Origin: Roseovarius sp. S88
GTDB taxonomy: Bacteria > Pseudomonadota > Alphaproteobacteria > Rhodobacterales > Rhodobacteraceae
NCBI RefSeq assembly: GCF_037023735.1
Contig: NZ_CP146069.1
Location: forward strand, 2,087,501-2,151,500
Reading direction: 5' to 3'
Length of the DNA stretch: 64,000 nt
How positions within the stretch are numbered: the first letter of the stretch is position 1; each line of letters begins with the position of its first letter. The position numbers were made by a program, and so were the translations under genes. The notes beneath the pieces are model-generated. The model had not been told where the DNA came from, ran no database searches, and was given only the letters and a program-made list of their open reading frames with translations. Below, piece by piece: positions 1 to 64,000 of this stretch.

Positions 1-255
1 GTGCAGGCCATGGACAAGGCCATGCGCGGTGGCGCTCTGGTGGCTTCCTTCCCGGTCGAGATGGAAGATCAGATCATGCTGGCCACATCCCGGGGGCAAT
101 CGATCCGGGTGCCGGTCGACGGCATTTCCTTCCGCTCGCGCAGCGCAGGCGGCGTGAAGGTATTCGACACCGGCAAGGGCGAACAGGTGGTCAGCGTGGC
201 TTGGATTGCTGAGACTGGCGACGAAGACGAAACCGAAGATCAGACAGTCGAATAG
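1..255 (+). CDS. gyrA: DNA gyrase subunit A, C-terminal end (partial)
   Basis: These are the last 84 residues of the type II topoisomerase subunit that cuts and rejoins DNA and, with GyrB, adds negative supercoils. The visible part is the end of the C-terminal beta-propeller that wraps DNA: the stretch SIRVPVDGISFRSRSAGGVK and the following VVSVAWI are characteristic of GyrA last-blade sequences. It ends in an acidic tail (DEDETEDQ), as is common in GyrA. The 5' part, including the catalytic tyrosine domain, lies outside the window, so the true start is not visible. The next gene is on the same strand after about 100 bases. Confidence 0.93.
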   Translation: MQAMDKAMRGGALVASFPVEMEDQIMLATSRGQSIRVPVDGISFRSRSAGGVKVFDTGKGEQVVSVAWIAETGDEDETEDQTVE

Positions 256-357
256 AGCCAGCAAATTCACAGGATTTGCCAAGGTTTTGGTCCAATTGTG
301 CCGCAATGGTTAACCATACTACGCCTTGTAAGGGGTGTGGTGCCTTTGTGCACCGCT

Positions 358-1101
358 ATGGAACGGAAACCAGATCGCGTGACACCAAGAACGCAAACAT
401 GGCTGGACCACACTGGTCTGAACCTGATCCGCATTGTGGTTGGGTCATATTTCATTGCGATCACAATGGGGTTGATCACCGGGTTTGAGCCCACGGCGTT
501 GTTCGTCCTTTATTCCAGTCCCGTGATGGCCGACTTGATCGGTACAATCGTGCTATTTTCCTTAACAATAATCTACATGACGGGATGGCAACTTCGGCTG
601 AGTTGTCTGGCTCTGGCGCTGTTTGTTCTCACGTCCAGTTTGGCGCAGAATTTCATGATCTCCCCTGCGGGCACAATCAGCGATTTCTGGCGCGACCTGA
701 CTTTGGTCTGTGCCGTGATCCTGTCCTACTCCAGCCTGGGTCGGGCCGAACTCCGCAAAGCAGCCCTTGTTGGCAGGCACAGGATTGTCGGACCGCGCCG
801 ACTCGGGGACAGGATTGTGCCAAGACGCGTCACGCTTGAAACCAGCGCGCGCGCGACGTCACGCCCAATGCAGGACATTCCAATGTTGGCGGCGGCACCT
901 TCGGACATGCCGCGCTTTGATGAAGAGACCTCAGGTGAACCTGCCCAAGAGCAGTATGATTTCAAAGCCGTGCGTTTCGAAACCACTCGAAAACAACCTG
1001 AACCATCGGAACTACCGGATACCGAGGTCGAGCTGAACTTGTTGTCAGATGATGATCCCACCGAGGACAGCGAGCAAAAGAATATCTTCGCACCAATGTA
1101 G
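358..1101 (+). CDS. Uncharacterised membrane protein with acidic cytoplasmic tail
   Basis: A 247-residue protein I cannot assign to a named family. Residues about 20-130 hold four hydrophobic segments likely to span the membrane. The C-terminal half (from about 140) is polar and becomes acidic near the end (DTEVELNLLSDDDPTED), so it is probably cytoplasmic. The ATG at 358 is chosen because residues upstream of it look like untranslated sequence; an in-frame start at 298 is possible. It sits between gyrA and a polysaccharide module on the same strand, but the context does not define a function. Confidence is good that it is coding and low on role. Confidence 0.6.
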   Translation: MERKPDRVTPRTQTWLDHTGLNLIRIVVGSYFIAITMGLITGFEPTALFVLYSSPVMADLIGTIVLFSLTIIYMTGWQLRLSCLALALFVLTSSLAQNFMISPAGTISDFWRDLTLVCAVILSYSSLGRAELRKAALVGRHRIVGPRRLGDRIVPRRVTLETSARATSRPMQDIPMLAAAPSDMPRFDEETSGEPAQEQYDFKAVRFETTRKQPEPSELPDTEVELNLLSDDDPTEDSEQKNIFAPM

Positions 1102-1145
1102 ACGGTTGATTTTTCAATCCATGTGAACCCGTATGGACGAAGAAA

Positions 1146-2018
1146 GTGCAATTTGCCTTTCGACGTAACGGGATTGAAACCAATTTGGCTCAAGTAAGAC
1201 GCGTATTGATCACCGGATCCGGCGGGCGTTTGGGGCGGCTATTGCGCGCCGCAACCCGGCTTTCGGACCCTGTGGGATATGAGATTTTGTTTCAGTCCCG
1301 CGCGTCGGATACCGACATTTGCTGGTCGCCCGGTGATCCTTTGGATGCGTTTCCGAAATGTGACCTGATCGTCGCGCTTTGGGGGCGCACGGATGGAGAT
1401 GAACGCGCCTTGGCCCAGAATTCCGATCTGATTGACATCAGCCGTGATGTCGCCCGCCAGTGTGATGCTGACCGCGTGGCTCATATGTCTTCCGCCGCGG
1501 TCTATGGTCCGGGTGAGGACTTGACCGAGGACGCCACGCTGTCACCGGTCAACCCGTATGGAGCGGCCAAATGCGCCATGGAGGCGCACATTGCACAGAC
1601 ACACGATCCGGGTGGGCCCCAGGATATCGTATTGCGACTGGCCAATGTCATTGGCGCAGATAGCCTTGCCCCCGCCCTGAAAGGCACAAAGCCTGTTCAC
1701 CTGGACCGTTTTGGGGATGGTCATGGACCGCGTCGCAGCTATCTGGGCGCGACGGATCTGCTGCGGGTCATTTTGAAGATGACCAATGCGCAGGCGGTGC
1801 CAAAGGTGCTGAATGTGGCATCTGTCGCATCAGTCGGAATGGAAGATATTGCAAGAGCGGCAGGCAAGGATATCACTTGGCAGCCTGCCCCGGAGACAGC
1901 CGTGCAGAATGTTACACTCGATATCTCGAAGTTGATCGCAGCTTGTCCGGGCTTATCAAGGACAGGTACGGCCGCTGATCTTGTTGCCGATTGGCACGCG
2001 CTGGAGGATGCGTCATGA
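1146..2018 (+). CDS. NAD-dependent epimerase/dehydratase (extended SDR)
   Basis: A nucleotide-sugar SDR enzyme, probably an epimerase or reductase feeding surface polysaccharide synthesis. The Rossmann glycine motif GSGGRLGR lies near residues 23-30, a serine-rich active-site strand (HMSSAAVYG) follows around residue 115, and the YxxxK catalytic pair appears as YGAAK near residue 138. At 290 residues it is a normal length for the family. Its 3' end overlaps the sugar transferase start by an ATGA junction, so the two are co-translated. The GTG at 1146 is the farthest upstream start; a TTG at 1185, just before the Rossmann strand, is an alternative. The exact sugar substrate cannot be read from sequence. 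Confidence 0.85.
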   Translation: MQFAFRRNGIETNLAQVRRVLITGSGGRLGRLLRAATRLSDPVGYEILFQSRASDTDICWSPGDPLDAFPKCDLIVALWGRTDGDERALAQNSDLIDISRDVARQCDADRVAHMSSAAVYGPGEDLTEDATLSPVNPYGAAKCAMEAHIAQTHDPGGPQDIVLRLANVIGADSLAPALKGTKPVHLDRFGDGHGPRRSYLGATDLLRVILKMTNAQAVPKVLNVASVASVGMEDIARAAGKDITWQPAPETAVQNVTLDISKLIAACPGLSRTGTAADLVADWHALEDAS

Positions 2019-2674
2019 ATGCATCAAAGCGCTCTATGGATGTCTGTTTGGCACTGATATTTGCGACGATTTTGTTTCTACCCGGTCTTGTGATTGCCTG
2101 TGGTGTGCTTCTGCTCGATGGCAGGCCGGTGTTCTATCGCTCTGAACGGATGAAAAGCTTTGAGCAGGGATTTGCCCTCTGGAAGTTTCGAACAATGCGA
2201 GACGGCAGTGCGGATAACTCGGTCTCGGGTGGTTACAAAAGGGATCGGATCACAAGCCTTGGGCGTTTTCTCAGGCGGACGCGCCTGGATGAAATCCCGC
2301 AAATTATCAATATTTTACGCGGCGACATGAGTTTTGTAGGCCCGCGCCCGCCGCTGCGGCGGTATGTGGACCTCCGCCCGGAGATCTATCAGAAGGTCCT
2401 CACTTCGCGCCCCGGGATAACTGGGTTTGCTACAGTGCATTTCCACCAGACAGAAGAGCGGTTGCTGAGACACAGCCACGACAAAAATGACGCCGATGCG
2501 ATCTACATTCATCACTGTATCCCGGCCAAGGCACAGCTTGATCTTTACTGGGCCAAACACCGGTCGCTTTGGCGCGATTTCGGATTGTTGTGGTTGACCG
2601 TCGCACATGTCTGTTTCGGGGGCACGCGCAGACAAACGCCAGCGAATTCCACACAAGTCATCAGAACACCGTGA
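2015..2674 (+). CDS. Undecaprenyl-phosphate sugar phosphotransferase (initiating glycosyltransferase)
   Basis: A 219-residue bacterial sugar transferase of the PglC/WcaJ catalytic-domain type. It would move a sugar-1-phosphate from a nucleotide sugar to undecaprenyl phosphate at the inner membrane and so start repeat-unit assembly. One hydrophobic segment near residues 10-30 is followed by the family blocks KFRTMR, RTRLDEIPQIINIL and GDMSFVGPRPP. The short length shows it is the monotopic form without the large multi-TM N-terminal domain. The ATG at 2015 overlaps the TGA of the upstream SDR gene. With the dehydratase at 2815 it forms a small polysaccharide or glycan module. Confidence 0.9.
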   Translation: MNASKRSMDVCLALIFATILFLPGLVIACGVLLLDGRPVFYRSERMKSFEQGFALWKFRTMRDGSADNSVSGGYKRDRITSLGRFLRRTRLDEIPQIINILRGDMSFVGPRPPLRRYVDLRPEIYQKVLTSRPGITGFATVHFHQTEERLLRHSHDKNDADAIYIHHCIPAKAQLDLYWAKHRSLWRDFGLLWLTVAHVCFGGTRRQTPANSTQVIRTP

Positions 2675-2814
2675 AGTATGAGGCCGGTACCGGGTAACGC
2701 CTTGCGAAACACAAGGTTAAAAACATATGTTCCGACCAGCCATACGTCGCGCGATGCGACCAAGCGGCTGAATCAGAAAGACATTGCTTGGGAGATATTC
2801 AGGCGGTGTGACAC

Positions 2815-4722
2815 GTGAGTAAGGCTATGTCGAAGACACTTTTTCACTTTGCAGGCTCTCTGACGCAGGCGCAAAAGCGGTTTATCACCTTTGCGCTGGA
2901 CCTGAGTTTGATCCCGGTTTCGCTTGTCTTTGCGGCCTGGATTCTGCTTGGGGCTGCGGCGTTGACTATGCCGCAAACCAGCCTTTTGGCGACACTGGCG
3001 GTTTTGATGCCCGTCGGTGGCCTGCTCATACTTGTTCTCGGTTTACACAAAACCAAGCTCAACGCCTATCACGTGCAAGGTGTCGTCGAGACCGCGCTGG
3101 TTGCCACCTCTCTGACAGGCGCGGGTGTCGGGCTTGGTTTGGGGCTGCCGCATCTTGCGCTGCCCATGGCGGCCTATGTGATGACGGGTATGGTCTTTCT
3201 CATCCTGGCCGTAAGTGCGCGATTGGTGATGCGCCGGGTGCTTCTGTCGATTTACCGCCAGGGCGCGACGCGACTTCCCATATTGATTTACGGCGCAGGA
3301 CAAACAGGACAACAACTCGCCGCTGCCCTCAGCGTGGATGACACGGTTGAGCCGGTGGCCTTCATCGATGAAGATCGCCGCATTCAGGGGCTGACCATTG
3401 CGGGGCTCCGGGTTTACCCGGCAAACAAACTGCAACACCTGATCAATCGCTTTGAGATCAAACGGGTTGTTTTGGCCATGCCACAGCTCAAACCAGCAGA
3501 TCAGTCGGCCATTACCATGCGCATTGCCGAAACCGGCTGCGAGGTGCATGCCCTGCCCTCTTTTGCCGATCTGATCACCAAATCCCGTGTTGCACCTTCG
3601 GATGTGAAACCGGTTGATATCAACGAGCTTTTGGGGCGCGCGCGTCTAGAAGACGACTTACCTGGCGTGAGTGAAACCTATCAGGGGCGCAATATCCTGG
3701 TGACGGGGGCGGGTGGCTCCATTGGCTCAGAGCTTTGCCGCCAGTTGATCAAATGGAAGCCCAAGTCACTGATCCTTTTTGATCACAGTGAGTTGGCGCT
3801 GTTTGACATTCATCGAGAGCTGCAAAAACTTGATACCGACACACAGATTGTCCCGGTACTGGGCAGTGTGGTGGAAAGCGAACTGGTTCGCATCGCCCTG
3901 CGCAAATATCAGGTGAACATCGTGTTGCATGCAGCGGCCTATAAACACGTCCCGCTGGTTGAGGAAAACGCGCTAGAAGGTATTCGCAACAACGTCTTTG
4001 GCACCAAGGCTGTCGCCGAAGCCTCGCGCGCAGAAGGGGTTGAGCGTTTTATTCTGGTCTCGACCGACAAGGCCGTGCGTCCGTCGTCAATCATGGGTGC
4101 ATCCAAGCGCTTTGCCGAAATGGTGGTGCAGGACCTGGCGACTCGGTCCACCACGACCCGGTTTTCCATGGTCAGGTTTGGCAACGTGATGGGGTCCTCC
4201 GGATCGGTCATTCCACTTTTCCAGGAACAAATTGCACGTGGCGGACCGGTGACGTTGACGGATATGGATGTCACTCGCTTTTTCATGACCATCCCCGAGG
4301 CGGTCAGCCTTGTTCTTTTGGCCGGCTCCTTTGCCCGTGGTGGTGACGTCTTCGTGCTGGATATGGGCGAACCGGTTCTGATCCGCGACCTGGCTGAGAA
4401 AATGATCGAGAACGCCGGGTATTCCGTTCGAGATGATACCAATCCCAATGGCGATATCGCCATTCAGGTGACCGGCCTGCGCCCGGGCGAAAAGTTGCAC
4501 GAGGAGCTGCTGATTGGCTCAGATATGCTCACCACGCCGCATGCCAAAATCCTGCGCGCACAAGAGGCACATCTTTCTGAGATTGAGATGGCCAATGCAT
4601 TGCAATCGCTCTGGCAGGCGATTGATACACGCAGCCCCGACTTGCTTCAGAAAACCTTGCGCAAATGGATCGAAAAGCAAAGTGGCCTGATTGGTGAAGC
4701 TTGGCAAACAGTCAACGAATAG
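2815..4722 (+). CDS. Membrane-bound NDP-sugar 4,6-dehydratase (WbpM/CapD family)
   Basis: A 635-residue polysaccharide biosynthesis protein. The first 140 residues hold about four membrane segments. A first Rossmann domain (GAGQTGQ near residue 161) is followed by the catalytic SDR domain with GAGGSIGSE near residue 297. The active-site block around 416-430 reads STDKAVRPSSIMGASKR, with methionine where classical SDRs have tyrosine, as known for WbpM-type dehydratases using a Ser-Met-Lys set. The family makes UDP-4-keto-6-deoxy sugars from UDP-GlcNAc; this substrate is inferred. Start is a GTG at 2815. Upstream, about 140 bases separate it from the sugar transferase, with nothing recognisable in the gap. 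Confidence 0.9.
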   Translation: MSKAMSKTLFHFAGSLTQAQKRFITFALDLSLIPVSLVFAAWILLGAAALTMPQTSLLATLAVLMPVGGLLILVLGLHKTKLNAYHVQGVVETALVATSLTGAGVGLGLGLPHLALPMAAYVMTGMVFLILAVSARLVMRRVLLSIYRQGATRLPILIYGAGQTGQQLAAALSVDDTVEPVAFIDEDRRIQGLTIAGLRVYPANKLQHLINRFEIKRVVLAMPQLKPADQSAITMRIAETGCEVHALPSFADLITKSRVAPSDVKPVDINELLGRARLEDDLPGVSETYQGRNILVTGAGGSIGSELCRQLIKWKPKSLILFDHSELALFDIHRELQKLDTDTQIVPVLGSVVESELVRIALRKYQVNIVLHAAAYKHVPLVEENALEGIRNNVFGTKAVAEASRAEGVERFILVSTDKAVRPSSIMGASKRFAEMVVQDLATRSTTTRFSMVRFGNVMGSSGSVIPLFQEQIARGGPVTLTDMDVTRFFMTIPEAVSLVLLAGSFARGGDVFVLDMGEPVLIRDLAEKMIENAGYSVRDDTNPNGDIAIQVTGLRPGEKLHEELLIGSDMLTTPHAKILRAQEAHLSEIEMANALQSLWQAIDTRSPDLLQKTLRKWIEKQSGLIGEAWQTVNE

Positions 4723-4725
4723 GGA

Positions 4726-6542
4726 TTAGCCCGCATTTTCTTGACGTTCTGCTAACTCAAGCCATTCTTCTTCCGCCCTGCTCAGACTCTCTTGACGCGT
4801 AGCCAAAGCCTCTGTCGCCTTGGCAAATTTCGTAGGGTCCTTTGTGTAAAGCTCTGGATCGGCCAGCAAATTTTCCAACTTGGCAATCTCAACCTCAAGC
4901 CGCGCCATTTCATCGGGCAGCGTGTCCAGCCGGTGCCGGTCTTTGAATGTCAGTTTGGTGGCTGGTTTAACCGGACGTTGAGGTTTCGGTACATCTGGCT
5001 TGGCCTTTGCGGGTTTTGGTGCGACAGCGGCGTCTTGCGGCTTTTGCGCCTGATAGTCGCTCCACCCCCTGCATAGATCGTGGCCCGGCCCTGTCCTTCC
5101 ATGACGACAGTCGTTGTCGCCACGCGGTCCAGAAAGTCCCGATCGTGGCTGACGAGCAAGACCGTGCCGTCGTAGCCATCCAGAACCTCTTGCAAAAGAT
5201 CCAGTGTTTCGATGTCGAGATCATTGGTCGGCTCGTCCAGCACCAGAAGGTTACTGTCCCGCGCCATCAGCTTGGCCAGCAATAACCGCGCCTTTTCGCC
5301 GCCCGAAAGGGACCGCACAGGCGCGCGCGCTTGCCGCTCATCAAAGAGGAAAACTTTTAGATACCCAACCACATGCCGCGGCGTGCCGCGCACCATCACC
5401 TGATCAGCCTGCCCTGAGACGCGCATGTCAGGATCACCTGTCAGGCTATCCCAAAGCGTCATGTTGGGATCGAGCTGCGCACGCGACTGATCAAAAACCA
5501 CCGGGGCTAGATTGGTGCCATGTTTGACCGTGCCGGCATCCGGCTCTTCGGTTTTCATCAAAAGGTTCAGCAGCGTCGTCTTGCCCACCCCATTGGGGCC
5601 GACAAAGGCCACGCGATCCCTGCGCAGAATGGTCAGGTCGAAGTTGCGGATAACGGAGGTCTCGCCAAAGGTTTTCTCAAGCCCCCGCGCCTCGATCACC
5701 TTGCGCCCGGATTGCGGACCTGCATCAAGCGCAAGCGCTGCTGTACCCTGCCGTTTGATCTGAGCCGCGCGTTCCGCGCGTAAATCCTGAAGGGCGCGCA
5801 CCCGACCTTGGTTGCGCTTGCGCCGGGCGCTGATGCCCTCCACGGCCCATCGCGCCTCTTCCGCGATCTTGCGGTTGAGCTTGTGCCGCGCAAGGTCCTC
5901 TTCGGCCCAGACCTTGTCTCGCCAAGCCTCGAAATGCTCAAACCCCTTGTCAGAACGCCGCGTGGCCCCACGATCAATCCAGAGCGTGGCCTGGGTCAGG
6001 GCACGCAGGAACATGCGGTCATGGCTGATCAGGATGTAGCTGCTGCGCGTGGCCTTCAACTCGGCCTCAAGCCAGGCAATGGCGTGAATATCCAGATGGT
6101 TGGTCGGCTCATCAAGCAGCATCAGGTCCGGGGCCTGCGCCATCAACCGCGCCAAGGCAGCACGGCGGCGTTCACCACCGGAGGCCGTCTCAACTGGGCG
6201 TTCGGGATTAAATTGCAGCCCTTCCGACGCCATTTCAACGCGGTAATGCTCGGACGGCTCCAAACCTTCCGCTGCGAACTCTCCCAACGTGGCAAAGCCC
6301 GACATATCGGGGTCTTGCTCCATATAGCCCACTTGCGCACCGGGTTTGACCACGCGGTCGCCCTTATCCGGCTCCACAAGCCCCGCCATGACCTTCATCA
6401 GTGTGGATTTGCCCGACCCATTGCGCCCGACCAGGGCCAGACGATCACTAGGTTGGATCACCAGCGACAGATCCGCAAAGACAGGCTCGCCGCCGAAGCC
6501 AAGAGAAATGTCGGTCAGTTGTAAAAGAGGAGCACGTGCCAT
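4726..6542 (-). pseudogene. uup: ABC-F ATPase, Uup-like, interrupted by one frameshift (possibly a sequencing error)
   Basis: A soluble duplicated ABC ATPase of the ABC-F class; Uup-type members act on ribosomes or DNA rather than in transport. Two complete cassettes are visible: Walker A GRNGSGKST with signature ASGGERRR, and GPNGVGKTT with signature LSGGEKARL and LDEPTNDLD. After about residue 491 the frame leaves the family sequence at a run of five C (plus strand 5065-5069) and stops at 4950. Adding one base restores a proline/lysine-rich linker and the C-terminal coiled coil (MARLEVEIAKLENLL to RQENAG) that ends at 4726. Everything on either side is well preserved, so the gene is probably intact in the organism. 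It converges on the dehydratase gene with 3 bases between stop codons. Confidence 0.88.
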
Positions 6543-6589
6543 CCGTGCGGGCTAGCCCGAGAGATTGGGCGCGTCAAGCAAGGCGCGTG

Positions 6590-7324
6590 TTACCCGACAA
6601 CTGCGCGGAGCAACCGCTTGCGGGCGGGCGGTATCGCGTTGATCTCCAGCCCCGTGAAAACATGCAGCGTGTTCATCTGTCGGTCCACCACCGCATGGTC
6701 ACTGACCCAGCCGCCCATAACAAGGTAAGTCCGTAGCAGTGGAGGCATCGCCATCATCGCCTGCTTTGCATCCGGCTTGAACCAACGCAGCTTTTGGGCA
6801 AAATTGAACACCGAAGGGGCCTTGACCCGCGGCAACCACCGCCGTGGCGCAAGGTGTTTTTCCTTTAACATAGCAAAGGCGTCGAGATAGGCATCAGAAT
6901 CAGTGCCCTTGAAGGAGGAACACCCAAAGAGAAGCTCAATCCCATTCTCGTCAACATACCGTGTCATCGCCGCCCAGGCTGCGCGCAGAATGTCAGGGTC
7001 GCGCGCATCGGGGTGAATGCAAAACCGACCCATTTCAACGATAGGGCCATCGAACTCCGCCAAGGCGGACAATTCATAAAACTGTGCCGAATAACTGCGA
7101 CCGATTTCATCGCCGCCGTTCAAAGGCAAAAGCCGGAAGCAACAGACCAGCGTACCGGTTGTTTCGTTTTCAACCAGAAAATGCGTGCAAATGGGATCAA
7201 ACTCGTCTTGATCAAGCCCATCGCCCTGCCCGCCAAGAAAGGCAATATGCCGCAATGTCTGCGCCGCTTTAAGATCGTCTTGCGTCTCCGCGATGCGAAC
7301 CCTGTAATGTCCTTTGCTGAGCAT
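6590..7324 (-). CDS. olsB: OlsB-like N-acyltransferase (hemolysin-type GNAT)
   Basis: A 244-residue protein of the GNAT family branch that includes OlsB, which moves a 3-hydroxyacyl chain from acyl-ACP to ornithine in ornithine-lipid synthesis. Recognisable parts are the N-terminal acyltransferase core (TLRHIAF, FLVENE, CCFRLLPL), the central EMGRFCIHPDAR block, the LLFGCSSFKG segment and the C-terminal PPLLRTYLVMGGWV block followed by a FTGLEI strand. No OlsA partner is adjacent. Other GNATs once annotated as hemolysins share this outline, so the substrate is inferred from resemblance and not certain. Confidence 0.72.
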   Translation of the reverse strand: MLSKGHYRVRIAETQDDLKAAQTLRHIAFLGGQGDGLDQDEFDPICTHFLVENETTGTLVCCFRLLPLNGGDEIGRSYSAQFYELSALAEFDGPIVEMGRFCIHPDARDPDILRAAWAAMTRYVDENGIELLFGCSSFKGTDSDAYLDAFAMLKEKHLAPRRWLPRVKAPSVFNFAQKLRWFKPDAKQAMMAMPPLLRTYLVMGGWVSDHAVVDRQMNTLHVFTGLEINAIPPARKRLLRAVVG

Positions 7325-7405
7325 GAGATGCCCACCTTGTGCTGTCTGTCTTACACGTAGCTATGCCGCACGCCGCATACAAGCCACACCATGAGCGCGA
7401 CGCAC

Positions 7406-7855
7406 TCAGTTGAAGAGCTGTGAGGGGTCGATATTACCGAAATTGCCGAGCAGTTGGCGCAAAAATCCTTTGCCAACCACCGTAGAGTCGGTCACCCGAC
7501 GCGTGAGCGGCACGACGTTTCCATCTGCCAAACTGAAGCGTTCGATATTGGCAATCGTATCAGACTGATCAAAGCTGATGGCCAGAACCTGACGATCGAT
7601 CACTTCGGGGCGGCGAAACCCAACTTCCTTGATGCGCGTTCGAACATAGTAATAGTCGCCGCCACTCAAAAGACCCGACGCCGAAGGTGCGCCCACCACA
7701 TCATCAACAGTGGCGCGGTTATCTACGCCGACGACCAATGTCTGCAATTCGTCTTCCGGCGGTACATATCCATGATTGCGAAACTGTGGTGTGCACGCCC
7801 CAAGCACCGCCACCAAGACAAGGCCTAATGCCCATTTGCCAAATCGCGAAACCAT
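7406..7855 (-). CDS. bamE: Outer-membrane assembly lipoprotein BamE (SmpA/OmlA)
   Basis: A small lipoprotein of the BAM complex that inserts beta-barrel proteins into the outer membrane. The signal peptide (FGKWALGLVLVAVLGAC) ends in the lipobox LGAC with the lipidated cysteine near residue 21. The mature part carries the BamE fold signatures: a helix with NRATVDDVVGAPS, then YYYVRTRIKEVGF and the strand VLAISFD. The ATG at 7855 is preferred to an in-frame start at 7912 because it places the signal peptide at the N-terminus. It is transcribed divergently from the DUF177 gene, with about 117 bases between starts that should hold both promoters. Confidence 0.85.
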   Translation of the reverse strand: MVSRFGKWALGLVLVAVLGACTPQFRNHGYVPPEDELQTLVVGVDNRATVDDVVGAPSASGLLSGGDYYYVRTRIKEVGFRRPEVIDRQVLAISFDQSDTIANIERFSLADGNVVPLTRRVTDSTVVGKGFLRQLLGNFGNIDPSQLFN

Positions 7856-7972
7856 ACTGCCCAAATCCGTTTTGCCACCCAACTGTATGCGGATGCCGCA
7901 CGCTGGCGACATCCCTTCAACCCGCTTACAACAAGGTGGCGTCCGTGTTCAAGGAAGGATAAATCACAGAGC

Positions 7973-8527
7973 ATGACAGAAAAGACAGATTTTTCAGCCC
8001 CCTTGCGCGTGGCTGACCTCAAATCCAATCGCGAAGTCCTCTTTGCTATCGTGCCCGAACTGGACGTGCTGGAGCGTTTGGCGGCTAAGTTGGACCTTAT
8101 TTCGTTGCGCAAATTGCGTTTCGAAGGCGCTCTGAGTCCCGTCGGTAAGACGGATTGGAATGTCCAAGCCCATTTGGGTGCGACGGTAGCGCAGCCCTGT
8201 GTTGTGACACTTGATCCTGTATCAACACGCATTGAAGAAGATCTGACCTGGCACCTGATCAAGGATTGGCACGCGCATGAACCTGAGGGAGATGACATTG
8301 AAATGCCGGACGATGACGCCAGCGCGCCTTTGGGTGACGAGATTGACCTCATGGCTTTGATGCAAGAGGCTCTGGCACTTGCTCTGCCCGATTATCCGCG
8401 CAGTGCGACTGCACCTGCCAAAGGCGCGCGCGCCGCGCCTCCTGGGGCCGCTCCAATCTCAGATGAGGATGTCAAACCATTTGCCGGACTGGCGGATTTC
8501 AAAAAGCGCCTGGAAGACGACAACTGA
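7973..8527 (+). CDS. DUF177 (YceD-like) protein
   Basis: A 184-residue protein of the YceD/DUF177 family, which almost always precedes rpmF and is linked to large-subunit ribosome or 23S rRNA processing. The central part (SLRKLRFEGALSPVGKTDW, then an AQPCVVTLDPV strand) matches the family core, and the acidic section IDLMALMQEALALALPDYPR is the usual C-terminal block. The final residues (LADFKKRLEDDN) are also typical. It is the first gene of the run leading to rpmF, plsX and fabH. About 163 bases lie between it and rpmF, so rpmF may have its own promoter. Confidence 0.88.
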   Translation: MTEKTDFSAPLRVADLKSNREVLFAIVPELDVLERLAAKLDLISLRKLRFEGALSPVGKTDWNVQAHLGATVAQPCVVTLDPVSTRIEEDLTWHLIKDWHAHEPEGDDIEMPDDDASAPLGDEIDLMALMQEALALALPDYPRSATAPAKGARAAPPGAAPISDEDVKPFAGLADFKKRLEDDN

Positions 8528-8690
8528 GCCTGGCCAAACCGGCAAAAAAGGTCTTGCCACGGTCACATTTCACTGTATTTTCGCGCCTTCACCGGATTAG
8601 GGGTTGAACCTGCGGCACCACACGGACTATCAGCCGCCTCAACCCTATGGAAACCGGGTCAGCGAGACCCATCAGATTTGAGGTTGTGAC

Positions 8691-8897
8691 ATGGCTGTCC
8701 AACAGAACAAAGTATCGAAATCGCGTCGCAACAACCGTCGGGCGCATGACGCTCTGGTCGCGGCCAACCCGAATGAATGCCCGAACTGTGGTGAGCTCAA
8801 GCGCCCACATCACGTTTGCGCAGCGTGCGGTCACTACGCAGACCGCGAAATTGTCTCGATGGTTGACGAGGTCGATCTGGAAGACGACGCAGCCTAA
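8691..8897 (+). CDS. rpmF: 50S ribosomal protein L32
   Basis: A 68-residue ribosomal protein with the basic N-terminus [20 protein letters not shown] typical of L32. Four cysteines at residues 30, 33, 43 and 46 (CPNC and CAAC) form the zinc-binding form of the protein. An acidic tail ([10 protein letters not shown]) follows. It lies between the DUF177 gene and plsX, the conserved arrangement that couples ribosome and phospholipid/fatty-acid synthesis genes. The start at 8691 gives the canonical first residues. Confidence 0.97.
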
Positions 8898-8918
8898 CGA
8901 CGCTGAGGAGCGCGTCCG

Positions 8919-10025
8919 ATGAGTTCATCCACGGACCCTTCCAAAGCGCAGAACGCACGCGTTCTCATTTCGGTTGACGCCATGGGCGGGGATCTTGGAC
9001 CGGCGGCTGTTGTCGCCGGTATTTCTTATTCTGCCAAAATAAATCCTGACATCGGCTTTATTCTGCACGGTGATGCGGATCAGCTCAAACCCTTGGTGGC
9101 CAAACGCAAGACGCTGACAGGCCGGTGCGAGATTCGCGACGCCAAAGACGTCATCCAGATGGAAGACAAGCCGAGCCAGGCCATTCGGAATGGCAAAAAC
9201 AGCTCAATGTGGTCAGCGATTGAGTGTGTGCGCAACGGTGAGGCCTCCGTTTGTGTCTCATGCGGGAACACCGGAGCGCTTTTGCTGATGTCCGTGGTGC
9301 GGCTGCGAAAACTTCCGGGCATCTATCGCCCTGCTATTGCTGTGCTTTGGCCCTCTGCCAACCCGCAAGGGTTCAACATCATGCTCGACGGTGGCGCAGA
9401 TATTCGCGCCGATGCCAAGGACCTGATGCAATACGCGCTGATGGGCACGTCCTATGCCCGAAACGGGTTTGGGTTGGATAAACCTCGCGTTGGCCTGCTC
9501 AATGTTGGGACTGAAGAGCACAAGGGCCGCGCCGAATTGAAAGAAGCGCATGACCTAATCGCCAGCAATGCCAGAATCGGGGATTTCGAGTTTATCGGTT
9601 TTGTTGAAGGGCGTGATTTACCGGGCACTGTGTGCGACGTGATAGTCACAGACGGGTTTACTGGCAACGTGGCGCTCAAGACCGGCGAAGGCACGGCCAA
9701 GATGATCAGTGAGCTATTGCGCGACGCATTCGCCTACACGCCGCTGTCGCGGTTGGCTTCGCTTCTGGCACTGACTTCGTTGAGACGTCTGCGCAAACGG
9801 ATTGATCCGCGCCGGGCCAATGGCGGGGTTTTTCTTGGTCTGAACGGAACGGTGGTCAAATCGCATGGCGCAGCGGATGCAACGGGTGTCTCCGCCGCCG
9901 TCAAGCTGGCCTTTGATCTCGCACAGAAGGGATTCAGCGAAAAACTGGCCGCACGGGTTGCATCCGCCTCGCTGACTGAACAGGATGGCACAACCGACGA
10001 CTCAGACAACGGTGACCCTGAATGA
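8919..10025 (+). CDS. plsX: Phosphate acyltransferase PlsX
   Basis: A 368-residue peripheral membrane enzyme that makes acyl-phosphate from acyl-ACP, the donor for PlsY in phosphatidic acid synthesis. The N-terminal SVDAMGGDLGP block, the MLDGGAD segment and VCDVIVTDGFTGNVALKT near the C-terminal third are PlsX hallmarks. Length is normal. The gene follows rpmF by 21 bases and overlaps fabH through an ATGA junction, indicating translational coupling. Confidence 0.96.
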   Translation: MSSSTDPSKAQNARVLISVDAMGGDLGPAAVVAGISYSAKINPDIGFILHGDADQLKPLVAKRKTLTGRCEIRDAKDVIQMEDKPSQAIRNGKNSSMWSAIECVRNGEASVCVSCGNTGALLLMSVVRLRKLPGIYRPAIAVLWPSANPQGFNIMLDGGADIRADAKDLMQYALMGTSYARNGFGLDKPRVGLLNVGTEEHKGRAELKEAHDLIASNARIGDFEFIGFVEGRDLPGTVCDVIVTDGFTGNVALKTGEGTAKMISELLRDAFAYTPLSRLASLLALTSLRRLRKRIDPRRANGGVFLGLNGTVVKSHGAADATGVSAAVKLAFDLAQKGFSEKLAARVASASLTEQDGTTDDSDNGDPE

Positions 10026-10996
10026 CATTGCGCGCCGTTGTAAAAGGTGTTGGGCACTACCTGCCCGAACGAATTGTTGAAAATTCCGAATTTGAAAAGA
10101 CCCTGGACACGAGCGATGAGTGGATTCGCACGCGCTCAGGCATAGAGCGGCGTCACATCGCCGCCGAGGGGCAGACCACCTCTGACCTCGCCATGCGTGC
10201 GGCGCGAAAGGCGCTTGAGGATGCCGGTTTAACAGCCGACGACATCGACGGTCTTCTTGTCGCGACTTCCACGCCGGACCTGACCTTCCCATCTGTTGCG
10301 ACCATGGTTCAGAACGAACTGGGTATGACCCGTGGCTTTGGATTTGACGTTCAGGCGGTCTGTGCCGGGTTTATTTATGCTCTGGCCAATGCGAACGCCC
10401 TGATCGTATCAGGACAGGCAAAGACACTTCTGGTGATTGGCGCTGAAACCTTCAGCCGGATCATGGATTGGACGGACAGGTCTACCTGTGTTCTCTTTGG
10501 TGATGGCGCGGGAGCGCTTGTTCTGAGCGCCGAAGAAGGCAACGGCTCAACCGATGATCGGGGTATTCTGGCCTGTGATCTGAATTCCGATGGTCGCTAT
10601 CGCGAGATGCTTTATGTGGATGGCGGCGTGTCGTCGACAGGAACCTCTGGCAAACTTCGCATGCAGGGCAACCCGCTATTCCGGCAAGCTGTGGAGAAAC
10701 TCACATGGACAGCTGAGGCCGCACTGGCCAAGGCCGGACTTGACGATAGTGATCTCGACTGGATTGTCCCGCATCAAGCCAATATCCGCATCATTCAGGG
10801 CACCGCCAAAAAGATGGGTATCCCTATGGAACGCGTGATTGTCACGGTCCAGGATCACGGCAATACGTCTGCCGCATCGATTCCCCTGGCCATGGCAGTG
10901 GGCGTGGCCGAGGGCAAGATCAAGCAGGGTGACCTTCTGGTTTCCGAGGCAATCGGTGGTGGATTGGCGTGGGGTTCGGTGGTCCTGCGTTGGTAA
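10022..10996 (+). CDS. fabH: Beta-ketoacyl-ACP synthase III
   Basis: A 324-residue condensing enzyme that starts fatty-acid synthesis by joining acetyl-CoA with malonyl-ACP. The catalytic cysteine is in QAVCAGFIYA (Cys114). The histidine is in IVPHQANIRI and the asparagine in DHGNTSAASIP, completing the Cys-His-Asn triad. The C-terminal EAIGGGLAWGSVVLRW is typical. Its start overlaps the plsX stop. It is followed by a separate promoter region and ihfA. Confidence 0.97.
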   Translation: MTLRAVVKGVGHYLPERIVENSEFEKTLDTSDEWIRTRSGIERRHIAAEGQTTSDLAMRAARKALEDAGLTADDIDGLLVATSTPDLTFPSVATMVQNELGMTRGFGFDVQAVCAGFIYALANANALIVSGQAKTLLVIGAETFSRIMDWTDRSTCVLFGDGAGALVLSAEEGNGSTDDRGILACDLNSDGRYREMLYVDGGVSSTGTSGKLRMQGNPLFRQAVEKLTWTAEAALAKAGLDDSDLDWIVPHQANIRIIQGTAKKMGIPMERVIVTVQDHGNTSAASIPLAMAVGVAEGKIKQGDLLVSEAIGGGLAWGSVVLRW

Positions 10997-11051
10997 TTCG
11001 CGAAATCTGGGCGCAAAACCCGCTTAAACTCAATCTGCCAAGTCATTGACA

Positions 11052-11081
11052 TTGACTCGGAAAATCCCTTCCCCCTAAAGT
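11052..11081 (+). promoter_or_regulatory. Likely sigma-70 promoter for ihfA
   Basis: A TTGACT -35 element (11052-11057) is followed after 18 bases by TAAAGT (11076-11081), about 25 bases before the ihfA ATG. A second overlapping -35-like TTGACA lies at 11046-11051. A GAGGGG ribosome-binding site is at 11097-11102. The assignment rests on consensus match and position only. Confidence 0.5.
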
Positions 11082-11106
11082 CGCGGGATAAAACAGAGGG
11101 GATGTG

Positions 11107-11410
11107 ATGGGCGATAAGACTTTGACACGCATGGATCTGAGTGAAGCTGTATTTCGTGAGGTGGGCTTGTCCCGGAACAGAATCCGCAGATCTCGTTGAA
11201 AGCGTACTGAACCATATGTCCGACGCATTGGTGCGCGGAGAACAGGTTAAAATCTCGTCATTTGGAACATTTTCGGTGCGCGATAAAACCGCACGGATCG
11301 GGCGCAACCCGAAAACCGGCGAGGAAGTTCCAATCAACCCGCGGCGCGTGCTGACGTTCCGGCCGTCGCATCTGATGAAAGACCGGGTCGCGGCAGGCAA
11401 CAAAAGCTAG
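11107..11410 (+). pseudogene. ihfA: Integration host factor alpha, frameshifted by one extra base (possibly a sequencing error)
   Basis: IHF-alpha pairs with IHF-beta to bend DNA at specific sites. Reading from the ATG at 11107 gives [20 protein letters not shown] and then LSRN, the exact start of alphaproteobacterial IhfA. The frame then stops early after one extra A near 11177-11179. Removing one base continues as [17 protein letters not shown], then the KISSFGTF and [12 protein letters not shown] blocks (with the conserved intercalating proline region) and RPSHLMKDR to the stop at 11410. The corrected product of 100 residues is family length. Both halves are fully conserved, so a read error is more likely than loss of function. 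Confidence 0.9.
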
Positions 11411-11422
11411 GGCAAAACGCTT

Positions 11423-12223
11423 ATGGCAAAATCCGCCGATGCGTTCCGAACCATCAGCGAGGTGGCTGAGTGGTTGGAAACCCCGGCCCACGTGCTGCGG
11501 TTTTGGGAAAGCAAGTTCAGCCAGGTAAAACCCGTCAAGCGCGCGGGTGGACGTCGGTATTACAGACCAGCGGACATGAAGCTTTTAGGTGGCATCAAAA
11601 AGCTTTTGCATGACGACGGGATGACCATCAAAGGCGTGCAGAAACTCCTGCGTGAAGAAGGAGTTGCACATGTATCTGCGTTGTCGATGCCTTTGGGAGA
11701 TGCGGCTGACGATGTGGTTGTCGACACATCTGCTGTAGAGAGCAAGCCAGCACCAGAACCTGAAAAAGCACCGGAATCTCCAAAGCCCGAGGAGCCAGTT
11801 GAGAGCATCGTTTCCGAACCACAAACGCCCCTGACTTTCACGCGCCATACCGCGCCAGAGCCAGAAGCGGAGAAGACACTGGAAATCCCCGCTGCCGAAG
11901 ACACGCCCGAAACCGTTCCAGAGCTTCCAAGCTTTACGTATCTGCGCGGCAAGGATACGCCGCCCAAATCGACAGATGATGGGTCGCCCGGCCCGGATCC
12001 TGTACCAAGCGCCGAACCCGCAGCCCCTGAAACAGAAACTGAGCCAGAGCCAGAAAAACCGCGCCCCGCTATGGTAGATGTGCCAGACGATTTCGAAGAC
12101 ACCGTTGAGGCGGAACCTGGCCTTTTGACACGTCTCTCCACCTTGCGCCGCCCCATTTCCAGCACGACCGCAGAGCAACTCAAACCGCTCTTGGCCAAGC
12201 TGCGGGATCGCGCATCGAGCTAG
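11423..12223 (+). CDS. MerR-family transcriptional regulator with long acidic/proline-rich tail
   Basis: A 266-residue protein. Residues 8-80 form a MerR winged-helix DNA-binding domain: [33 protein letters not shown] and the [17 protein letters not shown] segment. The rest (from about 95) is a low-complexity stretch rich in Pro, Glu, Ala and Thr, with a conserved ending [18 protein letters not shown]. No effector-binding cysteines of metal-sensing MerR proteins are present. It follows ihfA by 12 bases, an arrangement widely conserved in this group, so it is probably co-transcribed. Targets are unknown. Confidence 0.85.
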
Positions 12224-12284
12224 GTGCAAAATTGGGAATTCCCTCTTGTGATCGGCGTGAAAACGGGTATGTAACCCCAATCGT

Positions 12285-12361
12285 CGGGCTATGGCGCAGC
12301 CTGGTAGCGCGTCCGTCTGGGGGACGGAAGGTCGCAGGTTCGAGTCCTGCTAGCCCGACCA
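12285..12361 (+). tRNA. tRNA-Pro (anticodon GGG)
   Basis: A 7-bp acceptor stem (CGGGCTA with TAGCCCG), a D-stem GCGC/GCGC, an anticodon stem TCCGT/ACGGA around the loop CTGGGGG (anticodon GGG, decoding CCC/CCU), and a T-arm GCAGG-TTCGAGT-CCTGC all fold correctly. The discriminator A is followed by an encoded CCA. It lies about 60 bases after the MerR gene and is followed by a terminator. Confidence 0.97.
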
Positions 12362-12372
12362 TTCTCAAATCG

Positions 12373-12400
12373 CCCGCCCAAGCCACGGGGCGGGTTTTTT
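12373..12400 (+). terminator. Rho-independent terminator after tRNA-Pro
   Basis: CCCGCCC (12373-12379) and GGGCGGG (12388-12394) form a GC-only stem with an eight-base loop, directly followed by six T (12395-12400). It ends the tRNA transcript just before dcd. Confidence 0.9.
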
Positions 12401-12418
12401 CATGAGAGGCAAGCGGCG

Positions 12419-13495
12419 ATGAAAACCGGGGTTTTGTCAGACCGTCAGATCAAAGAGATGATCACGTCCGGTGCGATCTCTGCCGCCGCCCCTATTTTGA
12501 ACGACCAAATTCAGCCTGCCTCGCTTGATTTGAGATTGGGGGACACCGCATTTCGCGTGAGAGCTTCGTTCCTTCCCGGCAAAGAGTCATCGGTGCAGGA
12601 AAGACTTAACAGTCTGACAATGCATAAAATTCCGCTGACCGGTGGTGCCGTTCTGGAAAAAGGCTGCGTTTATGTCGTGCCACTGATGGAGCAGCTGACC
12701 CTGCCCCAAGGCATGACCGCCGCCGCAAGCGCCAAAAGCTCGATTGGCCGGATCGACCTGATGACACGCATCATCACCGATCAAGGGATAGAGTTTGACC
12801 GTGTGCAGGACGGCTATGATGGTCCACTCTTTGCGGAACTTTGTCCACAGAGCTTTTCAGTCGTCGTGCAACCCGGCCAACTGCTCACGCAGATCATTTT
12901 CCGCCAGGGCAAGACCATGCTGAGCGATGATGAATTGCGGGCCGTCCATCTGGATACCCCGATTGTTTCAGGCGATCCGGTTATTTCGGACGGTCTCGGC
13001 TTTTCCGTCGATCTGCAGCCCAGCGAAGGCAATCTTGTTGGCTATCGCGCCAAGCGGCACACTGGCGTGCTCGATCTTGCAAAACTGGGTCATTATAACC
13101 CTGCTGAGTATTGGGAAGAGGTGCGCACGGAGGATGGACATATCATTCTCGACCCCGGCGCATTCTACATTCTTGTCAGCCGAGAGGCGATTGCCATCCC
13201 GCCAAACTATGCTGCCGAAATGGCGCCTTATCTGGCCATGGTTGGCGAGTTTCGCGTGCATTATGCAGGGTTCTTTGACCCCGGTTTCGGCTATGACGCA
13301 GCAGGCGGAGCAGGCTCACGCGGAGTGCTTGAAGTGCGCTGTCACGAAGCGCCCTTTGTTTTGGAGCATGGCCAGGTCGTTGGCCGGCTGGTTTATGAAC
13401 GTATGTCTGAAACCCCGGAACAGCTTTATGGCGCTGGTATTTCATCGAATTACCAGGGTCAGGGTCTTAAACTGTCAAAACATTTTAAGTCTTAG
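12419..13495 (+). CDS. dcd: dCTP deaminase, long form
   Basis: A 358-residue enzyme of the dCTP deaminase/dUTPase fold, which produces dUTP for thymidylate synthesis. The N-terminal half has LNDQIQPASLDLRLGDTAFRV and the core AASAKSSIGRIDLMTRI, the serine/arginine block of the active site. The protein is about twice the length of the enterobacterial enzyme (about 190 residues): the second half (from about 200) repeats the fold with VEFRVHYAGFFDPGFG-like residues and HEAPFVLEHGQVVGRLVYE. This duplicated form is known in alphaproteobacteria. The ATG at 12419 follows the tRNA terminator closely. Its stop overlaps that of the convergent small gene. Confidence 0.9.
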   Translation: MKTGVLSDRQIKEMITSGAISAAAPILNDQIQPASLDLRLGDTAFRVRASFLPGKESSVQERLNSLTMHKIPLTGGAVLEKGCVYVVPLMEQLTLPQGMTAAASAKSSIGRIDLMTRIITDQGIEFDRVQDGYDGPLFAELCPQSFSVVVQPGQLLTQIIFRQGKTMLSDDELRAVHLDTPIVSGDPVISDGLGFSVDLQPSEGNLVGYRAKRHTGVLDLAKLGHYNPAEYWEEVRTEDGHIILDPGAFYILVSREAIAIPPNYAAEMAPYLAMVGEFRVHYAGFFDPGFGYDAAGGAGSRGVLEVRCHEAPFVLEHGQVVGRLVYERMSETPEQLYGAGISSNYQGQGLKLSKHFKS

Positions 13496-13701
13496 AAACG
13501 TCCCATGCGGCGCGTCACACGCATCGCCTGTTTGGTGCGTTTCGTGGTCTCAGCGGTGTCCATAGGTTGCCCTGTCTCAGCAGGCGCCTTGCCCTTGTTC
13601 ATACGCTTTCCGACCGCATCCATACCGGCGTTCATGCCAGATCGGAGCACGCGGCGCATGACCATGCGGACAACCATATTGATGATCTGATTGGCGTTCA
13701 T
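13492..13701 (-). CDS. Small basic uncharacterised protein
   Basis: A 69-residue protein beginning MNANQIINMVVRMVMRRVLR. The N-terminal third is an amphipathic Met/Arg-rich helix, the middle is polar, and the end is basic (RVTRRMGRF). A GAGGAGG ribosome-binding site precedes the ATG at 13701, which makes this start better than the in-frame one at 13749. Its stop codon overlaps the dcd stop on the opposite strand. I do not recognise a function; it resembles short conserved proteins of this bacterial group. Confidence 0.6.
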   Translation of the reverse strand: MNANQIINMVVRMVMRRVLRSGMNAGMDAVGKRMNKGKAPAETGQPMDTAETTKRTKQAMRVTRRMGRF

Positions 13702-13798
13702 TGCGCCCTCCTCATCTGCCTCATGGGTCTGTATATAACATGTAATCATGCAATTTTCAGGGCGAAGACAAGAAATTCACACCTGCGGCGCGTCTGCG

Positions 13799-14461
13799 TC
13801 AGTCCTCAAAAAGCTCGCTTTGGCCTTCTTCAACTGCTTCTTCTATATCTACGTCACCCTCACCCACCTGCGGCATTTGATCAGGCGGCAAACGGTTTTC
13901 CAATAGCCCCGCGGCGCGCAGCTCTTTCAGACCCGGCAGGTCACGGGCACTTTCCAATCCGAAATGATCAAGAAATGTAGGCGTAACAACGAAAGTCACC
14001 GGGCGGCCCGGGGTCATCTTGCGACGGCCAAAGCGGATCCATTCCATCTCAAGCAGCTGATCCACAGTGCCGCGGCTAATACTGACGCCGCGGATTTCTT
14101 CAATCTCGGCGCGTGTCACCGGCTGATGATAGGCGATGATGGCCAATGTCTCGATCGCCGCGCGGCTGAGCTTACGGGTTTCCGTGGTTTCCTTTTGCAT
14201 CAGGAAGGCAAGGTCCGAAGCGGTGCGCAGGGCCCACGCATCCCCGACCTTAACCAGATGCACGCCGCGTCCCTCATATCGTTTACGAAGATGAACAAGC
14301 GCCTCAGCGGCATCGCAGCCATGCGGCATGCGTGATTCCAGCTCACGAACAGTGACCGGTTCAGCAGAAGCAAACAAAATAGCTTCGCACATACGTTCCT
14401 GCTCGGCCATTGGCGGGGCTTCGAACAGGCTTTCTTCTTGATCTTCAATCTCTTCTGCCAT
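13799..14461 (-). CDS. scpB: Segregation and condensation protein B
   Basis: ScpB is the winged-helix (kite) subunit of the SMC-ScpAB condensin that compacts and segregates the chromosome. The segments ILFASAEPVTVRELESRMP, TRKLSRAAIETLAIIAYHQP and RAEIEEIRGVSISRGTVDQL are diagnostic. The ATG at 14461 gives MAEEIEDQEESLFE and 220 residues; an upstream in-frame start at 14647 would run through scpA-coding sequence in another frame and is rejected. It follows scpA by four bases, so the pair is co-translated. Confidence 0.95.
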   Translation of the reverse strand: MAEEIEDQEESLFEAPPMAEQERMCEAILFASAEPVTVRELESRMPHGCDAAEALVHLRKRYEGRGVHLVKVGDAWALRTASDLAFLMQKETTETRKLSRAAIETLAIIAYHQPVTRAEIEEIRGVSISRGTVDQLLEMEWIRFGRRKMTPGRPVTFVVTPTFLDHFGLESARDLPGLKELRAAGLLENRLPPDQMPQVGEGDVDIEEAVEEGQSELFED

Positions 14462-14465
14462 GCCC

Positions 14466-15254
14466 TTAATCCCTTCGCCGCAGCTCAAGCGGCGCGTACA
14501 CTTCGGCCTGCCGCAACTCGACCTTGCCCTCTTTAGCAAGCTCAAGCGCCGCCGCAAAGGTCGAGGCGGTGGCAGAGCGACGGCGTGTCGGGTCGGTGAC
14601 AAACCCGTCGGGCAGATAGCTGGCGATGTCGGTCCATGTCCCGGCAAACCCGATCAAACCCCGCATTCGGTCAAGCGCCTGTTCCAAAGTGAACACCGCA
14701 TCTCGGTCAAAGGCGTAGGGGCGAAATTCATCCTTGGTACGGATGCGCGCATAGCCCTGCATCAGATCCAGCAGCGTCGCGGTATACTGCACCTTGCGCA
14801 CCCGCGTGACCGTTTCTGGAATGCCTCGCGCGAAAAATTCGCGACCCAGCCGGTCGCGCGCCATGAGCTTGGCGGCGGCATCGCGCATCGCTTGCAGACG
14901 TTCCAGTTGAAACGCCAGATGCGCTGCAAGCTCTTCGCCCGAAGGCCCCTCTTCGGTCGGGTCGGGCGGGAGGAGAAGCCGGGACTTCAGGAACGCCAGC
15001 CACGCCGCCATAACAAGGTAGTCCGCCGCAAGCTCCAGCCGCAGAGCCTTGGCACGCTCGACAAAGGCCAGGTACTGCTGCGCCAGTTCCAGGATCGAGA
15101 TTTTGCGCAGATCGACCTTTTGCGTGCGTCCCAACGTCAGCAACAGGTCCAGCGGGCCTTCAAACCCGTCCACATCGACAATCAGCGCCTCGGCGACCAT
15201 ACGGTCGGCGACACTCTCTGGCCGTCCAAAATCGTCAAAATCGTCGTCTGACAT
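14466..15254 (-). CDS. scpA: Segregation and condensation protein A
   Basis: The kleisin subunit that bridges SMC heads in the bacterial condensin complex. The N-terminal FEGPLDLLLTLGRTQKVDLR and the following ISILELAQQYLAFVE match the family, as does the MAAWLAFLKSRLLLPP helix. The C-terminal winged-helix part contains TFAAALELAKEGKVELRQ. At 262 residues it is family length. The gene lies between nagZ (8 bases upstream) and scpB. Confidence 0.95.
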   Translation of the reverse strand: MSDDDFDDFGRPESVADRMVAEALIVDVDGFEGPLDLLLTLGRTQKVDLRKISILELAQQYLAFVERAKALRLELAADYLVMAAWLAFLKSRLLLPPDPTEEGPSGEELAAHLAFQLERLQAMRDAAAKLMARDRLGREFFARGIPETVTRVRKVQYTATLLDLMQGYARIRTKDEFRPYAFDRDAVFTLEQALDRMRGLIGFAGTWTDIASYLPDGFVTDPTRRRSATASTFAAALELAKEGKVELRQAEVYAPLELRRRD

Positions 15255-15262
15255 CTGTACCC

Positions 15263-16279
15263 TTAGCCTTTCAGCAGTTGGGCCAGCTTTGCCTCCAGCG
15301 CGGGAATGTCAACCTCATTAGGGGGCTGACGCGCCGCCAATGCACGTTCTGCGCGGTCCAGTGCCGTACCGCTTAACGTGGCGGACGCATCCGCCACCTG
15401 GCGCGCCTCGCCAATGTCACCGTTGCAATGCAATACCACATCACACCCTGCCGCAATGGCCTGCGCACTGAGGTCATGGATGTTTCCGCTAAGCGCCTTC
15501 ATGGAGATGTCATCCGTCATGATCAATCCGTCAAAGCCGATACGCTCTCGGATCAGGCGCATAACCGGCGATGAAAGTGTTGCGGCCGCCGCGTCACATG
15601 CCGAATAGACCAGATGCGCCGTCATGCCCATGGGCAGCGTATTCAACGCGCGAAACGGGGCGAAATCAGTCTCATCCAATTCGTCCAAAGCCGCATCGAC
15701 TTGCGGCAGATCGAAATGGCTATCGACCGTCGCGCGACCGTGACCGGGCATGTGTTTGACAACTGGCAATACGCCTCCGTCCAGCAAACCCTGCGCCACC
15801 GCATGGCCAACAGCCGCAACCGTATGCGGATTTTCCCCGTAACATCTGCTCTTTAGGAAGGGATGCGTGTCAGGCTCCGCAACATCCACAAGCGGCGCGC
15901 AATTGGCATCGATACCGAGATCATAAAGCTCATGCGCGATGATGCGATAGCGCGCATACATCGCCTCTTCGGCCCTTTCGCCTGCCAGCTGCACCTGCTC
16001 CATCGGAGGGAGCCAGTCGCGCCAGGTTGGGCCGGTCAGTCGTTGAACCCGCCCACCTTCCTGATCAATAAGGATCGGGGCGTTGTGACCCGCCGCGTCT
16101 CTGAGATCAGAACAGAGCGCGCGCAGTTGATCGGGCGTTTCGACATTTCGCGCAAATAGGATGTATCCAAAAGGACGCGTCTTGCGAAAGAACGCGCGTT
16201 CTTCCTCAGTGAGTTCAGTTGCGCCGACCCCTAGGATGCACGCGCCAAGTGCGTTCAACGCGTCACCACGGGGATACAT
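15263..16279 (-). CDS. nagZ: Beta-N-acetylhexosaminidase NagZ
   Basis: A glycoside hydrolase family 3 enzyme that removes N-acetylglucosamine from anhydro-muropeptides in cytoplasmic peptidoglycan recycling. Diagnostic are PILIDQEGGRVQRLTGPTW, the catalytic loop VVKHMPGHGRATVDSHFDLP with the His/Asp dyad, and IMTDDISMKAL with the nucleophile aspartate. Length 338 residues. The ATG at 16279 overlaps the upstream SPOR gene by 25 bases; a TTG at 16258 overlapping that gene's TGA is an equally plausible start. It is co-transcribed with argS, the SPOR gene and scpAB. Confidence 0.94.
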   Translation of the reverse strand: MYPRGDALNALGACILGVGATELTEEERAFFRKTRPFGYILFARNVETPDQLRALCSDLRDAAGHNAPILIDQEGGRVQRLTGPTWRDWLPPMEQVQLAGERAEEAMYARYRIIAHELYDLGIDANCAPLVDVAEPDTHPFLKSRCYGENPHTVAAVGHAVAQGLLDGGVLPVVKHMPGHGRATVDSHFDLPQVDAALDELDETDFAPFRALNTLPMGMTAHLVYSACDAAAATLSSPVMRLIRERIGFDGLIMTDDISMKALSGNIHDLSAQAIAAGCDVVLHCNGDIGEARQVADASATLSGTALDRAERALAARQPPNEVDIPALEAKLAQLLKG

Positions 16280-17232
16280 TCGGCGTTTTCCGCCACCAAA
16301 GCCGAACAGAACCGGCGCGCATCATTCAAGTCTGCAAATCCCATGGCGCGCAGGCGGTAAAAGGTGCGCCCCCCGCTTTGGGCACGCTGGATAACCTGTT
16401 GTTTATCGCCTAGATATTCTGAGAACTGACCCGAGAGCCGCGTCCATTCCTGTGCCGCCACCTCAGCGCTTTCATAAGCGCCCAACTGTGCCAAACGCGT
16501 GCCCGCTGGAATGGCAGAGACCTCCACCAAAGCCGATGTCGAATTTGCTGAGGCCGTAGCAACGCTCGCCGCAACGGCTTCGGCGACCGAGTCGGTCGAC
16601 GCGGCAACGCGTGTCGGGCGCAGTTGCGGACGCAAGGAACGGCCCAGCCCTTCGGTAACAGGTGTTTCTTCTGCCACGTCCTCTGTGGTGATCACTGTTT
16701 CGGTTTGAGGCAGCGCTTCAACCTCTGGGGCCGGTTGCAATTCGCCCAGAGGCTCGACACCTTGCGCCAAACGGTCGACCACCTCCAACGCAGCCACTTC
16801 GGTCTCGGCTTCGGTTTGCGTCACCGGCTCCGATACGTTGGCCTCCTGAGCTGCAGCGGCTTGCTTGGCCACTTCATTGGCAACAGTGGCCACCTGAGGC
16901 GTGTCCTCAAGGCTGAGTTCCAGTGGTTCAGGTGCCAAAACAAGCCGGTCTGCCGGATCCGCCGCTGTTCCAACGGCGGCAACGTCGTTAACGGCCAAAC
17001 CCTGATGCTGGAATTCTGTGCCACCGGGATCTTGTGGCTGGACCCGCAACGGCCCTTCGGCGGCCTTGATCACCGGAACGCCACTGACGTCACGAATGAG
17101 AAGCTTGTAGCCCCAAACACCAATGCCCACCACCAGCGCCAGCGATATCGCGGCCCCGGCAAAGTTCGCAATCGTTTGTAAATTTAATTGCCGCTCAGAC
17201 ACAGCCCCCGGCTGCACTGTCATCTGTGCCAT
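16255..17232 (-). CDS. SPOR-domain envelope protein
   Basis: A 325-residue bitopic membrane protein. One transmembrane segment (about residues 27-47) is followed by a long Ala/Glu/Val-rich periplasmic linker. The final 80 residues are a SPOR domain (AGTRLAQLGAYESAEVAAQE, VQRAQSGGRTFYRLRAMGF), which binds glycan strands stripped of stem peptides at the division septum. The gene sits between argS and nagZ, the usual place in Rhodobacteraceae, and overlaps nagZ. A role in cell division or septal wall remodelling follows from the domain. Confidence 0.88.
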   Translation of the reverse strand: MAQMTVQPGAVSERQLNLQTIANFAGAAISLALVVGIGVWGYKLLIRDVSGVPVIKAAEGPLRVQPQDPGGTEFQHQGLAVNDVAAVGTAADPADRLVLAPEPLELSLEDTPQVATVANEVAKQAAAAQEANVSEPVTQTEAETEVAALEVVDRLAQGVEPLGELQPAPEVEALPQTETVITTEDVAEETPVTEGLGRSLRPQLRPTRVAASTDSVAEAVAASVATASANSTSALVEVSAIPAGTRLAQLGAYESAEVAAQEWTRLSGQFSEYLGDKQQVIQRAQSGGRTFYRLRAMGFADLNDARRFCSALVAENAECIPVVTR

Positions 17233-17310
17233 GTTTCGCCTCTTTGTCTCTCCGGCGAATACATGCCCGCCGGTTGTTCACTGCTCTCCCCGGCGATATT
17301 TTTGATGATG

Positions 17311-19056
17311 TCAGCGCATCTCGTCTGCCGGAGTTACCCCTAGAATACCAAGACCAGCAGAAATAACAACGGTTACGGCCCGCGCGAGGGCAATTTTTGC
17401 CTGCGATGCGGCGGGATCATCTGCATCAAGGAAACGCAACTCGGGTTTGTCATTGCCCCGGTTCCAGAGCGCGTGCAGTTCGCTGGCCAGATCATAGAGG
17501 TAAAACGCCACGCGGTGCGGCTCGTTCGTGCGCCCGGCAATTTCCACCAGACGTGGCCATTCGGCGATCTTCTTGGCGACTGAGAGCTGCGCCTCATCCG
17601 TCAACTGCGAGAGATCCGCCGCGCCAAGATCGGCGTCGTCCACGGCAATGCCCGCCTCAACCGCCTTGCGCAAAACCGATTTCACCCGCGCATGCGCATA
17701 TTGCACATAAAAAACAGGGTTTTCCTTGGATTGCTCCAGCACTTTGTCAAAGTCAAAATCCAAAGGTGCATCGTTCTTGCGGGTCAGCATGACAAAGCGG
17801 GTCACGTCCGCACCAACCTGATCAACCACATCGCGCAGGGTGACAAATGTCCCTGCCCGTTTGGACATCTTGAATGGCTCACCGTCTTTGTAGAGCTTCA
17901 CCAGTTGTGTGAGCTTGATATCGAGCGGCACCTTGCCATCACTGAGCGCAGACACCGCCGCCTTCATCCGTTTGACATAGCCGCCGTGATCCGCGCCAAA
18001 GACATCCATCAGCGCGTCAAAGCCCCTGCTGACCTTGTCATAGTGATAGGCAATATCCGGCGCAAAATAGGTCCAGCTGCCGTCTGACTTCTTTACTGGC
18101 CTGTCCACGTCATCGCCATGCTCGGTCGATTTGAAGAGCGTCTGCTCACGCGGCTCCCAATCCTCGGGCTTTTTGCCTTTGGGTGGCTCAAGCACGCCCT
18201 CGTAGATCAAGCCCTTGGATTGCAGCGCCTCTAGCGCCTGTTCGATCCGGCCCGTGCCATAGAGGGATTTCTCACTGAAAAACACATCCATCTGAACCCC
18301 AAGCGCCTTCAGGTCCGCGCGGATGAGATCCATCATCGCCTCGGTGGCATAGTCTCGCACCTCAACCAGCCAGACCTCTTCGGGCTGATCGACATACGCA
18401 TCGCCGACCTTGTCCTTCAGAGCAGCCCCGACCGGGATCAGGTAATCACCGGGATAGGTGCCGTCCTCGAACGCCACCTCCTGACCATGTGCCTCCAGGT
18501 AACGCAGGTAAACAGAGCGCGCCAATACATCGACCTGCGCGCCGCCATCGTTGATGTAGTATTCGCGCGTGACGTCGTAGCCCACGAAATCCAAGAGACT
18601 GGCCAATGCGTCGCCGAAAACAGCGCCGCGCGTGTGACCCACATGCAAAGGCCCGGTTGGGTTGGCCGAGACGTATTCGACATTCACCTTTTTCCCGGTA
18701 CCGGTGTCAGAGCGGCCAAAGTCAGCACCCGCCGCCAAAGCCGCCTGAACCACGGAATGCCAGAGCGACGGCGCAAGACGCAGGTTCAAGAACCCCGGTC
18801 CGGCCACCTCGGCACTTAGAATAGCGTCATGCGCCCCAAGATGCCCGGCCAGCGCCTCGGCAATATCGCGTGGTTTCAGACCAGCCGGTTTCGCCAGAAC
18901 CATGGCCGCATTGGTCGCCATATCACCGTGTGCGGCATCGCGCGGCGGCTCAACTGTCACGTTTGTCAGATCAAGACCCACGGGCAGTTCCCCTGCCCCT
19001 TGCATGGCCTCAAGGGCTGCCAGCACGGCCTGCCTGATTTCGGTGAACACATTCAT
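17311..19056 (-). CDS. argS: Arginyl-tRNA synthetase
   Basis: A class I aminoacyl-tRNA synthetase of 581 residues. The HIGH-type signature is [14 protein letters not shown] (near residue 136) and the KMSKS-type loop is [10 protein letters not shown]. The N-terminal additional domain ([20 protein letters not shown]) and the C-terminal helical anticodon-binding domain ([15 protein letters not shown]) are complete. It appears to be the first gene of the block running through the SPOR gene, nagZ and scpAB. Confidence 0.97.
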
Positions 19057-19131
19057 CCGGGCGATCCTTCTTCTGTCGGGCGTCGGTTTAGCACCCCCGT
19101 AGCGCGCGTCAATCGCGATGCGCGGCGCGGT

Positions 19132-20952
19132 TTACTTTGCCGCCACGTCCTCACGACCGGGTCCAAACCAGATCAGTTCTGTATCCGGGTCTGGTTCCCA
19201 TTCCGCATCAGCAGAGAGCAAGGTGAAGGCTCCGCCCTCTTTGTAAAGCGCAAGGGCTATGCCTTCGGGATTTTGTGCGGCCCAGTCCGACTTGGTGAAT
19301 TCATCGGTCAGCAATGTGACGCGCACCTCCCAACCTTTCGCCATTTTGCTGGCAATCTCAAGATAAGTGAGTTTGCCTGCAAAACTCTGTCCGCCCAGTC
19401 CCGGAGGCAGGACGAGGCGCTTGCTGTCGGATTTCAGCCTGCCCAACTGATACACGTTTTCGCGACCGAACTCCGGCGCAAGGTCGGTCGCCACGAGCGT
19501 GTTGTAGGCGTCATTGTCGCTGACAGCGACAATGCGGCCATAGGACATGATTTCCACACTGTGCTCAGCCGCTTCCGAGAGCACATCGCCGTAAAACACA
19601 TGCAGCCCCGCATCCCGTGCACTGCGCAGGCGCGCGCGGTTGGTGTCGGTGATCAGGACCGGGATTTTCACGCTGAGCAAAGCTTGTGCAAAGGATGTGG
19701 CGAATTGCGATCCGCCCGCGATGATGACACCCGGCGTGCCTTTGCCCGCCAAGCCCATGGCGCGCGCCACGGGGGCCAGCAAAAAGCCGTTCAGCACCAC
19801 CGTGACCGCCACGAGGGCGAAGGCAAATGGTGTGAGAAAAGCCGCATCTTCGACCCCATTGGCCACCAATCTTTCACCAAAGAGCCCCGCAACCGCGACA
19901 AGCACCACGCCTCTTGGCCCTGCGAGGCCGACAAGCAGGCGTTCCTTGAAGGGAATATTGGTTCCTAAAAGCGACAGAAGCACGGTGGCCGGGCGCACCA
20001 GAAGGACAACCACAGCAACCAAGGCTGCGGCCTGCCAGTTCAGCCGCCCAAGGGTCTCAAAATCCATATTGGCGGCAAGCAGGATGAACACGCCCGAAAC
20101 CAACAGAATGGTCGCATGTTCCTTGAACCGACGCAGTTCCGTGTAGCTGGGCAAATTGGCATTGGCCATGACAATACCCATGACCGTGACGGTCAGAAGC
20201 CCACTTTCATGCAGCATGTAGTCCGTGACCGCGAAAGCGGCGAGCAGGACGGCAAAGAGCACCGGGACTTTCATATATTCCGGAACGTAAGCCCGGCGAA
20301 ATGCTTCTGAAAGACCCCAACCTGCACCATATCCCACGGCGCAAGCGATTGTAATACCGCGAATAATTTCCCAGGCTGCGTGGCCAAGGCTGCCTGCGGC
20401 GGCGGTGACGACTACAACCTCAAAGGCCAGAACAGCCGCCAATGCGCCAATAGGATCATTGACGATGGCTTCCCACTGCATGAGCTGTGCAGGACGGCGA
20501 TTAAGACGCGCCTGCCGCAAGAGCGGCGCAATGACAGTTGGCCCGGTGACAATCATGATCCCGCCAAAAACCGCGGCGCTTTCCCAACTCAGGCCGCCGA
20601 CATAGTGCAAGGCCAAAGCCGAGCCGATCCACCCCAAAGGTGCGCCGACAACCACCAGCCGTTTTACCCCCTGCTCTGCCCCTCGCAGGCTATGAAAATC
20701 GAGCGTTAACCCGCCTTCAAATAGAATAATGGCCACCGCAATGGAGATCATCGGCCCCATCAGGACGCCAATGTCCCTTTCGGGATCAAAAATTCCAAAC
20801 ACAGGTCCAGCCAACAGGCCAGCAACCAACATCAGAACAATCGCAGGCATCCTGAGCCGCCAGGCCACCCATTGCGCACCAACGCCCAGCGCGCCGACAA
20901 GCGCAAAGGCCATGACCGGGTCCAAACCGCCATCTGCAGGTGTTGCTGCCAT
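19132..20952 (-). CDS. Cation/proton antiporter (CPA family) with cytoplasmic nucleotide-binding domain
   Basis: A 606-residue membrane protein. About twelve membrane segments fill residues 10-400, including the core motif MIVTGPTVIAPLLRQ and the NDPIGALAAVL segment with the acidic residue expected in the ion path. From about 400 a soluble Rossmann-like domain follows (GVIIAGGSQFATSFAQALL, then TDTNRARLRSARDAGLHVFYGD), as in TrkA-N-regulated antiporters. It should exchange sodium or potassium for protons; the ion is not determined by sequence. The stop lies 2 bases beyond the dgt stop side, so dgt and this gene are probably one operon. Confidence 0.87.
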   Translation of the reverse strand: MAATPADGGLDPVMAFALVGALGVGAQWVAWRLRMPAIVLMLVAGLLAGPVFGIFDPERDIGVLMGPMISIAVAIILFEGGLTLDFHSLRGAEQGVKRLVVVGAPLGWIGSALALHYVGGLSWESAAVFGGIMIVTGPTVIAPLLRQARLNRRPAQLMQWEAIVNDPIGALAAVLAFEVVVVTAAAGSLGHAAWEIIRGITIACAVGYGAGWGLSEAFRRAYVPEYMKVPVLFAVLLAAFAVTDYMLHESGLLTVTVMGIVMANANLPSYTELRRFKEHATILLVSGVFILLAANMDFETLGRLNWQAAALVAVVVLLVRPATVLLSLLGTNIPFKERLLVGLAGPRGVVLVAVAGLFGERLVANGVEDAAFLTPFAFALVAVTVVLNGFLLAPVARAMGLAGKGTPGVIIAGGSQFATSFAQALLSVKIPVLITDTNRARLRSARDAGLHVFYGDVLSEAAEHSVEIMSYGRIVAVSDNDAYNTLVATDLAPEFGRENVYQLGRLKSDSKRLVLPPGLGGQSFAGKLTYLEIASKMAKGWEVRVTLLTDEFTKSDWAAQNPEGIALALYKEGGAFTLLSADAEWEPDPDTELIWFGPGREDVAAK

Positions 20953-20954
20953 CC

Positions 20955-22124
20955 TTACACTCCTTCTCGCGCCACTGCGCTGTCGTCTCCGCCCAAGAGC
21001 CGTTTGTGGCTTTCTAGCGCATAGCGATCTGTCATTCCCGCGATGTAGTCGCTGACCAACCGCGCCAATTCGATTTCAGTTTTCGCTTGAGCCACATCAT
21101 TTTGCCAGCGCTTGGGCAGAAATTCGGGTTTGGACATGTAAAACGGAAACAGCTCTTCGACCACGCGCGTGACGCGCTGGCGCATCTCGGTAACTTTAGG
21201 AGCGCGGTACATATGCTTGAAAAGGAATGACTTTATTGTCTTCATATCCGCCGCCACCTGATCAGAAAACAAGATCGCAGGTTGACCCAAATGGCGGATA
21301 TCGTCCGTCGTCTTTACACCGGTTTCCTGTAGCTTTGATCGAGACGTCTCGATCACATCGGCAACCATCTCACCAAACACGCGCCGCAAGGCCTCATGAC
21401 GGCGGCGATATGCATCCAGCCCTGGATACCTCTGATCCACAGTGTCAAAGCACGGACCAACCATAGGTAAATCGCGGATATCATCCTCGGTGAAAAGCCT
21501 GGCACGCAACCCGTCATGCAGATCATGGTTGTTATAGGCAATATCGTCGGCCAATGCGGCCACTTGCGCTTCGGCACTGGCAAAGCTGTGCAACTCAAGA
21601 TCATGCAGCGTGTTGTAATCGGCCAGCGCATAAGGCAACTCACCGGTCACCGGGCCGTTGTGCTTGGCAATCCCTTCCAGCGTGTCCCAGGTCAGGTTCA
21701 GCCCATCAAACTCGGCATAGTGCCGCTCCAGTGAGGTGACGATGCGAATGGCCTGAGCATTGTGATCAAACCCGCCATAGAGGGCCATCAATGCGTTGAG
21801 CGCGTCTTCTCCGGTGTGCCCAAATGGCGTGTGACCCAGATCATGCGCCAGCGCGACGGCCTCGGTCAGTTCCACATTCAACCCCAAAGCGCCCGAAATC
21901 GTCCGCGCCACCTGCGCAACCTCAATAGAATGGGTCAGACGCGTGCGAAAATAGTCGCCTTCATGCTCCACAAAAACCTGTGTCTTGTGCTTGAGACGGC
22001 GAAAGGCGCTGGAATGGATGATGCGGTCGCGGTCCCGCTGAAAACACGAGCGAAACGCGCTTTCCTCCTCGGCCACAAGCCGGGGCCGCGCGCGGTCTGG
22101 ATCCGACGCATAGGGCTTTGTCAT
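20955..22124 (-). CDS. dgt: Deoxyguanosinetriphosphate triphosphohydrolase-like HD-domain protein
   Basis: A 389-residue HD-superfamily dNTPase that hydrolyses dNTPs to nucleoside and triphosphate. The metal site is visible as RLTHSIEVAQ and VALAHDLGHTPFGHTGE (the HD pair), with a third ligand region in AALADDIAYNNHDLHDG. RRLKHKTQVF and the EGDYFRTR block are conserved. The ATG at 22124 (MTKPYASDPDRARPR) is preferred over an in-frame start at 22232, which would run into the promoter of the divergent Fe-S carrier gene. Confidence 0.92.
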   Translation of the reverse strand: MTKPYASDPDRARPRLVAEEESAFRSCFQRDRDRIIHSSAFRRLKHKTQVFVEHEGDYFRTRLTHSIEVAQVARTISGALGLNVELTEAVALAHDLGHTPFGHTGEDALNALMALYGGFDHNAQAIRIVTSLERHYAEFDGLNLTWDTLEGIAKHNGPVTGELPYALADYNTLHDLELHSFASAEAQVAALADDIAYNNHDLHDGLRARLFTEDDIRDLPMVGPCFDTVDQRYPGLDAYRRRHEALRRVFGEMVADVIETSRSKLQETGVKTTDDIRHLGQPAILFSDQVAADMKTIKSFLFKHMYRAPKVTEMRQRVTRVVEELFPFYMSKPEFLPKRWQNDVAQAKTEIELARLVSDYIAGMTDRYALESHKRLLGGDDSAVAREGV

Positions 22125-22216
22125 GTCTTTTACTCGCCTGCCCTGTCTTGTGGCACTGTCCCATGCCTCATATATTGCATTGGCAAGCTGAACGAAACCA
22201 TATGGAACCACCTGCG

Positions 22217-22540
22217 ATGCAACTGCCTCCAACTGTGACGGAACGCGCCTTCGAGCGTCTGGCCGAAATCGGCGCTGGCGATCAGGGACAGGCCCTTCGG
22301 GTCGCCGTAGAAGGCGGCGGATGCTCGGGCTTTCAGTATGACATCAAGCTTGATGCGCCCGCCGAGGATGATCTCGTGCTGGAGGGCAAAGGCGAAAAGG
22401 TCGTTGTGGATAGCGTCTCACTGCCCTTTTTGACCGGGGCGACCATTGATTTCACCGAAGAGCTGATCGGTGCGCGTTTTACGATTGATAATCCGAACGC
22501 CACAAGCGCCTGCGGCTGTGGGACGTCCTTCTCGATGTGA
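22217..22540 (+). CDS. A-type iron-sulfur cluster carrier (ErpA/IscA family)
   Basis: A 107-residue HesB/IscA protein that carries 2Fe-2S or 4Fe-4S clusters to apo-enzymes. The three ligand cysteines are in GGGCSGFQYD and SACGCGTSFSM at the C-terminus. The ATG at 22217 (MQLPPTVTERAFERL) gives the usual N-terminus; an ATG at 22202 would add five residues. It is divergent from dgt. No isc or suf genes are nearby, which fits a stand-alone ErpA-type carrier rather than IscA of an isc operon. Confidence 0.92.
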   Translation: MQLPPTVTERAFERLAEIGAGDQGQALRVAVEGGGCSGFQYDIKLDAPAEDDLVLEGKGEKVVVDSVSLPFLTGATIDFTEELIGARFTIDNPNATSACGCGTSFSM

Positions 22541-22559
22541 TGTCTAGAACTCGTGCTGT

Positions 22560-23465
22560 CTATTCCGCCGGGACGAGGGTTTTGTCTGCTACCGGTCGAA
22601 TGCGTTCCCAAATCAGCCAACCGCCTGCTGAAATTATGATAAACGCCCCAAGATAGGTATGCGCGGCAGGCGTTTCAGCAAAGAACGCCCAGCCAATGGC
22701 AACCATCCAAATGAATTGTAAGTTCATCAGTGGCGTCACCACATAGGCTGGCAAAATTCGCAGTGCGGCGACCAAAACCCAGCGCGCACCAAAGAGCAGC
22801 AAAGCATAGATCGCCGCGAGAGCCACGTCGATGCTTGACATCGGCTTGAACACAAAAGGCAAAGCAAGTGCCATGACCCCCATCAGGGCCAGGTTCGGAT
22901 AAAAGACCTGCGCGAGCAGATTGGTGTCGCGCCGTCCGATAAACCGAGACGTAACCATCGAAATGGACCCCAGAATGACGGCCGACAGTGCGATAAGATG
23001 ACCCAATCCCATTCCGTGCACACCTTCCGGGAATACGCACGCCACGCCCACCACGCCCAGTCCAAGTGCCATCCATGTCTGACTGCGCACGGGCTCTCCC
23101 AGCACCGGGCCGGACAGAATTGCGGTGAACAACGGGATCAGCGCGATGAACAGGAAGACATCGGCAAACGGCAATAGCCGAAACGCGTGGAAAAAGGCCA
23201 ATGTACCCAGCACGGTGGCCACCACACGAACGGTCATAGCCCTGGGGCATTGCGTCGACATGCAGCGCCTCTGACCGCATGTGTCGCGGTTGGCCAACAA
23301 ACTGAAAAGGGCCACCAATCCGCCGGATATGGCAAAGAGCTGTGGTGCGGAATAGGATTGCGCAAAGCCTTTGGTGATGGCGTCCGCGCCGGTGATTAAC
23401 AGAGAGTAGAGAGCTGTTAGCCCGACGCCGGACAAAACAAGAGCCGAAGAGACGTGTCGGATCAT
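22560..23465 (-). CDS. DMT/EamA-family permease, third gene of the repeat-protein operon
   Basis: A 301-residue permease of the drug/metabolite transporter superfamily with about ten membrane segments in two EamA halves. The first half contains LFAISGGLVALFSLL and FFHAFRLLPFADVFLFIALIPLF; the second has ILPAYVVTPLMNLQFIWMVA. Between TM2 and TM3 an unusual loop carries two cysteines (DTCGQRRCMSTQ) plus a third. Its ATG overlaps the stop of the upstream uncharacterised gene (ATGA at 23462-23465), so the two are translationally coupled. The coupling suggests it exports or imports something linked to the upstream proteins, but the substrate is unknown. Confidence 0.82.
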   Translation of the reverse strand: MIRHVSSALVLSGVGLTALYSLLITGADAITKGFAQSYSAPQLFAISGGLVALFSLLANRDTCGQRRCMSTQCPRAMTVRVVATVLGTLAFFHAFRLLPFADVFLFIALIPLFTAILSGPVLGEPVRSQTWMALGLGVVGVACVFPEGVHGMGLGHLIALSAVILGSISMVTSRFIGRRDTNLLAQVFYPNLALMGVMALALPFVFKPMSSIDVALAAIYALLLFGARWVLVAALRILPAYVVTPLMNLQFIWMVAIGWAFFAETPAAHTYLGAFIIISAGGWLIWERIRPVADKTLVPAE

Positions 23466-24535
23466 ACTAGAGCTCCAGGGGCGCTGGCACGGGCAAATCC
23501 ATTGAAGAACGATTGAAAATCAACCGCTTGTTCGGCAGCGTTGATTACCTCTCGCGCCATGTCCGACAGAGTTTCATCCAGTTTCGGGCGCATCGCGGAC
23601 CAGTCCGGGTGCCGAACCCCGTCCAGTGTGTACATCTGCTCGGACAGCTCTCGCAGCGGGGCAACCTCATGCCGTGGCGCGGTAAAGCTGATAGGGCCTT
23701 CTGGGATTTGCGCCCCAAATCCACCCTGCCCTGACAGGGCCAGATGCCAGTTCAGCATGAAATACGGATGGTACGCATCTGACCGCCAGCCCATATCATC
23801 TTCGCGGATTGCGAAGTAACGGGTTTGCTCTGCCAGCCAACTGTCCCAGCTTTCCGGTGGGCTGACCCCGGCAAAGCGAAGTGCAATGCAGATCTCGGCG
23901 AGCAGATCGATGTTCAGCTCAAGATAGGCCAACGTACCTGCAAAGGTCAGACTTTGGATCGACTTTTCATCAAGACAGGGATCCTTCAGTCCGTAGTCGG
24001 ACAGGTAGAACACGATGTGGGTCAGCTCATAAGCTGCCTTCTTATTGGGTATCGCAAAGGTTTCCGACCGTGTCGTGAAGTCACGCAACCGGTCATCCAG
24101 CCCAAGGTCGCGAGACACGGGGTCTACCCCGCGGCGCAGACACAAACGCCGGGCTTCGGCGCGCTGCAGGTCCGACAGTTCCGCCCCCACAAGCCCTTGC
24201 TTCGCAACCCAGTCCACCGCGGCCTCAGCGCGGTTTCCTGGCAGGCCAAGGTCCTCAAGATCGAGGCACATCGACAGCAAAAACCGATAATATTGCGGGA
24301 AAAAGCTGAGGCGCTTTTCGATGGTGTCGTAGAAATTGTTGAAGGGCGCAAGCGAGGTCAGCGGCAACTCAAAGCCGCAGCTTTGGTAGATGTTGAGCAG
24401 TTCCGCGTTTTCCTTGAGCCAGAACACATCCTGTTCCGGACGGCGTTGCGACACAAACCGCTCCAGCAAAGCCGCCTGACGCAGCTCTGCCGTGGATTGG
24501 CGGAACGGAAAATCGAAGTGAACGACGGATCCCAT
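23462..24535 (-). CDS. Uncharacterised helical protein, central gene of the repeat-protein operon
   Basis: A 357-residue soluble protein with no motif of a known enzyme class. It looks almost entirely alpha-helical. Two stretches stand out as possible functional sites: YELTHIVFYLSDYG (residues 169-182) and YHPYFMLNWH (255-264), each with a conserved-looking histidine. It may be the Rhodobacterales family catalogued as DUF6902 (from memory, unverified), and the LTH-FY-D-G pattern recalls helical proteins found beside some natural-product genes. The ATG at 24535 lies 45 bases after the repeat-protein stop, and its stop overlaps the permease start. Its place between a repeat-peptide gene and a transporter suggests it acts on or with the repeat protein; that is inference. 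Confidence 0.7.
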   Translation of the reverse strand: MGSVVHFDFPFRQSTAELRQAALLERFVSQRRPEQDVFWLKENAELLNIYQSCGFELPLTSLAPFNNFYDTIEKRLSFFPQYYRFLLSMCLDLEDLGLPGNRAEAAVDWVAKQGLVGAELSDLQRAEARRLCLRRGVDPVSRDLGLDDRLRDFTTRSETFAIPNKKAAYELTHIVFYLSDYGLKDPCLDEKSIQSLTFAGTLAYLELNIDLLAEICIALRFAGVSPPESWDSWLAEQTRYFAIREDDMGWRSDAYHPYFMLNWHLALSGQGGFGAQIPEGPISFTAPRHEVAPLRELSEQMYTLDGVRHPDWSAMRPKLDETLSDMAREVINAAEQAVDFQSFFNGFARASAPGALV

Positions 24536-24580
24536 GAATGATACCTTCCTTTACAACCAGATTCCGTTCCGCTGAGCCAT

Positions 24581-24934
24581 TTACAGGCTCGAAGTGAAGG
24601 CGTGAACAGCGTCACCTTCAGTGGTCTCGGAGGCGCGGACGGGCCCGAGGCTGGAAGTGAAAAGCTCTACTGCGTCGCCTTCCGTGGTGTCAGATGCACG
24701 AACCGGACCAAGGCTAGAGGTGAAGAGTTCCACCGCATCGCCGTCCATATCTGAGGATGTGACAGGTGTCAGCGACGATGTGAACGCCTCTGTGCCCTGC
24801 CCAACATACGCGTCTGCTTCTGCGACAGGACCCAATGAAGAAGTGAATGCCTCAACTGCGGAGCCGTCAAACATATCGGCGCTGTTGTCTTGTGTTGTTT
24901 TGTACGAAATCTGTTCTTTACGAAGTGCTACCAT
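24581..24934 (-). CDS. Repeat protein with five FTSSL units, first gene of the operon
   Basis: A 117-residue protein with a 26-residue leader-like N-terminus (MVALRKEQISYK, then TTQDNSADMFDGSA) and five units built on (E/H)(A/L)FTSSL(G/T)PV. FTSSL occurs at residues 30-34, 51-55, 71-75, 92-96 and 113-117, a period of 20-21, and the protein ends exactly on the last L. Linkers are acidic and Thr/Ser-rich (ASDTTEGDAV). There is no cysteine, signal peptide or membrane segment. The ATG at 24934 follows a strong AAGGAG site, better than an in-frame start at 25003. It may correspond to the family DUF6749 (from memory, unverified). A multi-core peptide precursor, a scaffold or a secreted repeat protein are all possible. 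Confidence 0.8.
   Translation of the reverse strand: MVALRKEQISYKTTQDNSADMFDGSAVEAFTSSLGPVAEADAYVGQGTEAFTSSLTPVTSSDMDGDAVELFTSSLGPVRASDTTEGDAVELFTSSLGPVRASETTEGDAVHAFTSSL
24584..24856 (-). repeat. Five-copy 60-63-base coding repeat (FTSSL units)
   Basis: This stretch codes the five repeated units of the operon's first gene. Units three and four (residues 68-87 and 89-108) are the same in 19 of 20 residues, yet their codons differ at 15 of 20 positions, 14 of them synonymous. The repeats are therefore old at DNA level and conserved as peptide, not a recent slippage product. Confidence 0.85.
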
Positions 24935-25009
24935 AATTTTTCTCCTTTTTTCGGCAGTGCCGGTGAGTGCCCAAATCGTTGCACGGTAATCGGGTCGCAA
25001 CAACAGAAA

Positions 25010-25026
25010 AACAACCTTAGGTTGTT
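25010..25026. promoter_or_regulatory. Inverted repeat, candidate operator of the repeat-protein operon
   Basis: AACAACC (25010-25016) and GGTTGTT (25020-25026) form a perfect 7-bp inverted repeat around TTA. It lies about 76 bases upstream of the repeat-protein ATG, near where a minus-strand -35 element would fall, and about 245 bases from xthA. A dimeric repressor or activator site is inferred from symmetry and position. Confidence 0.45.
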
Positions 25027-25124
25027 ATCCACATAGCCAACGACCCTGTGGATGAATGGGGCAGACCATTGGCGATCAGATACTTGCTGTTCCAGATTTC
25101 CGGGAGAAAATAATTTTATCCACA
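25025..25124. promoter_or_regulatory. Cluster of DnaA-box-like sites
   Basis: Two exact copies of the DnaA box TTATCCACA lie at 25025-25033 and 25116-25124. A reverse-orientation site with one mismatch (TGTGGATGA) is at 25047-25055. An A/T-rich patch (GAAAATAATTTTATCC) flanks the third site. Two exact 9-mers within 100 bases are unlikely by chance in 64 kb. They lie in the 336-base non-coding stretch 24935-25270 between the repeat-protein operon and xthA. DnaA-dependent regulation or a replication-related site is possible; dnaA and the usual origin neighbours are not in the window. Confidence 0.45.
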
Positions 25125-25270
25125 CGCGTAATTTTGCATGCTTTGCCCTCTAGGCACTGCGCGACGCAGCGAATCAACCTAAGGGCGATTGATAAATAAA
25201 GGTCACTCTGCGCGCCGGTCTTGCCAGAGCGCGCTGACTGAGCGATAGACGCAGTCAAAAGGGAGGCTAC

Positions 25271-26053
25271 ATGAAAGTTGCCAGCTTCAACATCAACGGC
25301 ATAAAAGCACGGCTCCCTGCCCTGCTTGACTGGCTCAAAGAAGCCGAACCAGACGTTGCGATCCTGCAAGAAATCAAATCCGTTGACGAAGGGTTTCCAC
25401 GAGATCCGATTGAAGAGCTTGGCTATCAGGTCGAAACCCACGGGCAGAAAAGCTTTAACGGAGTCGCGCTTCTGTCAAAGCTCCCGCTTGAGGATGTGCG
25501 CCGTGGATTGCCCGGTGATGAGACGGACGAACAGGCGCGCTGGATTGAGGCGACTGTTGTGGGAGAGCACAAAGCCCTGCGGATTTGCGGGCTTTACCTT
25601 CCTAACGGCAATCCGGCACCGGGGCCGAAATATGACTACAAACTCGCATGGATGGCGCGCCAGAAGGCCCGCGCCAAAGAACTACTGGAACAAGAAGAAC
25701 CGTTCTTGATGGCAGGCGACTACAATGTGATCCCGCAGGATGAGGATGCCAAACGCCCCGAAGCTTGGACCACCGATGCGCTTGCCCTGCCCCAAAGCCG
25801 GGCGGCCTTCCGCGACCTTGTGAACCTTGGGTTCACCGAAGCGTTTCGTGCGCGTAACACCGCGCCGGGGCATTACACGTTCTGGGACTATCAGGCCGGA
25901 GCCTGGAACCGTGATGACGGAATTCGGATTGACCACTTTCTGCTCAGCCCCGAAGCCGCCGACTTGATGCAGGATTGTGGCATCGACAAGGGCGTTCGCG
26001 GGCGCGAAAAACCCTCAGATCACGTGCCGATCTGGGTAGAGTTTGCGCTTTGA
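25271..26053 (+). CDS. xthA: Exodeoxyribonuclease III (AP endonuclease)
   Basis: A 260-residue enzyme of the endonuclease/exonuclease/phosphatase fold that incises DNA at abasic sites in base excision repair. Visible catalytic blocks are SFNINGIKARLPALLDWL (Asn metal ligand), VAILQEIKS (Glu), GLYLPNGNP, the AGDYNVIP motif (Asp/Asn) and the C-terminal EKPSDHVPIWVEF (Asp-His pair). Start at 25271 gives MKVASFNINGIKAR, the family N-terminus. It is divergent from the repeat-protein operon. Confidence 0.95.
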   Translation: MKVASFNINGIKARLPALLDWLKEAEPDVAILQEIKSVDEGFPRDPIEELGYQVETHGQKSFNGVALLSKLPLEDVRRGLPGDETDEQARWIEATVVGEHKALRICGLYLPNGNPAPGPKYDYKLAWMARQKARAKELLEQEEPFLMAGDYNVIPQDEDAKRPEAWTTDALALPQSRAAFRDLVNLGFTEAFRARNTAPGHYTFWDYQAGAWNRDDGIRIDHFLLSPEAADLMQDCGIDKGVRGREKPSDHVPIWVEFAL

Positions 26054-26066
26054 AAGACGATCAATC

Positions 26067-26090
26067 GCTTTGGTGCTTTGGTGCTTTGGT
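26067..26090. repeat. Three tandem copies of an 8-base unit
   Basis: GCTTTGGT occurs three times head to tail just downstream of the xthA stop. It lies in non-coding sequence. No function is apparent; the copy number may vary between strains by slippage. Confidence 0.7.
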
Positions 26091-26174
26091 TGAAAACACA
26101 TGTGCGGATGTCTTGGTACAAGACGGAAAGATGACGAGTTGCAATACCTCGGCTGGCTGCTCCACCAGCAAGCT

Positions 26175-26333
26175 TCACATTCCAATAATTCCAAACGCAT
26201 AAATTCCGGATGTCAGAAAAACAATTCCAGAGACATAGTCAGTCATTTTGCGCGGTTGTTTTTTGGGGGTCATGGTCCAGTCAGACCATTTGTTGTGATT
26301 TTCTTCTTGGTCGACAGCGTCCCAGTAGTTCAT
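26175..26333 (-). CDS. Possible 52-residue single-span membrane protein
   Basis: A short reading frame starting MNYWDAVDQEENHNKWSDW, followed by a basic stretch (TPKKQPRKM) and one hydrophobic segment (YVSGIVFLTSGIYAFGIIGM) at the C-terminus, so it is a tail-anchored layout. A GAGAGG ribosome-binding site lies seven bases before the ATG at 26333. It is the only feature I can support in the 505-base gap 26054-26558 between xthA and the monooxygenase gene, apart from the tandem 8-mer. No family is recognised and coding status is uncertain. Confidence 0.4.
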   Translation of the reverse strand: MNYWDAVDQEENHNKWSDWTMTPKKQPRKMTDYVSGIVFLTSGIYAFGIIGM

Positions 26334-26558
26334 AGCAGCCTCTCTCGGTGCCCCCACCAAGGCTCACTAAACAACTCAGAAATATGTCAAAAATGAGGCA
26401 AGTGAGGCAGAAATTAGGTCTATGCCCCAAGCATTTACATGCATTCTTCGCGCTCAGGCATCAATCACCTCCCGAGTCTCACATTGTCCACAATCTTGAA
26501 TAAATACAGAGGTCAACTCTCACACATTTATCCGACTTACTGGCGACGAAGATAATTC

Positions 26559-27719
26559 TCACTGCGTCACATCGTGACCATAGATCCAGTCAAACTGGCC
26601 AATCATACGGCCCGGGGCGACAAGACCACCAAGTTTCAGCCCTGCATGCGCCATGCCCCGCAACGGTCGAAACGACAAATGATACTTCCAAGCATTCTTG
26701 CTGGCAGCCATAACGATGCGCGCAGTGCGGTCTTTGCGTAGCTCCTGATATCGAGCCAGTGCTGACGATATATCGGAAGCCGCGCTCAGGCATTTACCAA
26801 GTGTCCAGGCGTCCTCCAGTGCCATGTTCGCCCCTTGCGCTAAAAATGGCAGCGTTGGATGAGCCGCGTCGCCCAGCAAGGCCACATTCCCCGCCTGCCA
26901 GCTTGGCGCAACGGGATGCCGGAACAACCCCCAAAGGTTGACCTGCTCCACACGACTCAAAAGCGCCTGAACATCCGGCCCAAAATCCGCAAAGACAGCC
27001 CGCATTGCATCAGGATCATCCTGCTGGCTCCAGCTCTCAGCCACCCACTGTGTGCGTTCTTCCACAGCCACAATATTGCGCAGCCTGCTCTGCCGGAGCG
27101 GATAAGTTACGATGTGGCGGCGCGGCCCCATATAGAGATCAACCATTTGCGAGGCCTCGATTTCCGGGACGACCGCGCGCCAGGCCACTTGCTGCGTGAA
27201 AAACGGTGCAACCGTGCCATTGAGCGCCGCGCGGGCGACTGAGTGCAACCCATCGGCACCGACGACCAAATCGGCACTATGGGTGTTTCCGTCATGATCC
27301 GTGACCTTGGGCGTTGTATCGGGCGTGACATTCATCACCTGAAACCCGGTGCTGACCTCCACACCGCTTTGCACAGCGGCACCAAGCAAGAGATTCAGCA
27401 GATCCGCGCGATGCACGAAATAGTAGTCACTATGCCCGGAAAGTCCGAGGTCGAGTGTCGTTACAAGCCTGCCGGAGTAGTCTCGCAATCGAATATGGGT
27501 GCCTTGCGGGCTGGTCGCGCGCAAACGTTCTCCAAGCTCCAGCGCCTTGAGAACGACAAATCCGTTTGGACTGACCTGAATACCAGCGCCCACTTCGGTG
27601 ATCTCAGGTGCCTGCTCCAATACACGCACAGAGGCCCCCTGCCGACGCAGCACCAGGGCCGCAGCCATTCCACCAATGCCGGCACCGATCACGACAACGT
27701 TGAGACCTGTTAAATCCAT
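26559..27719 (-). CDS. FAD-dependent aromatic-ring monooxygenase (salicylate hydroxylase-like)
   Basis: A 386-residue group A flavoprotein monooxygenase. The FAD Rossmann motif VVVIGAGIGGMAAALVLRR with VRVLEQAP follows the start, the DG-type motif is in DLVVGADGLHSVARAAL, and the second FAD motif is LLGDAAHPTLPFLAQGANMALEDA. Members hydroxylate salicylate, hydroxybenzoates or related rings with NAD(P)H and oxygen; the actual substrate is not readable. The ATG at 27719 (MDLTGLNVVVIG) is preferred over the one at 27737, which falls inside the dksA terminator. No aromatic degradation genes are adjacent, so it seems to be a single-gene unit. Confidence 0.82.
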   Translation of the reverse strand: MDLTGLNVVVIGAGIGGMAAALVLRRQGASVRVLEQAPEITEVGAGIQVSPNGFVVLKALELGERLRATSPQGTHIRLRDYSGRLVTTLDLGLSGHSDYYFVHRADLLNLLLGAAVQSGVEVSTGFQVMNVTPDTTPKVTDHDGNTHSADLVVGADGLHSVARAALNGTVAPFFTQQVAWRAVVPEIEASQMVDLYMGPRRHIVTYPLRQSRLRNIVAVEERTQWVAESWSQQDDPDAMRAVFADFGPDVQALLSRVEQVNLWGLFRHPVAPSWQAGNVALLGDAAHPTLPFLAQGANMALEDAWTLGKCLSAASDISSALARYQELRKDRTARIVMAASKNAWKYHLSFRPLRGMAHAGLKLGGLVAPGRMIGQFDWIYGHDVTQ

Positions 27720-27735
27720 ATGCCCTTTTGAAAGC

Positions 27736-27762
27736 AAAAACGCCGGAGCAAAAGCCCCGGCG
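27736..27762 (-). terminator. Rho-independent terminator after dksA
   Basis: Read on the minus strand, CGCCGG and CCGGCG (plus 27757-27762 and 27741-27746) form a stem around a ten-base loop, followed by five T (complement of 27736-27740). It lies 30 bases after the dksA stop and just upstream of the monooxygenase start. Confidence 0.85.
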
Positions 27763-27791
27763 CCTGAATTTCTGTTTGTCCTGGCACGAAA

Positions 27792-28214
27792 TCAGTCGTC
27801 GCGATGCACTTTTTCACGGCGCTCGTGGCGCTCTTGAGCCTCAAGGCTCATGGTTGCAATCGGACGCGCGTTCAATCGCTTAAGGCTGATCGGCTCGCCG
27901 GTCACTTCGCAATACCCGTATTCGCCCTCGTCGATACGGCGCAGAGCGGCGTCGATCTTGGCCACCAGCTTGCGCTGACGATCCCGCGTGCGCAATTCCA
28001 GCGCGCGATCTGTCTCTTCGCTGGCCCGGTCCGCAACATCAGGGATCGCGCGGGTGCCGTCTTGCAGCCCCTCGATCGTGTCGCGACTGCCTTCCAGCAA
28101 TTCGTTTCTCCAGTTAATCAGCTTGCGCCGAAAATACTCCAGCTGACGGTCGTTCATAAACGGTTCGTCTTCGGCCGGGGTATAGTCTTCTGCAAGAAAG
28201 ACTTCAGCTTTCAT
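27792..28214 (-). CDS. dksA: RNA polymerase-binding regulator DksA, zinc-site-less form
   Basis: A 140-residue DksA that enters the RNA polymerase secondary channel and works with ppGpp on rRNA and other promoters. The coiled-coil part (FRRKLINWRNELLEGSRDTI to RLVAKIDAALRRIDEGEYG) is complete and holds the DxxDxA-type tip as DVADRASEE. The zinc finger is changed: where the four-cysteine form has CxxC and CxxC, this one has CEVT and SLEA, keeping one cysteine. Such forms are known from Rhodobacter species and are active. The ATG at 28214 follows a GGAG site; an upstream in-frame start at 28328 is unlikely. Terminator follows at 27736. Confidence 0.93.
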   Translation of the reverse strand: MKAEVFLAEDYTPAEDEPFMNDRQLEYFRRKLINWRNELLEGSRDTIEGLQDGTRAIPDVADRASEETDRALELRTRDRQRKLVAKIDAALRRIDEGEYGYCEVTGEPISLKRLNARPIATMSLEAQERHERREKVHRDD

Positions 28215-28405
28215 GTCAGCTCCCTCATCAAGGCCAAGGTCATGCATTTCAGTCTCCCGAGACCGCGGCTCCCACGCGCACCGGATATACCTGCCGCAAG
28301 GGAATGTCACTACACAATCAACCTGCATTGATGTGTAATCATTGAAATAATAGGGTGCGCGCGAATTTACAGCAGTTTGTCATCACAAAAAGGCCAAGAC
28401 ACGAC

Positions 28406-29248
28406 ATGAAGTTCACAGGAACAGATGCCTATATCGCCACCGACGACCTCACAGTGGCGGTCAATGCGGCGGTGACCCTTGAACGCCCTCTGCTTGTTAA
28501 GGGCGAGCCGGGAACGGGTAAAACTGAGCTCGCGCGGCAGGTGGCCGAGGCCCTTGGGCTCTCTATGCTGGAGTGGAATATCAAATCCACCACCAAGGCG
28601 CAGCAAGGGCTTTACGAATACGATGCCGTGTCCCGTCTGCGCGACAGCCAACTGGGTGAAGAGCGCGTGCATGACGTGAAGAACTACATCAAAAAGGGCA
28701 AGCTCTGGCAGGCTTTTGAGGCGGACGAAAAGATTGTTTTGCTGATTGATGAAATCGACAAGGCCGATATCGAGTTTCCCAATGACCTTTTGCAGGAACT
28801 CGACCGGATGGAATTTCACGTCTACGAGACAGGCGAGACCATTCAGGCACGCCAACGTCCGATTGTGATCATCACCTCAAACAATGAAAAAGAACTGCCA
28901 GATGCCTTTCTGCGCAGGTGTTTCTTTCACTACATCCGGTTTCCTGACCCTGAAACGATGAAGCAAATCGTCGAGGTGCATCACCCAGGCATCAAGGACA
29001 AGCTTCTGACCGAGGCGCTGACACAGTTCTACGAGATTCGCGAACAATCCGGATTGAAGAAAAAGCCGTCCACGTCAGAGGTTCTGGATTGGCTGAAGCT
29101 CATTCTGGCCGAAGATCTGACAGCAGAAGACCTCAAACGCGATGGCGCGGATGCGTTGCCGAAACTACATGGCGCATTGCTAAAAAATGAGCAGGATGTG
29201 CATCTGTTTGAGCGGTTGGCCTTTATGGCGCGGCGTCAACAGCGCTGA
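28406..29248 (+). CDS. MoxR-family AAA+ ATPase
   Basis: A 280-residue MoxR-type ATPase, a class that with VWA-domain partners helps mature or insert cofactors into enzyme complexes. Walker A is KGEPGTGKTELAR (near residue 36), Walker B is KIVLLIDEIDKAD, and the sensor and arginine finger region is IVIITSNNEKELPDAFLRRC. The C-terminal lid contains KKPSTSEVLDWLKLIL. The ATG at 28406 gives MKFTGTDAYIATDDL, the usual N-terminus; the upstream in-frame start at 28355 lacks support. Its likely VWA partner is three genes downstream at 31151. Confidence 0.92.
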   Translation: MKFTGTDAYIATDDLTVAVNAAVTLERPLLVKGEPGTGKTELARQVAEALGLSMLEWNIKSTTKAQQGLYEYDAVSRLRDSQLGEERVHDVKNYIKKGKLWQAFEADEKIVLLIDEIDKADIEFPNDLLQELDRMEFHVYETGETIQARQRPIVIITSNNEKELPDAFLRRCFFHYIRFPDPETMKQIVEVHHPGIKDKLLTEALTQFYEIREQSGLKKKPSTSEVLDWLKLILAEDLTAEDLKRDGADALPKLHGALLKNEQDVHLFERLAFMARRQQR

Positions 29249-29271
29249 GCAAACGGCTGAAAAATAAGGAA

Positions 29272-29283
29272 CTGTCTAGACAG
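29272..29283. promoter_or_regulatory. Perfect 12-base palindrome downstream of moxR
   Basis: CTGTCTAGACAG is fully self-complementary and lies about 100 bases upstream of the small reading frame at 29383. Its form resembles operators of TetR-type repressors, but no such regulator is adjacent. It could control the lipoprotein-VWA gene group that follows. Confidence 0.35.
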
Positions 29284-29382
29284 AACCGGTCCTGTCGCTA
29301 ACATAACCCTGTTCTGCGGCACAGCTGCTCTCGGCTGCGGACATGATATGAGACCTGACGACGGCCCAAGCCGGGAGAAGAT

Positions 29383-29595
29383 ATGACGTGTTTGACGATG
29401 TGCGCCAGCGCCACATTTGGCGGTGTGATGTCCGAACTGAACCACATTTATACCTTCATTGCTCCCAAGAACGGGCCGAAACAATCTGCAGTCTGGTCGG
29501 ATATTGTTGGCGGTACGGTGCCTAATACCGTGCTGACCGATTCTCTGGGATTCGGGCGTTTTGGAGCTTGGATCGCTCGTGATCAAAAGCAGTGA
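29383..29595 (+). CDS. Possible 70-residue protein of unknown function
   Basis: A short reading frame with a good GGGAGAAG ribosome-binding site before the ATG and GC-rich third positions like its neighbours. It starts MTCLTMCASATFGG and ends GRFGAWIARDQKQ, with no membrane segment or known motif. Its stop lies seven bases before the start of the DUF2927-like lipoprotein gene, which would suit co-translation. It fills most of the gap 29249-29602. I do not recognise a family, and it could also be a leader reading frame. Confidence 0.35.
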   Translation: MTCLTMCASATFGGVMSELNHIYTFIAPKNGPKQSAVWSDIVGGTVPNTVLTDSLGFGRFGAWIARDQKQ

Positions 29596-29602
29596 GGGTG
29601 TG

Positions 29603-30973
29603 ATGCGCCGTTTTATTTTGCCACTTTGTCTTGCCTTGGGCGCGTGTGCCGGAGCGCCGGTTCAAGAAACACCCTCCCGTGCGGCCACACCGGAAACGTC
29701 GTCCCTGCCCGCGATGAAGACGTTTGCCGTGGCGCGCCCAACCGCGCCGCAAAGGTCGAACCGGGACATCGCCCGCGATTTTCTAGATTTGGCATTTCAG
29801 TTGGAGTCGGGACGCCAACTTGAGGTGCTGTCACGATTTGAGGGGCCAATCTCGATCCGCGTGACCGGAAACCCTCCCCCTACACTGATTCCGGATCTCA
29901 ATCGTCTCGTAAAGCGCCTGCGCAATGAGGCTGGTATCGACATTGCCCGTGTGCGCTCGGAAAGTTCAAACATCACCATTGAGGCCGTCTCACGTGCCGA
30001 AATTCGGCGGCATCTGCCAAAAGCGGCCTGTTTTGTGGTGCCCAATATCGACCGTTTGTCGCAATACCGCGCCGCGCGCAACAGCCGAGCAACCAATTGG
30101 AGCCTGTTGCGCACACGTGAAAAGCTGGCGATCTTCCTGCCCAATGATGCCTCCCCCCAGGAGGTGCGTGATTGCCTGCACGAAGAGCTGGCCCAAGCCC
30201 TTGGACCGCTGAATGATCTTTACCGCCTGCCCGACAGTGTCTTTAATGACGACAATGTGCACACGGTTCTGACCGGGTTTGACATGCTGATCCTGCGCGC
30301 GTTTTACGACGCCGACCTGCAGTCAGGTATGACCCGGGCACAGGTGGCGGCAAAGCTTCCAGGCATCCTGGCACGTCTCAACCCGCGCGGTGAACGGCTG
30401 GCATCAAACCCTGCCCCGTCTACACCACGGGTCTGGATCAACGCTATTCAAACCGCTCTCGGACCCGGTGCGCGCCATGCGCAACGCCTTGGCGCTGCCA
30501 CCACGGCCCTGCGGACCGCCCAATCAGAAGGCTGGACGGACCATCGTCGTGCCTTTTCGCACTATGCCATGGGGCGATTGACGCAAACCACCGACCCGGA
30601 CACGGCATTGCAGCACTTCCGGCTGGCCGATCAATTCTACCGCCGCACGCCCGGGGCCGATCTGCACCGTGCCTATACCGCGTCTCAACTGGCTGCGCAT
30701 GCGATCAATCAGGGCAATGGACCAAGGGCGCTGGCCATTCTGGGACCGAATCTCGGCATTGCCGAGCGGTTTGAAAATGCCGCTCTGCTCTCAACCCTCA
30801 TGCTCTTACGCGGCGAAGCGCTTGATCTGGTGGGGCGCAAGGGTGAGGCCGACCGTATCCGGGTGGACAGCATTGGCTGGGCACGTTACGGGTTTGGCGC
30901 GGATTGGGCGGTGCGCGCAAAACTGCGCGAAATCTCTGCGCTCAACCCGGCAAGAGGACGCAGCGGCGGGTAA
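29603..30973 (+). CDS. DUF2927-type lipoprotein
   Basis: A 456-residue protein with a lipoprotein signal peptide (MRRFILPLCLALGACAG; lipidated cysteine in LGAC). The central region (RDFLDLAFQLESGRQLEVLSRF, RLRNEAGIDIARV, then DCLHEELAQALGPLNDLY with a possible metal-binding HE and SVFNDDNVH) is the uncharacterised DUF2927 domain as I remember it. The HEELAQ segment is similar in form to gluzincin protease helices (HExxx), but the second HExxH histidine is missing. The C-terminal third has helical, TPR-like repeats (HYAMGRLTQ, ALQHFRLADQFYR). It lies between moxR and the VWA gene. Confidence 0.75.
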   Translation: MRRFILPLCLALGACAGAPVQETPSRAATPETSSLPAMKTFAVARPTAPQRSNRDIARDFLDLAFQLESGRQLEVLSRFEGPISIRVTGNPPPTLIPDLNRLVKRLRNEAGIDIARVRSESSNITIEAVSRAEIRRHLPKAACFVVPNIDRLSQYRAARNSRATNWSLLRTREKLAIFLPNDASPQEVRDCLHEELAQALGPLNDLYRLPDSVFNDDNVHTVLTGFDMLILRAFYDADLQSGMTRAQVAAKLPGILARLNPRGERLASNPAPSTPRVWINAIQTALGPGARHAQRLGAATTALRTAQSEGWTDHRRAFSHYAMGRLTQTTDPDTALQHFRLADQFYRRTPGADLHRAYTASQLAAHAINQGNGPRALAILGPNLGIAERFENAALLSTLMLLRGEALDLVGRKGEADRIRVDSIGWARYGFGADWAVRAKLREISALNPARGRSGG

Positions 30974-30976
30974 AAT

Positions 30977-31144
30977 ATGATCGTCATTCTGGGGGCAGTT
31001 CTGGGCGCGGCGTTGGGCGCTTTTGTGGCCTATCGGCGCAAGGGCAAACTGGCCGACATTCTGCAATACGCCTTTGTCTATTGTCTGATCTTCACCCTCG
31101 CGGGCCTTTTTGCGACTTTGATCATTCACCGCATGTCCGTATAA
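30977..31144 (+). CDS. Small two-span membrane protein
   Basis: A 55-residue frame directly after the lipoprotein gene (3 bases from its stop) and 6 bases before the VWA gene. It starts MIVILGAVLGAALGAFVAYRR, continues with a basic loop (KGKLADILQ) and a second hydrophobic segment (YCLIFTLAGLFATLIIH), giving two membrane helices. Tight spacing on both sides and helical-hairpin composition support coding. It is probably a membrane anchor or partner of the MoxR-VWA system; the function is not known. Confidence 0.7.
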   Translation: MIVILGAVLGAALGAFVAYRRKGKLADILQYAFVYCLIFTLAGLFATLIIHRMSV

Positions 31145-31150
31145 AGGCTC

Positions 31151-32335
31151 ATGTTTCTTCCCTTCTTCGACAATCTGCGCAACGCGGGACTTCCGGTATC
31201 CTTGCGCGAATACCTGACCTTTCTGGAGGCGATGGGCGAAGGACTTGTGACCTACGATATCGAAGGGTTCTACTACCTCGCTCGCACCGCCATGGTCAAA
31301 GACGAGCGGATGATTGATCGCTTCGACCGCGCCTTTGCCGCCAGTTTTGAAGGGCTGGAGGCGATCAGCGCGGCGGATGTGATGAATGCCGTGGAAATCC
31401 CTGCAGAGTGGCTGGAAAAACTCGCTGAAAAGCACCTTACGCCCGAAGAGCGGGCCGAGATCGAAGCCCTTGGCGGATTCGACAAGCTGATGGAGACTCT
31501 CAAGGAACGGCTGAAGGAACAGCAAGGCCGCCATCAGGGGGGCAATAAATGGATTGGCACGGCCGGCACGTCGCCCTTTGGCGCTTATGGCTATAATCCT
31601 GAAGGTGTGCGCATTGGCCAGAAAGAAAGCCGTCATCAGCGTGCGGTGAAGATCTGGGACAAACGTGAGTTTCGCAATTTTGACGATACGGTTGAGCTTG
31701 GGACGCGCAACATCAAAGTGGCGCTCAAGCGCCTGCGCCGCTGGGCTCGGGATGGCGCCGAGGATGAGCTAGACCTTGATGGCACGATCCGGGCCACGGC
31801 AGAGCATGGGTATCTCGACGTCAAAACCCGGCCCGAGCGGCGCAACGCGGTCAAGGTCATCCTGTTTCTCGATGTGGGCGGCTCAATGGATCCGCATATC
31901 AAACTGGTGGAAGAACTTTTTTCCGCCGCGCGCGCCGAATTCAAGCATCTGGAATATTATTATTTCCACAACTGCCTCTATGAGGGCGTCTGGCGCGAAA
32001 ACCGCCGTCGCTGGGACGCGCAGACACCGACCGATGAGGTGCTGCGGACTTACGGGTCTGACTATAAATGCATCTTTGTGGGGGACGCCTCGATGTCCCC
32101 TTATGAGATTGCCTATCCGGGCGGCGCCAATGAGCATTGGAATGCCGAAGCCGGACAGGTCTGGCTGGAGCGCGCCCGGCAGCAATGGCCCGATCATCTG
32201 TGGATCAATCCTGTCCCTGAAGCTTACTGGGGATATACGCACTCCATCGGCATGATCCGTGAGATTTTTGAAGACCGCATGGTGCCGATGACATTGCAAG
32301 GGATCGAGCGTGGCATGAAAGAGCTGGGGCGGTAA
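31151..32335 (+). CDS. VWA-domain protein, CoxE-like
   Basis: A 394-residue protein with an N-terminal helical part (FFDNLRNAGLPVSLREYLTFLEAM) and a C-terminal von Willebrand A domain. The metal-ion motif reads FLDVGGSMDPH (near 240), where serine of the usual DxSxS is glycine; this DVGGS version is seen across the family. The partner is the MoxR ATPase at 28406. Such pairs activate or remodel metal enzymes (CoxE with CoxD in CO dehydrogenase). No target oxidoreductase is in the window, so what it acts on is unknown. Confidence 0.88.
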   Translation: MFLPFFDNLRNAGLPVSLREYLTFLEAMGEGLVTYDIEGFYYLARTAMVKDERMIDRFDRAFAASFEGLEAISAADVMNAVEIPAEWLEKLAEKHLTPEERAEIEALGGFDKLMETLKERLKEQQGRHQGGNKWIGTAGTSPFGAYGYNPEGVRIGQKESRHQRAVKIWDKREFRNFDDTVELGTRNIKVALKRLRRWARDGAEDELDLDGTIRATAEHGYLDVKTRPERRNAVKVILFLDVGGSMDPHIKLVEELFSAARAEFKHLEYYYFHNCLYEGVWRENRRRWDAQTPTDEVLRTYGSDYKCIFVGDASMSPYEIAYPGGANEHWNAEAGQVWLERARQQWPDHLWINPVPEAYWGYTHSIGMIREIFEDRMVPMTLQGIERGMKELGR

Positions 32336-32438
32336 ATCAGTTGAGTGGCTGCGCCACGCAGGTTTTGGTTTTGGGGTATTTTCGCCAAGAAAGAAGCAGG
32401 TGGTGGACAAAGCGATTGCCGCGTGACACTTCACCCTC

Positions 32439-33380
32439 ATGAGCACGCGCAAGATCATCATTGATACCGATCCAGGCCAGGACGATGCGGTGGCGATCCT
32501 TCTGGCTTTGGCCAGTCCGGAAGAGATTGAGCTTTTGGGGATCACCTGCGTGGCAGGAAATGTTCCACTCGATCTGACAACACGGAATGCGCGGATGGTC
32601 TGTGAATTGGCGGGCCGGGGCGATGTGAAAGTGTTTGCGGGCTGTGACCGGCCATTGGGCCGGGATCTTGTCACCGCCGAGCATGTGCATGGCAAGACCG
32701 GATTGGACGGCCCGACCCTGCCAGAGCCGCAGATGACGTTGCAGGATGGACATGCGGTGGAGTTCCTGATCGAGACCTTGCGTACGGAGCCCACCGGTAC
32801 GGTCACGCTTGTACCGATCGGTCCGCTGACCAATATTGCGACGGCATTCAAGACCGCGCCGGACGTCATTGAAAAGGTGCAAGAAATCGTCCTTATGGGT
32901 GGCGCCTATTTTGCCGTGGGCAATGTCACACCCGCCGCAGAGTTCAATATCTACGTGGACCCGCAAGCCGCCGAGGTGGTGTTCACCTCTGGTGTTGCTT
33001 TGACCGTAATGCCGCTGGATGTCACGCATCAGGTGCTTGTCACGCAAGAGCGCAACGCAGCCATCCGCGCACTTGGTACTCCTGTGGCCGAAGCCGTCGC
33101 GCAGATGACTGAGTTCTTTGAGCGCTATGATCGAGAGAAATACGGTTCCGAAGGTGCGCCTTTGCACGATCCCTGCACCATTGCCTATCTTATCCGGCCT
33201 GACCTTTTTGCCGGACGGCATGTGAACGTTGAAATTGAAACCACGTCTGAATTAACCCTCGGCATGACTGTTGCGGATTGGTGGGGTGTCACGGATCGTG
33301 CCCCCAATGCCCAGTTCATGGGGTCTGTAAATGCAGATGGGTTCTTTTCCCTCTTAACCGAAAGGTTGGCCCGGCTATGA
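32439..33380 (+). CDS. Nucleoside hydrolase (inosine-uridine type)
   Basis: A 313-residue enzyme that splits ribonucleosides into ribose and base for salvage. The calcium-binding N-terminal motif is IIIDTDPGQDDAVAILLAL, followed by GITCVAGNVPLD; VTLVPIGPLTNIATAF and VLMGGAYF with the AEFNIYVDPQAAEVVF block are typical. A late HDPCTIAYL segment supplies the last calcium ligand. The specific base preference cannot be told. Its 3' end overlaps the GNAT gene. Confidence 0.92.
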   Translation: MSTRKIIIDTDPGQDDAVAILLALASPEEIELLGITCVAGNVPLDLTTRNARMVCELAGRGDVKVFAGCDRPLGRDLVTAEHVHGKTGLDGPTLPEPQMTLQDGHAVEFLIETLRTEPTGTVTLVPIGPLTNIATAFKTAPDVIEKVQEIVLMGGAYFAVGNVTPAAEFNIYVDPQAAEVVFTSGVALTVMPLDVTHQVLVTQERNAAIRALGTPVAEAVAQMTEFFERYDREKYGSEGAPLHDPCTIAYLIRPDLFAGRHVNVEIETTSELTLGMTVADWWGVTDRAPNAQFMGSVNADGFFSLLTERLARL

Positions 33381-33823
33381 CACGTCTGACACTGGCAAAA
33401 ATGGAAGATCTGGACCGTGTTCTGCCTCTTGTGGCCGCGTTCCACGAAGAAGAAGGTGTGGAACAGGACGAGGCCACGCGGCGCGCGGCCCTCGTTCCGT
33501 TGCTAGAAGGCTCGCCGCATGGCTGCGTTTATCTGGCCGGACCAACGCGCGCGCCCATTGGCTATGTGATTGTCACCTTCGGCTGGTCCGTGGAATTCGG
33601 CGGCCTCGATGGATTTCTCGATGAGATTTACATCCGTCCCGGTGTGCGCGGACGTGGGATCGGGTCTGAAATTCTGATCTCCTTGCCCAAGACGCTGGCG
33701 GCGGCAGGCATGAAAGCCATTCATCTTGAGGTGAATAAGGACAACGCGCAGGCCCGCAGCGTGTATGAAAAGATGCATTTCTCGCCTAGAGAGAAGTACA
33801 TGCTGATGACGCGTAAACTCTAG
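33377..33823 (+). CDS. GNAT-family N-acetyltransferase
   Basis: A 148-residue acetyltransferase. The acetyl-CoA-binding motif is in YIRPGVRGRGIGSEIL (motif A: R/Q-x-x-G-x-G/A), followed by the AIHLEVNKDNAQARSVYEKMHF block typical of the C-terminal half. Its ATG overlaps the TGA of the nucleoside hydrolase gene (33377-33380). An in-frame start at 33278 inside that gene is rejected. Substrate is unknown; pairing with nucleoside hydrolase may be simple operon grouping. Confidence 0.85.
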   Translation: MTRLTLAKMEDLDRVLPLVAAFHEEEGVEQDEATRRAALVPLLEGSPHGCVYLAGPTRAPIGYVIVTFGWSVEFGGLDGFLDEIYIRPGVRGRGIGSEILISLPKTLAAAGMKAIHLEVNKDNAQARSVYEKMHFSPREKYMLMTRKL

Positions 33824-33855
33824 CTTTCATTTGAAAAACCCCTAGATTGCTGGCC

Positions 33856-35274
33856 ATGAGCCTGCACATACCTTTCGACAATTCCTATGCCCGGCTGCCG
33901 TCGCGCTTTTACACGCGTCAAAGCCCGGTGCCGGTGCGCGAACCGGAATTGGTTGCGTTCAACGACGGCTTGGCCAAAGAGCTTGGTATGCGCACCGGGT
34001 CCGAAGTGGAGCGCGCGCTGGTGTTTTCGGGCAATCGCGTGCCAGACGGCGCTGAGCCGCTGGCGCAGGTCTATGCCGGGCATCAGTTTGGCGGGTTTTC
34101 TCCGCAATTGGGCGATGGGCGTGCCAACCTTTTGGGTGAGGCGGTTGTCGGAGATCAGCGTTACGATATTCAGCTCAAGGGCTCTGGTCCCACGCCGTAC
34201 TCCCGGATGGGAGATGGGCGCGCCTGGCTTGGGCCAGTGCTGCGCGAATATGTGGTGAGCGAGGCGATGCATGCCATGGGCATCCCCACAAGCCGCGCCT
34301 TGGCCGCAACCTTGACAGGCGAGCAGGTCTATCGCGAAACGGGTGCCCTGCCCGGCGCGATCCTGACGCGTGTGGCCGCGAGCCATATCCGAGTGGGCAC
34401 GTTTCAATACTTCGCCGCGCGCCGCGACCTGCCAGCACTAGAAGCGCTTTTTGCATATGTGGTTGAGCGACACTATCCTGGCATCGAAAGCCCCGAAGCG
34501 TTGCTTGACGCCGTCATTGACCGGCAGGCTAAGCTCATTGCGCAATGGATGTCTGTGGGCTTCATTCATGGGGTGATGAACACCGATAACACCACACTAT
34601 CAGGCGAAACCATCGACTATGGGCCTTGCGCGTTTCTCGACATTTATCATCCCGACACAGTGTTCAGTTCGATTGATACGCATGGGCGGTACGCTTACTC
34701 CAATCAGCCAAACGTAATCGTCTGGAACATGGCCCAACTGGCCACGTCCCTGGTGCCTCTCATGCCGGATCAGGACAAAGCGGTAGAAGTGTTCACACGG
34801 TCCGTGCATGCCATGCCAGACCTAATTCAGGCCGCGTGGCTTAGGCGTTTCGGACGCAAGATCGGGCTGGCCCAGCTGTCTAAGACTGATGAGGCGTTGG
34901 TCACTGAGCTCTTACAAATCATGGCCGACGGACGCGCCGATTTCACCAACACGTTCCGCGCCTTGAGCGATGGTAGAGCGCGCGATCAGTTCCTTGACCC
35001 GAACATCTTTGACGCCTGGGAAACAGGCTGGCGAACGCGAATTGAACAAGAAGAAGACCCCATATCCGTGATGCGCAGCGCCAATCCGGCCTATATTCCG
35101 CGCAATCACCGCATCGAGCAGATGATCCAGGCCGCTGTGGCCGGGGATTTTGCCCCGTTTGAGAGATTGAACACCGTGCTGTCCAAGCCGTTTGAGGGCC
35201 AGGAAGGCGCAACTGACCTGACATATCCGCCCGAACCGTCAGAGGTGGTGCAGCAAACTTTCTGCGGGACCTAA
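33856..35274 (+). CDS. selO: Protein adenylyltransferase SelO (YdiU family)
   Basis: A 472-residue pseudokinase-fold enzyme that transfers AMP to Ser, Thr or Tyr of other proteins (established for SelO), linked to redox stress. Visible parts are VYAGHQFGGFSPQLGDGRANLLGE, IQLKGSGPTPYSRMGDGRA with the key Lys, and FIHGVMNTDNTTLSG with the Asn/Asp metal ligands. The C-terminus ends TFCGT: a cysteine two residues before the end, the position of the redox cysteine in bacteria (selenocysteine in animals). The ATG at 33856 gives MSLHIPFDNSYARLP. Confidence 0.93.
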   Translation: MSLHIPFDNSYARLPSRFYTRQSPVPVREPELVAFNDGLAKELGMRTGSEVERALVFSGNRVPDGAEPLAQVYAGHQFGGFSPQLGDGRANLLGEAVVGDQRYDIQLKGSGPTPYSRMGDGRAWLGPVLREYVVSEAMHAMGIPTSRALAATLTGEQVYRETGALPGAILTRVAASHIRVGTFQYFAARRDLPALEALFAYVVERHYPGIESPEALLDAVIDRQAKLIAQWMSVGFIHGVMNTDNTTLSGETIDYGPCAFLDIYHPDTVFSSIDTHGRYAYSNQPNVIVWNMAQLATSLVPLMPDQDKAVEVFTRSVHAMPDLIQAAWLRRFGRKIGLAQLSKTDEALVTELLQIMADGRADFTNTFRALSDGRARDQFLDPNIFDAWETGWRTRIEQEEDPISVMRSANPAYIPRNHRIEQMIQAAVAGDFAPFERLNTVLSKPFEGQEGATDLTYPPEPSEVVQQTFCGT

Positions 35275-35361
35275 GAATTTGCGATGTGCCCCCGCCTAAT
35301 GTCTGGATTCCTGACGCGATAGCGGATATCCAACGATCCCGACAGAGCGGTGGCAGAGCAT

Positions 35362-35775
35362 ATGACCGACACAATTATCGACCGTTGCGAAACCAAAGGT
35401 CTGCGTATGACAGACCAGCGGCGCACCATTGCCAGCGTTTTGGAAGAATCTGACGATCATCCTGATGTGGAAGAGCTTTACGCCCGGGCGAGCGGACGGG
35501 ACCCCAACATCTCTATCGCTACAGTCTATCGAACCGTGAAGTTGTTTGAAGAGGCAGGCATTCTCGACAAGCTGGAATTTGGCGATGGCCGCGCGCGCTA
35601 TGAGGATGCCGAGCGCGATCATCACGACCACCTTATTGACCTGAATTCCGGTGAAGTCATTGAATTTGTCGATCCTGAGATCGAACAACTTCAGGAAAAA
35701 ATCGCGAAGAAGCTGGGCTATCGCCTCAAGGGGCATAAGCTTGAGCTATACGGTGTGCCGATCTCAAAAGGGTAA
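35362..35775 (+). CDS. Fur-family metal-responsive regulator
   Basis: A 137-residue Fur-type repressor. The winged-helix domain holds GLRMTDQRRTIASVLEES and DPNISIATVYRTVKLFEEAG. Metal-site residues are in ERDHHDHLIDLNSGEVIEF, and the last helical segment reads KKLGYRLKGHKLELYGVP. CxxC zinc motifs common in Fur and Zur are absent. Alphaproteobacterial members include Fur/Mur (iron or manganese) and Irr; the HHDH pattern favours Fur/Mur but the metal is not fixed by sequence. Start is ATG 35362; a GTG at 35350 is possible. A permease gene follows on the same strand. Confidence 0.87.
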   Translation: MTDTIIDRCETKGLRMTDQRRTIASVLEESDDHPDVEELYARASGRDPNISIATVYRTVKLFEEAGILDKLEFGDGRARYEDAERDHHDHLIDLNSGEVIEFVDPEIEQLQEKIAKKLGYRLKGHKLELYGVPISKG

Positions 35776-35838
35776 AGTGCTCTTGTGATCCGCAAGCAGG
35801 CCGCATAAGGCGGACTCAATCGCTTTTCCGAGGCACCG

Positions 35839-36714
35839 ATGGACAATCTGCGCGGCATCATTTTCGTGATCGTGGCCATGGCTGGCTTCACGATTGAGGA
35901 CATGTTCATCAAGCAACTGTCCGCGACGCTTCCGGTTGGGCAAATTCTGATTGTGCTCGGGATCGGTAGCGGCGCGATTTTTGCGACTTTGTCCTTGCTT
36001 AAGGGTGAGTCGCTCATACGCCGGCAGATCTGGCAGCCGATGTTTCTGTGGCGCGCCCTGAGCGAGGCGATTGCCGCGATTTGCTTTGCCACAGCGCTGT
36101 CTTTGGTGGACATTTCGGTCGTCGCTTCCGTGTTTCAGGCCACACCTCTGGTTATCACCATGGGGGCCGCGCTTTTCCTGGGCGAAAAGGTCGGGTGGCG
36201 GCGGTGGAGTGCGATTTTCATCGGGTTTATCGGCGTCTTGATGATTATCCGCCCCGGACTGGACGGGTTTGACCCCAATGCTCTGCTGGTGCTCGGGTCG
36301 GTTCTGTTCGTCACGGTGCGCGACCTGATCACGCGAAAAATCGCGGCTGACATTTCGTCGACTGTTATTTCTTTTCAGGGGTTTGCAGCTCTGATCCCGG
36401 CGGGGATCATTCTGCTTTGGATGACCGGTGAACACGCGCAAAGCACAGGGAGCACAGAGCTTTGGATGCTTTTGGGCGGGGTGATCTTTGGGGCGATTGG
36501 ATATTACGGCATTGTCCAGGGCATGCGCCTTGGGGATGCCGCGGTGGTGACGCCCTTCCGGTACACGCGGCTTCTCTTTTCGCTGTTGGTCGGCATTATC
36601 GTGTTTCAGGAAACACCAGATGCGCTCACCCTCATCGGGGCAGCGCTGATCATCTCGACCGGCCTCTTCACCTTTCTGCGCGAGAGACAGCTGGCCAAGG
36701 CCAAACTGGCCTAA
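35839..36714 (+). CDS. EamA/DMT-family permease
   Basis: A 291-residue protein with ten predicted membrane segments in two EamA repeats. The first includes MDNLRGIIFVIVAMAGFTIEDMF and FATALSLVDISVVASVFQATP; the second includes MLLGGVIFGAIGYYGIVQGM and the FRYTRLLFSLLVGIIVFQE segment. This is the RhaT/YdcZ-like branch of drug/metabolite transporters, substrate unknown. It follows the Fur gene by about 60 bases, but no Fur box is evident, so Fur control is only a possibility. Confidence 0.85.
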   Translation: MDNLRGIIFVIVAMAGFTIEDMFIKQLSATLPVGQILIVLGIGSGAIFATLSLLKGESLIRRQIWQPMFLWRALSEAIAAICFATALSLVDISVVASVFQATPLVITMGAALFLGEKVGWRRWSAIFIGFIGVLMIIRPGLDGFDPNALLVLGSVLFVTVRDLITRKIAADISSTVISFQGFAALIPAGIILLWMTGEHAQSTGSTELWMLLGGVIFGAIGYYGIVQGMRLGDAAVVTPFRYTRLLFSLLVGIIVFQETPDALTLIGAALIISTGLFTFLRERQLAKAKLA

Positions 36715-36775
36715 GACCCTACCCACGCGCGGTTGCATTCCAGCGCAGACTTGGTATTTCAGCGCCAAAGTTTGA

Positions 36776-38071
<1,296 letters not shown>

Positions 38072-38491
38072 GTGACTGCCGACGAGATCATCTCAGCGCT
38101 CAACCTAGCGCCGCATCCCGAGGGTGGGTTCTTTCGCGAAACCTGGCGGGCGGAAGGATCCGGACGTGCGTCTGGCACGGCGATCTACTTTCTGCTGCGC
38201 GGTCAGGATGACAACCGCTGGCACAAGGTGGATACGGCTGAGATCTGGCATTTCTACGCTGGCGCGCCGCTCGTGTTGTCAATGTCAGATACAGAGGCAG
38301 GCCCGGCAAGAGATCATGTACTGGGTTCTGATTTTAGCAAAGGTGAACAACCGCAATTGATTGTTCCGCCAGGATATTGGCAAATGTCACGGTCTACGGG
38401 CAGCTACACATTAGTCGGCTGCACGGTCTCACCCGGATTCGAGTTTGAGCACTTTGCCCTTGCACCCGAAGGGTTTGATATCCCACGCTAA
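38072..38491 (+). CDS. Cupin-like protein (DUF985 family)
   Basis: A 139-residue single-domain cupin. The opening [17 protein letters not shown] and the strand [11 protein letters not shown] with [15 protein letters not shown] match DUF985, which is related to sugar-binding cupins. The second half has [34 protein letters not shown] start abuts the eno stop, so translation is probably coupled. The stop overlaps that of the convergent pgi gene by four bases. Specific activity is unknown. Confidence 0.85.
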
Positions 38492-40083
38492 TTCAGGCCC
38501 GCAGACTTCAGAAAAGCAACCAGATTCCGCGTTGATCCATCCTTGTCGTCAACCCCTGCCTCACCTGTCAGAATCGGCTCCATCTCTTTGGCCAGCACCT
38601 TGCCAAGCTCAACCCCCCACTGATCATAAGAGTTGATGCCCAAAATCACACCCTCGACAAAGACGCGATGCTCATAAAGCGCGATGATCTGGCCCAGCCG
38701 GTAAGGCGTGAGCTGATCATAAACCAGCGTCGTCGAAGGGCGGTTGCCCGGAAAGACGCGGTGCGCGGCCTGTCGCTCCAACTCAGCGCCTTCAAAGCCA
38801 GCATCGCTCATCAGGGCACGCGCTGTGTCCATGTCACGCCCGAGCATCAAAGCCTCGGATTGTGCCAGGCAATTGGCGACCAAAAGCCGATGGTGGTGCG
38901 CCAATTCCGGTTCATGCCCCCTGGCCGCCACCATTAACTCACACGGCACAACCTGCGTGCCCTGATGGATCAGCTGATAAAACGCATGCTGCCCGTTGGT
39001 GCCCGGCTCACCCCAGACCACAGGACCAGAGCCGCCTTCAACCGGGGCGCCCTCCATCGTCACGCCCTTGCCGTTGCTCTCCATTTCCAATTGCTGGAAA
39101 TAGGCGGCCAGACGTGACAGGCGTTGATCATAGGGCAAGACCGCCCTGGTAGGATAGCCGCACACCTGATGATGCCAGAGCCCGACAAGGGCTAGCATTA
39201 CGGGCATATTCACAGCCAAATCCGCGTGACAAAAATGCGCATCCATAGCCGCGCCACCGGCAAGGAAGTCCTCAAACCGCTCCGGACCAATGGCCAGCAT
39301 AAGCGGCAATCCAATCGGCCCCCACATCGAATAGCGCCCGCCCACCCAATCTTCAAACCCAAAGACACGCGATGGGTCGATCCCAAATGCCGCAGTCTTG
39401 TCCTCGGCGGTGGAGACGGCAACAAACTGCGCGCCTGGTTCTTCTACAGCCTGCGCCATCCACTGACGCGCAGTTTCGGCATTGGTCATAGTTTCAATCG
39501 TGGTGAAGGTCTTGGAGGCGATGATCACCAATGTTGTTTTGGGATCAAGTCCTTGCAGGCAATCATGAATGTCCGCGCCATCGACATTTGAGACAAAATG
39601 ACACCGCGGTCCATCGTGATAAGGTGCCAATGCCAATGTCCCCATCTCGGGCCCAAGATGCGAGCCACCAATGCCGATATTGACCACGTCGGTGATCGGC
39701 CCGCCCGCCCCCTCAAAGCGCCCTGCTCGCACATCTTCCGCGAAAGAGGCCATACGTGCCCGCACCGCGCGCAGCTCCGGCAAAACATCCACACCATCAA
39801 CATGGACCACAACATCCTCTGGCGCACGCAACGCGATATGCAGCACAGACCGCCCTTCGGTTTCATTGATGGCGGCCCCGCCAAACATCTCAGCGCGTTT
39901 TTTCGCCACACCCTGTGTCTCTGCCAGAGCCAACAGAGCATCACGCGCAGCGTCAGTCATGGAGGTTTTTGCATAGTCAAACCGCATCCCATCCGCTTCG
40001 ATGACAAAACGGTTGGCACGGTCCGGCTCAGCCAGAAGCTCCACGATTTTTGCGCCGGTGCGCTGCTTTAGCTCATCCCACAT
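38488..40083 (-). CDS. pgi: Glucose-6-phosphate isomerase
   Basis: A 531-residue sugar isomerase interconverting glucose-6-phosphate and fructose-6-phosphate. Signatures include [35 protein letters not shown] (phosphate loop), [14 protein letters not shown] and the catalytic [15 protein letters not shown] region. The family C-terminal lysine block appears as [17 protein letters not shown]. It is the last gene of the run zwf-pgl-pgi on this strand, 44 bases after pgl. Confidence 0.97.
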
Positions 40084-40127
40084 GACCCGCTCTGCCTTGC
40101 TTCTTTCTTGTCAAAAATACCCAAACC

Positions 40128-40799
40128 CTACGGCGCCCAATGCACCATCGTATCATCCAAAATCGCGGCCACCGGAGCTTGCTCTGCCCCCTGCCCGCGC
40201 GCACGATCCAGAGCGGCGCGCTTGGCCTCTCCTGTGATCAGCAGGTGCTTGGAAATCGCCCCGTTCATCACCCGCGCCGAGAGGCTGACGCGGATATCTT
40301 CAACATGCGACGACCGGATCGGCACCAGCACAGGCGCGTCATCGGCCAGAGCCGCGTCCAATCCATCCGCACCAGGGAAAAGCGATGCAGTGTGCATATC
40401 CGCGCCCATACCCAGCACAAGGATCGAGATGGGCAGAGCTTCGGCAATGCAGACCTCCAGTTCAGCCAGCACCTTTTCCGGCTCTTCGGCTTTCGCATAA
40501 AGTGGCAGATACCGTGCCTTCGCTGCCCGTCCCACCAACAGGCGCTCGCGCACCAGCTTGGTGTTGGACCGCACATGCACCTCCGGCACCCAGCGTTCAT
40601 CGCTGAGCATCACATCTACCCGGGACCAATCCAGATCGACACCACAGAGAACGTCGAACATCGGCGCCGGTGTTTTGCCCCCCGGCACCGTCAAAAGAAC
40701 GCGGCCTTCACGGTCAAGCGCGGCGGTCAGTTCCCCGGCCAATGTGTTGGCCACATCAATGGCCAGCATTTCGTAGTCAGGGTATTCCAAAAGCTTCAT
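40128..40799 (-). CDS. pgl: 6-phosphogluconolactonase
   Basis: A 223-residue hydrolase opening 6-phosphogluconolactone, the step after zwf in the pentose-phosphate and Entner-Doudoroff routes. Blocks are LTVPGGKTPAPMFDVLC, VDVMLSDERWVPEVHVRSN and ISILVLGMGADMHTASLFPG, characteristic of the NagB/DevB-type Pgl. The start overlaps the zwf stop (ATGA at 40796-40799). Confidence 0.95.
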   Translation of the reverse strand: MKLLEYPDYEMLAIDVANTLAGELTAALDREGRVLLTVPGGKTPAPMFDVLCGVDLDWSRVDVMLSDERWVPEVHVRSNTKLVRERLLVGRAAKARYLPLYAKAEEPEKVLAELEVCIAEALPISILVLGMGADMHTASLFPGADGLDAALADDAPVLVPIRSSHVEDIRVSLSARVMNGAISKHLLITGEAKRAALDRARGQGAEQAPVAAILDDTMVHWAP

Positions 40800-42250
40800 G
40801 CCTTGATCTCCCGCCAGCGGCGTCCATCGCGGTGCATCAACATCAGCGCATCATCGGGGCCTGAACTACCCGACGCATAGGGCAGCGGTGCCTCGCCGCG
40901 CTCTTGCCATCCGGCAATGATCGGATCAGTCCAGGCCCAAGCGGCCTCGACCTCGTCGCCACGCATAAAGAGGGTCTGGTTGCCGCGGATGACATCCATG
41001 ATCAGCCGCTCATAAGCGTCTGGAAAATCGGCCTCTTCAGGGCCGAGAGCCTCAGCAAAGGTCATGTCGAGCGGGACATCCACAAGCCGCATCCCGCCGG
41101 GACCGGGCTCTTTGATCGTGACACCAAGCTCAATCCCTTCATTGGGTTGCAGTTTGATGGTCAGAATGTTGCGATGCACGCCCGCCTCGACATCAAAGAT
41201 CGAATGCGGCGCGTCTTTGAACACCACGGCAATCTCACTGGCCCGTTCCCGCAGACGTTTGCCCGTGCGGAGGTAGAACGGCGTCCCGGCCCACCGCCAG
41301 TTGCTGATATGCGCGCGCATGGCGACAAAGCTTTCCGTGGTGCTGTCAGGATTGCCAACTTGCTCGCGAAATCCGGCCTGATCATGCGCGGCCTCGTATT
41401 GACCCCGCACAACATCATCAGGTGCCACCTCGTCCAAGGCGCGAATGACCTTCAGCTTTTCATCCCGCACGGCGTCCGGGTTGAACTTGGCCGGCGGCTC
41501 CATGGCGATAAGGCACAAAAGCTGCATCAGATGATTTTGCAGCATGTCGCGCATCGCGCCAGAGCGGTCATAGTATTCGCCACGTCCGCCAACACCGACC
41601 TCTTCGGCCACAGTGAGCTGAATGTGATCGATATATTGGCTGTTCCAAAGCGGCTCAAAGAGCATGTTGCCGAACCGGATGGCCATCAGGTTCTGAACCG
41701 TTTCTTTGCCTAAATAATGGTCAATGCGATAAATCTGATGTTCGTCGAAGTACTTCGCGATGATCTGGTTCAGCTCTTGCGCCGAGGCCAGATCATGGCC
41801 AAACGGTTTTTCCACGACAATGCGGCATCCGGGGCAGTCGAGCTTATGTTTGTGAAGCCGTTCCGCCAGATCGTCAAAAAGGCTGGGCCCCACCGAGAAA
41901 TAGTAGGCCCGGATCACGTCATCCCGCACAGCTTTGGTCAGGTCTGACCAACCTTGGGTTCCCTTGGCATCGACAACAACATAATCAAGAAGCTCCAGGA
42001 AGCCTTTGAGATGTTTGGCGTTCTTGGCACCACCGGGTTCAAATTCCCTGACCGCATCCTTTGCAAAATCACGATAGCTTTGCGTATTGAGATCGGTGCG
42101 CGCGGCACCAATGATGCGCGACTCCGCCCCCATCTGCCCCGCACAAAACCGGCGAAACAGGCCAGGCAATATTTTGCGCCGGGCCAGATCCCCGGTGCCA
42201 CCAAAAATCACCAGGTCGAAGGGATCAACCGGAATGACTCTTGAAACCAT
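40796..42250 (-). CDS. zwf: Glucose-6-phosphate 1-dehydrogenase
   Basis: A 484-residue NAD(P)-dependent enzyme oxidising glucose-6-phosphate. The Rossmann motif is DLVIFGGTGDLARRKILP (GxxGDL), the catalytic motif is RIDHYLGKETVQNL, and the downstream NSQYIDHIQLTVAEEVGVGGRGEYYD segment is typical. The ATG at 42250 yields MVSRVIPVDPFDLVIFGG. It is the first gene of the zwf-pgl-pgi operon and divergent from the radical SAM gene, with a 121-base intergenic region that should hold both promoters. Confidence 0.97.
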   Translation of the reverse strand: MVSRVIPVDPFDLVIFGGTGDLARRKILPGLFRRFCAGQMGAESRIIGAARTDLNTQSYRDFAKDAVREFEPGGAKNAKHLKGFLELLDYVVVDAKGTQGWSDLTKAVRDDVIRAYYFSVGPSLFDDLAERLHKHKLDCPGCRIVVEKPFGHDLASAQELNQIIAKYFDEHQIYRIDHYLGKETVQNLMAIRFGNMLFEPLWNSQYIDHIQLTVAEEVGVGGRGEYYDRSGAMRDMLQNHLMQLLCLIAMEPPAKFNPDAVRDEKLKVIRALDEVAPDDVVRGQYEAAHDQAGFREQVGNPDSTTESFVAMRAHISNWRWAGTPFYLRTGKRLRERASEIAVVFKDAPHSIFDVEAGVHRNILTIKLQPNEGIELGVTIKEPGPGGMRLVDVPLDMTFAEALGPEEADFPDAYERLIMDVIRGNQTLFMRGDEVEAAWAWTDPIIAGWQERGEAPLPYASGSSGPDDALMLMHRDGRRWREIKA

Positions 42251-42371
42251 GTGGTCCTCCTGCCAAAAGCCTACGCGGCGATCACGAAGGTGTCACCTCC
42301 CGAGGCTCGACTTTTGTGGCAAGACATCCACGTTGGGCAAGAATTGTAAACGAGATTCGGAAGATAATCTT

Positions 42372-43325
42372 ATGAAAGACGTGACAGAGCTGACCGCCAA
42401 TGCCGGTAAGTTTGAAGATCCCGCGGTCACTGCCGATGGTCAGCCGCGCGCGACGGTGGCTTTGTCGAACCCGCAAACGCTTTGGTTCAACACCGGAACG
42501 CTGTGCAACATCACTTGTGTGAATTGCTATATTGAGAGCTCGCCTGAAAACGATCGCTTGGTCTATATCACGGCAGACGAAGTGCGGGATTACCTTGATC
42601 AGCTTCAGGATCGCCAATGGCCGGTGACAGAGGTCGGGTTCACGGGCGGTGAGCCTTTCATGAACCCGCAGATGATCGAAATGGCACGGGCCTGTCTGGA
42701 GCGTGAATATGAGGTCTTAATCCTGACCAATGCGATGCGCCCGATGATGCGGAAAAAGATGCAGGCAGGTTTGCGAGCCCTGCAGAAGGATTTTGGTGAC
42801 AAGCTCACGCTGCGGGTGTCGGTAGACCACTGGTCTGAAGATTTGCATGACACGGAACGCGGCAAGGGCAGTTTTGCACGCACGCTGGAAGGCATGGAGT
42901 GGCTGCGCGATGCAGGCATTCGCATAGCGATCGCCGGGCGCACGGTCTGGGGCGAGTCAGATTCAGAATCGCGCGTAGGTTACGCGAACTTCTTTGAAAA
43001 GCACGGCTTTGACATTGATGCGCACAACCCCGGCATGACGGTTCTGTTTCCGGAAATGGATGCCCAGGCTGAAGTGCCGGAAATCACCACCGCCTGTTGG
43101 GGCATTTTGGATAAATCACCCAAAGACGTGATGTGCGCGTCATCCCGCATGGTGGTCAAACGTAAGGGGGCGGACCGCCCTGCTGTACTTGCCTGTACGC
43201 TTTTGCCCTATGAACCGGAATTTGAGTTCGGCGCGACTTTGCAAGAAGCAGAGCGTGATGTGGCCCTCAACCATCCGCATTGCGCCAAATTCTGTGTGCT
43301 GGGCGGGGCCAGCTGTTCGGGCTAA
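42372..43325 (+). CDS. Radical SAM protein of unknown substrate
   Basis: A 317-residue radical SAM enzyme. The cluster motif is GTLCNITCVNCYIESSP (CxxxCxxC near residues 46-53), followed by VTEVGFTGGEPFMNP, the GGEP SAM-binding motif. The barrel continues to about residue 230 (VSVDHWSEDLHDTERG, ITTACWGIL). The C-terminal part has further cysteines (VMCASSRM, ACTLLPYE, HCAKFCVLGGASCSG), which may bind a second cluster as in SPASM-like proteins. It is not next to an obvious precursor peptide or cofactor pathway. The ATG at 42372 is the sensible start because the frame extends back over zwf. Product and substrate are unknown. Confidence 0.85.
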   Translation: MKDVTELTANAGKFEDPAVTADGQPRATVALSNPQTLWFNTGTLCNITCVNCYIESSPENDRLVYITADEVRDYLDQLQDRQWPVTEVGFTGGEPFMNPQMIEMARACLEREYEVLILTNAMRPMMRKKMQAGLRALQKDFGDKLTLRVSVDHWSEDLHDTERGKGSFARTLEGMEWLRDAGIRIAIAGRTVWGESDSESRVGYANFFEKHGFDIDAHNPGMTVLFPEMDAQAEVPEITTACWGILDKSPKDVMCASSRMVVKRKGADRPAVLACTLLPYEPEFEFGATLQEAERDVALNHPHCAKFCVLGGASCSG

Positions 43326-43390
43326 GTTTTTACGTGCATTTACGAAAGTAAACGGACTAGGCTCCGGTCAAACTGACAACGGAGCCCTTC

Positions 43391-44539
43391 ATGCCCCTTC
43401 ATTTTGATGATGCCGAATACACAGCACGACAGGCCAAGGCGACTGAGGCCGTGGCCGATGCAGGGCTTGACGCGCTGCTGATGTTTGCACCCGAAAGCCA
43501 CTACTGGCTCTGCGGCTATGACACATTCGGTTTCGCGATGTTTCAATGCCTTGTGCTGACGGCCAAGGGGGATTTGCATCTGCTCACCCGCCTGCCTGAT
43601 CTGCGTCAGGCGCGTTTGACCTCGACGCTAAGCGACGATCAGATTCATATCTGGACCGAGACCGAAGGTGCCAATCCTGCGGAGTCTCTTGTCGCGCTGC
43701 TGCGCGACCTGAAAGTGGCAAATGGTAGGTTAGGCTTTGAATCCCAAACTGTTGGATTAACGGACTTTAACGGGCAAATGCTGCGTGCCGCGCTGCCGGA
43801 GTTGACAGATCAGTCAGACCTCATTCGCCACCTCCGTCGCGTTAAATCCCCTGCCGAGATCGAGATGCACCGCCGCGCGGCGCGGCTTTCGGACGACGCC
43901 ATGGATGCAGGCCTTGCCGAGACACGCCCCGGCGCATTTGAAGGCGATATTCTGGCCGCAATGCAGGGTGCTGTTTTCAAAGGCGGCGGGGACTACGCCG
44001 GAAATGAATTCATTCTTGGATCAGGACCCGGCGCGCTTTTAGTGCGGTATTTTTCCGGCAGGCGGCATCTTGATGCACAGGACCAGATGACCTGGGAATG
44101 GGCCGGGGCCTATGCGCGCTACCACGCTGCAATGATGCGCACAGTTGTGATCGGCACGCCAAGCGATGCGCAAAAACGTATGCACGCCGCTGCGTATGAA
44201 GCACTCGAAGCCTGCGAAGCGGCGATCAAACCCGGTGATCCGATGGGTCTGGTGTTTGATGCCCATACCAAAGTGATGGACAGTCACGGGTTCTCGCATG
44301 CCCGGATGCAGGCCTGCGGCTACGGCATGGGGGCAATCTACAATCCGATTTGGGTCGATTTCCCAATGTTTTACGAGGGAAACCCGCTGCCCATGCAGTC
44401 TGGCCAAGTGTTTTTCCTGCACATGATTCTGGCCGACAGCGACGCAGGACTTGGAATGAGCCTGGGCCATTGCGTACTGGTGACAGAGACCGGCGTTGAG
44501 CGGCTATCAAAGCAGAGTTTAGAGCTTTTGGTGCGATAA
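43391..44539 (+). CDS. M24-family protein lacking the metal ligands (creatinase/ectoine-hydrolase-like)
   Basis: A 382-residue pita-bread-fold protein of the Xaa-Pro peptidase/creatinase group. The N-terminal creatinase domain (AGLDALLMFAPESHYWLCGYD) and the C-terminal fold are complete. Metal ligands of M24 peptidases are replaced: the two aspartates read as Glu and Ala (WEWAGAYARYHAAMMRT), the usual GHGIG is GYGMG, and a late Glu is His (SLGHCVLVTETG). This pattern is that of metal-free relatives such as creatinase and ectoine hydrolases, so a C-N bond hydrolase is a reasonable guess. The substrate is unknown. It is about 65 bases after the radical SAM gene. Confidence 0.78.
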   Translation: MPLHFDDAEYTARQAKATEAVADAGLDALLMFAPESHYWLCGYDTFGFAMFQCLVLTAKGDLHLLTRLPDLRQARLTSTLSDDQIHIWTETEGANPAESLVALLRDLKVANGRLGFESQTVGLTDFNGQMLRAALPELTDQSDLIRHLRRVKSPAEIEMHRRAARLSDDAMDAGLAETRPGAFEGDILAAMQGAVFKGGGDYAGNEFILGSGPGALLVRYFSGRRHLDAQDQMTWEWAGAYARYHAAMMRTVVIGTPSDAQKRMHAAAYEALEACEAAIKPGDPMGLVFDAHTKVMDSHGFSHARMQACGYGMGAIYNPIWVDFPMFYEGNPLPMQSGQVFFLHMILADSDAGLGMSLGHCVLVTETGVERLSKQSLELLVR

Positions 44540-44683
44540 ACTCACGGGTCAAAGTCTCGCAAAGACCTGCCAGAACACGCATCAGCCTTAAACTTTGCTA
44601 ATAAATTACTAACTTTGACCATATGCTTTTAACAGTTAGGCACGGCATCCCGGTCTTGGCCGGTCAAATTAGAGTTGAGTAGA

Positions 44684-45867
44684 ATGGCAGTCACGCTTTC
44701 AAACGGACTTTTTTCTCAGAGTTTCTGGCCGATAATGCCGGGGGCAATGCGTTTGACACCGATGGCGACGGCGGTGCGAACAAGGCTGATGAATTCATCG
44801 AAATTCAGACCGTTGGCGGCGTAAATATTGATCTAGACGGCATTCAGATCTGGAGTGCCAAGCGCGGTCTGCTCTTTGAGTTCAACGCAGGTGACGATCT
44901 TGGGCCAAATGGCACTGCCACTGTTGTTGGTCAGTATGACGGGGCCGAACCGGATGGGTTCTATGATGCTGGGTTGCCCGATAACAATTCAAATCAGGGG
45001 TTTCTGGAAGACGGTGAAGGCACCCGGAACGACACGCTTTACCTGCTGGACACGAACACCGGGGAATTCATATCCTTTTCATACGGCCAAAACGCCGTGA
45101 TTCTTCCGCCACCGCCGGGGTTCACTGGCACAAATGACCTGGGCGGAGAAACCTTCACCAGTGGTGCGCCCAATGGCACGGCGTTCCGCCGCGATGCCAA
45201 TGGTGATTTTCAGGAGGCCACGCCAGAACCCGGTCAACCCAGCCCGCCCTGTTTTGTTGCCGGCACTTTGATCGCAACCAACAGCGGCCCGCGAGCGATT
45301 GAAACCTTAAAGGTCGGTGATCTTGTTTTAACCAAGGATAACGGTGCGCAACCCATTCGCTGGATCGGCCATCGAACGCTCGGAACGGCCGAACTCAAAG
45401 AACAGCCGCATCTTTATCCCTACCGTGTGCAAAAAGGTGCGTTGGGTCAGGGACTGCCAGAACGCAATCTCTTTGTCTCACCGCTTCACCGCGTTCTGGT
45501 AAGCTCCAACATTGCGCGCCATATGTTTGGCTGTGATGAGATCCTGGCACCCGTGCGCGCGCTTGCCGTGATTGATGGCATTGAACAGGTGCGCCAGCCA
45601 AAGGTGACGTATTATCATATCCTTCTTGACGAGCATCACGTGCTTTTCGCTGAAGGAGCAGAGTGCGAAAGCCTTTTCATGGGGCCGGTGTCACTGAATG
45701 GTGTGTCGCCCGAAGCGCGCGCGGAAATCTACGCGATTTTCCCCGAATTGGCGGATGGTGTGTTCAACATGGCGCCTGCACGGGATTTTGTGAACGGACC
45801 CAAGTGTAAGCGGATGGCAAGACGTCATGTCGCAGAGAATGAGGTTTTGGTGTCAAACGCGCATTGA
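44684..45867 (+). pseudogene. Lamin-tail-like plus Hint-domain protein, frameshifted near its start (possibly a sequencing error)
   Basis: The frame beginning MAVTLSNGLF at 44684 ends early, but in the next frame from about 44716 the sequence reads SEFLADNAGGNAFDTDGDGG and continues without a stop into the long frame to 45867. The joined product is about 394 residues. Its first 130 residues resemble lamin-tail-type domains (ADEFIEIQTVGG, IWSAKRGLLFEF). Residues from about 200 are a Hint domain: CFVAGTLIATNSGPRAIE, VGDLVLTKDNGAQPIRWIG and SPLHRVLV. The junction falls in a run of six T (44709-44714) where a seventh restores the frame. Such proteins are common, secreted, self-processing candidates in roseobacters. 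Confidence 0.82.
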
Positions 45868-45919
45868 ACATGCCCAATTGTCGCTTGTCAGGCCCTGACA
45901 CGCACCCCATATCTTCGTT

Positions 45920-46606
45920 ATGATTAAGTTTTTCCCGATCCTTTTGGCGGTCATCTACGGGCTGGTCATGTACCGGTTTTCTGTCTGGCGCACATCGCGT
46001 GAGCTGGACGAGCGATCCACCGAACTGGTCGATCCCAAGCTCAAACGTCTGACCGACAAAATGGCCAGCGCGCTCGATCTGGATCGGGTCAAGGTGCATA
46101 TTTACGAGATTGACCCGGTGAACGGTTTGGCCGCGCCTGATGGGCGAATTTTCATCACGCGGGGATTCTATCGCAAATACCAAAACGGCGAGGTCAGCGC
46201 CGAAGAATTGGCAAGCGTGATTGCGCATGAGCTGGGCCACGTTGCCCTTGGCCATTCGCGCCGACGCATGATTGACTTTTCAGGGCAGAACGCGTTGCGC
46301 ACAGCGCTCGCCATGATCCTGTCGCGGTTTATCCCTGGCGTCGGGGTTTGGATTGCCAATATGCTGACCACACTTTTGGCTGCGCGTTTGTCGCGCGGGG
46401 ATGAGTACGAGGCCGATGCCTATGCTGCGGCCCTTTTGACCAAGGCCGGTATTGGTACGGATCCGCAAAAAATGCTTTTCAACAAGCTCGAAGAGCTGAC
46501 GCAGGCGCGATCGGGCGCGATGCCCGCCTGGCTGATGAGCCACCCCAAGACACCGGAACGGATTGCCGCCATCGAAAAGCTTGAGCAGCGATGGCTAGAG
46601 GCCTGA
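45920..46606 (+). CDS. M48-family zinc metalloprotease
   Basis: A 228-residue membrane protease. One N-terminal membrane segment (FFPILLAVIYGLVMY) precedes the catalytic domain with the zinc motif SVIAHELGHVALGH and the third ligand Glu in GDEYEADAYAA. A second hydrophobic pair (LAMILSRFIPGVGVWIANMLTTLLA) lies between them, as in HtpX-like proteins. It ends with the MSHPKTPERIAAIEKLE block seen in M48 proteins. A role in membrane protein quality control is likely from the family. Its 3' end overlaps that of the convergent PIN gene. Confidence 0.88.
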   Translation: MIKFFPILLAVIYGLVMYRFSVWRTSRELDERSTELVDPKLKRLTDKMASALDLDRVKVHIYEIDPVNGLAAPDGRIFITRGFYRKYQNGEVSAEELASVIAHELGHVALGHSRRRMIDFSGQNALRTALAMILSRFIPGVGVWIANMLTTLLAARLSRGDEYEADAYAAALLTKAGIGTDPQKMLFNKLEELTQARSGAMPAWLMSHPKTPERIAAIEKLEQRWLEA

Positions 46607-47148
46607 GCGCTCCGCCAGGGCTTTCCCCAACCGTGGAAGACGCGCTTTCTTGAAAAGGGCGCGCATGGTCCAATCCTCTTTTGACAACGTCCGTGCTTTG
46701 TCCAGAACCGCCTGTGCCACATCGCGAATTTGGTCCGGTTGCGCCCCGTATAGACCGACAAGAAACCCATCCGGATCAGCGCGGCTGATACCTTCTTCAG
46801 CAAGGATATGGCGCGGGAAATCCTTGGCGTTCACCGTCAGGATCATATCTGCCGATCCGGCGATAGCAGCGGCCAGGACGTGACGGTCAGCGATGTCCGG
46901 TAGCCACAGGCGCTCTTCCAAAGACGGTGGCCAAGTAACCTCTGCCCCAGGCCATGCGACCTTGAGCAAAGCCGCTTCGGATGCCGCCTGTGCCATGCCG
47001 TCGGGGCCAAGTTTTTGTGCCGCGCGTTGCCATTCCTCGATGATGCGTGCCGACCAGAGGGGGTGTAGACCCCTGCCCCGGCGACACCCAACAGCATTTC
47101 GCGCATCACTGTTGGGTAGATCACGCAGGTGTCGAGAACGGCCCTCAT
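46595..47148 (-). pseudogene. PIN-domain protein, frameshifted (possibly a sequencing error)
   Basis: A PIN-fold ribonuclease-like protein interrupted after about 28 residues. The first part MRAVLDTCVIYPTVMREML holds the first catalytic Asp. At a run of five G on the plus strand (47059-47063) the frame breaks; one more base restores LWSARIIEEW and continues through LPDIADRHVLAAAIAGSADMILTVNAKDFP, which carries the remaining acidic residues. The corrected length is about 185 residues. It may be the RSP_2648-type family of Rhodobacteraceae (from memory). Its start overlaps the RNA methyltransferase stop (ATGA 47145-47148), so it is operon-linked to an RNA-modifying enzyme and not to an antitoxin. 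Confidence 0.82.
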
Positions 47149-48341
47149 AGCCGGAAAAACAGCGCTTTGAGATAACCGCTTTCGGCAAGAGACGGATGCA
47201 GCGGATGATCCGGCCCGGCAAACCCGGTGTGAATAAGCGTGGCCTCGCGCCCTGCCCGGCCAATGCCGCGGACGGAGCTGGCACGGAACTTGTCTAGCGA
47301 GGCGGCATGGGAGCAGGAACAGAGCACCAGCGATCCACCTTCGCTCACCAATGGGGAGGCAAGTCGCGCGATGCGCTCATAGGCTCTGAGCCCCGCTTCA
47401 AGCGCCTTACGGTTGGGCGCAAAGGCGGGAGGATCACAGATGACAAGATCAAACTGTGCGCCCTCTTCGTTCAGTTTGGTTAAGACGTCAAAAGCATCCC
47501 CCTGACGCGTTTCAAAGCGATCTGCGACACCGGAAGCCTCTGCGCCTTTCACGGCAAGCTCTAGAGCCGGGGCGGAGCCGTCTACGGCCAGCGCAGATGC
47601 ACCGCCAGCCTTCAAGGTGGCGAGTGCAAAACCCCCGACATGGCTGAAGACATCCAAAACACGCGCGTGTTTTGCCAGCCGGGCGGCAAAGGCATGGTTG
47701 GGGCGTTGGTCAAAGAACAGCCCGGTCTTTTGTCCCCCTATAAGATCAGCCATGTATGTGGCCTCGTTCATGGGCACGGGTATGGGACCTGTAGGCGCTA
47801 CTCCCACGAGCGTCGTGGACATATCGTCCAACCCTTCTAATCCCCGCGCACGGCCCGAGGCGTTCTTGAGAACGCAGGAAACACCCGTCACATCCACCAG
47901 GGCCTCCATAAGCTCCGGCAGCAGCACTTCGGCCCAGGCGGCATTGGGTTGCACCACGGCGGTATCGCCAAAACGATCTATGATCACGCCGGGCAAACCA
48001 TCCGCTTCGGCATGGACCAGGCGATAGTATGGCGCGTCGAATAGCCTGGAGCGGAGGGCCAAGGCGCGGTCGAGTTTGGCTTTAAGCCACGCTTTGTTGA
48101 TCTGGGTCGAGACATCACGGCTCAGCACACGCGCCATAATGCGAGAAGACGTATTCACAGCCACCAGCGCCAGGGGCAGGCGCGCCGCATCTTCCAAAAT
48201 CGCAACGCTTCCCGGCGCAATGGCCTTGGTACGTCGATCCGTGACCAGTTCATTGTCGTACACCCACGGCGCACCGTGACGGATCGCGGCGGCATTGGCT
48301 TTGGGTTTGAGGCGGATCACAGGCAAAGAGGACGGTGTCAT
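47145..48341 (-). CDS. RNA methyltransferase (RlmI-like, PUA plus SAM domain)
   Basis: A 398-residue class I SAM methyltransferase of the RlmI/RlmK-like group that methylates cytosines in 23S rRNA or related RNAs. An N-terminal PUA domain (RLKPKANAAAIRHGAPWVYDNEL) is followed by a middle domain (PYYRLVHAEADGLPGVIIDRFGD). The SAM domain has VLDVFSHVGGFALATLKAGGASALAVD and the catalytic FDLVICDPPAFA motif. It may be the RSP_2647-type family of Rhodobacteraceae (from memory). It is directly followed by the PIN-domain gene. Confidence 0.88.
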   Translation of the reverse strand: MTPSSLPVIRLKPKANAAAIRHGAPWVYDNELVTDRRTKAIAPGSVAILEDAARLPLALVAVNTSSRIMARVLSRDVSTQINKAWLKAKLDRALALRSRLFDAPYYRLVHAEADGLPGVIIDRFGDTAVVQPNAAWAEVLLPELMEALVDVTGVSCVLKNASGRARGLEGLDDMSTTLVGVAPTGPIPVPMNEATYMADLIGGQKTGLFFDQRPNHAFAARLAKHARVLDVFSHVGGFALATLKAGGASALAVDGSAPALELAVKGAEASGVADRFETRQGDAFDVLTKLNEEGAQFDLVICDPPAFAPNRKALEAGLRAYERIARLASPLVSEGGSLVLCSCSHAASLDKFRASSVRGIGRAGREATLIHTGFAGPDHPLHPSLAESGYLKALFFRL

Positions 48342-48378
48342 GCCGTCCCCTTAAGTGGTTTGTGTGCTGACGAAAAGG

Positions 48379-49023
48379 TCAGATGCTGTTGAGAAAGCCC
48401 AAAACACCATTCTTGGGCGCTTGATGCCCTTCGGGGCTGGTGAGTTCGGTCTGGATCACCCTGGCCAAATGGTCCGTGATGCGCACTTTTTGGGTTTCAC
48501 CGCGCGCCTCGGCGTCCAGGGCCGCGCGACCACCAAAGGCCTTGAGGTCGGCCGTCACCGGGTGTGGTTGGTTCAGCATTGCACCAGTTTCCGGATGACG
48601 CAGGATCAGCAGGAACTCCATGTCATGGACCCCGCCAACCGTGTAGCGTGCCTTTTCGGTCAATGCGTGAAAGCGCGTCACTTGAATGTCGAGCACGACA
48701 GGCACCGAACCTTGCGGAAGGCCATTGACGCCGCGCGCCATGGCCTCTTCAAAAATCGCCTTTACCTGTGCATGGCGATCTCCGGGCGCATCTTCACGCC
48801 AGACAATGTCTGCCTTAGGCAAGTAGAGGTTGGCCTCTGAAACGCTGAGCGTTTTAGGCACGGTGACGCGCACGTCGCGAATGTCATATGAGAGCTGATG
48901 CGCCGGAACCGCGCCGGATGACGCGACTTGCGCGGGCGCATTTCGGGTTGCGGTATCCACAGAAGAACAGCCTGCAAGAGCGAGACCCATCATGGCCACG
49001 GCGATGATACGAAAAGATGTCAT
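48379..49023 (-). CDS. Uncharacterised lipoprotein
   Basis: A 214-residue lipoprotein with a type II signal peptide (MTSFRIIAVAMMGLALAGCSS; lipidated cysteine in LAGC). The mature part is predicted as mixed alpha/beta with DIRDVRVTVPKTLSVSEANLYLPKADIVWRED and VVLDIQVTRFHALTEKARYTVGG. It may match a Rhodobacteraceae DUF family (DUF6778 from memory). The ATG at 49023 is chosen since it places the signal peptide at the N-terminus; an in-frame start at 49071 is less likely. Function is unknown. Confidence 0.75.
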   Translation of the reverse strand: MTSFRIIAVAMMGLALAGCSSVDTATRNAPAQVASSGAVPAHQLSYDIRDVRVTVPKTLSVSEANLYLPKADIVWREDAPGDRHAQVKAIFEEAMARGVNGLPQGSVPVVLDIQVTRFHALTEKARYTVGGVHDMEFLLILRHPETGAMLNQPHPVTADLKAFGGRAALDAEARGETQKVRITDHLARVIQTELTSPEGHQAPKNGVLGFLNSI

Positions 49024-49189
49024 AGATCCTCCTTCGACCCCTGTTTTTGGTTGCTCGATATGCGGGGTCATGCCTCTGATCTGAGGAGAGTCTGGTTAAT
49101 GATTGCGGCTGATTTGCGTCAAATTTGTTGAATTAGAGTGAATCTTTTGGGGCCAAAACCCTGGCCAAACGAGGGAATTCCCAAGAAAA

Positions 49190-49465
49190 TCAGCCGTTGT
49201 CGCGCGCCCGCGCGCGCCATCCGCCGCGTCGTTTGGGCGCTTGTGCGTCTTGCAGGCCTTCGTGCAAGACCTTGGTCATAGGATGATCCGGCCTGTCAGG
49301 AGAATAGCGCTCCAGAAGCCCCTCAATCGCCGCGCGATGATCGGTCGTTGCCTCCATCGAGAGCGCCCAATCCAGAAAGACGGACCGGCACTCGCCGTCG
49401 GTGATGCCGTCGATACGGTATGCCTCACGGATCAGGTTCTTGGGGTCCAGCGCATCCTGCGTCAT
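49190..49465 (-). CDS. Small uncharacterised protein translationally coupled to glnE
   Basis: A 91-residue protein beginning MTQDALDPKNLIREAYRIDG. Its core (GECRSVFLDWALSMEATTDHRAAIEGLLERY) looks helical; the end is basic (APKRRGGWRARARDNG). The ATG at 49465 overlaps the glnE TGA (ATGA), giving strong support for coding. Its link with glnE could mean a part in nitrogen control, but nothing in the sequence shows it. Confidence 0.75.
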   Translation of the reverse strand: MTQDALDPKNLIREAYRIDGITDGECRSVFLDWALSMEATTDHRAAIEGLLERYSPDRPDHPMTKVLHEGLQDAQAPKRRGGWRARARDNG

Positions 49466-52254
49466 GGGCACTTATCCTTTGGTTTGCGGGTCAAGATTGC
49501 ATCGATCACCTTTGCTGCGGCCAGGGTCGCATCCGCCAAAGCGGCTTGCAATTCACCCAAACGTTCAAACCCAGTTTCACGCAACAAAAAGGATTTTGCC
49601 CCTTCTCCAAGCGCCGCAGTGTCGAGTGGTTTTTCACTCACCAATCGTCCGACCTGAACGATTGTCTTACAAAGCGCATATGCTTCGGAAAGCGCCGCCC
49701 CATCTGCGTCACTCAGCCACCCGATTGCGACACCTCTGGTCAGACCTTCTTGCACACTGCGTTCTGGTGTCCCGCCCATCAGCGCAGCACCTTGAGCAAT
49801 CAGTTCGATCTCTTGCAATCGCCCGGCGCCCAGCTTGGTGTCCCATTCCCCTTCTGGTGTTTTGGCCTCTGCAATACGCACTCGCATTTCGCTGATTTCT
49901 TTCAAAACCGGTTCCGCAGCGCCCTTGGTCTTCAATAGTTCTGTTCGAAATGCCTCGATGTCTTTGCCGAGGGCGTCGGGCCCTGTGATTACCTCTGCGC
50001 GCGTCAGCGCTAGGTGTTCCCAGGCCCAGGCTTCATCGCGCTGGTACGATTGGAATGAGCCCCAACTCGTGGCGACTGGTCCCTGATTGCCTGACGGTCT
50101 GAGACGCATGTCGACATCATAAAGCCGACCCTCGGCCATTGGGGCTGTCAATGCGGTGATCAGCGCTTGTGTCAGGCGCGCAAAATACGGCCGTGTGGCC
50201 AAAGGGCGAGGCCCGTCCGAACTGTCCTCGTCTTGCGGGTCGTAGATGACGATGAGATCAAGGTCCGATCCTGCGTTGAGCCACCCCGCCCCGAGCGACC
50301 CCATGCCAAGCACCGCGGCGCCCCGTCCGGGTTCAGGCCCATGTTTCAACGCAAATTGGGCGCGCACGACATCCCACACGGCGCGCAAAGTCGCTCCGGC
50401 AAGATCCGCGTATTGCGCGCCTGCGCGCTCGGCGTCGCTCAACCCGCGTAGATGATGCACGCCGACGCGGAAATGCCATTCCTTGTGCCACCTGCGCGCT
50501 GCATCGAGCTTGCGTTCATAGTCATCCTCGGCCCCTAATCTTGCCTGAGCCTCTGTAAAGAGCGCCTCCTGCCCTGGCCAATCGGCAAAGAAGTCCCCAG
50601 CGAGAACAGCGTCAAAGACGCCCGCATGGCGCGAGAGGTAGGCCGACAATGCCGGTGAGGTTCCTGCAATGTCGATCAATAGATCAACAAGCTGGGGATT
50701 GGCCTCGAACATGGAAAAGACCTGTACCCCGGCGGGCAGGCCAGCCAGGAACCCGTCAAACGCACGCAGCGCTTCATTGGGGTTCGACGCGCGCGACAGG
50801 CGCGACAGGATGTCGGGCCGCAATCGGCGAAAAATATGGAGCGCACGGGTCGAGCGCAGCGCAGGATAGGCCGGCCAGCGGGCAATGACGTCCTCATCCA
50901 GCCCATCAGGTGTGTCCGCCCGCGGAGCCGTGTCTTCGGGCGCAAAAAAGCCCTCAATGACGTCGTGCACCTCGCCGATCCGGCGCTTCAGATCGTCCTG
51001 CAGGTCCTTAAGCGACTGGCCCGTAAATGCCGCCAGGCGCTGCCATTCCTCTTGTGTTGTCGGCAAGGTTTGTGTCTGTGCATCGCGCAGCATCTGCAGT
51101 CGGTGCTCAATCTCCCGGTGAACCGCATAGTGACCCTGCAGGGTTCGGGCCGCGTCTTGCGGGATCCATCCGCTGTCGGCCAACCGATCCAGGCCGTCGA
51201 CGGTGCCGCGCACTCTGAGGCTTGCGTCGCGACCACCCGAAATCAGCTGCCGTGTCTGTGTGAAGAACTCAATCTCCCGGATTCCGCCGCGTCCTAGCTT
51301 GATGTTGTGTCCAGAGAGGTTCACCTCACCGCCCAGCCCCTTATGCTCGCGAATGCGCAGGCGCATGTTGTGGGCGTCTTCGATGGCAGCAAAGTCAAGA
51401 TGCCGTCGCCATACGAAAGGCCGCATGGTTTCTAGAAACTGCGCTCCGGCCTTCAGATCTCCGGCGGCAGGGCGCGCTTTGATATATGCGGCGCGTTCCC
51501 ATGTACGGCCGAGGCTCTCGTAATATGTCTCCGCTGCGGACACAGCAAGGCAGACCGGAGTCACCGCTGGATCAGGACGCAGGCGGAGGTCGGTGCGAAA
51601 CACGTACCCCTCCGACGTGCGGTCATTCAACAGCGCAGCCATCTTGCGCGTTGCGCGCACAAGACTGGATCGGGCCTCGTGATAGTCATCTGCGTCGTAC
51701 TGGCTTTCATCGAAAAGACATATGAGGTCAATGTCCGAGCTGTAGTTCAGCTCCCCTGCCCCCATTTTGCCCATCGCCAGCACGAACATACCCGCTGACG
51801 TATCCAGATCATCCTCGGTCATCCCCGGAAGCTTGCCGCGCCGCAGTTCAACGCCCAGTTCCGTTCGCAACGCAAGTGCGACGGCCAGATCCGCGAACCG
51901 GGTAAGCGCGCCGGTGACGTCTTCCAACGACCAGACGCCGCCAAGATCAGCCAAGGCAACGATGAGGGCCATTTGCCCTTTGGCCCGGCGCAACGCCAAA
52001 GCCATTTGATCGGGCGCGGTTTCCGGCAGAGCCTGATGCAGCGTGTCCAATGCAGCTTCGGGATCATCCAGCGCAAACGGCAGCCAATCGGCTTCGCGCT
52101 CGATCAAGGATTTCAAATACGGGCTGCACCCCGCAGCACCCTGGATCAACGTGCCCAACTCCGGCGACAGATCAGGCACATACGACAGCGCCTCGCGCCC
52201 GGCCTCTGGGTCAAAAGCGGTGGGCGTGCGCTTCATGCGGGACGCAAAACTCAT
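49462..52254 (-). CDS. glnE: Bifunctional glutamine synthetase adenylyltransferase/adenylyl-removing enzyme
   Basis: A 930-residue enzyme that attaches AMP to, and removes it from, glutamine synthetase in response to PII proteins and glutamine. Two nucleotidyltransferase domains are visible, each with the acidic motif: the removal domain around residues 140-340 (SSDIDLICLFDES) and the adenylyl-transfer domain in the second half (NAGSDLDLIVIYDPQ). GRGGIREIEFFTQTRQL and RLQEIELIAQGAAL are the family helical signatures. The start at 52254 (MSFASRMKRTPTAFD) matches relatives; starts at 52266 or 52290 are possible. A small gene follows in overlap. Confidence 0.94.
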   Translation of the reverse strand: MSFASRMKRTPTAFDPEAGREALSYVPDLSPELGTLIQGAAGCSPYLKSLIEREADWLPFALDDPEAALDTLHQALPETAPDQMALALRRAKGQMALIVALADLGGVWSLEDVTGALTRFADLAVALALRTELGVELRRGKLPGMTEDDLDTSAGMFVLAMGKMGAGELNYSSDIDLICLFDESQYDADDYHEARSSLVRATRKMAALLNDRTSEGYVFRTDLRLRPDPAVTPVCLAVSAAETYYESLGRTWERAAYIKARPAAGDLKAGAQFLETMRPFVWRRHLDFAAIEDAHNMRLRIREHKGLGGEVNLSGHNIKLGRGGIREIEFFTQTRQLISGGRDASLRVRGTVDGLDRLADSGWIPQDAARTLQGHYAVHREIEHRLQMLRDAQTQTLPTTQEEWQRLAAFTGQSLKDLQDDLKRRIGEVHDVIEGFFAPEDTAPRADTPDGLDEDVIARWPAYPALRSTRALHIFRRLRPDILSRLSRASNPNEALRAFDGFLAGLPAGVQVFSMFEANPQLVDLLIDIAGTSPALSAYLSRHAGVFDAVLAGDFFADWPGQEALFTEAQARLGAEDDYERKLDAARRWHKEWHFRVGVHHLRGLSDAERAGAQYADLAGATLRAVWDVVRAQFALKHGPEPGRGAAVLGMGSLGAGWLNAGSDLDLIVIYDPQDEDSSDGPRPLATRPYFARLTQALITALTAPMAEGRLYDVDMRLRPSGNQGPVATSWGSFQSYQRDEAWAWEHLALTRAEVITGPDALGKDIEAFRTELLKTKGAAEPVLKEISEMRVRIAEAKTPEGEWDTKLGAGRLQEIELIAQGAALMGGTPERSVQEGLTRGVAIGWLSDADGAALSEAYALCKTIVQVGRLVSEKPLDTAALGEGAKSFLLRETGFERLGELQAALADATLAAAKVIDAILTRKPKDKCP

Positions 52255-52390
52255 AGGCGTGACCATGGTCCGAAGCACATGAGGCGTCAATCACTCAAGC
52301 GGCCACCCTTGCATTGCAATGAAACCGAATCTTGATCTTTTTCAGGCATGACATGCGCCACAAACACAGTGAGCAGAATTGAGGATCGTG

Positions 52391-52726
52391 ATGATTAAAA
52401 AATGTTTTAGCGCTTGGGCTATGCTGGCAGTGGTTGGCCTGTCAGGCTGTGTGGCACCGGATGTCGTGTCGTCGCACAAGATCGAAGATGGGCAATTGAG
52501 TTGCCACGATATTGCCCTGCAAATGCAACAGCTCGAAGACATTCGGGCCCATGCGCGCAAGGGCAAGACGATGTCAGGGGCGAATGTGGCTGCTGCAGTC
52601 TTCTTTTGGCCTGCAGTGATCGGAAACTATGCGAACGCCAATGAGGCAATAGAGGCCTCGAACAAACGCGAAGCGGCTCTTGCAGAACTTGCGCGGGACC
52701 AGGGATGCCGTTTCAAGCACTCGTGA
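52391..52726 (+). CDS. Small lipoprotein of unknown function
   Basis: A 111-residue lipoprotein. The signal peptide MIKKCFSAWAMLAVVGLSGC ends with the lipobox LSGC. The mature protein starts VAPDVVSSHKIEDGQLSCHD and has a hydrophobic patch (SGANVAAAVFFWPAVIGNYAN) flanked by helices rich in Ala/Gln/Glu, plus two cysteines that could pair (LSCHD, DQGCRF). A GAGGATCGTG site precedes the ATG. A terminator follows at 52755. Function is not known. Confidence 0.7.
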   Translation: MIKKCFSAWAMLAVVGLSGCVAPDVVSSHKIEDGQLSCHDIALQMQQLEDIRAHARKGKTMSGANVAAAVFFWPAVIGNYANANEAIEASNKREAALAELARDQGCRFKHS

Positions 52727-52754
52727 GAGTCACTTCCAATTTGACTTTAAAAGG

Positions 52755-52778
52755 GAGCGCCTCAACTGGCGCTCTTTT
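52755..52778 (+). terminator. Rho-independent terminator after the lipoprotein gene
   Basis: GAGCGCC (52755-52761) and GGCGCTC (52768-52774) make a 7-bp stem with a six-base loop, followed by four T. It separates the lipoprotein gene from the DUF2852 gene, which therefore has its own promoter in the 110 bases that follow. Confidence 0.88.
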
Positions 52779-52890
52779 CTGCATGTTAATATTTTTAACA
52801 TTACCTCTTGCAATCCGACTTGGCGATCCCAATCTGTGTAATGTGAAAGACATTCACATTGAACATAAACCAACACAGAAAGGTTCACGT

Positions 52891-53304
52891 ATGAGCATCG
52901 CCGCCACTTCTCCCCACGCCACTGGTTTCACCGGTTGGTTGTCGCGCGCCGAGGCCTGGCTGGATGAAAAAGGCAAAGGCGCCTGGATTGCGCTATTGGT
53001 TGTGTCGCTGATCGTGTTCTGGCCGCTTGGTCTTGCCCTTCTGGCCTACATGATCTGGAGCAGAAAAATGACATGCCACTCGCATAAATTCCGCCGCCAT
53101 CACCGCCGGACCGGTGGTACAGGCAATGCGGCCTTTGACGCCTACCGCGAAGAAACGCTGCTACGTCTGGAAGAAGAACAACAGAACTTTGAAGCGTTCC
53201 TCAAACGTCTGCGCGACGCACGGGACAAGGCCGAGTTTGACCAGTTCATTGATGAGCGCGCCGCAAAAGTAGACGACACAGACGCAGACACCAAGCCTGC
53301 CTGA
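52891..53304 (+). CDS. DUF2852-type membrane protein
   Basis: A 137-residue protein. After an N-terminal polar part one hydrophobic segment (GAWIALLVVSLIVFWPLGLALLAYMIWS) lies at about residues 30-57, followed by a basic loop (HKFRRHHRRTGG) and a long helical tail rich in Glu/Arg (REETLLRLEEEQQNFEAFLKRLRDAR), a likely coiled coil. The ATG at 52891 follows an AAAGG site and is preferred over the in-frame start at 52705 inside the preceding lipoprotein gene. Function is unknown. Confidence 0.8.
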   Translation: MSIAATSPHATGFTGWLSRAEAWLDEKGKGAWIALLVVSLIVFWPLGLALLAYMIWSRKMTCHSHKFRRHHRRTGGTGNAAFDAYREETLLRLEEEQQNFEAFLKRLRDARDKAEFDQFIDERAAKVDDTDADTKPA

Positions 53305-53383
53305 CCGGCAAGGCACCGCCCATGATCTGCACCTGCTCCGCTCTTTCGTTTCACGCGATGGGGCGGAGACCTATATCAGAGAC

Positions 53384-53833
53384 ATGACTGACACCAGCTG
53401 GCAAATCCCCGACCCGGACACGCAACCGGAATTTTACCACGACGTTCCAGTAAAACGGCTTGTTGCGTGGTGCGCTGATACGATCATCACGCTGTTTTTG
53501 TGCGTCATCATCCTGCCCTTCACGGCGTTTACAGGGCTCTTTTTCCTGCCGCTGCTGTTTCTCACGGTTGGATTCTTTTATCGCCTTGCCACAGTCACCC
53601 AAGGCTCCGCTACCCTGGGGATGCGCCTGATGTCGATTGAATTCATCACCTTGCGCGGCGAGCGGTTTGATAAGACATATGCGTTTTGGCATTGTCTCAG
53701 CTTTACGGTGTCTTGTGTCATCCCGCCGCTTCTTGTGGCTTCCGGGGTGATGATGCTGACCACTGCGCGGGGTCAGGGCCTGACCGATGTGATGCTCGGC
53801 ACGCTCGCCGTAAATCGTCGTGCCGCAATGTAA
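53384..53833 (+). CDS. RDD-family membrane protein
   Basis: A 149-residue protein with three hydrophobic segments and the RDD-type start VKRLVAWCADTIITLFL, here with Ala and Asp in the Arg-Asp-Asp motif region. After TM2 the typical QGSATLGMRLMSIEF block is present, and the third segment is VSCVIPPLLVASGVMML. RDD proteins are poorly characterised; some affect ion exchange or membrane stress. It stands alone between the DUF2852 gene and bpt. Confidence 0.82.
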   Translation: MTDTSWQIPDPDTQPEFYHDVPVKRLVAWCADTIITLFLCVIILPFTAFTGLFFLPLLFLTVGFFYRLATVTQGSATLGMRLMSIEFITLRGERFDKTYAFWHCLSFTVSCVIPPLLVASGVMMLTTARGQGLTDVMLGTLAVNRRAAM

Positions 53834-53913
53834 CCGACCACCGTCGTTATTCTGTCTTGGCGCATCACCTCTTCATTGTTATCGTAGTCTACTAGATCAA
53901 CCCACGAGCATGC

Positions 53914-54744
53914 ATGCGCCACACGCTACCACTTGCGCCCCAGTTTTATGTGACGGCCCCACAGCCCTGTCCTTATCTTGAAGGCAGGATGGAGCGAAAG
54001 CTGTTCACGGCGCTGCAAGGGGATGGCGCGCAAAGGCTCAATGACTCCCTTTCAAAACAAGGGTTTCGGCGGTCTCAAAATGTCCTTTATCGCCCTTCAT
54101 GCGCCGATTGCGCAGCCTGTTTATCAGCCCGGATCAACGTGGCGGAACACACGCCCTCACGCAGCCAGCGCCGTACGCTGAAACGTGCAGGCCATCTTGA
54201 GCGTCGAGCCACATCGCCCTGGGCCACCGAAGAGCAGTATGCGCTCTTTCGTCGCTACCTTGAGGATCGCCATGCCACCGGTGGGATGGCCGATATGGAC
54301 AGCTTTGAATTCGCCGCCATGATCGAAGAGACACCCATCCGCACACGCGTAGTGGAATATGTCGAGCCAGAGACCGGAGAGCTTGTGGCGGTATGCCTAA
54401 CGGACGTCTTTGATGACGGAGTTAGCATGGTCTATTCATTCTTTGACACCGACCAGAACGGCACATCTCTGGGCACCTACATCATCCTTGATCATATCCG
54501 CATCGCGCAAGAAGCGGACCTGCCTTATGTCTATCTGGGCTACTGGGTGCCAGGCAGTGACAAGATGGGCTACAAAGCCGGGTTTTCCGGGCTTGAGGTT
54601 TATTCCGGCGGCACCTGGCAGAAAATGCGTGATCCCAAGGATTACGATTCCAAACGCCATCCTCTGTCCAACGATCCCATTGCCGAGCAGGTCGCGAATA
54701 TCTCGCTACCCGATAGCCGCCCGCTGCGGACGCGGCACGAATAA
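53914..54744 (+). CDS. bpt: Leucyl/arginyl-tRNA-protein transferase (Bpt/Ate type)
   Basis: A 276-residue aminoacyl-tRNA-protein transferase that adds leucine to proteins with N-terminal Asp or Glu for the N-degron pathway. [19 protein letters not shown] and the [19 protein letters not shown] block carry the conserved cysteines, and the C-terminal domain has [17 protein letters not shown] and [15 protein letters not shown]. In bacteria this form is Bpt (leucine) rather than eukaryotic Ate1 (arginine). It is followed by a hairpin that also terminates the TRAP operon. Confidence 0.92.
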
Positions 54745-54760
54745 TCTACCTGCTTCAAAG

Positions 54761-54789
54761 AAAAAGACCGCCCTCCTGAGGCGGCCTTT
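54761..54789. terminator. Bidirectional terminator between bpt and the TRAP permease gene
   Basis: CCGCC (54768-54772) and GGCGG (54780-54784) form a short stem with A-rich sequence on the left (five A, which are five U on the minus strand) and CTTTCTCTT on the right. It sits between the convergent stops of bpt and dctM, so it can serve both strands. The stem is short, so efficiency is uncertain. Confidence 0.65.
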
Positions 54790-54821
54790 CTCTTAGTCTT
54801 GGCCTTTGGTCTTGTCGAGTG

Positions 54822-57176
54822 TTACCGCCCGATCAGATCCGGCAGGATCGTTACAATATCGGGGAAGAACCACAGGATCGCCAGACCCACCACCTGGATC
54901 AGTACGAAAGGCGCCACACCACGGTAGATATGCCCGGTCGTGACTTCCTTCGGCGCGACCCCTCGTAAGTAAAAGAGCGCAAATCCAAAGGGCGGTGTCA
55001 GGAACGAGGTTTGCAGGTTCACCGCGATCATGATGGTCACCCATTTGGGGTCAAACGTGCCGCCATAAATCACCGGCCCGACGATGGGGATCACGATGTA
55101 AATGATCTCCAGAAAGTCGAGGACAAAGCCCAGCACAAAGAGCACCAGCATCACGATCAGGAAGACCTTGAACTCGTTGTCAAAGCTTTTGAGGAATTGC
55201 TGGATATAATGCTCGCCGCCAAATGAGATCACCACGAGGTTCAAAAGCTGCGATCCGATGAGAATGGTAAAGACCATGCTCGTGACCTTGGCCGTCTCGC
55301 GCACCACCGGGGTCAGAACACCGCCTGCAAAGAGCACCCAGCAGGCAAAGAGCAGCCCGAAAAGTGCATAGAGATACGCCGCCTTGGCAAAGAAGAACGC
55401 AACCCAGGTTTCAAAGCTGACATTGGCAACGTTAATGCGCAGATCGAAATTCACCCCGATCAGAATGGCAACAACAATAGCGAAGGTCGCAAAAAGGATG
55501 ATCCGTCCGGAGCGTTCCTCGTCCTTCAGCTTGCGATAGGCTGCCAGCATGATCGCGCCACCTGCGCCCAGAGCAGCGGCGGGTGTTGGATTGGTGATGC
55601 CACCAAGGATCGAGCCAAGCACGGCAATAATGAGAACCAGCGGTGGAAAGACCACGCGGATAAGCTCATTCTGTGCCAGCCGCCCTGCCCCATGCGCGCA
55701 TCCGTATAGGGCCAGCACCGTTGGGATCGCCAATACGAGGAAAGACGCACCCGAGGACATCTGAGGGCCAATGATCAGAATGTCCGCGAGCAATGCCAGC
55801 ACGACCCCAACAGCACCCACCAACAAAGGTTTGGAGCTGGCAGACGGTTTGATGCCGCGCGCCACGGCGAGAACCAGAGCAAAGAGCAGGAACAAGATGG
55901 CGACACCGGTTCCGATCGGCGCGGCATTGGCGATCTTGGACGACAACGCCTCGGCGACCTCTTCCTCGGTCAACTCCTTGGACTGCTGAACGCCACCAGC
56001 CGCATCAATTTCCTCTTGTTCAGCAACTGCCGCATCCCACGCAGCCTGGCCGTGCAACTCGATCATAGATGCCTGACATTCTGGGCTGACATTTGTGCGC
56101 AAGCTGGCCGATTGGCCCTGTGCGCTAAAGCTGTCCACGGTCAGGTCTTGAGATCCGACGATGTTGATTTGTCCCATCAGGATCACACCTGCAATGAGGG
56201 CTGTGGGAACGCCCAAAAACCAGGTGAAGCTTTCCGAGCGTGTGATCGGCTCGGAATTGGTGCTGCCCATTTCCACCGCAGGTGCACGGCTTGGGTTCAC
56301 CAGAGCATAGCCAAAGGCATAGAGCGCATAGAGCAAGGCCAGAAGGATGCCGGGCAACAAAGCCGCCTGGAACAGCGTGCCAACCGAGACAACGGCAGGT
56401 TCACCAAGATAGGTGAGCGCATCAGTGCATCCTGCCTCCTGCGCGCGGTTTTCCTGCGCGACCGAGTACAGATCACCGGCAAGCGTGCCCAGAAGAACGA
56501 TCACAATCGAAGGCGGAATGATCTGCCCCAACGTGCCCGAGGCGGCGATGACGCCAGTGGCAATCTCAGGGCTATAGTTGTTGCGCAACATGGTGGGCAG
56601 GCTCAGCAGCCCCATAGTAACCACGGTTGCCCCCACGATCCCGGTTGAGGCGGCAAGGAAGGCGCCCACGACCACTACCGACACAGCCAGACCACCGGGT
56701 AGCGGGCCAAAGACACGCGCCATTGTGGTCAGAAGGTCGTTGGCGATTTTGGAGCGTTCAAGCGTAATGCCCATCAGAACAAACATCAGAACGGCCAGCA
56801 AAGTCTCAATGGATTGCCCCGCAAAGACGCGTTCGTTCATACGATTGACGACAAAGCTGACGTTGCGATCAAGCGCGGTTTCCCAGCCTTGCGGGAAAAC
56901 AGGCGTGCCTATTCGCGGCAAATCAGGGTGGGTAAAAACGGATATTGTCTCGGCTTTCAACCCTTCTGATAAGAGCACGCGATACGCCTCAGAACCGGTG
57001 TCTATCGCCTGGTGTATGAGCAACCCGGCGCTATCTAGCGCGGCGATAATGCCAAAGGAGATGACCCCGGCCCCACCAATGGCAAAGGCCACTGGGAAGC
57101 CCGAGAGGATACCCCCGAAGAGGCATAGAAATACAATGATCAGGCCGATCTCGACGCCATCAAGTCCAAACAACAT
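54822..57176 (-). CDS. dctM: TRAP transporter large permease DctM, extended form
   Basis: The ion-coupled membrane subunit of a TRAP uptake system, unusually long at 784 residues against about 430 for a standard DctM. The N-terminal permease half (VEIGLIIVFLCLFGGILSGFPVAFAIGG, FLAASTGIVGATVVTMGLL, ASGTLGQIIPPSIV) and the C-terminal half (LGFVLDFLEIIYIVIPIVGPVIY, VNLQTSFLTPPFGFALFYLRG) are complete. Between them is an insert of some 350 residues with a soluble acidic stretch (QSKELTEEEVAEALSSKI) and further hydrophobic segments. This long variant is known in marine Rhodobacteraceae. It is the third gene after dctP and dctQ. Confidence 0.9.
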   Translation of the reverse strand: MLFGLDGVEIGLIIVFLCLFGGILSGFPVAFAIGGAGVISFGIIAALDSAGLLIHQAIDTGSEAYRVLLSEGLKAETISVFTHPDLPRIGTPVFPQGWETALDRNVSFVVNRMNERVFAGQSIETLLAVLMFVLMGITLERSKIANDLLTTMARVFGPLPGGLAVSVVVVGAFLAASTGIVGATVVTMGLLSLPTMLRNNYSPEIATGVIAASGTLGQIIPPSIVIVLLGTLAGDLYSVAQENRAQEAGCTDALTYLGEPAVVSVGTLFQAALLPGILLALLYALYAFGYALVNPSRAPAVEMGSTNSEPITRSESFTWFLGVPTALIAGVILMGQINIVGSQDLTVDSFSAQGQSASLRTNVSPECQASMIELHGQAAWDAAVAEQEEIDAAGGVQQSKELTEEEVAEALSSKIANAAPIGTGVAILFLLFALVLAVARGIKPSASSKPLLVGAVGVVLALLADILIIGPQMSSGASFLVLAIPTVLALYGCAHGAGRLAQNELIRVVFPPLVLIIAVLGSILGGITNPTPAAALGAGGAIMLAAYRKLKDEERSGRIILFATFAIVVAILIGVNFDLRINVANVSFETWVAFFFAKAAYLYALFGLLFACWVLFAGGVLTPVVRETAKVTSMVFTILIGSQLLNLVVISFGGEHYIQQFLKSFDNEFKVFLIVMLVLFVLGFVLDFLEIIYIVIPIVGPVIYGGTFDPKWVTIMIAVNLQTSFLTPPFGFALFYLRGVAPKEVTTGHIYRGVAPFVLIQVVGLAILWFFPDIVTILPDLIGR

Positions 57177-57192
57177 CTAGGCCTCCACCGTC

Positions 57193-57237
57193 ACGTTTTC
57201 GAACCGCAAAACCGGTTCCCACTTTTGCTGAAAACGT
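57193..57237. repeat. Palindromic intergenic repeat unit between dctQ and dctM
   Basis: The ends ACGTTTTC (57193-57200) and GAAAACGT (57230-57237) are an 8-bp inverted repeat around an inner GAACCGCAAAACCGGTTC segment and a CCCACTTTTGC block. It fills the 65-base gap between dctQ and dctM. The inner ACCGGTTCCCACTTTTGCTG sequence is, from memory, a widespread intergenic element of alphaproteobacteria. In an operon it may stabilise or process the mRNA. Confidence 0.6.
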
Positions 57238-57241
57238 TCCA

Positions 57242-58132
57242 TCAGTGCGTCCCCTCATAGGCTTCTTCACCTTCCCCAAGGCTGTCCTTGTCGAGGTATT
57301 TTCCTTCACTTTCCTCGCCTTCTTTCCATTCAAGGTAAGAGCGATAGAAAAATGCGATGGCGTGGATAAAGACCATGCCGGCAAACGCCACCATGAGAAT
57401 TTTGAATAGGAAATAGGCATTGAAGCCGTTCGGGCTAAAGCCGATTGTTTCCACGTTCCAGCGCACCGCCTTGGCCTTGAGCATCAGGCGATCGAGCGTA
57501 TCAGAGGCCGACGGTTTCGGCGTGATCAGGTGGCGCCACATGAAGTACCAGCCATACATCCAGACCAGCACGGCAGTGGGCAACATGAAGATAATGCTAC
57601 CTGTCATGTCGATGATCTTTTTCGTCCGGAATTTTACCCCGGCATAGAACAGGTCAACACGCACATGCCCACCCTGCACAAAGGTGTAGGTACAACACAG
57701 CGCCACGACCATAGCGTTGTGCAGTTTAAGCATTTCGGCCCACCAGCTGATGTCAAAGGCCAGTTCGATGCCAAGACCAAAAGAGATGTCAGGGCGCACA
57801 AAAATGCGCTGAATAAAGACGATGACGATCTGCTGCAGCACCATGATCAGGCCGGCCCAGGCAAAGAGGCGGCCCACCACGTTGGCAAAACCTTCCATCA
57901 CCCTTACGCAGCCCCACATGAAGCTGTTTTTCCACAGCCCGATGCCGGTCATGATCAAAATCGCCGTGAAGACGACGAAGAAAAACTCGACCGATCCACC
58001 GTAATAGACGAAGCGCATGATCGCTTCTTTGTCAGACCAGTTCAGCCAGCTTGCCGGATGTGTGATCGCATATGCGAAATTATAAAAGGCAAGCGCGATA
58101 TTCTGGAAAAACCAGACGATTGCGTCCAGCAT
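57242..58132 (-). CDS. dctQ: TRAP transporter small permease DctQ
   Basis: The small membrane subunit that links the binding protein to DctM. At 296 residues it is longer than usual (about 170), with about six hydrophobic segments. The family core lies in FANVVGRLFAWAGLIMVLQQIVIVFIQR, and ALCCTYTFVQGGHVRVDLFYAGV is the DctQ signature (VRVD). Extra N- and C-terminal segments match the long DctQ that pairs with extended DctM. It lies 96 bases after dctP, with a hairpin between. Confidence 0.88.
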   Translation of the reverse strand: MLDAIVWFFQNIALAFYNFAYAITHPASWLNWSDKEAIMRFVYYGGSVEFFFVVFTAILIMTGIGLWKNSFMWGCVRVMEGFANVVGRLFAWAGLIMVLQQIVIVFIQRIFVRPDISFGLGIELAFDISWWAEMLKLHNAMVVALCCTYTFVQGGHVRVDLFYAGVKFRTKKIIDMTGSIIFMLPTAVLVWMYGWYFMWRHLITPKPSASDTLDRLMLKAKAVRWNVETIGFSPNGFNAYFLFKILMVAFAGMVFIHAIAFFYRSYLEWKEGEESEGKYLDKDSLGEGEEAYEGTH

Positions 58133-58182
58133 TTGTCCCCACGCCTTTTGTTATGTGATCGTTTGCCGATCTTAACCTGAGT

Positions 58183-58208
58183 GACCGGGCCTAAAGCAAG
58201 GCCCGGTC
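58183..58208. promoter_or_regulatory. Strong intercistronic hairpin between dctP and dctQ
   Basis: GACCGGGCC (58183-58191) and GGCCCGGTC (58200-58208) make a perfect 9-bp stem with an eight-base loop. On the minus strand no T run follows, so it is not a full terminator of the operon. It likely protects dctP mRNA 3' ends or attenuates transcription, giving more binding protein than permease. Confidence 0.75.
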
Positions 58209-58228
58209 TAAGTTTTCTGTTTTTCCGA

Positions 58229-59311
58229 CTAGGCCAGAACGCGGTCGCGCTGGTTGCGGTACGCGCTGATCGACTGTGTCAGCCAGCCAGAGGACGCCTT
58301 CATCGAGTCGCGGTAATCATTGAAGATCTCCGCGAAAAGCTCGTCGCCCATGAATTCGTCATAGACCTGCTGCGACGCGGTGCCCATGGCATCCCAAACT
58401 GAATCCGGGAATTCCAGAACGTTCACACCACCGGCTTTCAGACGCTCAAGCGCCGCACCGTTGTTCATCAGGAACTGGCTGAGGTTCCACACGTTGGCGT
58501 GGCCTGCTGCAATCTCGATGGCCGACTGGTGCGCTGGCGCCAGGCTCTCAAACACTTCGCGGTTTGTCGCGAGCGACAGACCCGCCGCCGGCTCATGGAA
58601 GCCCGCAGTGTAGTAGAACTTTGTGATTTCCTGGAAACCGGCTTTTTCGTCCGCCCAAGGGCCAATCCACTCGGTTCCGTCAATCGCACCAGAGGCTAGC
58701 GCCTGGTACACTTCCGCACCTGGCAGGTTCTGAACCGATGCACCCATGTAACCCAGAGCTTTGCCGCCCAGGCCAGGCATACGGAATTTCAGACCGTTGA
58801 AGTCTTCAGGGCCTTTGATTTCCTTGGCGAACCAGCCGCCCGCCTGTGTGCCGGTGTTCCCCGCCAGGAAGGATTTCAGGCCAAAGATTTCACCCAGCTT
58901 GTCATGCATCGCCTGACCGTTGCCGTGGTAGTACCAGTTGTTCAGCTCGGTCGCTGTCATACCAAAGGGCACACCTGTGAAGAAGGCAAACCCTGGATGC
59001 TGACTGACGAAGTAGTAGTCAGCGGCGTGATACATATCGGCCTGACCGGCGGTCACGGCATCAAACACTTCAAAGGCGCCAACCAGCTCTCCTGCGGCTT
59101 TCACTTCGATAGTCAACGTGCCATCGGTCATAGCGTTGATGTTGTCAGCGCATTTTTGTGCGGCATCAAACACACCCGCCAGACCACGGCCCCAGCTGGT
59201 CACCATGGTCAGGGTCCGGTTGCCCTGAGCGTAAGCCGGTGCTGCCAGCGATGTCGCGGCGGCGGCCGAGCCACCCAGAGCTGTATTTTTCAGAAAAGAA
59301 CGACGATCCAT
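58229..59311 (-). CDS. dctP: TRAP transporter substrate-binding protein, TAT-exported (TakP-like)
   Basis: A 360-residue periplasmic binding protein. The signal MDRRSFLKNTALGGSAAAATS has a twin-arginine motif and ends at APAYA. The mature part resembles the TakP/DctP class: YYFVSQHPGFAFFTGVPFGM, GNTGTQAGGWFAKEI, the ligand-contact IDGTEWIGPWADEK and the dimer-type C-terminal helix. Relatives bind 2-oxo acids, mannitol or lactate through calcium or cation bridges; the ligand here is unknown. It is first in the operon with dctQ and dctM, and divergent from a sensor kinase that may detect the same ligand. Confidence 0.92.
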   Translation of the reverse strand: MDRRSFLKNTALGGSAAAATSLAAPAYAQGNRTLTMVTSWGRGLAGVFDAAQKCADNINAMTDGTLTIEVKAAGELVGAFEVFDAVTAGQADMYHAADYYFVSQHPGFAFFTGVPFGMTATELNNWYYHGNGQAMHDKLGEIFGLKSFLAGNTGTQAGGWFAKEIKGPEDFNGLKFRMPGLGGKALGYMGASVQNLPGAEVYQALASGAIDGTEWIGPWADEKAGFQEITKFYYTAGFHEPAAGLSLATNREVFESLAPAHQSAIEIAAGHANVWNLSQFLMNNGAALERLKAGGVNVLEFPDSVWDAMGTASQQVYDEFMGDELFAEIFNDYRDSMKASSGWLTQSISAYRNQRDRVLA

Positions 59312-59535
59312 ATGGTATATCCTCCCAAGTCAATGAATGCGCCAGAGACGTCGAGGTCTCGGCGCGGATCGTTGCAAGTGCGCGGACCCTAGCGCGCGAT
59401 TCGGATTATTGGAATACCGACTACTACGTAGCGCGATCAACATTCTGCCCGTTTTCAACGTTTTCAGAGGCGCTCTTGCCCTGTTTTTCAGCAAATTTAC
59501 TGGGCAACGCGGTCGATTCGATTTAACGATTCGGT

Positions 59536-60963
59536 ATGGGATTGGAGCGTTTTCGCATTCATCTGAACTATGGTCAGAAGCTTTTTCTGACAGCCACGCT
59601 GCCGCTGATCATCGCGGCGGTGACGATATCTGTTCTGGTGACGTTGCAATCACGGCAACTGGCCGAGCGCGAAATCCGCAACTTGGAACAACAGCTCATT
59701 ACCGCCAAACGCGATGAGTTGAAGAACTATCTGTCGATTGCACGTACGGCGATCATCAACATCTACGGTCGAGCCGCACCAGATGATGAAGAGGCCAAGC
59801 TTGCGGTGACGCAAATCCTGGCGGGTATGGTCTATGGGCAGGACGGATATTTCTTCGTTTACGATTATGAAGGCAACAACCTCGTCAGTCCCCGTCGGAC
59901 TGAATTGATAGGCCGCAACTGGACCGGGCTTGAAGATGCGTTTGGCACGGGTATCACCGACGAAATCATACGTCTCGCGCGCTCTGGCGGCGGATATCAC
60001 AGCTATGAGTGGACCAAGCCTTCTACGGGCGAAAAGGCGCAGATGGTGACCTATACAATTGGCCTGCAGGACTGGCGGTGGGCCATTGGCACAGGCGTGT
60101 TTATTGATGATGTCACCGCCACCGTGAATGCCGCCAAGGCTGATGTCGAGACGCGCATTCGCAAGACATTCCTGTATATCGGCGCGCTGACGCTGGCCGC
60201 TCTTTTGGTCGTCTTTGCCTCGGGCCTCTTCATTAACATTCGTGAACGCCGTTTGGCCGACGCAAAGCTCAAGAAGCTGACCCAGCGGGTGTTTGACGCA
60301 CAGGAAGAAGAGCGCGGACGCGTTGCGCGTGAATTGCATGACGGGATTAGTCAGATCTTGGTGGGTGTGCGGTATGCTTTGGATAGCGCCCGGCGCCGCT
60401 TTGCGTCTGGTGATGAGCAGGCAAGCGAGACGCTTGATAAAGGCATCGAAAATCTCTCCGGTGCCATTCAGGAGGTCCGCCGCATCAGCCGTGATCTGCG
60501 TCCCGGTGTGCTGGATGATCTGGGGCTTGGCCCGGCCTTGAAATCCCTCGTCGAGGATTTCGGCACACGCACCGGACTTCAGACAGATTTCAAAACTGTC
60601 CCTTTCCGCAACCGCCTCGACAAAGACGCCAAGACGGCCCTCTACCGCGTTGCGCAAGAGGCGCTGACCAATGTCGAACGCCATGCGGGTGCAGGCCGTG
60701 TCACCGTCGAGGTGCGCGGTCATGCCAAGGGAGCCACATTGCGCATCGCCGATGATGGTCATGGGCTGGACCATTCCCAAACCAACGCCACCCCATCGAG
60801 CGGCCTGGGCCTGCGCAATATGCAAGAGCGTATCGAACAGCTCGACGGCACTCTGCGTGTTTTGTCGAGCAAAACCGGCACCGTTATTGAAGCCACCGTT
60901 CCTCTGTCACACCTGTTGCCCCCGCAGGAAGGCACAGAGCCAGAAACAAAGGCCAGCGCATGA
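59536..60963 (+). CDS. Sensor histidine kinase with periplasmic Cache domain (NarL-partner class)
   Basis: A 475-residue membrane kinase. TM1 (LFLTATLPLIIAAVTISVLVT) and TM2 (FLYIGALTLAALLVVFASGLF) enclose a single Cache sensing domain, with GMVYGQDGYFFVYDYEGNNLV and WRWAIGTGVFIDDV. The kinase core is of the HisKA_3 class: EERGRVARELHDGISQIL (His268), followed by YRVAQEALTNVERHAGA and the ATP lid GLGLRNMQERIE. The ATG overlaps nothing upstream; 224 bases separate it from dctP on the other strand. It overlaps the response regulator gene, so the pair is coupled and likely controls the TRAP genes. Confidence 0.93.
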   Translation: MGLERFRIHLNYGQKLFLTATLPLIIAAVTISVLVTLQSRQLAEREIRNLEQQLITAKRDELKNYLSIARTAIINIYGRAAPDDEEAKLAVTQILAGMVYGQDGYFFVYDYEGNNLVSPRRTELIGRNWTGLEDAFGTGITDEIIRLARSGGGYHSYEWTKPSTGEKAQMVTYTIGLQDWRWAIGTGVFIDDVTATVNAAKADVETRIRKTFLYIGALTLAALLVVFASGLFINIRERRLADAKLKKLTQRVFDAQEEERGRVARELHDGISQILVGVRYALDSARRRFASGDEQASETLDKGIENLSGAIQEVRRISRDLRPGVLDDLGLGPALKSLVEDFGTRTGLQTDFKTVPFRNRLDKDAKTALYRVAQEALTNVERHAGAGRVTVEVRGHAKGATLRIADDGHGLDHSQTNATPSSGLGLRNMQERIEQLDGTLRVLSSKTGTVIEATVPLSHLLPPQEGTEPETKASA

Positions 60964-61610
60964 CCGCACCCGTTCCAATTCGCATTGCCATTGTTGATGA
61001 CCACCCCATGGTCGCCGAGGGCATTCAGGCCATTCTCGAAAGCTATGACGATATCGAGGTGATCGCGACCCTCTCGACCGGTCAGGATATCATCGATCAA
61101 AGTGAGAGTTTAGATCCCGATGTCATTCTGCTTGACCTCAACATGCCGGGTATCGGCGGGCTGAGTACAACAGAGATGTTGCTCGAACGCCGCCCCGATA
61201 TGCGTATCCTCATTCTGAGCATGCATGACAGTCCTGAATACATCTCATCGGCTCTGAGCCACGGGGCCATGGGCTATGTGCTCAAGGATGTGCCCACCGA
61301 AGAGATCAAGCAGGCCATCGACACGGTCATGCGCGGTGAACGGTATTTATGCACCGGAGCGGAAGGGTCGCTCAATCCGGATGGCTCGGATGCCCGAGAA
61401 CAATTGACCAATCGCGAACAAACAATCCTGCTGCAACTGGCCCAGGGCAAGTCGAACAAGGAGGTCGCTCTGGAACTTGATATCTCGGTGCGCACGGTGG
61501 AAACACATCGCAAGAACATCAAGCGCAAGCTTGGTATCTCCTCAACGGCTGGTCTGACGCGCTACGCTTTGGAGCATGGCGTATTGCAGGGCACTGGGGT
61601 GTCTCTCTGA
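60960..61610 (+). CDS. Response regulator, LuxR/NarL class
   Basis: A 216-residue regulator with a receiver domain (IAIVDDHPMVAEGI; phosphoacceptor Asp59 in DVILLDLNMPG; KDVPTEEIKQAI) and a LuxR-type DNA-binding domain (LTNREQTILLQLAQGKSNKEVA, VRTVETHRKNIKRKLGIS). It starts in the stop of the kinase gene (ATGA) and its stop overlaps the ATG of the next gene. Targets probably include the divergent dctPQM operon, by position. Confidence 0.94.
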   Translation: MTAPVPIRIAIVDDHPMVAEGIQAILESYDDIEVIATLSTGQDIIDQSESLDPDVILLDLNMPGIGGLSTTEMLLERRPDMRILILSMHDSPEYISSALSHGAMGYVLKDVPTEEIKQAIDTVMRGERYLCTGAEGSLNPDGSDAREQLTNREQTILLQLAQGKSNKEVALELDISVRTVETHRKNIKRKLGISSTAGLTRYALEHGVLQGTGVSL

Positions 61611-62896
61611 TGCGGAAAGACTGCTACGGCAACACCATCACGACCTCATCCGATGCCGCGCGGGATGCGTATGACACAGGCATTCAGCTTTTTCTGAGCG
61701 GCAACTACGGCACGGTCGAGGCTTTCTCTGACGCCGTTGCAGCTGACCCTGGATTTGCCTTGGGCCACGCCGCCTTCGCACGAGCACAGATGATGGCCGC
61801 GCAGATGGACGCCGCCAAAACCTCTGTGGCCACCGCCATGTCTCTGACCAAGGGCGTCACAGCGCGTGAGGCGGCCCATGTCGCCGCGTTTGACATGCTG
61901 CTTGCGGGCAAACCGGCCCAGACCCGGCGCATGGTGGAAGAGCATGTGCGCAGCTACCCGCGCGATGTGCTGGCTGCTCAGATGTGCACCAATGTCTTTG
62001 GCCTCATCGGTTTTTCCGGTGAGGTGGGCCGCGAAGCCGCCCTTCTGGCCTATACCAACGCGCTTTTGCCGCATTACGGCGAGGACTGGTGGATGATGTC
62101 GATGCATGCCCTCTCGCTCTGCGAAACCGGACAGACCGATGCGTCCATCATGCTCATGGAAAAGTCCCTTGCGATTGAGCCGCGCAACGCAAACGGGTCG
62201 CATTTCAAAGCGCATGCGCAATACGAGGCAGGCGAAACTGCTGCGGGCCGGGCTTATCTGGCGAAATGGATGCCGGATTATGATGATCGGTCTGTTCTGC
62301 ACAGCCACCTCAGTTGGCATCAAGCACTTTGGGCGCTGGCCGATGGCGATGAAAAGGCGCTCTGGTCCGTTGTGGACAGCGCCGTCGCGCCAGGTGGGGC
62401 CAAGGGTTTGCCAATCAACGTGCTAACAGACACAGCAGCGATCTATCACCGTGCTGATCTGGCTGGCTTACCTGTAGCACCAGAGCGTTGGAGCGCTTTG
62501 AGCGACTACGCCGCGCAATTCTTTCCCGAAACTGGCCAGAGCTTTGCCGATCTGCACGCCGCGCTCAGCCACGCCATGGCCGGTGAAGGCGAGCGGCTTG
62601 CCTATATCGCAGAGACTGCCAAAGGGTTCGCCGGAGATCTGGTGCGGCCGATTGCGCGTGCGTTCAAAGCGATTGCGCATGAAAACTGGCCTGACGCTCT
62701 GGATGACCTTACACCTGTGATGGCCACGCATGAGCGCCTGGGCGGTAGCCGCGCACAGCGGGATTTGCTGGAACTCACCTATGTGAATGTCCTCATGCGC
62801 CTTAATCGCATTGATGAGGCCAAACGCACGCTTGCTCTGCGCCGCCCGGAACTGGCAAAATCCCCGCCACTGGCCATACTGCAAAGCGCAGCATAA
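61610..62896 (+). CDS. TPR protein of the TTC38 type
   Basis: A 428-residue soluble protein made of helical TPR-like repeats, similar in outline to the TTC38 family (named after a human protein of unknown function). Helical pairs are visible at FLSGNYGTVEAFSDAVAADPG, GHAAFARAQMMAAQMDAAK, HALSLCETGQTDASIMLMEK and HAQYEAGETAAGRAYL; GEDWWMMSMHA and LSWHQALWALADGD are typical of that family. No enzyme motif is seen. It is coupled to the two-component genes (ATG over the TGA) and precedes the agmatinase-like gene by 32 bases, which suggests one pathway. Confidence 0.8.
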   Translation: MRKDCYGNTITTSSDAARDAYDTGIQLFLSGNYGTVEAFSDAVAADPGFALGHAAFARAQMMAAQMDAAKTSVATAMSLTKGVTAREAAHVAAFDMLLAGKPAQTRRMVEEHVRSYPRDVLAAQMCTNVFGLIGFSGEVGREAALLAYTNALLPHYGEDWWMMSMHALSLCETGQTDASIMLMEKSLAIEPRNANGSHFKAHAQYEAGETAAGRAYLAKWMPDYDDRSVLHSHLSWHQALWALADGDEKALWSVVDSAVAPGGAKGLPINVLTDTAAIYHRADLAGLPVAPERWSALSDYAAQFFPETGQSFADLHAALSHAMAGEGERLAYIAETAKGFAGDLVRPIARAFKAIAHENWPDALDDLTPVMATHERLGGSRAQRDLLELTYVNVLMRLNRIDEAKRTLALRRPELAKSPPLAILQSAA

Positions 62897-62928
62897 GCTA
62901 AACCGGCAAACAGCCCAGGAGGCCCCTT

Positions 62929-63873
62929 ATGACCAAGCTCGTCGCCAAGCCAGACAGCGTTCCCAATACGTTTCTTGGCTTCCCATTCGCCGATGACCTT
63001 GAGACCCTCGACGCGGATATCGCGATCCTTGGCATCCCATATGGCAAACCTTATGGTCCCGACGAGCTCGCCAATGATCAAAGCCGCGCCCCGGATGCGC
63101 TCCGGCAAGCGACGCTGCGGCCCGACTATATGCTCAATAGCTACAATTTTGATTTCGGAGGCACCCTTCTGGGCGATACCGGGGCCAAGGTGGTCGACTG
63201 CGGCAATGTCATCGCCGACATGTCCGACCCCGGCGCACATTACCGCAACGCAGAAGCCGCCACACGTCAGATTCTCAACGCCGACACATCGCTTATTTCC
63301 ATCGGCGGCGATCACGGCATCCCGATCCCGGTGCTACGCGCACTTGAGGCCATCGGAGAAAAGATCACACTGGTGCAAGTCGATGCCCATATAGACTGGC
63401 GCGATGATGTGAATGGCGAGCGTGAGGGATATTCCAGCCCGATCCGCCGTGCCTCTGAAATGAGCTGGATTGGCGACATCATCCAGATCGGAATACGCGG
63501 CATCGGCAGCGCGCGGCCCGAAGAAGTCGAGATCGCCCGCGCCTATGGGGCGGACATCATCACCGCCTATGAGATGCATGACATTGGCATGCAGGCCGTG
63601 CTGGACCGTATCCCCGATGGTGGGCCTTACTACCTCACCGTAGATGCAGATGGACTTGACCCCACAATCATGCCTGGCGTGATGTATCAGGCCCCCGGTG
63701 GCCTGAGCTGGGTGCAGATGCATAAATTGCTGCACGGGCTCTTTGCCAAGGGGCGTATGGTGGGCATGGATATCGTCGAGATTGCCCCCAGCCATGACGT
63801 GGGCAACACCACACTTGTGCACGCTGAAAGGCTGATTTGTAACTTCATCGGTGCCGCGGCACGAGCAAGGTGA
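62929..63873 (+). CDS. Agmatinase-family ureohydrolase
   Basis: A 314-residue enzyme of the arginase/agmatinase fold. The manganese motifs are present: ISIGGDHGIPIP (His), VQVDAHIDWRDD (Asp-His-Asp) and LTVDADGLDPTIMPG (Asp-Asp), with GMDIVEIAPSHD near the C-terminus. Family members release urea from agmatine, guanidinobutyrate, proclavaminate-type or related guanidino compounds, so agmatine is not certain. Genomic linkage to TRAP uptake, a sensor kinase and the TTC38-like protein suggests a catabolic role for an imported guanidino compound, which is inference. Confidence 0.9.
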   Translation: MTKLVAKPDSVPNTFLGFPFADDLETLDADIAILGIPYGKPYGPDELANDQSRAPDALRQATLRPDYMLNSYNFDFGGTLLGDTGAKVVDCGNVIADMSDPGAHYRNAEAATRQILNADTSLISIGGDHGIPIPVLRALEAIGEKITLVQVDAHIDWRDDVNGEREGYSSPIRRASEMSWIGDIIQIGIRGIGSARPEEVEIARAYGADIITAYEMHDIGMQAVLDRIPDGGPYYLTVDADGLDPTIMPGVMYQAPGGLSWVQMHKLLHGLFAKGRMVGMDIVEIAPSHDVGNTTLVHAERLICNFIGAAARAR

Positions 63874-63938
63874 AAACCGCTCAACGCAACATTCGTAAAG
63901 AAATATGCTGCACCGCGACATTTTTTTCACAAATCCTG

Positions 63939-63967
63939 TTGACGCCCTCGCACCCCCAACCTAGTGT
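63939..63967 (+). promoter_or_regulatory. Likely promoter of the gene starting at 63998
   Basis: TTGACG (63939-63944) and TAGTGT (63962-63967) are separated by 17 bases and lie about 30 bases before an ATG at 63998. An AAAGGAG ribosome-binding site is at 63981-63987. The assignment rests on consensus and spacing. Confidence 0.6.
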
Positions 63968-63997
63968 CCCCGAACGCGTATAAAGGAGTCGGCCAAA

Positions 63998-64000
63998 ATG
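63998..64000 (+). other. First codon of a gene continuing beyond the window
   Basis: An ATG follows a good ribosome-binding site (GGAG) and a consensus-like promoter. Only the start codon is inside the window, so the product cannot be named. Confidence 0.55.

Follow-up and report, generated by a model that had tools for sequence, protein, structure and literature searches.

A candidate RiPP-like peptide operon of Rhodobacterales with uniform short cores, a DUF6902 protein and an EamA permease

Many Rhodobacterales carry a small operon that, in our judgement, is likely to encode a peptide system of some kind. In the 64,000-nucleotide stretch of Roseovarius sp. S88 DNA analysed here (the window), its three genes follow one another on the minus strand: a 117-aa repeat protein (24581..24934), the putative multi-core precursor; a 357-aa DUF6902 protein (23462..24535), the proposed core-modifying enzyme, peptide epimerase-like; and a 301-aa EamA (DMT) permease (22560..23465; PF00892, E 9.2e-14), the proposed exporter, whose ATG overlaps the TGA of the DUF6902 gene by 4 bases; the first-pass annotation of this DNA had noted the overlap. 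The flanking genes are what we take to be xthA-like and erpA-like genes, homologues of which were located in relatives. The same annotation had suggested the layout of a multi-core precursor, an acting protein and an exporter, and this suggestion gains support from the adjacency of the genes, a repeat number of 3–20 in related precursors and the membership of the middle protein in a superfamily with a reported peptide epimerase.

The precursor opens with the motif MVALRK (24917..24934, minus strand), possibly a short recognition sequence; a similar start was found by pattern search in 63 of 77 related precursors. Five FTSSL cores then follow on the same strand, at residues 30–34 (24833..24847), 51–55 (24770..24784), 71–75 (24710..24724), 92–96 (24647..24661) and 113–117 (24584..24598), the last of these being the end of the protein, and 72 of the 77 relatives likewise end on a core-like unit. 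Coordinates and unit spacing (21, 20, 21 and 21 residues) bear out the original description of five FTSSL units with a period of 20–21 residues and a protein ending on the final L. Units take the form G-x(5)-hydrophobic anchor-core, mostly then Ala/Gly-Pro, with the G at −6 (97%; perhaps also part of a recognition sequence) and an anchor F common to nearly all of them. The 77 precursors hold 16 modal cores in 3–20 copies each (median 7), which is the variation in repeat number that had been sought among homologues.

Within one protein, 99–100% of unit pairs agree at positions +1 to +4, and this identity also holds among 1403 unit pairs with diverged spacers, whereas identity between proteins at +1, +3 and +4 is 0.36–0.49. 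Differences between paired units at +1 to +4 comprise 4519 synonymous and 19 nonsynonymous changes, against 2176 synonymous and 11965 nonsynonymous changes in the spacers. The five cores of the window follow suit, with 9 identical, 31 synonymous and 0 nonsynonymous comparisons among 40 codon comparisons at +1 to +4; together with recurrence of the layout in 80/80 loci (best 80 of 305 relatives), this marks the FTSSL repeat as more than chance. We rejected chance, gene conversion and recent duplication as origins of the uniform cores, because synonymous codons vary freely within them, including among the unit pairs whose spacers have diverged. On the evidence of these codons, selection on amino acids keeps many copies of one 4–5-residue sequence, as in a multi-core peptide precursor.

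Departures from uniformity are few. With a first unit finder, which accepted units only at 3–4 matches to the modal sequence and might overlook deviant ones, 21 of 579 units were off the modal core, 18 of them at the anchor alone (F to Y, M or V), so that the four residues following the anchor may by themselves make up the product. With a less biased finder, 540 of 556 units were modal; 11 of the 16 others lay outside the core run (in the leader or before the start), leaving 5 real deviant cores in three of the 77 precursors (L091, L103 and L108), among which L108 combines FTSGS cores with a second type, FTTSA, present three times. Outside the 77-precursor set, L059 has one FTFSM, and L039, L042, L044 and L049 have mixed core types; the L042 and L044 precursors carry FSSGS together with FSTSC. 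Mapped onto a DUF6902 tree (77 rows), core types require 21 changes, compared with a mean of 49.5 when shuffled. Every core differs between L098 (FTSGS) and L099 (FSSGS), which have nearly identical DUF6902 proteins (branch lengths 0.013 and 0.027), and the DNA of their last cores differs by a single A-to-T change. These near-identical systems look as if all cores had been changed together, like a switched pherotype. The expectation that cores would lack cysteine holds for the window and fails for some relatives, whose cores include FCSGL, SSTC and GCYT.

The name DUF6749, which the first-pass annotation had also raised, was not borne out: it was not among Pfam matches up to E 1 for the window protein or seven relatives, in a search whose HMMER filters may hide matches to repeats. 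Pfam matches of relatives' repeat proteins to MPH2 (L085) and Herpes_UL35 (L123), just over or over cut-off, were taken as low-complexity artefacts.

Among 292 genomes of the order, DUF6902 was matched in 81 (80 over cut-off), spanning 35 of 112 genera, and the window repeat protein in 62; all 62 repeat-positive genomes fall among the 81 DUF6902-positive genomes and none among the 211 DUF6902-negative ones (lists compared by eye). A scan for relatives at one genome per species found 305, of which the best 80 were kept, the best of all being Roseovarius. In these best 80 of 305, a repeat gene directly precedes DUF6902 in 80/80 loci (77 by script, plus three missed by the script's pattern), and EamA directly follows in 74/80; in the six loci where EamA does not adjoin, one has no room left in the sequence. 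The proposed check of synteny across Rhodobacterales thus found the trio adjacent in most close relatives. The cassette has xthA within 3 kb before it in 75/80 and erpA within 3 kb behind it in 76/80 of the same loci, and in 14 of 20 DUF6902-negative genomes erpA and xthA lie 55–153 bases apart, like an empty site.

Linkage is looser in a divergent set of 20 loci, made up of the 19 DUF6902-positive genomes missed by the window repeat protein and a broken copy in G204 (L179): a repeat gene was present in 15/20 and EamA was matched beside DUF6902 in 9/20, with no repeat gene seen in L164, L170, L174, L179 and L180. Cores from divergent loci include STSSF, FVSAS, SSTC, TTSC, TSVA, PTSN and AQSFSAP, and L178 has two cores that are unlike each other. 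In L179 the DUF6902 gene is fragmented over several frames, and the system there seems to be decaying. Beyond the class, but within the same phylum, genome G675 encodes DUF6902 (E 2.3e-102) and EamA, along with a precursor of 76 residues in which GCYT occurs three times. A plasmid search with the DUF6902 protein gave no match.

The middle protein is correctly named DUF6902 (PF21843; hmmscan E 1.5e-145, 485 bits against a cut-off of 27) and also exceeds the cut-off for DUF6895 (PF21836; E 6e-19, 68.9 against 23.8 bits). Profile comparison of 53 DUF6902 sequences with three DUF6895 proteins by hhalign gave E 2.9e-7, and true DUF6895 proteins share only 17–21% identity with the window protein. 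Seven residues (H173, F176, G182, D210, E214, D253 and H256) are invariant in 11 aligned DUF6902/DUF6895 proteins. The five with acid/base side chains, encoded on the minus strand at 24017..24019 (His173), 23906..23908 (Asp210), 23894..23896 (Glu214), 23777..23779 (Asp253) and 23768..23770 (His256), are invariant in the 53 DUF6902 sequences too. The protein is predicted to be almost all-helical, with two short strands (mean pLDDT 92.1). The first-pass annotation had seen no known enzyme motif here; the protein does have both a Pfam family and a relative with reported enzyme activity. Shi et al. (ACS Catal. 2026, cited in PMC13352647) report in their title a lasso-peptide epimerase of the DUF6895 family; DUF6895 is not discussed in the parts of the citing review (PMC13352647) drawn on here. 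Going by that title, the superfamily includes a peptide epimerase, and a match to a known, unrelated enzyme family, which would have spoken against the original proposal, did not turn up.

True DUF6895 genes are themselves directly preceded by small precursor-like ORFs with similar leaders in L138 (two ORFs; DUF6895 gene at 8743-9741 of that locus), L139 and L181 to L184, with GPWYAY-, GPWFVL- or GRWYVY-like stretches in L138, L139 and L182; in L185 to L188 such an ORF is less clear. The DUF6895 genes of L182, L183 and L184, which are Streptomyces and Kitasatospora plasmids, are annotated as hypothetical, and the annotation of L183 and L184 also places a type I polyketide synthase gene in the vicinity. 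In L142, a DUF6895-like protein is encoded beside a putative sugar-nucleotide gene, presumably a UTP-glucose-1-phosphate uridylyltransferase. Two genomes of one genus encode a fusion of DUF6895 with a D-aminopeptidase domain (PF04951, Peptidase_M55; L146 184-1872, E 8.9e-41; L147 1387-3075, E 4e-43), an independent hint at D-residues.

Upstream of the precursor, the window contains two exact matches on the plus strand to the DnaA box TTATCCACA, one ~100 bases (25025..25033) and one ~190 bases (25116..25124) before its start, the consensus being as given in the part of PMC8203912 used here. The two lie 91 bases apart and are the only boxes so close among 25 in the 3.64-Mb genome. At least two boxes also occurred in 4 of 100 window shuffles, and the motif is neither rarer nor commoner genome-wide than a reversed control (25 vs 20), so the window's own boxes carry little weight and the case rests on recurrence in relatives. 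There, of the 72 loci with sufficient sequence, 47 have exact boxes within 400 bases ahead of the precursor, 71 boxes in all, whereas the background across these loci is 0.001 per 400 bases; the counts come from relatives that are not independent. With up to one mismatch, 54 of the 72 loci have at least one box and 42 at least two, with a recurrent layout at −186 and −110 in the same orientation; 18 have none even at one mismatch. Control of xthA was rejected as an explanation, with an exact box within 600 bases ahead of xthA in 0/20 DUF6902-negative genomes, as was a part in the replication origin, there being no clear GC-skew switch at the operon (a weak test, in the window only). DnaA may bind here and control the operon. 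Before the precursor and beside the nearer box there is also a terminator-like hairpin with a T-run (window 25010-25026), which may be chance (6 in the region compared with 4.1 in shuffles).

Gene order, selected core uniformity, homology, invariant residues and DnaA boxes can be read directly from the DNA, and from them we infer modification and its reaction, cleavage, export, function and DnaA control, in the form of a RiPP-like system with uniform tiny cores, epimerisation by DUF6902, release by general proteases and export by EamA, a proposal to which we give an even chance of being right. One repeat protein would carry many copies of a single 4–5-residue core, and DUF6902 would act on every copy. 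Because of the homology to DUF6895, the likeliest reaction would be L to D epimerisation at one residue, through acid/base chemistry of His173, Asp210, Glu214, Asp253 and His256. Housekeeping proteases would release the cores by cutting, most likely close to the hydrophobic anchor and ahead of Ala/Gly-Pro (there is no protease gene among the three operon genes), EamA or another permease would export the short peptide, and its production may be timed by DnaA.

The same multi-core arrangement could serve a different DUF6902 chemistry, such as dehydration, ester or ring formation on Ser, Thr or Cys, or binding and cleavage only, and we regard this as a credible minority view: Ser and Thr, and in some cases Cys, are abundant in the cores, true DUF6895 proteins show low identity, and one paper title deals with one DUF6895 member. 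However, the putative DUF6895 precursor cores GPWYAY and GPWFVL lack Ser, Thr and Cys, so that a reaction common to both families could do without these side chains, in keeping with epimerisation, and the fusion of DUF6895 with a D-aminopeptidase domain points the same way.

It is possible, though we think it unlikely, that the repeat protein is instead a scaffold or regulator that releases no peptide, its motifs serving as identical docking sites for one partner, be it DUF6902 or another protein. Like motifs at a spacing of 20–21 residues, the acidity of the repeat proteins (median pI 4.05, n=74) and the presence of DUF6902 in every repeat-positive genome of the sample would all suit such a role. 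Docking motifs, however, usually tolerate similar residues, whereas none of the 77 proteins mixes L, M and I at the final position of its units while the anchor F gives way to Y, M or V in 18 units; the adjoining permease and the tie to a peptide-modifying superfamily also argue against a scaffold. The conserved xthA–erpA position of the cassette in most of the closest loci could by itself have held together a low-complexity or structural repeat protein and unrelated neighbours, but this is highly improbable given the same trio in a genome of another class (G675), selection acting on core residues and the presence of DUF6902 in 62/62 repeat-positive genomes.

Returning to the RiPP-like proposal, the operon has in common with RiPPs a ribosomal precursor with its core sequence under selection and a dedicated enzyme gene linked to that precursor, in 80/80 loci (best 80 of 305) and 62/62 genomes, and more weakly in divergent loci (15/20). 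Over cut-off, only DUF6902/DUF6895 and EamA were matched by the three operon proteins. Cyanobactin precursors also hold several cores, each between recognition sequences, but there the cores are usually dissimilar and depend on PatA/PatG-type proteases, whereas the cores here are uniform and no PatA/PatG-type protease was found among the three operon proteins. Closer in form are animal neuropeptide prohormones and yeast alpha-factor, with many identical short peptides and diverged spacers in each precursor; these differ in being eukaryotic and secreted, with dibasic cleavage sites, from the bacterial, acidic proteins described here. The F-x-S-x-x C-terminus is shared with what we understand TIGR04268 to describe, FxSxx-COOH proteins, but none of the three operon genes is a radical SAM gene, and TIGR04268 (NCBIfam) did not match the repeat protein of the window or of four relatives. 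Lanthipeptide features were likewise missing, with no LanB, LanC, LanM or LanKC match among the three operon proteins and no Cys in the window's cores.

The DUF6895 lasso-peptide system, as known from that one title, is alike in its superfamily (by Pfam and profile comparison) and, in L138, L139 and L181 to L184, in a precursor-like gene directly before the enzyme gene; the present operon differs in its multi-copy 4–5-residue cores after a very short N-terminal motif and in its EamA permease, and has no lasso B protease or C cyclase among its three proteins. MslH, described in the sections of PMC10406935 consulted as a lasso-peptide epimerase with a calcineurin-like fold and Ca(II), shares with our proposal the idea of acid/base peptide epimerisation by His/Asp pairs, in contrast to the almost all-helical fold predicted for DUF6902. 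Sequence searches against defence, phage and solved-structure sets returned nothing useful. A literature search on DUF6749 and DUF6902 found no mention of either, and one on DUF6895 found a single paper. For core strings, almost every paper among the matches listed concerned skin grafts, and none of the literature matches listed described this system.

Cores that are uniform within a precursor yet vary from one species to another suggest one exact product per strain, for example a signal or a narrow antagonist. The usual multi-core precursor has variable cores; uniformity is the reverse and points to a product whose exact identity matters. More speculatively, and with considerable doubt on our part, the repeat protein could be a bacterial prohormone that yields numerous copies of a strain-specific D-residue tetra- or pentapeptide. 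An all-helical enzyme family would epimerise this peptide, which would be exported to act as a signal, and expression would be coupled to the replication initiator DnaA. If so, the core would be a readable pherotype that can be switched in all copies together, as between L098 and L099. Judging by the DnaA boxes, production of the peptide may be linked to replication. A RiPP-like system of this kind would be a common peptide family whose cores are unusually short and uniform. Its compact enzyme, in which no radical SAM match was found, may introduce D-residues into ordinary peptides. As the core can be read from the genome, prediction of the product would be direct.
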